The notes below the pieces were generated by a model. It ran no database searches. It worked only from the letters and a program-made list of their open reading frames with translations, and was not told the origin of the DNA. Shown here piece after piece: positions 1 through 21,361 of a DNA stretch of 21,361 bases; position 1 is the first letter of the stretch; every line of letters begins with the position of its first letter. The stretch is taken from positions 1 through 21,361 of IMG/VR virus record IMGVR_UViG_3300048597_000187; one strand, written 5' to 3'. Both the position numbers and the translations under genes were made by a program. Source of the DNA: a virus.

Positions 1-204
1 GGCGGCGCTCCTGATATCGCCCTTGAGGCTTCACCGGAAGCCCCGCGCCGAAACCTTCATCGAACGAAGGGGGATTCCCAAGGCGCGCCGAATAGACCAG
101 AATCGCAGCCAGGGCGCGGGGGTCGGGCGCGGGACGGATGGGCGGGGGTGCGGGATGAGCATGGAAGACGATCCTGTCGCGCCTGTCGAGGCGCGGGGCT
201 ATGA
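1..204 (+). CDS. Possible 3' end of an upstream gene (partial)
   Basis: Frame 1 is open from the left edge to a TGA at 202-204 and would encode about 67 residues, overlapping the terminase start by 50 bases. The first 35 or so residues look like an acidic and basic, Gly/Pro/Ser-containing tail such as ends many small terminase subunits. A small terminase subunit would be expected just before the large one. No motif is visible, and the terminase frame (frame 2) is also open to the left edge, so the frame choice is uncertain. It may be a chance open frame in GC-rich DNA. Confidence 0.25.
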   Translation, partial: GGAPDIALEASPEAPRRNLHRTKGDSQGAPNRPESQPGRGGRARDGWAGVRDEHGRRSCRACRGAGL

Positions 205-1714
205 GATCGCCGGCGAGGGCAGCTTCGAGATTTCAAGTTTCGACGCGCAAGGGCCGGTTGGCCGGAAGTTCCTCGCCGACCGCACCACTCCCTTCCGCGC
301 GCTGATGGGGCCATGGGGCAGCGGCAAGACGAACCTCGTGTTCATGGACCTGCACACCTGGGCGGTGGAGATGCCGCTATGCCGCATCGACGGGCGCTAT
401 GTGCGCCCCTTCAAGGGCACCACCTGCCGCGACACCTACCGCAACCTCAAGGCCACCCTGCAAAGCTGGCATGGCTGGTATCCGGCCAACGAAGGCGAGT
501 TCACCGGCGGCGTGGACCGTCCGGCCATGCACAAGCTGGAGTTCGCCCTCCCGGATGGCAGCATCCTCCAGCTCCAGCATGAGTTCATCGCCATCGGCGA
601 CCAGTCGGTCGAGATGGCGTTGCTGGGCTATGAGGGCAACTGGTTCAACATGGAGGAGTGGACCACGCTGTCGCCTGATCTGGCCACATATGCGTGGGGC
701 CGGCTTGGCCGCTATCCAAGGCCGGACCTGCTGGTCAACCCCGCTGACCGCTTCAAGCGACCGCGCCGCATGGTCGCGAGCTACAACGCGCCGGAGGAGG
801 GCCATCACGTCTATGATTATTTCGAGGTCAATCCGAAGCCTGACTTCGCCAAGCTCTACAAGCAGCCTTCCGGCCTCTCGCCCGACGCCGAGAACCTGAA
901 CAATCTGCCGCCGAACTACTATGCGGATCAGGTCGCCGCGAACGACAAATGGTGGACCCGGCGCTTCGTCGAGAACAAATACGGGTTCAGCCGCGCCGGC
1001 CAGCCGGTCTTCGCCGCCGAATACGATGATGACCTGCATTGCGCGCGGGATGCGCCGAAGGTGCATGACCTGCCGATCCGGATCGGCATCGACGGCGGCA
1101 TGGGCCTGCACCCGGCCATGGTCATCTACCAGTGGACGCCGGATGGCCAGTTCATCGCGCACAAGGAGGTCTATCTCGGGCGCTGCGGCCCCCAGCGCTT
1201 CGCCGATGCGGCGCGCGCCGCCATCGAGCAGGAGTTCCCGCGCCTGCGCATCGAGGCGGGCCATATCGATCCTTCCGCCCTGTTCGGCCTTGACAAGGAG
1301 AGCGGCGAGACCGGCTTCGTCGACATCCTGTCGCGGGCGCTGGGCTGCGCCATCGTCGGAACCGACACCAACGAAATCTCCACCCGGCTCGCCGCGATCT
1401 CGTCGCAACTGATGCTGCGCACGGTCGCCGGCCCGGCGCTGGTCATCTCGCCGCGCTGCACATGGCTGAGGCGCGGCTTCAACAACCAGTATCGCTACCG
1501 GAAGGACCAGCAGGGCCAGCTCACCGGCGAACTGAAACCGGACAAGACGGAGGCCTCGCACCTCATGGACGCCCTTCAATACGGGCTGCTCGGTTCCCTT
1601 GGATCGGCCGGAATCATCCGCCTGACGCGCCCGCGCGCCTCGGCCACCGGCGCATGGGGAGAACGACGTCAGCCTGCGGCCATCAAGACCGACTTCGACG
1701 TGTGGCAATCATGA
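155..1714 (+). CDS. terL: Terminase large subunit (packaging ATPase/nuclease)
   Basis: This is the DNA-packaging motor: the N-terminal ATPase drives DNA through the portal and the C-terminal RNase H-like nuclease cuts the concatemer. With the ATG at 155 the protein has 519 residues. A Walker A motif GPWGSGKT is at residues 52-59, and a probable Walker B/catalytic Glu is in WFNMEEW at 163-169. The nuclease domain begins with RIGIDGG (Asp313), followed by HIDPSAL (Asp372) and TEASHLMDALQYG (Asp472), the usual spacing of the acidic residues. The frame is open to the left edge with a TTG at 23, but the stretch before 155 is Arg/Gly-rich and unlike a terminase N-terminus, so ATG 155 or 161 is preferred. 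The end overlaps the next gene by ATGA. Unlike T7, where this gene is last, here it opens the late operon. Confidence 0.95.
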   Translation: MSMEDDPVAPVEARGYEIAGEGSFEISSFDAQGPVGRKFLADRTTPFRALMGPWGSGKTNLVFMDLHTWAVEMPLCRIDGRYVRPFKGTTCRDTYRNLKATLQSWHGWYPANEGEFTGGVDRPAMHKLEFALPDGSILQLQHEFIAIGDQSVEMALLGYEGNWFNMEEWTTLSPDLATYAWGRLGRYPRPDLLVNPADRFKRPRRMVASYNAPEEGHHVYDYFEVNPKPDFAKLYKQPSGLSPDAENLNNLPPNYYADQVAANDKWWTRRFVENKYGFSRAGQPVFAAEYDDDLHCARDAPKVHDLPIRIGIDGGMGLHPAMVIYQWTPDGQFIAHKEVYLGRCGPQRFADAARAAIEQEFPRLRIEAGHIDPSALFGLDKESGETGFVDILSRALGCAIVGTDTNEISTRLAAISSQLMLRTVAGPALVISPRCTWLRRGFNNQYRYRKDQQGQLTGELKPDKTEASHLMDALQYGLLGSLGSAGIIRLTRPRASATGAWGERRQPAAIKTDFDVWQS

Positions 1715-2232
1715 GCGGGTTCGCGTGGCAGGTGGGGGAGATTGACGCGAGCGAGGCCGTCGCCTTCTTCGAGGACCATTGCGCAGCCGCGCCGCAGGAT
1801 GTCGCGCTCGCCGTCACGCAATTGGTCGGCGCGACCGTCACCGGCTGCCTGAAATCCGGCGGCGTGGTCTATGCCGTGTGCGGCGTCACGCAGACCAGCG
1901 CGGGCTTCGAGTTCTGGCAGTGGCTGGCCCCCGCCGACCGCTTCACCCCTCGCATGGTGCGGGCGCTGGTCGTCACGGCGCGCGCATGGCTGCCCCGCCT
2001 CGCCGCCCGTGCCCTGCCACGCCATCTGGTGATCCACACGCGGTCGGTGGCCGGCGAGCGCTTGCTGCGCGTCGCGGGTCGCTTCGCCGTGAAAGACTGC
2101 CCGTCATTCGGTCCTCAGGGCCTCGTGACGCGGTGGATCATTCGGCATGAGCATCTTCAAGAAGTGGATCAGGAACCTCATTCCGGGCCAGATCAGCGAG
2201 AACAAGCAGATCGCGGCCACGGCGGTCGTTGA
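1711..2232 (+). CDS. Small phage protein, possibly GNAT-like
   Basis: The ATG at 1711 overlaps the terminase stop by ATGA, giving 173 residues. Strand-like stretches at residues 50-70 (GGVVYAVCGV then FEFWQWLAP), a helix rich in Arg/Ala at 80-100 and LRVAGRF at 119-125 recall the compact acetyltransferase-like folds found near packaging and core genes of T7-type phages. No clear acetyl-CoA loop is visible, so the assignment is an inference. The last 28 residues or so lie in an 86-base overlap with the next gene and are of low complexity, so the natural C-terminus may effectively be near residue 146. Position between terminase and portal suggests a role in packaging or head completion. A longer reading from 1462 is rejected because it lies inside the terminase. 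Confidence 0.6.
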   Translation: MSGFAWQVGEIDASEAVAFFEDHCAAAPQDVALAVTQLVGATVTGCLKSGGVVYAVCGVTQTSAGFEFWQWLAPADRFTPRMVRALVVTARAWLPRLAARALPRHLVIHTRSVAGERLLRVAGRFAVKDCPSFGPQGLVTRWIIRHEHLQEVDQEPHSGPDQREQADRGHGGR

Positions 2233-2473
2233 ACAGGCGGCGGTCGCCGCCAGCGAGGCGGCGGCGAGCGCCAACGCCTCCGCCGCCATCCCGGTGCTCA
2301 AAAGCAACGAGGACGCCGCCGCCCAGATCGCGGCTGACCGCGCCAAGGAACAGCAGCGTCAGGCGCAGGAGGACGAAAGGCTGGCTGCGCTGGCGCGTGT
2401 CCGCGACCGTGGCAGGCGACGGGGAATGACCGGGTTCATCTCCGACATTCCGATGCCGGGCCTGCTCGGATGA
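2147..2473 (+). CDS. Small Ala-rich phage protein of unknown function
   Basis: The 108-residue protein has a basic, amphipathic start (MSIFKKWIRNLIPGQ), then a long Ala/Glu/Gln-rich helical stretch at about 20-90 that could form a coiled coil, then a short Gly-rich tail ending in MPGLLG. Similar small proteins with an N-terminal helix and a terminal G-L-L-G tail sit before the portal gene of several podoviruses, but I cannot name a family. It overlaps the preceding gene by 86 bases and the portal start by ATGA (2470-2473), so it is probably translated by coupling. It may be a minor head or packaging accessory protein. Confidence 0.7.
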   Translation: MSIFKKWIRNLIPGQISENKQIAATAVVEQAAVAASEAAASANASAAIPVLKSNEDAAAQIAADRAKEQQRQAQEDERLAALARVRDRGRRRGMTGFISDIPMPGLLG

Positions 2474-4044
2474 AGCGCAGCGCCCTGACGCTGGATGATG
2501 TCCGGCTTGTGTCCGAAGACGCATGGCGCGAACGCCGGCTCTGGGACGGCGTGCTGGACGAAGTGCACAGCTATGTGCTGCCGTTCCGCCGCAGCGCCAG
2601 CCTTGGGGCGCCGGGCCGCAACGAACTCTACGACTCGACCGCCATCCACAGCGCGCTGCGCTGCGCAGGCCGCATCCAGCAGGATCTGTTCCCGCCCGGC
2701 ATGAACTTCTACGAGTTGCTTTCCGGCCCGCTGGTCACGGACGAGCGCGACAAGCAGCAGCTGAACGCCATGCTCCAAGGCGTCGGCGCAATCGCCGGCG
2801 CGGTGTTCCGCGACCCGACATGGGACACCTCCGTCTCGGAGGCCTGCCTCGACATTCTTGGCGGCACGTCCGCCCAGCTGGTGCTCGATGGCGATGACCG
2901 CCGCATGGCCGGTTTCAAGACCGTGCCGATCCAGGAGATCGCGCTGGCCGAAGGCCCATGGGGCGAGGTCGAGTTCGTCTCCTGGAAGCGCAAATGGCAG
3001 GCGCGCCATCTGCCGCGTCTGTTCAGGGGTGGTTCGTTCCCGGCCAGCGTCGTCACCATGATCGAGAAAAGCCCATCCCAGGCCATCGAAATCATGCAGG
3101 ACACGATCTACGATCCGTCCATCGACCGCTGGCTTTTTGTCGCCTACCTAGCGCAGGAAAAGCACGAGATCAGCCGGCGTCTCTACCGCAAGAAGCGCTG
3201 GATCACGCCGCGATTCTTCAAGCTGCCGGGCGAGACCATGGGCCGTGGTCCCGCCATGCTGGCGCTGCCCAACGCCAAGACCCTGAACCGCACCATGGAG
3301 CTGGTGCTGAAATCCGCCGCGCTTGGGCTGTTCGGCGTCTATCTCTACCAGGACGACAATGTGTTCGATCCGACCCGCGCGGTCATGAAGCCGGGCGCGC
3401 TGTGGAAGGTGAGCCGCACGGGCGGCATGAACGGCGCGCCGATCACGCCACTGGAGGTGGGGCGCAATTTCGACATCTCCAACATCGTCCTGTCCGACCA
3501 GCGCGAACAGGTGCGCGTCGCCCTGTTCGACGAACCGCTGCCGGACCTCAAGGACAGCGTGCGGTCGCCCTCGGAGATCATGGAGCGGCTGCGCCGCAAC
3601 TATCGCGACTTCGCCGGGGCGACCGGGCGGCTCACCATCGAATGGGTCAAGCCCGCCGTCGAGGCCGTCATCGACGTGCTCGAGGAGAAGGGCGCGCTGC
3701 CCACAAGGCTGAACATCGACCAGATGATGGCCCAGATCACCGTGACCAGCCGGCTGGGGCGGGCGCAGGCGCTGGATGACGTGCAGAAGCTTGTCGAGGG
3801 CGCGCAGATCGCCGCGACGCTCGGCGGCGACCAGGCCATGCAGCTCTACGCCAAGATCGAGACCATCCTGCCGGACGTGCTGCGCAAGCTCGGCTGGAAT
3901 GAGAGCTACATCCGCCCGCTGGATGAACGTCAGGCCGCGCAGGCGCGCGACCAGCAGATGCAGCAGGCGCAGATGGCCATCGACATGATGTCGAAGCTGC
4001 CACAGCCCGGCCCCGCCGCGCCGCCCCTCAGGCTGGCGGCTTAA
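2470..4044 (+). CDS. Portal / head-to-tail connector (T7 gp8 type)
   Basis: The portal forms the dodecameric ring at the capsid vertex through which DNA is packaged and ejected and on which the tail is built. The 524 residues match the T7 gp8-like connector family in length. Landmarks are an N-terminal helix with VHSYVLPFR at 32-40, RIQQDLFPPGMNFYEL at 68-83, and the strong signature GRGPAMLALPNAKTLN at 258-273, followed by the wing/stem helices. A Gln/Met-rich helix (about 480-510) and a Pro-rich tail close the protein, as in other connectors. It starts in the ATGA overlap with the small upstream protein and ends three bases before the next start codon. Confidence 0.95.
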   Translation: MKRSALTLDDVRLVSEDAWRERRLWDGVLDEVHSYVLPFRRSASLGAPGRNELYDSTAIHSALRCAGRIQQDLFPPGMNFYELLSGPLVTDERDKQQLNAMLQGVGAIAGAVFRDPTWDTSVSEACLDILGGTSAQLVLDGDDRRMAGFKTVPIQEIALAEGPWGEVEFVSWKRKWQARHLPRLFRGGSFPASVVTMIEKSPSQAIEIMQDTIYDPSIDRWLFVAYLAQEKHEISRRLYRKKRWITPRFFKLPGETMGRGPAMLALPNAKTLNRTMELVLKSAALGLFGVYLYQDDNVFDPTRAVMKPGALWKVSRTGGMNGAPITPLEVGRNFDISNIVLSDQREQVRVALFDEPLPDLKDSVRSPSEIMERLRRNYRDFAGATGRLTIEWVKPAVEAVIDVLEEKGALPTRLNIDQMMAQITVTSRLGRAQALDDVQKLVEGAQIAATLGGDQAMQLYAKIETILPDVLRKLGWNESYIRPLDERQAAQARDQQMQQAQMAIDMMSKLPQPGPAAPPLRLAA

Positions 4045-4047
4045 GCC

Positions 4048-4449
4048 ATGGGCGGCGGGCCGGACCTCGAAAGCATCATCGACGCGGCGCGCGAGGGCGA
4101 GTGGAGCGCCTTCGACCGTGTGGACGGGGCCTTGCGCAAGCTCACGGAAGATCAGCGGCGCGAGCGCGAGACGCTGGCCCGCATGGTCGCGTCGGTGCTG
4201 GCGACGCCCGCCGGCGAGCATGTGATGCGCTGGCTGGTCAACACCTATGTGCTGCGCACCGCCTACCATCCCGATCTTGGCAATGACCTCAACAGCGTCG
4301 CCATGAACGGCATCTGGAATTCGGCGCAGGCCGAACTGGTCAAGCAGTTGCTCGGCCTCGCCACCCAGGGCGGCGGCTGGCTCAAACCGGAGGGACGGAA
4401 CGATGTTGCGAAGCTGGATGATGCGGGGCCTGATCCTCAGGTCGCCTGA
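4048..4449 (+). CDS. Small phage protein, possibly Bbp19-like
   Basis: The 133-residue protein has a helical core with TPAGEHVMRWLVNTYV at about 53-68, then an aromatic/acidic turn and NSVAMNGIWNSAQAELV at about 82-98. The pattern of a helix ending in a Leu-rich segment and a G-x-W/R-x(4)-E region resembles the Bbp19-like family found between portal and scaffold genes of BPP-1-type podoviruses. The match is by eye only. It starts three bases after the portal stop and its last 47 bases overlap the scaffold gene. A virion or assembly accessory role is inferred from position. Confidence 0.7.
   Translation: MGGGPDLESIIDAAREGEWSAFDRVDGALRKLTEDQRRERETLARMVASVLATPAGEHVMRWLVNTYVLRTAYHPDLGNDLNSVAMNGIWNSAQAELVKQLLGLATQGGGWLKPEGRNDVAKLDDAGPDPQVA
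4389..4395 (+). promoter_or_regulatory. Strong ribosome binding site deciding the scaffold start
   Basis: GGAGGGA lies seven bases before the ATG at 4403, inside the 3' end of the preceding gene. It supports ATG 4403 over the GTG at 4454, which would avoid the overlap but has no comparable site. Confidence 0.6.
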
Positions 4450-5308
4450 CGGCGTGGCGGGCGGCGGTGCCGCAGTCGCGGGTTTTGACGGCGGCGGCGA
4501 CGCGGACGGAAAGGGAGCGGGCGGACAGGCTGCGGGCGCAGCCGCTGCGGGCCAGCCGGGCGGGCAGGCTGCGGGCGAAGCCGGTTCATCCGGCGACACG
4601 CGGCCCTATCGCCCCGATGGCCTGCCGGACCACTTCGCCGGCGGCAATGACCGGGAGACCATCGACAAGCTCCATGGCGCGCTGACCGGGTTCCGCCAGC
4701 AGGCGGCGGAGCGCGGGGCCGTGCCCGCCGCACCCGACAAATACGAGATCAAGCTGGAAGGACCGCTGGCCGCAAGGCTGCCGAAGCTTGGCGCTGACCC
4801 GGCCATGAAGCCGCTGTTCGAGGCCTTTCTCGACGCCGGCGTGACCGACAAGCAGGCAGCCAAGATCGTGCCCGGTTTCCTCGACCGTCTGGAGAAGGCG
4901 GGGATGCTGGCGCAGCCGCTGGATATGCAGGCCGAAATGGCGAAGATCGACGCCAATCCGGCTGTGGCGCAGCAGAAGCTGGGGGCCAACAAGGCGTGGA
5001 TCGAGAACGCGACGAAGAACGGCGGCATCGACGCCGAGATGGCGGCGGACCTCGATCTGCTTCTCGTGACCGCCGCCGGCAACCGTGTCATCGACAGGCT
5101 GCGTCAGGCGGCGCAGGCCGGCGGCTATGTCGCAGCGCCGGGGGCCGGCGACCAGGGCGGGTTGGTCGTGCCGAAGACGATGGCCGAGGCGACGGCGCTG
5201 GCGGGCGATCCGCGCTACTCGACCCGCTCCGACAAATACGACGCGAAGTTCCGCGCAGATGCCGACCGCGCCATCGACGCCTTCAACGCCGCCAAAGCGG
5301 CCTCATAG
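4403..5308 (+). CDS. Capsid scaffolding protein
   Basis: Scaffolding protein guides assembly of the procapsid and is then removed. The 301-residue protein sits between portal and major capsid, as scaffolds do. It has a Gly/Ala-rich N-terminal region (about 18-65), then RPYRPDGLPDHFAGG near 67-81, a linker with APDKYEIKLEG at about 110-120, and a helical, charged remainder. The pattern 'P-D-G-LP-D-H…' followed by 'APDKYE' is typical of podovirus scaffolds. It has no cysteine and a high Ala content. A strong ribosome site supports ATG 4403, giving a 47-base overlap with the preceding gene; GTG 4454 is a weaker alternative. A 164-base leader separates it from the capsid gene. Confidence 0.85.
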   Translation: MLRSWMMRGLILRSPDGVAGGGAAVAGFDGGGDADGKGAGGQAAGAAAAGQPGGQAAGEAGSSGDTRPYRPDGLPDHFAGGNDRETIDKLHGALTGFRQQAAERGAVPAAPDKYEIKLEGPLAARLPKLGADPAMKPLFEAFLDAGVTDKQAAKIVPGFLDRLEKAGMLAQPLDMQAEMAKIDANPAVAQQKLGANKAWIENATKNGGIDAEMAADLDLLLVTAAGNRVIDRLRQAAQAGGYVAAPGAGDQGGLVVPKTMAEATALAGDPRYSTRSDKYDAKFRADADRAIDAFNAAKAAS

Positions 5309-5350
5309 TCACGCGGCGTCGCCTGTCGCGCGCCTCGGTTAGGTTCTCCC
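5309..5350 (+). repeat. Copy A of a 42-bp imperfect repeat before the capsid leader
   Basis: Starting directly after the scaffold stop, TCACGCGGCGTCGC… to GGTTAGGTTCTCCC aligns without gaps to 18065-18106, with about 30 of 42 bases identical by hand count. Both copies begin one or two bases after a stop codon and both contain GGTTA at the same place. It may be a phage promoter or an RNA-processing element. Confidence 0.45.
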
Positions 5351-5378
5351 TGCACGAGACGCGCGACCCGGCGCGAGG

Positions 5379-5415
5379 CTGGCTATCGGAGGGCTCAGCG
5401 CTCCGACCCGGCCAG
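5379..5415 (+). other. Stem-loop in the capsid leader
   Basis: CTGGC (5379-5383) can pair with GCCAG (5411-5415), and inside it CGGAG (5387-5391) pairs with CTCCG (5401-5405), with a short GC pair around a TCA loop. No U-tract follows. The 164-base gap 5309-5472 holds this hairpin, the repeat copy and the conserved leader element, and no gene. Confidence 0.4.
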
Positions 5416-5447
5416 ACGCCGGCCATCATCGGTTCGTCAGGCTGACA

Positions 5448-5459
5448 ACCCATCAACCG
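5448..5459 (+). repeat. Leader element ACCCATCAACCG, copy 1
   Basis: This 12-base sequence lies just upstream of the ribosome site and start codon of the major capsid gene. An exact second copy is at 6436-6447 before the next gene. The repeated position suggests a translation-related leader element or a duplicated leader. Confidence 0.5.
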
Positions 5460-5472
5460 AGACGAGGCAACC

Positions 5473-6387
5473 ATGCCCATCCAGACACCCGCTTGGTATG
5501 AGACCAAGTATTCCCCGCAGGTCATGCAGCTGTTCCAGGCGCAGGGCTACCGGCTCAAGAACACCGTCGCCGCCGGCGACCACACCGGCGGCGACAAGTT
5601 CCGCTTCCGGCTGGCCGGCAGGATGACCGCCAATGAGCGCGGCAACGGCAAATACACATTCAACAACGCCGGTCGCACCGCAATCGAAGTGGCGGCGAAG
5701 GACTATGACGCCGCCGAGAAGCTGGCGGAATCCGATCTCACCCGCATGGGGCCTAACGAGATCGACGCCGCAGCCTATGCCGGCGCGATGGCCTGCGGAC
5801 GCAAGGCCGACCAGATCATCATCCAGCAGGGCCTGCACGCCCTCTCGGACGGCGCGCTGGGGACCAACCTGATCGGCGCATTCGCGAATGACTTCACGCT
5901 CGCGATGGCGCTCCAGGTTCCGGAGAAGTTCGGCGACATGGATGTGCCTGATGACGGAAACCGCTTCTGCGCGATCCCGAACCGCTGGTGGACCATCCTC
6001 ATGGGCTATGAGGAGTTCTCCAGCGCCGACTACAATGGCCCGGACCTGCCCTTCGTGAAGGGCGGCAACGCCCGCTCGTGGAACGGCGTCAACTGGATGG
6101 CGATGTCGAACTTCCCGGAGCGCGGCTTCCTGCCGACCTCTGGCGCGGCCATCGGCGGCGGCGATGTGAGGGGCGTCGAGGCCTATGGCTACGCCTGGCA
6201 CAAGGACGCCATCGGCGTGGGCCTCATCGGCAATGGCGAGGTGCGCTCGCGCCTCAAGGAGATGCCGGACGAACCGACCGTGGTTTCGGTCAACACCTTC
6301 TCGATGGCGGCGGTCAACATCCAGAACGACGGCGTCATCCGCATCAAGGCCAAGACCGACAGCGCGATTCCGTCGCAAGCGGCGTGA
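5473..6387 (+). CDS. Major capsid protein
   Basis: This is the shell protein of the head, expected to have the HK97 fold. It has 304 residues and follows the scaffold gene. Recognisable features are an N-terminal MPIQTPAWYETKYSPQVMQ, a Gly/Asp-rich loop DHTGGDKFRFRLAG at about 36-49 as in an E-loop region, the helical spine near AYAGAMACGRKADQII (about 101-116), and a C-terminal beta-rich part with the GVIRIKAKTD ending common in this group of podovirus capsids. No protease gene is next to it and no N-terminal prodomain is evident, so cleavage is not expected. A GAGG motif precedes the ATG. Codon use is strongly biased, as expected of an abundant protein. Confidence 0.9.
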   Translation: MPIQTPAWYETKYSPQVMQLFQAQGYRLKNTVAAGDHTGGDKFRFRLAGRMTANERGNGKYTFNNAGRTAIEVAAKDYDAAEKLAESDLTRMGPNEIDAAAYAGAMACGRKADQIIIQQGLHALSDGALGTNLIGAFANDFTLAMALQVPEKFGDMDVPDDGNRFCAIPNRWWTILMGYEEFSSADYNGPDLPFVKGGNARSWNGVNWMAMSNFPERGFLPTSGAAIGGGDVRGVEAYGYAWHKDAIGVGLIGNGEVRSRLKEMPDEPTVVSVNTFSMAAVNIQNDGVIRIKAKTDSAIPSQAA

Positions 6388-6395
6388 ACATTTAG

Positions 6396-6420
6396 CACCC
6401 ACGCCTGCGCGGCGTGGGTG
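6396..6420 (+). terminator. Perfect 10-bp hairpin after the capsid gene
   Basis: CACCCACGCC (6396-6405) and GGCGTGGGTG (6411-6420) form a perfect 10-bp stem with a five-base TGCGC loop, nine bases after the capsid stop. It lacks a U-run, so it could be a leaky terminator, an RNA-processing site or a 3'-stabilising stem. T7 has its late terminator at the same place, after the capsid gene. Confidence 0.55.
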
Positions 6421-6435
6421 AACCTCTCCATCTGG

Positions 6436-6447
6436 ACCCATCAACCG
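6436..6447 (+). repeat. Leader element ACCCATCAACCG, copy 2
   Basis: An exact copy of the 12 bases in the capsid leader, ending 10 bases before the ATG at 6458 and running into the ribosome site GGAG (6447-6450). Confidence 0.5.
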
Positions 6448-6457
6448 GAGCGATCAC

Positions 6458-6742
6458 ATGCCTTTCACAGCAAACAGCTTGCACCGCAGCCGGTCGATCC
6501 CGACCGGTCTTGGCGCGGGCAATGTCAACACCATCGGCTTCTTCGATTACGCCAGCGCCGATGCGCAGGCCACCATCGCGGCGGCGGGCTATTTCAACGG
6601 CGCGCGCGAGCAGTTGACCACGGGTTCGGTCATCACGGCGGTCGGCACGGTGAACGCCACGCCGACCGTCGAATTCTACGTCGTCACGGCGGTGCCGGCG
6701 AGCGGCAACGTCACCGTGGGTGTCGAGGCTGGCACGGCCTGA
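6458..6742 (+). CDS. Small virion protein, probable capsid decoration or head protein
   Basis: The 94-residue protein follows the capsid gene with its own ribosome site. It starts MPFTANSLHRSRSIPTGLGAG, then has FFDYASADAQATIAAAGYFN (about 28-47), LTTGSVITAVG (about 53-63) and a beta-rich remainder. The pattern 'A-T-I-x-A-A-G-YFN…L-x-x-G-S-x-I' recurs in small phage proteins next to capsid genes that are proposed head fibre or decoration proteins. That role is inferred from pattern and position. It sits between two hairpins, which may give it an expression level different from the genes downstream. Confidence 0.75.
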   Translation: MPFTANSLHRSRSIPTGLGAGNVNTIGFFDYASADAQATIAAAGYFNGAREQLTTGSVITAVGTVNATPTVEFYVVTAVPASGNVTVGVEAGTA

Positions 6743-6790
6743 TCCTGAGCCACTGGCCCGGCTGCTGGGCGGCAAGCCGGGGCAGGTGTG

Positions 6791-6822
6791 GCGGCGCGAG
6801 GCCCTCTCTGGCTTCGCGCCGC
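6791..6822 (+). terminator. Strong 13-bp hairpin before the tail module
   Basis: GCGGCGCGAGGCC (6791-6803) and GGCTTCGCGCCGC (6810-6822) pair over 13 bp with one G-U pair and a six-base CTCTCT loop. No U-tract follows. It lies in the 103-base gap 6743-6845, which holds no gene, and separates the head genes from the tail genes. Confidence 0.55.
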
Positions 6823-6845
6823 CTGTCCATTGAAGGGCGTCGATC

Positions 6846-7484
6846 ATGGAACTGACCCACACACTGATCTGCCAGCGGGCGCTGACCGCCATCGGCGCGA
6901 GGCCCATCCGCGACATCAACGAGGACACGGAGCGCGCCCGCGCCTGCAAGCACGCCTATGACACCATGCTTGACGCGCTGCTCGATGCGCGGCGCTGGTC
7001 GTTCGCGTATCGGCTTTACCGCCTGAGCCAGATCAACGCGCCCGCACCTCCCGGCTGGCTCTATAGTTACCAGCTGCCCGCTGCCCGCATCGGCGCGCCG
7101 CGTGTCGTCTATGACCGGGCCGAACTTGACCGGCCCATCGACACCTATGAGCTGGCCGGCGGTTCGCTTCTCGCCAACGCGCCGCAGGTGTGGGCGCGCT
7201 GCCTCACGCGCCCGGAGCCTCGCGACTGGACAGGCGGCTTCGTGCAGCTTGCCGTCACCGCCATCGCCGCCGCTCTCGCCATGCCGGTGCGCCGCGCAGC
7301 CGGCCTCCAGGAGCGGTTGCTGGTCGAAGCCTTCGGCACCAACGCCAGCATGGGGCGCGGCGGGCTGTTCAAGCTGGCGGCGGACGCCGATTTCGCGGCT
7401 GAACCCGACAGCGACCTGCCCGCCGGGCGGGCGCTGCTGGGGCGCACCGCGCCAGCCGACGAACCGCCGAGCTACCGGTTCTGA
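6846..7484 (+). CDS. Tail tubular protein A / adaptor (T7 gp11 type)
   Basis: The adaptor ring joins the portal to the nozzle of the short tail. The 212-residue protein has the family layout: LTHTLICQRALTAIGARPI at 3-21, an acidic turn, an Ala/Arg helix with ACKHAYDTMLDALLDA at about 33-48, then RRWSFAYRLYRLSQ (about 49-62) and GWLYSYQLPAARI (about 70-82). These correspond to the N-terminal helix bundle and the W-S-F-A and Y-x-Y-x-LP signatures of gp11-like proteins. The C-terminal Pro-rich tail is variable in the family. Its stop is followed one base later by the start of the nozzle gene, so the two are likely made in a coupled way. Confidence 0.92.
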   Translation: MELTHTLICQRALTAIGARPIRDINEDTERARACKHAYDTMLDALLDARRWSFAYRLYRLSQINAPAPPGWLYSYQLPAARIGAPRVVYDRAELDRPIDTYELAGGSLLANAPQVWARCLTRPEPRDWTGGFVQLAVTAIAAALAMPVRRAAGLQERLLVEAFGTNASMGRGGLFKLAADADFAAEPDSDLPAGRALLGRTAPADEPPSYRF

Positions 7485-7485
7485 C

Positions 7486-9636
7486 ATGCCTTCCCAGACC
7501 ATCACGCAAAGCTCCTTCACCGCAGGCGAGATCGATCCCCGGCTGGCGCGCCGTGACGATGTGAAGCCGTTCTACATCTCCGCATCGCGGATGCTGAACT
7601 TCATACCGCTGCCTTTCGGCGGCTGGGAGCGGCGCGGCGGCACGCGGCATGGCGCATGGCTCCGCCCGGTGCTGAACGAGGTCACATATGGGGCCGGCGA
7701 TGTCGTGCTTTCGGGGATGATTTCCGGCACGGCGTCCAACCTCAACGACAACAATCTGGCGACGGGGCTGATTTTCGCCGCCCCCGCGCTCAACGCCGTG
7801 CCGATCCTGATCGACCTGCAATCGGTTCGCGCCGTCGCGGCGCTCGACGTGATCAACCTGTCCTGCGCCGCCGGCGGCGGCGTCGACCAGATCGAGGCGC
7901 AGGTCTCGCCCGACCTGGTGACATGGACGCCGTTGCATGACCGCAAGGACATCGGCACGACGCAGCGCACGCGACGGTTCGCCAGCGAGGCGCGCGGCGC
8001 GCTGCCGGTGCGTTATGTGAGGCTCCAGATCGTCGGCGTCGCCATCGCGGGAACCTTTGCGCTCGCCGGCCTGCGGCTCTGGGAGGAGAGCGCGCTATCT
8101 TCGCCCTGCAAGCTCATGTCGTTCTCGCCAGAGGAGGGTGTGCATTACCATCTGGCGGTCACGGTCGGGAACATCGACATCTTCCGCAACAGCGTGCGGG
8201 TCGCGAGCGTGCCGGTTCCCTATGCCGCCGGCCAGATCGCGGCGCTGACCGTGGCGCAGGATTTCGACACCTTCGTGATCTTCCACCCCGATGTGGTGCC
8301 CTTCGTCCTGTTCAGGCAGGGCAGCGACGGCGAATGGGATGCGCGTGACGCCGCGTTCTCGAATGTGCCGACCGAGAGCTTCAATGGAGGCGCTGCGGAG
8401 CCGATCATGTCAGCGTCGCGGGGCTGGCCCTCATGCGGCGCATTCTTCCAAAGCCGGCTGGTCATCGCAGGGCTGCGCTCACGAGCCGCGACCCTGCTGA
8501 TCTCGGTGCTCGGCTCACCCTACAATTTCAACACCGCCGGCACGCTCGCCACCGACGCCATCCGCGCCGACATCGACGGCGACGAATCCGAATCGCCCCG
8601 CATCGTCAGGGTGCGCGGTGGGCGCAAGCTCGAAATCTACGCCACCAACGCATTCTATTTCCTGTCCAACTCGGTCATCGCCAAGGGCGAAGCCTTCGGC
8701 ATCACGCAGGCGCACCGCACCGGAGCGGCGCGCGGGCCGCGTGTGGTCGATCTCGACGGCGCGTCGCTCTATGTCCAGGCGGGCGGGCAGGTGCTGCGCG
8801 AGCTGGTCTATGACGACGCCGAGCAGAACTACCGCGCCAACCCGATCTCCACCCTGTCCTCGCATCTCATCAAGAACCCGGTCGATCTGGCCAAGCGCAG
8901 GTCCACCTCCACCACCGACGCCGATCTGATCTACATGCCGCTCGCCGATGGCACGGTGACGGCGCTTTCGACATTGCGCGCCCAGGAAGTGACCGGCTTC
9001 GCCGCCCTCGATTTCGGCGGGCGCGTCAGCGCATGTTCGGTGAGCGGCGACAACCAGATCGCGCTGGCGGTGGAGAGGGGCGGTTCGGGCCGCATCGAAT
9101 TCTGCGACGACGCCCTGCTGCTCGATGGCGCGGTGACACGCACGCTCGCGCCGGCCAGCGCGACTGTCACAGGCCTCTCGCACCTGAACGGCCTGAGTGT
9201 CTATGCCATCGCGGACGGAACACCGCTGGGACCATTCACCGTCGCCGCTGGCGCCATCGCCCTCGACCGGCTGGCGACGCAGGTCGAGGTCGGCGTCTGG
9301 ACGCCGGGCCGGTTCCGTATGCACCGCGCCAGCGGCACCGGCGACGCCAAGATTCCGCAGGATGCATTCATCGACGTGCCTGTGGTCACGATCCAGTGCG
9401 ATGGCTGCGGCCCCTTCCGCGCCCGCGTCGATGGGGGAGAGTGGCAGGAATGCTGGCCGGAGCCGCTGCCGCTCACGCTCGACAAGCCGCTCGCCGAACG
9501 GCTGTTCGCCGGGGCTGTCGAGATCGACGGCTTCCTCCTAGACGACTCGCCGTCCGCCAACGGTCAATTGGAACTTGAGCAAATTCTGCCGGCGCGGTTC
9601 CGCGTGCTGGCGGTCACGCGCTACGTCATCTTTTGA
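7486..9636 (+). CDS. Tail tubular protein B / tail nozzle, with inserted domain
   Basis: The nozzle forms the distal tube of the short tail and the gate for DNA. The ATG at 7486 gives 716 residues; a longer reading from 7102 lies inside the adaptor gene and is rejected. The N-terminus has the family signature FTAGEIDPRLARRDD (11-25), RMLNFIPLPFGGWERRGGTR (35-54). The usual continuation with SPCKLMSFS (206-214), VPYAAGQIAALTVAQDFDTFVIFHP (244-268) then appears. Between them, at about 62-205, is an extra region with SNLNDNNLATG (84-94), a VSPDLVTWTPLHD motif (140-152) and VRYVRLQIVG (175-184), which looks like a discoidin (F5/8 type C) beta-sandwich. The C-terminal half continues the beta-propeller-like nozzle fold. 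A surface-binding role for the extra domain is an inference. Confidence 0.9.
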   Translation: MPSQTITQSSFTAGEIDPRLARRDDVKPFYISASRMLNFIPLPFGGWERRGGTRHGAWLRPVLNEVTYGAGDVVLSGMISGTASNLNDNNLATGLIFAAPALNAVPILIDLQSVRAVAALDVINLSCAAGGGVDQIEAQVSPDLVTWTPLHDRKDIGTTQRTRRFASEARGALPVRYVRLQIVGVAIAGTFALAGLRLWEESALSSPCKLMSFSPEEGVHYHLAVTVGNIDIFRNSVRVASVPVPYAAGQIAALTVAQDFDTFVIFHPDVVPFVLFRQGSDGEWDARDAAFSNVPTESFNGGAAEPIMSASRGWPSCGAFFQSRLVIAGLRSRAATLLISVLGSPYNFNTAGTLATDAIRADIDGDESESPRIVRVRGGRKLEIYATNAFYFLSNSVIAKGEAFGITQAHRTGAARGPRVVDLDGASLYVQAGGQVLRELVYDDAEQNYRANPISTLSSHLIKNPVDLAKRRSTSTTDADLIYMPLADGTVTALSTLRAQEVTGFAALDFGGRVSACSVSGDNQIALAVERGGSGRIEFCDDALLLDGAVTRTLAPASATVTGLSHLNGLSVYAIADGTPLGPFTVAAGAIALDRLATQVEVGVWTPGRFRMHRASGTGDAKIPQDAFIDVPVVTIQCDGCGPFRARVDGGEWQECWPEPLPLTLDKPLAERLFAGAVEIDGFLLDDSPSANGQLELEQILPARFRVLAVTRYVIF

Positions 9637-9648
9637 AAGGGGCCTCCC

Positions 9649-10308
9649 ATGGCTGAACTCGTTGTCGGAGCGATCACGGCGCTGTCGAGCGTCGCAAGCA
9701 CGGTCGCGACCACCGTGGGTTCCACCGTGGCCACGGTGGGCACCGCCCTGACCGGGACGACCGTTGCTTCCGGCGGCGTCATTCCCACCATCATGAGCGG
9801 CCTCGGCATGGTCGGCACGGTGGGGTCTCTGGCCCTTTCGGTGATGCAGGGCGGCGCGACCGCCTTCCAGGCGTCCAGCCAGCTTTCGGCGGGCAAGCGC
9901 GCCATGTCGTCGGGCATGGAGCAATTCCAGTATGATCAGGCGCGGGCCTCGAATGAGGAGCTTTCCGGCGAACAGAAGATCGGCGACCTCAAGGCAAAGC
10001 TCGCGCGTGACCAGGCCAACATGATGGTGGCCCATGCCGCGTCCGGCCTCGACGTGTCGGCGGGCGAACCGGTGGACGCCGCGCGCCGCGCGGAGGACGA
10101 CACCAACCGCCAGATAGACGTGGAGCGCAGCAATGCCTCTCTCCGGGCCTATGCCCGACGACGCGCGGCGAAGCAGGCGCTGAACGCCGGCTTCGCCGCG
10201 CGGGAGGCGGCGGGCGTGCAGGCAGCCGGCTCCGTGGCGAAATGGGCCATCCAGGACATAGCCCGTGGCACGGTGAAGCCCTCGCAGAACCCGATGGAGG
10301 AGGAGTGA
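9649..10308 (+). CDS. Internal virion / ejection protein (T7 gp14 type)
   Basis: The protein is stored in the head core and ejected at infection to help build a channel through the outer membrane. It has 219 residues with a hydrophobic Ala/Val/Thr-rich first 70 residues carrying possible membrane-active segments. A helical region follows, with ASGLDVSAGEPVDAA at 131-145 and DDTNRQIDVERSNASLRAYA at about 150-169. The 'S/A-SGLDVxxGxPVD' pattern and the following helix are typical of podovirus gp14-like core proteins. An AAAGGGG ribosome site precedes the ATG. Its stop overlaps the next start as TGATG. Confidence 0.87.
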   Translation: MAELVVGAITALSSVASTVATTVGSTVATVGTALTGTTVASGGVIPTIMSGLGMVGTVGSLALSVMQGGATAFQASSQLSAGKRAMSSGMEQFQYDQARASNEELSGEQKIGDLKAKLARDQANMMVAHAASGLDVSAGEPVDAARRAEDDTNRQIDVERSNASLRAYARRRAAKQALNAGFAAREAAGVQAAGSVAKWAIQDIARGTVKPSQNPMEEE

Positions 10309-12578
10309 TGGCCAACCTCAACCGCCAGGCCGTCGCGCCGGGCTGGAAGCCGGCGGCAGGCGGAGAGAGGGACACGCGCGCCCTGCCGGACATGTCGGCG
10401 GACAATTCATGGTCAAAGGTCGCCACCGTCGAGGCATCGGTGTTCGGCGAGATCGCGACGCAGATCGGCGCATGGGCCGACAAGGCCACGGTGCAGGAGG
10501 CGCAGCGGATCGGCATGGCGGATGGCGAGGCCGGCGAGATCAGGCCGCAGCGCAACGCCACGCTGGCCGGCCAAGCCTATGACCAGACGGCCTTCAAGAC
10601 CTTCGCCACGCAGGTCGAGGGCCGGATGCGCGAGGACGGCCAGAAGGCCTATCTCCAGCACAGCCAGGACCCGCAGGCGCTGAATGCGGCGCTCGGCGCG
10701 ATCAAATCGAAATACGCGGATGAACTCAGCGATCATGTCGAGGTGCGCGTGCCCGTCATGGAGAGCTGGCAGCGCAGCTCCGGGGCCTATGTCTTCCAGG
10801 CGCAGCGCGACTTCAACGAAAAGCAGCGCAGCGAGGCGCGGCAGACGGCGCTCATCGATCTCACCGAACGCCAGAACGACCTGCACCGGCGCGGCGTCTT
10901 CGGCGCGGGCGACCCGTCCAACCCGAAACGGATCACCGCCGATCTGGAGGAGTTCGACCGCAGGGTCGATGAGAACCCCGATCTGTCGCCGGGCCAGCGT
11001 TACAAGCTCAAGGGCGAGGCGAGGACGCGGGCGAGCGAGGGCATGGTCTATGGGGCCATAGAGACCGCGAAAACTCCGGCCGATCTCGACCGGCTGGAGA
11101 CCAAGCTTTCGGAGGCCTACCGATCGAAGCAGGGCGTCGGCAAGCTGATGACGCCCGACGCCTTTGAACGTGCGACGGCAGCCATCGAAACCCGCCGCAA
11201 CAAGATGGCCCAACAGCAGACCCGCTCCGTCTCCGCCGTCTCAGGCGCGCTCGATGAGGTGATCAAATCAGAAACCTCGGGGATCGCCGTCACCAATGAG
11301 CGCTTCAACGAGGTGCTGGTCGCGGCGACCGGCGTGGATGATCCGGCATCCGGCATCGACCAGAAGGTGGCGGCGGCGCGGCGCGCGCGCACCGAACGCG
11401 AACGGCTCTATGGCGCGCCTTCCGGGGTGCGCGCATCGATCATCTCGGAGCTGACCAACAAGGAGAGCCGCGACGGGCTTTCGGGCGATGAACAACTGAG
11501 GCTTTCGACCGCCCGCAATATCGAGGCGCGATTCCAGAAATATGCGAAGGAAGACCCGGTGGCCGGCGGCGAGGCCTTCTCCGGCGTCAAGATCGCCGAT
11601 CTGCCCTTCGACGGCGAGCCGGACAAGCTGGCGGCGGCGGCGCGAGACCGGGTGAGCGCGGCGCAGATGAACAGCCGGTTCTTCGGGTTCGAGACGCGCT
11701 ATCTCAAGAACGCCGAGCGCGACCGGCTGCGCGAGCTGGCCCGCACCGATCCTGAAAAAGCGGTGGTGGTGGCCAAGGCGGTGTCGGACGCCTTCGGGGA
11801 ACGCGGTGGCGCGGTGCTGCGCGAGCTGGGCGACGATCTGCCGGTGGCGGCGACGGCGATCAACTCCGGCAACAGCCGCCTGATCGGCGACGTGACGGCT
11901 GCGGCGGCGCGCCAGAAGGCCGGGCTGAAGGACGCAAGACCCTCGGAACGCGACGTGCGCGCCGTCCTGGCGGAACAGAAGCTCGATGTGCTGTTCACCG
12001 ACCGCCCCGGCGAATTGAAGAGGTTCACCGAGACGGTCGGCACGGCGGTGTCGCAGCGGCTTGGCGGCGTCAAGGATTTCGACCTCAACGACCCGGCACA
12101 CAAGAAACTGGTACGCGAGGCCTTCGACGACGCGCTTGGCCGCAAGGTGGTGATGGGGCGCGAATATGGCGGCGCGGCCCGCATCAACGGCCATATGACC
12201 GTCGCGCCATCGACGGTGCCGCGCGACGATTTCGGGACGGTGATCGCGCTCATCAACGACGCCGATCTGGCGGCGGTGAACCTCAAGCCGACGCTGGGCG
12301 GCAAGCCGGCGCAGATGCGCGACCTTCGCGAGGCGCGGTGGGTGCCCATCGGCGGCGACCGCTACCGGCTGGCGCTGGGCGACCCGGCGCGCGGCTTCGC
12401 GCAATATGTCGCCGCAGGCGGAGCCATCGACGCCCCGATGGGGCTGGCCGACAGGCCCCTTGAGATCGACCTGTCGGAAGGCTCGCCGCTGACGATCCGC
12501 CTGACCGAACGCCTGCCCCGGCTGTTTGCGCCAGGGCAGCGCCACCGGCCCACGGTCACCGGAAAGAAGCCGGAATGA
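10308..12578 (+). CDS. Internal virion / ejection protein (gp15-like position)
   Basis: The 756-residue protein follows the gp14-type gene, where T7 has gp15. It is mostly helical and highly charged, rich in Ala, Arg, Glu and Asp, with no signal peptide, membrane segment or clear catalytic motif. The N-terminal region MANLNRQAVAPGW and the following SVFGEIATQIGAWADKA (about 43-59) recall the start of other podovirus core proteins. A beta-rich C-terminal part (from about 620) includes RINGHMTVAPSTVPRDDF and RYRLALGDPARGFAQYV. The TGATG overlap with the preceding gene favours ATG 10308 over upstream starts. Role is inferred from position, size and composition. Confidence 0.78.
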   Translation: MANLNRQAVAPGWKPAAGGERDTRALPDMSADNSWSKVATVEASVFGEIATQIGAWADKATVQEAQRIGMADGEAGEIRPQRNATLAGQAYDQTAFKTFATQVEGRMREDGQKAYLQHSQDPQALNAALGAIKSKYADELSDHVEVRVPVMESWQRSSGAYVFQAQRDFNEKQRSEARQTALIDLTERQNDLHRRGVFGAGDPSNPKRITADLEEFDRRVDENPDLSPGQRYKLKGEARTRASEGMVYGAIETAKTPADLDRLETKLSEAYRSKQGVGKLMTPDAFERATAAIETRRNKMAQQQTRSVSAVSGALDEVIKSETSGIAVTNERFNEVLVAATGVDDPASGIDQKVAAARRARTERERLYGAPSGVRASIISELTNKESRDGLSGDEQLRLSTARNIEARFQKYAKEDPVAGGEAFSGVKIADLPFDGEPDKLAAAARDRVSAAQMNSRFFGFETRYLKNAERDRLRELARTDPEKAVVVAKAVSDAFGERGGAVLRELGDDLPVAATAINSGNSRLIGDVTAAAARQKAGLKDARPSERDVRAVLAEQKLDVLFTDRPGELKRFTETVGTAVSQRLGGVKDFDLNDPAHKKLVREAFDDALGRKVVMGREYGGAARINGHMTVAPSTVPRDDFGTVIALINDADLAAVNLKPTLGGKPAQMRDLREARWVPIGGDRYRLALGDPARGFAQYVAAGGAIDAPMGLADRPLEIDLSEGSPLTIRLTERLPRLFAPGQRHRPTVTGKKPE

Positions 12579-15500
12579 GCGGCTTCAGCTTTCTCGATCC
12601 CGACACCGGCCCGCAGGATCTTGCGCAAGGCGGCACGCCCGGCTTCGGCGAGCTGGCCGACGCCTCCTATGAGCAGGCCCGCCTGATCGGCAATGTCGGC
12701 GGGCGCGACGAGCAGATGGCGCGCGCCTACGAGGCCCGCAACGCCCGCATCAAGCAGGCCTTCGGCGTGGCGCTGCCCAATCCGGTGAGGGACTGGCACA
12801 GCTTCGACCCCGCGACGGAACGGGGCCGCGTGGGGCGCCTGCCTGAAAACTCCTCGCAGGCCCGCAGCGACATGCTGGACTGGTATCAGCGCAAGACCGC
12901 GATGCTGGCGGCGCAGAACCCCGACCGCTACCGCGCGCTGGCCCTGGACAAGCCCGCCGACATCGAGGCGGACGAGATCGCACAGGCCGCCATCGCGCGG
13001 GGCAACGAGCTGGCCTCGCGAACGACCGGCACGGTGATGCCGATGATCGCCAGCCTGTGGGGAGGCCTCAAGGCGTCGCCCTTCGATCCGGTCAACGTCG
13101 CGACGCTGCCGCTGGGCGGCGGCGGGCGCACGGTGCTGATGCGCGTGTTCTCGGCGGCGGCGGCGAACGCCGGGACGGAACTGGCCTCGGCTCCGCTCAC
13201 CGCCACGCAGAAGCGCGAGGCGGGCATGGAGACGGGCATCGGAGAAACCGCCAAGGACATGGCCGTCGCCGGCGTGTTCGGCGGGGGCGTGCAAGGCGCT
13301 GGCGAGGCGCTGGCGGCTGGCCTCCGGCGCGGAGGACGGGCGCTGACGCCGGAACAGAAGATCGTCCAGGCGGCGCAGGCTGACCCGGCGAAGTTCCGCG
13401 CCGCCATGGCCGGCGACGACAAGGCGCTCGCCGACATCGCCCGCTCCGTGGCGGGCGAGCGGGACGATGTGCGCGGCGCGGCGACGGTGATGCGGCAGGA
13501 AGCCGCCCTTGAGGCGCGCCGCCCGGCGAATGTCGATGCCGCCGAACATGTGCGAGCCGTCGATGACGCCACGCGCTATCTCGATGACCCGCACGCATCC
13601 GCGCCGGTGATCCCGCAGCCCGTGCCGGAGCGGGCGGCGACCCGCGTGGCCGACACCTTCGCCGATCTGCCGGAGCCGCAGCCGGGCCAGCGGCTCATGC
13701 TCGATGGCCGGCCCTATGACAAGCGAAGCCTTGATCCGCGCGCGCTCGGCTTCGAGGCGGACACGTTCCAATACAAGCTGGGGGGAGATGCGCGCGGGGT
13801 GCGCAACGATCTGGCCAGCGTGGACAAATGGGACGCAATGGCGGCGCAGGCCGTGATGGCCTTCGAGCGCAAGGATGGGCGGCTGTTGGTCGCGGATGGC
13901 CACCAGCGCACCGGCCTCGCGACAAGGCTGCTGGCGGAGGGCAAGGAGAAGGCGATAGGCCTCGACGCCTTCGTGTTCCGCGAGGCCGATGGCTGGACGC
14001 CATCGGAAGTGAGGGCGCTGGCCGCGCGCCGCAACCTGCAACAGCGGACGGGCGACCCGACCGATACGGCTGTCGCCATCCGCGACATGCCGCAGATTCT
14101 CGACAGGACCGTGGCGCGCGGATCGGAGCACATGCGCGTCGCGCAGGGGCTGGCGCGCCTCACGCCAGAGGTCTTCCAGATGGTGCGCGGCGGGGCGCTG
14201 CCGCAGGCCCATGGCCAGCTCATCGGCTGGAAGGTGCCGCAAGGCCCGCGACAGGCGGCGGCGGCGGATGCGCTGATCCGCACCGGCATCAAGGGCACGG
14301 AATCCGTCGCGGCCTTCCTCGACCAGATCAACGCCCTGGAGACGCGCGCAGGCGGCGAGATCGCCGACCTGTTCGGCGAGGCGAGCGTCGCCCGCAGCCT
14401 GGCCGTGGAGGTGGCGGAGCTGCTGCCCCGCGTCGCCAAGGCGCTGAAATCGGACAAGAGCGCCTTCGCCCGCGTCAATGGCGCAGCCGAGGCGCTTGCG
14501 AGCGAAGGCAACGTCATCGCGCGGGAGGCGAACGCTGCGAGGGCGGAAGCCAGCGGGGCGGGCGCGGTGCTGGTCCAGAAGCTGGCCACGGTCGATGGGC
14601 CGGTGCGCGACATCATCCTGGACGGCGCGCGCCGCATCGCCAATGGCGAGAAGCCCGGCAAGATCGCCGATCACGTCTCCAGCGAGATCGCGGGGCTGGT
14701 GAAGGAGCGCGGGGCCAATGCCCTGCTTCCGCGCGCCACCCGAACCATCGACGGGGTGCAGGCGCTCAGCCCCAGGCTTGACGCGCCCGCCGGGCCGGAC
14801 GCCGTGCGGCAGGTGGATGACCTCATGCGAGACGCCATGCGCCAGCCCACGGAAGCGCCGCTGAGACTTGAGCGGACGACGTTGGCAAAAGCCTTCGGCG
14901 ATGACGTCACAGGCTTTCCACTGTTGGGGAAGCAGCAATATCAGTTCAATAACGAGGTTGTGTTCAATATTCGACAGGATCAACGCCTTGTCGGATATGC
15001 GCTCGTTGACCCGCCGCCATCTGATGGCGTTGCCACCATTCGGGCGATCCGCAGTGTCGGAGAGACCCCTATGTCATTCGGGACGGTTGCCACCCGCAGC
15101 CTAGTCGGCGAGATCAAGCGCGAATTTCCAGATGCAAAAGCTATCACAGGCTTCCGCCAAACAGGCGCACGCCAGCTGAGCAGCGCAGATGGCCAAGGCG
15201 GGCGCGCAATCTTGTGGTTCGATGCGGACGCCAAAGCGGCCAATGCTCGTGCTGAACTGGAATGGTTGGCGCGTGAGTCACAAATAAAAATGGAGGCCGA
15301 CGCCCCAGAAGCGCCGCGCGAGCGGCAAGCGCCGCAACAGGCGGCATCCGACACCGCGCCAGCCCGCGCCGCCGAAGCGCCCGCGCCGGATGGGATGCGT
15401 TTAAACGCCGACTCTGGCGACGGCCAAGCCTCGCTTCTCGACATGGTTCCGGGGGAAGACACGGGCCGGATGGAGGACGGGCTGAAAGCCGGCTCCGGCG

Positions 15501-15595
15501 CATTGCGCAGCCGGGAGGATGTGCTTGCCGAAATCCGCCGTCTCGACGAACGCGAGACTGTCATCACCGCCTGCATCGGGGGGAGCGCGCCATGA
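12575..15595 (+). CDS. Large ejection protein with ParB-like domain
   Basis: The 1006-residue protein starts in an ATGA overlap. The first third looks like an ejection protein: a charged helix, then a Gly/Ala-rich hydrophobic part at about 150-250 with PFDPVNVATLPLGGGGR near 169-185. At about 375-480 is a ParB-like region, with YDKRSLDPRALGF at 381-393 and DGRLLVADGHQRTGLATRLL at about 434-453, where ADGHQRTGLA matches the ParB G-H-x-R-x-x-A core; Asp441, His443 and Arg445 are the key residues. A helical stretch follows to about 610. Residues 763-907 form a separate lower-GC domain containing FPDAKAITGFRQTGAR. The last 100 residues are disordered and Ala/Pro-rich. The ParB-like domain may be the DdrB-like type found in polyvalent phage proteins, which are injected to counter host functions; that is an inference. 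Confidence 0.8.
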   Translation: MSGFSFLDPDTGPQDLAQGGTPGFGELADASYEQARLIGNVGGRDEQMARAYEARNARIKQAFGVALPNPVRDWHSFDPATERGRVGRLPENSSQARSDMLDWYQRKTAMLAAQNPDRYRALALDKPADIEADEIAQAAIARGNELASRTTGTVMPMIASLWGGLKASPFDPVNVATLPLGGGGRTVLMRVFSAAAANAGTELASAPLTATQKREAGMETGIGETAKDMAVAGVFGGGVQGAGEALAAGLRRGGRALTPEQKIVQAAQADPAKFRAAMAGDDKALADIARSVAGERDDVRGAATVMRQEAALEARRPANVDAAEHVRAVDDATRYLDDPHASAPVIPQPVPERAATRVADTFADLPEPQPGQRLMLDGRPYDKRSLDPRALGFEADTFQYKLGGDARGVRNDLASVDKWDAMAAQAVMAFERKDGRLLVADGHQRTGLATRLLAEGKEKAIGLDAFVFREADGWTPSEVRALAARRNLQQRTGDPTDTAVAIRDMPQILDRTVARGSEHMRVAQGLARLTPEVFQMVRGGALPQAHGQLIGWKVPQGPRQAAAADALIRTGIKGTESVAAFLDQINALETRAGGEIADLFGEASVARSLAVEVAELLPRVAKALKSDKSAFARVNGAAEALASEGNVIAREANAARAEASGAGAVLVQKLATVDGPVRDIILDGARRIANGEKPGKIADHVSSEIAGLVKERGANALLPRATRTIDGVQALSPRLDAPAGPDAVRQVDDLMRDAMRQPTEAPLRLERTTLAKAFGDDVTGFPLLGKQQYQFNNEVVFNIRQDQRLVGYALVDPPPSDGVATIRAIRSVGETPMSFGTVATRSLVGEIKREFPDAKAITGFRQTGARQLSSADGQGGRAILWFDADAKAANARAELEWLARESQIKMEADAPEAPRERQAPQQAASDTAPARAAEAPAPDGMRLNADSGDGQASLLDMVPGEDTGRMEDGLKAGSGALRSREDVLAEIRRLDERETVITACIGGSAP

Positions 15596-18063
15596 GCATC
15601 CGGGACTGCATCATCCGTGCCGGCGAGGCCGGCGAGCTGACCAAGGCCGAAGTCTCGGAGCTGGTGAAGCGCCATGACGAGCTGGCCGGCGAACACCGGC
15701 TGGCGCTGGGCGACGCCGGCGCGACAAGCGACATCGCGCGCCGGATGATCGAGGAACAGAAGGCCGAAAAGGTGCTGCGCCAGCGGCGCGAACTCTTGCA
15801 GCTCAAGGCCTCCGACATGATCCGCGCCGATCTCGCCAAGGCGCGGAGCGAAGGTCTCCCCATGTCGCAGGCGGCGATCCTGCTTCTTGAGAGCTATGGC
15901 GAGGCCCCGTTCAAAAGCGCCGTCGGAGGCCAGCGCGCCATCCTCAGCCTCGCGCGGGCCAAGCTGGAGGGATTGCTCAACGAATTCGAGCGCCACTGGC
16001 TGACCGGCGGCACGCCGAACCGCGCGCTTCTGGACGATGTGGTGCGCGAGGCCCATGGCCAGGACACGGGCAGCGCAAGGGCCAAGGCGCTGGCGCAAAG
16101 CTGGCTGACGGTGGCGGAGGATTTGCGTCTTCGCTTCAACGCCGCCGGCGGCTCCATCGCCAGGCTTGACAGCTGGGGCATGTCGCACAGCCATGATCCG
16201 GCGGCGCTGTTCAACGCCGGCTTCAAGGCATGGAAGGACTTCATCGCCCCGCGCCTCGACCGGGCGAAGATGCTGCATCCCCTGACAGGCCAGGCCTTCA
16301 CGGATGCCGGCTTCGACGGAATGCTGCGCCGTGTCTATGACCGCATCACCACGAATGGCGATGTGGACCTGACGCCCTCGCGCGCGCCGCAGGGCGGCTC
16401 GCTGGCGACGCGGCACGCCGACCATCGGTTCCTGCAATTCAAGAGCGCGGACGACTGGCTGGCCTATGACAACGCCTTCGGTCGGGGCAACGCCTTCGCC
16501 GCGATGATGGACCATGTGAACACCTTCTCCCGCGACATCGCGCTGATGGAACGGCTGGGTCCCAACCCGGCATCGACCATAAGGTGGCTGCAACAGGTGG
16601 TGGACGAAGACCGCGCCAAGGGCGTTGTTGCGGGCAATGGCGCTGTGGCGCGCCTGAGCGGGGTAGGCGATTCCCATCTGCTGGGCCGTGTCTATGAGGA
16701 TGTGTCCGGCGCGGCCTTCGTGCCGGTCGATGCGCGGATCGCCGCCGGATTCTCGATGCTGCGCGGCTTCCATACGGCCACGAAGCTTTCGGGCGCAGTT
16801 CTGTCATCCGTGACCGACATCGGCACAAACACCCTGGCGCGCGAGTTCGCCGGCCTCTCCGGCACGCCGCTGGTTTCGGCCTTCGCCGACACGATCAAGG
16901 CGCTCGGCCCCGGCGACCGTCAGCTGGCGCTGCAAGCGGGGCTGGCGGTGGAGCGCGCGCTGACCGTTTTCAACCGGGAGGCCTCGCACCTCGCGACCTT
17001 CGACGGGCCGATGTGGTCGCAATGGCTGGCCGACCGGACGCTGGGCCTCTCCGGCCTCACCGCCTTCACGCGCGCCGGGCGGGAAGGCTTCGGCCTCGCC
17101 TTCCTGCGCGAGCTGGCCGGGCATCGCGGCGTCGAATTCCGCGCCCTGCCGGAGAAGATCAGGGCCGGTTTTGAGCGCTACGGCTTCGACGAAAGCCTGT
17201 GGAACCGCTACCGCCAGACGCCGGTCAAGGACGGCATCATCCGCCCCATCGACGTTGAGGCGGCGGGCGAGCGCGAGGCGGCTGAAGGGCTTCTCAGCAT
17301 GGTGCTGATGGAGACCGAATTCGCCGTGCCGGCTTCGGTGCACCGCGTGCGCGCCGGCGAAAACATGATCGGCGTCGAGACGAATGCGCAGCGCGGCACC
17401 GTGGGCGGCGAACTCTGGCGCTCGATGTTCCAGTTCAAGAGCTACGCGCTGATGGTGTCCAAGCTTCAGGCGATCCGCGCGGGACAGGTCTCGGCGATGA
17501 CCGGCGAGCGCTGGAAGGGCGGCGCTTACTTCGCAGGCTTCATGCTGACGGCGACGCTGCTGGGCGGCATGGCGGTGCAGCTCAAGGACATGTCGCGTGG
17601 CAAGGACCCGCGCGACATGAGCGACTGGAAGTTCTGGATGGAGGCGATGTTCCAGGGCGGCGGGCTTGGCATCATGGGCGATTTCGTCCGCTCCGAGACC
17701 AACCGCTTCGACAACGGGCTGGCGACGACGCTGGCGGGGCCGCTGGCCGGCTCAATCTCGCAGATCGTCGATGCGACGGCGACGCCCCTGCTGGACATGG
17801 CGAAGGGCAAGAACCCGAATGTCGGGCGCAAGGTCGCGAATGTCGTGAGCCAGAACACGCCCCTGCTGCCCTTCTACCTGCGCACGGGCTATGAGCGCGC
17901 CGTGATCGACCGGCTGCGCTGGGCCATCGATCCGCAGGCGGCGCGCGGCTTCTCGGATCAGGTCAAACGGCTGCGCAAGGAGCACAACCAGGAGTTCTTC
18001 TGGTCGCCCGGCGAGGCCGCGCCGGGCCGCGCGCCTGACATGGGAGCCGCTTTCGGCCCGTGA
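15592..18063 (+). CDS. Large ejection protein (gp16-like position)
   Basis: The 823-residue protein starts in an ATGA overlap with the ParB-containing gene and is the last core protein before the tail fibre, the position of T7 gp16. Helical, charged regions alternate with amphipathic and hydrophobic segments: GFSMLRGFHTATKLSGAVLSS at about 387-407, and a membrane-like segment GGAYFAGFMLTATLLGGMAV at about 643-662. The motif RSMFQFKSYALMVSKLQ (about 611-627) and the ending FFWSPGEAAPGRAPDMGAA occur in large ejection proteins of podoviruses. No lytic transglycosylase motif (E-S-x(n)-GLMQ) is visible, so peptidoglycan cutting, if any, must come from elsewhere. It probably forms the part of the ejection channel in the inner membrane. 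Confidence 0.8.
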   Translation: MSIRDCIIRAGEAGELTKAEVSELVKRHDELAGEHRLALGDAGATSDIARRMIEEQKAEKVLRQRRELLQLKASDMIRADLAKARSEGLPMSQAAILLLESYGEAPFKSAVGGQRAILSLARAKLEGLLNEFERHWLTGGTPNRALLDDVVREAHGQDTGSARAKALAQSWLTVAEDLRLRFNAAGGSIARLDSWGMSHSHDPAALFNAGFKAWKDFIAPRLDRAKMLHPLTGQAFTDAGFDGMLRRVYDRITTNGDVDLTPSRAPQGGSLATRHADHRFLQFKSADDWLAYDNAFGRGNAFAAMMDHVNTFSRDIALMERLGPNPASTIRWLQQVVDEDRAKGVVAGNGAVARLSGVGDSHLLGRVYEDVSGAAFVPVDARIAAGFSMLRGFHTATKLSGAVLSSVTDIGTNTLAREFAGLSGTPLVSAFADTIKALGPGDRQLALQAGLAVERALTVFNREASHLATFDGPMWSQWLADRTLGLSGLTAFTRAGREGFGLAFLRELAGHRGVEFRALPEKIRAGFERYGFDESLWNRYRQTPVKDGIIRPIDVEAAGEREAAEGLLSMVLMETEFAVPASVHRVRAGENMIGVETNAQRGTVGGELWRSMFQFKSYALMVSKLQAIRAGQVSAMTGERWKGGAYFAGFMLTATLLGGMAVQLKDMSRGKDPRDMSDWKFWMEAMFQGGGLGIMGDFVRSETNRFDNGLATTLAGPLAGSISQIVDATATPLLDMAKGKNPNVGRKVANVVSQNTPLLPFYLRTGYERAVIDRLRWAIDPQAARGFSDQVKRLRKEHNQEFFWSPGEAAPGRAPDMGAAFGP

Positions 18064-18064
18064 T

Positions 18065-18106
18065 TCACGCCGCGTCGCGGGTCGCGGCGCGGGGTTACGG
18101 TCCCGC
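18065..18106 (+). repeat. Copy B of the 42-bp imperfect repeat, before the tail fibre
   Basis: It fills almost all of the 43-base gap between the last ejection gene and the tail fibre, and aligns without gaps to 5309-5350. It includes a hairpin, CGCCGCG (18068-18074) with CGCGGCG (18083-18089), which is only partly conserved in copy A. GGGTTACGGTCCC follows just before the ATG. Confidence 0.45.
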
Positions 18107-19615
18107 ATGGCCGTCGCAACCAACAACGACCGAGCGATCAGCATCGTGGCCTCTGCCGGGCAGACCGCGCTCGATCTCGATTTCAGGCTCATGGATGGCG
18201 TCGCCGACGTGAAGGTGACGCGCAAGCGGGCTGCGGTCATCACGGCGCTCGCCGCCAATGCCGACTACACCGTGGCGACGCTGGGAAACGGCAACGCCAG
18301 CGTGGTGCTGACGGTGCCGGCGCTGGCCGGCGACATCTATGATTGCGTCGGCGAAAGGCCTCTCGGTCGCGCCCTCGACCAGGCGCAGCGCGGCAACCTC
18401 ACCGCTTCCGACGTGAATCGCGAGTTCGACTCCCTCGCCATCCAGATTCAGGAGATCGGGCGCGCCGCCGGCGCGGACATTCCGGGGCTGCTGGCCGACG
18501 CCCAGGCGGCGGCGACGCAGGCGAATGCCAGCGCCATCTCCGCCTCGGCAGCCGCCGCAACCGTCGCCACGGTGGCGGTGGCCGCAGGCGTCGATCTCAA
18601 CACGCGCGTGACGACGCAGCGCATCGTGATGACCGATCCGGTCAACGGCCCGGCGGGCGCTGCGGGCCGGCGCTTCATCGTCGAGGTGATGGCGGACCCG
18701 GCCAACGGCTCGATCCTCGAACAATGGGCCGTGCTGGTCGATGGCGGCGCGGATGTGGCCGGTTGGCTGCGCCGCCGGAACGCCGCCGGCATCTGGAGCG
18801 GCTGGGTCGCGCTTGCCTCCGCCGGCGCATCCTATCCGTTCACGCCCACCGAATCCGTCTTGGCGCTGCGCAATGTCGTGGCCGCCGACGCCGGCAAGGT
18901 GCTGCTGTGCAGCGGCACATTCACCGTGGCGCTAGGCGCGGCGGCCTCCCTGGGCAACGGCTTTCCGGTCACGGTGCGCAACGCCGGCGCGGGCGTCATC
19001 ACCATCGACCCCGCCGGGGCGGAGACCGTCAACGGCCTCGCCACTCTGGCGATCTATCCCGGCGAAACGGCACAGCTGGTCTGTGACGGCACGAACTGGC
19101 GCGCTCTGGGGCTTGCGGATGAAATCGTCTTGGCGAAGGCCGTCACGACAGTGGCGGCGGTCGATGTCGAGTTGAGCCTGCCCGCAGGCTTCACGTCCTA
19201 TTCGCTGCGCTGCGAGAATTTCCGGCCAAGCGCAGCTGCTGAAATATTCGCCCGCTTCAGGGTAGGCGGTTCGCTGCTGGTGACCGGGTATTGGTGGCAT
19301 CAATATTATTTCTCAGCCTCTCCGGGACCCTATGCTTCTTCAACCGGCACCGTCAATTCAACCGGTATTTCATTTGCCGTCGGCAACGGCGCTCCTCTGG
19401 GACCTGATCCTTCTGCGCTGACGGCAGAGATATCGCCCGGCGACGCCACGACATTCGGTGGCATCCAATGGCGTTACTTCGCCAGCATCTACCATTCATT
19501 AGCGTTTGGGAGGCCTGGCACGGCGGGCAGGCTGGAGGCCATCCAACTGCGCTGCGTCTCGCCGGCGACCGTGCAGGCCGGACTCACCTACAGCCTGACC
19601 GGGAGGCGGACATGA
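18107..19615 (+). CDS. Tail fibre / receptor-binding protein
   Basis: The fibre recognises the cell surface. Of its 502 residues, about 1-120 form a virion-attachment domain of the T7 gp17 N-terminal type: LDLDFRLMDGVADVKVTR at 22-39, NADYTVATLG at 51-60, and RPLGRALDQAQRG then NREFDSLAIQIQEIGR at 84-119. Next is an Ala-rich coiled-coil-like stretch (130-160). A pyocin-knob-like segment has GWLRRRNAAGIWSGWVAL at 219-236. Then comes a fibre domain with GNGFPVTVRNAGAGVITIDP (283-302) and LVCDGTNWRALG (324-335). The tip, from about 362, is aromatic and Ser/Thr/Gly-rich, and its DNA is clearly lower in GC, consistent with exchange of the receptor-binding part. The gene ends in an ATGA overlap. 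Confidence 0.87.
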   Translation: MAVATNNDRAISIVASAGQTALDLDFRLMDGVADVKVTRKRAAVITALAANADYTVATLGNGNASVVLTVPALAGDIYDCVGERPLGRALDQAQRGNLTASDVNREFDSLAIQIQEIGRAAGADIPGLLADAQAAATQANASAISASAAAATVATVAVAAGVDLNTRVTTQRIVMTDPVNGPAGAAGRRFIVEVMADPANGSILEQWAVLVDGGADVAGWLRRRNAAGIWSGWVALASAGASYPFTPTESVLALRNVVAADAGKVLLCSGTFTVALGAAASLGNGFPVTVRNAGAGVITIDPAGAETVNGLATLAIYPGETAQLVCDGTNWRALGLADEIVLAKAVTTVAAVDVELSLPAGFTSYSLRCENFRPSAAAEIFARFRVGGSLLVTGYWWHQYYFSASPGPYASSTGTVNSTGISFAVGNGAPLGPDPSALTAEISPGDATTFGGIQWRYFASIYHSLAFGRPGTAGRLEAIQLRCVSPATVQAGLTYSLTGRRT

Positions 19616-19950
19616 TCCGTCCCGTCCGCATCGTTGATGGTTTGATGATCGAACTGACCGATGATGAAATCGCCGCCATCAGGGCCGAGGCCAACGCGGC
19701 CATCGCGGCCAGCGCCACCCCGCGCGCCTCGCTGCTCTCGCAGGAAGCCTTCTGGAAACGCACCACCGAAGCGGAGGCGGAACTGATCGACGCCGGCATG
19801 AAGCGCCAGCCGGCGCGCACCCGCCGCATCTTCGATTCCGGGGCCGATCTCGACACGCAAGACCCGATGTTCGCCGGTTTCCGGCAGGGCCTGCTCTCCG
19901 CCGGCTTCGAGCCTGACCGCGTGGATGAACTGCTTCAACCCACACACTGA
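19612..19950 (+). CDS. Small protein after the tail fibre, possible fibre partner
   Basis: The ATG at 19612 overlaps the fibre stop by ATGA and has a GGGAGG ribosome site, giving 112 residues. A longer reading from 19468 would lie inside the fibre gene and is rejected. The protein starts with a short beta-like part (MIRPVRIVDGLMIEL), then an acidic Ala-rich helix (DDEIAAIRAEANAAIAAS), then a charged C-terminal part with DTQDPMFAGFRQGLLSAGF. I do not recognise a family. Its position and size fit a fibre assembly chaperone or an accessory tail protein, which is an inference. Confidence 0.65.
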   Translation: MIRPVRIVDGLMIELTDDEIAAIRAEANAAIAASATPRASLLSQEAFWKRTTEAEAELIDAGMKRQPARTRRIFDSGADLDTQDPMFAGFRQGLLSAGFEPDRVDELLQPTH

Positions 19951-19958
19951 GGTGAGCT

Positions 19959-20489
19959 ATGATGCCCAAGCAATCTGATGTGCTGGCCTATCGCTCGGTC
20001 TATGGAGACCCGCGCCGCAAGGGCAATGTGTCCGTGGTCTCACCCTCCTGGTATGCGGGAAGCATGACGCGGCTGGCGGTGCCGTTCCGCATGACCTATG
20101 CGGGCCAGCCGCTCAAGGGGCTGATGTTCCACAAGGATGCGGCCCCGCATTTTGCCAGGCTGTTCCAGCTGTTGCTCGATGAGGCCAAGGGCAAGCAGGC
20201 AACGCTCGACCATTGGGGCGTCTCGATCACCGGCGGCTCTTTCAACTACCGCCTGATGCGCGGACTGAACACGCTGTCGATGCACAGTTTCGGATGCGCA
20301 CTCGATCTTGACCCCGTGCGCAACGGGCTGGGCGACGCCAGCCCGCGCTTTGCCGAGTTTCCCGAAGTCATGAGGGCCTTCCGCGCCTCCGGTCTGTGCT
20401 GGGGCGGCGACTGGGACGGCGACGGCTCCCGTGCCGACCAGCGCCGCCATGACGGTATGCACCTGCAAGCCACAGCACCCATCCAGTGA
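19959..20489 (+). CDS. Endolysin, M15-type zinc peptidase
   Basis: This is the probable cell-wall hydrolase that cuts peptide bonds in peptidoglycan (L-alanyl-D-glutamate or D-Ala-D-Ala type) at the end of infection. The 176-residue protein carries the M15 motif SMHSFGCALDLDP (107-119), with zinc ligands His109 and Asp116, and the second part GLCWGGDWDGDG (145-156) then HDGMHLQ (164-170), with likely catalytic Asp165 and ligand His168. There is no signal peptide, so export needs the holin. A GAGGTGA site precedes ATG ATG at 19959/19962, and either could be used. It opens the lysis cassette. Confidence 0.92.
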   Translation: MMPKQSDVLAYRSVYGDPRRKGNVSVVSPSWYAGSMTRLAVPFRMTYAGQPLKGLMFHKDAAPHFARLFQLLLDEAKGKQATLDHWGVSITGGSFNYRLMRGLNTLSMHSFGCALDLDPVRNGLGDASPRFAEFPEVMRAFRASGLCWGGDWDGDGSRADQRRHDGMHLQATAPIQ

Positions 20490-20520
20490 ACCCGCGCCCG
20501 GCGGAACCGGGCCATCCAAT

Positions 20521-20524
20521 GGAG
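20521..20524 (+). promoter_or_regulatory. Ribosome binding site deciding the holin start
   Basis: GGAG lies nine bases before ATG 20534 and supports that start over the GTG at 20486, which overlaps the endolysin stop and would add a Pro-rich, non-holin-like leader. Confidence 0.45.
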
Positions 20525-20533
20525 CACTTCCAA

Positions 20534-20704
20534 ATGAACACAGACATGTTTTCCGGCATCCTGCGCCATGTGCTGACAATCGCGGCGGGCGGACTGGTCA
20601 GCAAAGGCGTGATCAACGCCAATGATGCACAGATGGCGGTAGGCGCTGTTGTCGCGCTGGCGGGCATCGGCTGGTCTGTCTGGTCCAAGCGTAAGCCTGC
20701 CTGA
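20534..20704 (+). CDS. Small holin (Pam3-gp28-like)
   Basis: Holin makes holes in the inner membrane so the endolysin can reach the wall. From ATG 20534 the protein has 56 residues: helix 1 at about 8-24 (GILRHVLTIAAGGLVSKG), a short turn INANDAQ, helix 2 at about 33-50 (QMAVGAVVALAGIGWSVW), and a basic end SKRKPA. This two-helix hairpin with the 'G-I-L-R…G-G-x-L…KG…W-S-x-W-S-K-R' pattern is that of small holins described from cyanophage Pam3 and relatives. It lies right after the endolysin gene. GTG 20486 is an alternative start giving 72 residues. Confidence 0.82.
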   Translation: MNTDMFSGILRHVLTIAAGGLVSKGVINANDAQMAVGAVVALAGIGWSVWSKRKPA

Positions 20705-20729
20705 TCGACGGGATGCCAAGGACAGGACA

Positions 20730-20990
20730 ATGACCAAGCCGACATGGTGGAAGCCGGAGGTCACGCCCGGCAATGTCGTGAGCTGGATGATGATCGCTGT
20801 CGGCGGCGTCAGCGTGTTCACCGTGCTCCTGGCGGACGTGCGGACCCTGCAAGCGGCGCGCGATGACATGCGCACACGTCTGGAGAAGATCGAGGTCCGG
20901 GCCGAACAGGACCGCATGGCGCTCGCCGAAATCAAGGGCGACATCCGCGTGATCAGGCAGATACTCGAAGGCGCGCCCCGCCGGCCATGA
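20730..20990 (+). CDS. Membrane-anchored coiled-coil protein, possible inner spanin
   Basis: From ATG 20730, with AGGACAGG upstream, the protein has 86 residues. There is a short cytoplasmic start with two Trp, one transmembrane helix at about 15-35 (NVVSWMMIAVGGVSVFTVLL), then a charged coiled coil at about 38-80 (ARDDMRTRLEKIEVRAEQDR and onward). One N-terminal membrane helix plus a periplasmic coiled coil next to holin and endolysin is the layout of an inner-membrane spanin. No lipoprotein partner is visible nearby, so the spanin call is provisional. It could also be another lysis-control or membrane-linked phage protein. Confidence 0.6.
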   Translation: MTKPTWWKPEVTPGNVVSWMMIAVGGVSVFTVLLADVRTLQAARDDMRTRLEKIEVRAEQDRMALAEIKGDIRVIRQILEGAPRRP

Positions 20991-21223
20991 CGCCGCATCC
21001 TGTCTGCGCACCACGCCTAACCCTGGCCTATGATTCCGCCAGGCTGGCGCTCAAGCTGCATGTGCCCGTGATCCGCGATGATGGCGAAGCCGCCGCGATG
21101 ACGGTGCCGATCAGCGACGCCTGCGCCCTTGCGATGCTGGCGATCCTGTCGCAGCATGTAGCCGGACGGATCGTGCGACAAAACGCTGATTTATGCGCAT
21201 TATCGCAAGGCGACATGAGTTAA
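20987..21223 (+). CDS. Unknown small protein at the prophage edge
   Basis: ATG 20987 overlaps the previous stop by ATGA, giving 78 residues: MTPHPVCAPRLTLAYDS, a beta-like LALKLHVPVIRDD, then a helix DACALAMLAILSQHVAG and a polar end. There is no lipobox, so it is not an obvious outer spanin, and I recognise no family. Position after the lysis genes and only 22 bases before the tRNA fragment suggests a moron-type or leftover gene. The ATGA coupling supports translation. Confidence 0.5.
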   Translation: MTPHPVCAPRLTLAYDSARLALKLHVPVIRDDGEAAAMTVPISDACALAMLAILSQHVAGRIVRQNADLCALSQGDMS

Positions 21224-21225
21224 GT

Positions 21226-21235
21226 CATTGATATT
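21226..21235 (+). repeat. Direct repeat CATTGATATT, copy 1
   Basis: This AT-rich 10-mer lies 9 bases before the tRNA half and recurs at 21325-21334, about 27 bases after it. Against the GC-rich surroundings it stands out. It could be a recombinase or host-factor binding sequence, or chance. Confidence 0.35.
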
Positions 21236-21244
21236 ATTGAGATT

Positions 21245-21297
<53 letters not shown>

Positions 21298-21361
21298 ATC
21301 CTTGTTTAACATAATCAAATAAAGCATTGATATTGATAAGGTCTGCCCCTGTGGCGCGCCG
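21298..21361. other. Probable host flank
   Basis: The 64 bases after the tRNA end are AT-rich at first and contain the second CATTGATATT (21325-21334), then turn GC-rich. No gene or RNA is visible. If the tRNA half is attR, this is chromosomal DNA downstream of the original tRNA-Lys gene. Confidence 0.5.

Follow-up and report, generated by a model that had tools for sequence, protein, structure and literature searches.

The nucleotide pocket of Caulobacter ParB has been mutated residue by residue, and the positions concerned matter for CTP binding or hydrolysis (PMC8367383). According to a survey from 2025, the nucleotide bound by a ParB fold can be CTP, ATP or GTP and is not predictable from the sequence (PMC12704722). 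As for large proteins that phages inject, the N4-type virion RNA polymerases (vRNAPs) were reported to be cysteine-free, a feature that the authors connected with passage through the tail into the cell (PMC3915230, PMC2784036). Here we describe a 1006-aa podovirus protein in which a preliminary description had placed a ParB-like domain inside a virion ejection protein.

Operon organisation and the gp16-position protein

The stretch of DNA analysed (the window, a viral record of 21,361 bases) contains a podovirus head and tail operon, whose gene products were assigned through PHROGs as a portal-type head-tail adaptor, a major head protein, tail proteins, an internal virion protein and a phrog_684 virion protein; no RNA families or tRNAs were found in the window. 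Four genes on its plus strand are considered here: those of a gp14-like internal virion protein (9649..10308; phrog_418, 'internal virion protein'), a gp15-like internal virion protein (10308..12578; assigned by synteny, cysteine counts and a start codon in the sequence), the 1006-aa protein (12575..15595; an open reading frame in synteny with podovirus internal-protein operons) and its partner, an 823-aa virion protein (15592..18063; phrog_684, E 2e-137). The start at 10308 (MANLNRQ) is the likelier one for the gp15-like gene, and lies inside a 10242-12578 ORF. A gp12-like ORF (7102-9636), whose product has a weak match to the F5/8 type C domain, overlaps the upstream ORF at 6846-7484; the gene therefore probably begins downstream of the GTG at 7102. 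The probable endolysin is a peptidase M15 (D-alanyl-D-alanine carboxypeptidase-like) encoded at 19959-20489, after the tail fibre gene.

The gene order gp12-gp14-gp15-gp16, looked for as the mark of a gp16-like ejection protein, was found in the window, and nearly all relatives with enough flanking sequence had the order gp12, gp14, gp15, slot and phrog_684, the slot being the gene position of the 1006-aa protein. Synteny, together with the cysteine depletion and cargo swapping described below, suggests that the slot protein is probably delivered into the cell. We propose that the window protein is a gp16-position internal virion protein that would act as a modular injected carrier, in which a cargo region lies between an N-terminal scaffold and a C-terminal tail for attachment.

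The slot proteins were modular, as they had a common N-terminal scaffold, then a ParB-like, DdrB-ParB, Zeta-toxin or ADP-ribosyltransferase module, and then a common tail. The scaffold of the window protein (aa 24-337, 12644..13585) was helical in the AlphaFold2 (AF2) model, and blastp/HMM linked it to slot proteins that have the ParB-like module, to others that lack it and to one with a PF18763 module. Related ParB-like fusions were found in other phages and prophages. When the search was made from phrog_684, the ParB-like module with its DGHQR motif was present in 60 of the 74 slot proteins encoded upstream; one of the other 14 is incomplete, and slot proteins without DGHQR could have a Zeta-toxin or ART-PolyVal match, or a region without assignment. 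The C-terminal regions ranged from ~50 to >2600 aa and carried Zeta toxin (11/40) and ART-PolyVal (6/40) as well as helicase, RelA/SpoT, MuF_C and PBECR1 modules. The fusions expected of polyvalent proteins were thus found at the level of the family (Zeta toxin, ART-PolyVal, helicase, LPD and other domains), and the slot architecture fits the polyvalent-protein concept (PMC5512222).

Apart from 42 aa with a weak match to an N4-like vRNAP, that of Sulfitobacter phage EE36phi1, no homologue was detectable for the C-terminal region that is unique to the window protein (aa 727-976, 14753..15502), and the AF2 model of this region was not confident; visual inspection had suggested a GNAT-like reading of it, which found no confirmation. 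In Ruegeria phage 45A6, inspection by eye had pointed to LPD38 as the equivalent of phrog_684, but Pfam gave no match to phrog_684.

Lone cysteines of the slot protein and its partner

Cysteine was nearly absent from the internal proteins of the window: the gp14-like and gp15-like proteins had none, the slot protein had one near its end (C1000, TGC 15572-15574, in the common C-terminal tail helix at 15503..15592) and the phrog_684 protein had one near its start (C6, TGC 15607-15609). The relatives showed the same distribution, with no cysteine in 65 of 69 gp15 proteins, exactly one in 109 of 122 slot proteins (a cysteine within the last 12 residues in 115/122, with 0.13 per 1000 residues outside the tail) and exactly one in 59 of 66 phrog_684 proteins, usually at positions 2-9. 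Both gp15 and gp16 of T7 had no cysteine. The depletion speaks for gp15, the slot protein and phrog_684 being ejected. The gp14-like proteins of T7 (L234), phiV10 (p17, L235) and YeP5 (L239) begin with Met-Cys and have no other cysteine.

Among the loci found through the ParB domain, the tail cysteine was present in 54/54 with a separate phrog_684 gene, versus 0/7 without one (nominal Fisher 2e-9, from a table that ignores shared ancestry). One of these seven (L070) is a slot-phrog_684 fusion that is free of cysteine, and the IRDCI of phrog_684 reads IRDLI in it. Two seeming exceptions to the partner cysteine (L218 and L222) had it in the correct frame (MSDLLVCIANG), and one locus (L048) looks frameshifted. 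The pair was also present in 12 further records, from distant phages, in most of which the slot protein has no sequence relationship to the ParB module: phiV10, VP2, BcepC6B, Tr60_Ab31, YeP5, SI2, Skadi-3, Acinetobacter MD-2021a, Vibrio 1.182.O, vB_EcoM_APEC and two faecal phage records, in one of which (L241) the phrog_684 start is uncertain. The annotated phrog_684 start of vB_EcoM_APEC (MT664721, L245:5561-5780) is ~70 codons too late, and an upstream GTG restores the conserved cysteine-bearing N-terminus.

One lone cysteine in each protein, at the ends that face each other, suggests that the injected proteins are stapled together. Judged from the sequences, the residual pair would be best explained by a single disulfide linking the slot protein, at its C-terminus, to the N-terminal end of the partner, a bond that would be dispensable in a single chain; the carrier of the window would then probably be joined head-to-tail to phrog_684 (C1000 to C6), in a set of proteins otherwise almost free of cysteine. 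Disulfides form poorly in the reducing cytoplasm, and the bond would therefore have to form after lysis. No published report of such a slot-phrog_684 disulfide was found in open-access text.

It is quite possible, if on balance doubtful, that the two cysteines are not bonded to each other and instead form two homodimers, bind a metal or mark a site of processing, because the evidence for the pair is one of co-occurrence only. However, the tail cysteine tracks a separate phrog_684 and is absent otherwise, and the fusion has lost both cysteines. Homodimers are disfavoured because they would predict neither this pattern nor the loss in the fusion, and a metal site is opposed by the lack of any further cysteine in either protein.

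A disulfide between slot protein and partner would allow a broader, tentative reading, to which we give slightly less than an even chance: in the phrog_684 lineage (epsilon15-like phages and many marine podoviruses) the two proteins may constitute a split ejection polyprotein held by a single disulfide, whose cargo, a ParB-like clamp, a toxin-like kinase or an ADP-ribosyltransferase, would leave the virion as one train and be set free once in the reducing cytoplasm. The lone-cysteine pair would offer a simple and cheap handle on how podoviruses keep their internal proteins together for ejection, and also a sequence rule to recognise injected carriers and cargo.

The DGHQR module and its predicted fold

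The ParB-like motif VADGHQRTGLA, from which the domain had first been proposed, is in frame in the 1006-aa protein (aa 439-449, 13889-13921, plus strand), and the numbering given for D441, H443 and R445 was correct. No relatives came from single-sequence searches of genome and viral collections, whereas an alignment-based search did find them; in one such scan the domain was encoded at 80 viral loci and at 6 loci in bacterial genomes. It occurs within a 3912-aa polyvalent protein of Ruegeria phage 45A6 and within a 792-aa protein of Dunaliella viridis virus SI2. The D441-G-H-Q-R445 motif (13895..13909) was identical in 56/56 non-redundant relatives, which were 25-38% identical to the window protein over 366 residues, indicating that it is no chance match. 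Q399 and N487 were likewise unvarying in the 56 sequences, and K401 was kept in 55 of them.

Profile searches gave little for the ParB-like region. No Pfam family was found at a meaningful score in the window protein or in the 56 relatives; PF02195 (ParB_N) had no match in the window at E<=1 and was absent among the matches listed for the relatives. NCBIfam gave no match to the region, nor did PDB sequences, HMMER included, and the sole PHROG over it was phrog_10691 (E 6.6e-31), a function-unknown family of 3925 positions. Pfam matches of the window protein to Acetyltransf_1 and DUF1015 were sub-threshold and inconsistent.

The ParB fold suggested by the motif was borne out by structure prediction. 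AF2 modelled aa 361-726 with a pLDDT of 90.2, using the 56-sequence alignment as input, and Foldseek placed the model on ParB, Noc, Spo0J and KorB, with an N-domain plus an HTH domain. These four proteins made up the first 23 matches in the PDB (best E ~1e-4, probability 0.99-1.00), with alignments of 208-226 columns, and were followed by pNOB8 ParB-N and, more weakly, by sulfiredoxin (Srx). The isolated ParB DNA-binding domain 6s6h was matched separately, and the full-length model gave the same matches. The nearest viral models were those of large, uncharacterised proteins of phages (E ~1e-19); phage proteins annotated as ParB came next. When the profiles were compared with hhalign, the family aligned with a diverse ParB alignment over 137 collinear columns (P=0.0007; reversed ParB controls 0.6-0.8). 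With 31 canonical alphaproteobacterial ParBs the register was the same and the similarity weak (P=0.007; global mode fails), and for this reason the diverse set was needed.

In this register DGHQRxxLA falls on GERRxxA (P-motif 2), A-x-K-N falls on the E-N of ENxxR, and the next helices fall on the ParB HTH. The N-domain comprises aa 373-490 (13691..14044; pLDDT ~90), and contains a GxxR-type active-site motif with a conserved Arg (DGHQR, 56/56). The helical region after the core, which had been likened to that of ParB, matched the ParB HTH/M domain in the predicted structure (aa 495-590, 14057..14344). DNA binding is uncertain, because HTH helix 2 appears short and there is no net positive charge on the HTH region. 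A further helical extension (aa 591-720, 14345..14734), conserved in the alignment of relatives and confidently modelled as helices, has no known counterpart. According to these models the window module is a ParB/sulfiredoxin superfamily fold, and the domain appears closer to the canonical ParB/Noc architecture of N-domain plus HTH than to the DdrB-like one.

The preliminary description had, in fact, expected the domain to be DdrB-like. This label was rejected because PF18763 had no match and the hhalign comparison with five PF18763 proteins showed no similarity in register (P=0.12, out of register and the same as the reversed control). PF18763 (ddrB-ParB) did occur in the same operon slot of sister prophages in Pleomorphomonas koreensis (L112:15332-18541) and Salipiger marinus (L114:6632-10360, minus strand), implying that a single slot exchanges two distinct ParB-superfamily modules.

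The ParB nucleotide site around D441, H443 and R445 was only partly kept. Relative to Caulobacter ParB, the family kept R104 (R445) and N136 (N487), as well as Q58 (Q399) and, conservatively as Lys, R60 (K401), the register of these last two coming from a low-posterior part of the global alignment. E102 and R103 were replaced by the invariant H443 and Q444, the position of E135 was mostly Lys (K/R) and that of R139 mostly Glu (E/Q), so the full canonical P-motifs (Q58, R60, E102, R103, R104, E135, N136 and R139) were not present. NTP binding with an altered chemistry is plausible; the chemistry should differ from that of CTPase ParB because the Glu linked to hydrolysis is His and several phosphate contacts have changed. 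The ParA-binding motif LG[KR]GL was absent from the 1006-aa protein, and no ParA-type Walker A was matched in the window.

Role of the module and comparison with known systems

Starting from the computed fold, motif invariance, synteny, module exchange and cysteine pattern, we infer ejection, NTP binding, DNA binding and the disulfide, and propose, with about even confidence, that the window protein is an injected modular carrier with an NTP-binding, DNA-engaging ParB module, disulfide-joined to phrog_684. The main cargo would be a divergent ParB fold made of the N-domain plus the HTH/M-like region. After ejection this module would most likely bind NTP and engage DNA in an NTP-regulated manner, the entering phage genome being the most plausible target.

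The module could also be an injected enzyme acting against the host or its defences, as an NTP-regulated nuclease or nucleotidase. Its relatives are fused to Zeta toxin, ART, RelA/SpoT and helicase, typical of conflict proteins, and ParB-fold nucleases and NTPases have been reported, with such a role proposed for the DdrB-like ParB of polyvalent proteins (PMC5512222). The window domain, however, is not DdrB-like and has retained the HTH portion found in DNA-binding ParBs, and we consider this enzyme unlikely. It is rather improbable, too, that the domain lacks catalysis and serves only in the structure or assembly of the internal core, which would be consistent with the changes in several ParB nucleotide contacts, with a protein encoded in a virion operon and with the absence of the module from about one fifth of the slot proteins. 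However, Q399, D441-R445 and N487 do not vary at all in the 56 divergent sequences, which exceeds the needs of a fold and therefore marks a functional site, and slot proteins without the module can bear other effectors. That the GHxRxxA match is coincidental, with no ParB domain, fits the lack of Pfam and PDB sequence matches, but is ruled out, unless the model is wrong, by the confident model, whose top PDB matches were all ParB-like, and by the invariant motif, leaving it a very slight chance.

The module adds a ParB-fold clade, situated in proteins that are probably injected by phages and probably missed by surveys based on PF02195 such as the 2025 census (PMC12704722).

Compared with canonical ParB, Noc, Spo0J and KorB, the module shares the predicted fold over ~210-226 columns, the order of N-domain and HTH, and Q58, R104 and N136, with R60 as Lys; it differs in having DGHQR for GERR and changes at E135 and R139, in lacking the ParA-binding motif and detection by PF02195, and in forming part of an internal virion protein of a phage. 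Like the PF18763 DdrB-like ParB (DdrB of phage P1), it is a ParB/Srx superfamily domain in phage late-operon proteins, and the two occupy the same slot in sister prophages, whereas the window module has an HTH/M region, DGHQR instead of GNGR and no profile similarity to PF18763. The gp16-like ejection proteins (T7 gp16; phiV10/epsilon15) share the gene order, and the epsilon15-like ones also share the single cysteine near the C-terminus; in contrast, the window protein has a ParB module and T7 gp16 is one long chain free of cysteine. The N4 virion RNA polymerase is, like the window protein, whose injection is inferred, very large and selected against cysteine, but N4-type vRNAPs have no cysteine at all, whereas the slot protein of the window keeps exactly one, at the end that faces its partner.
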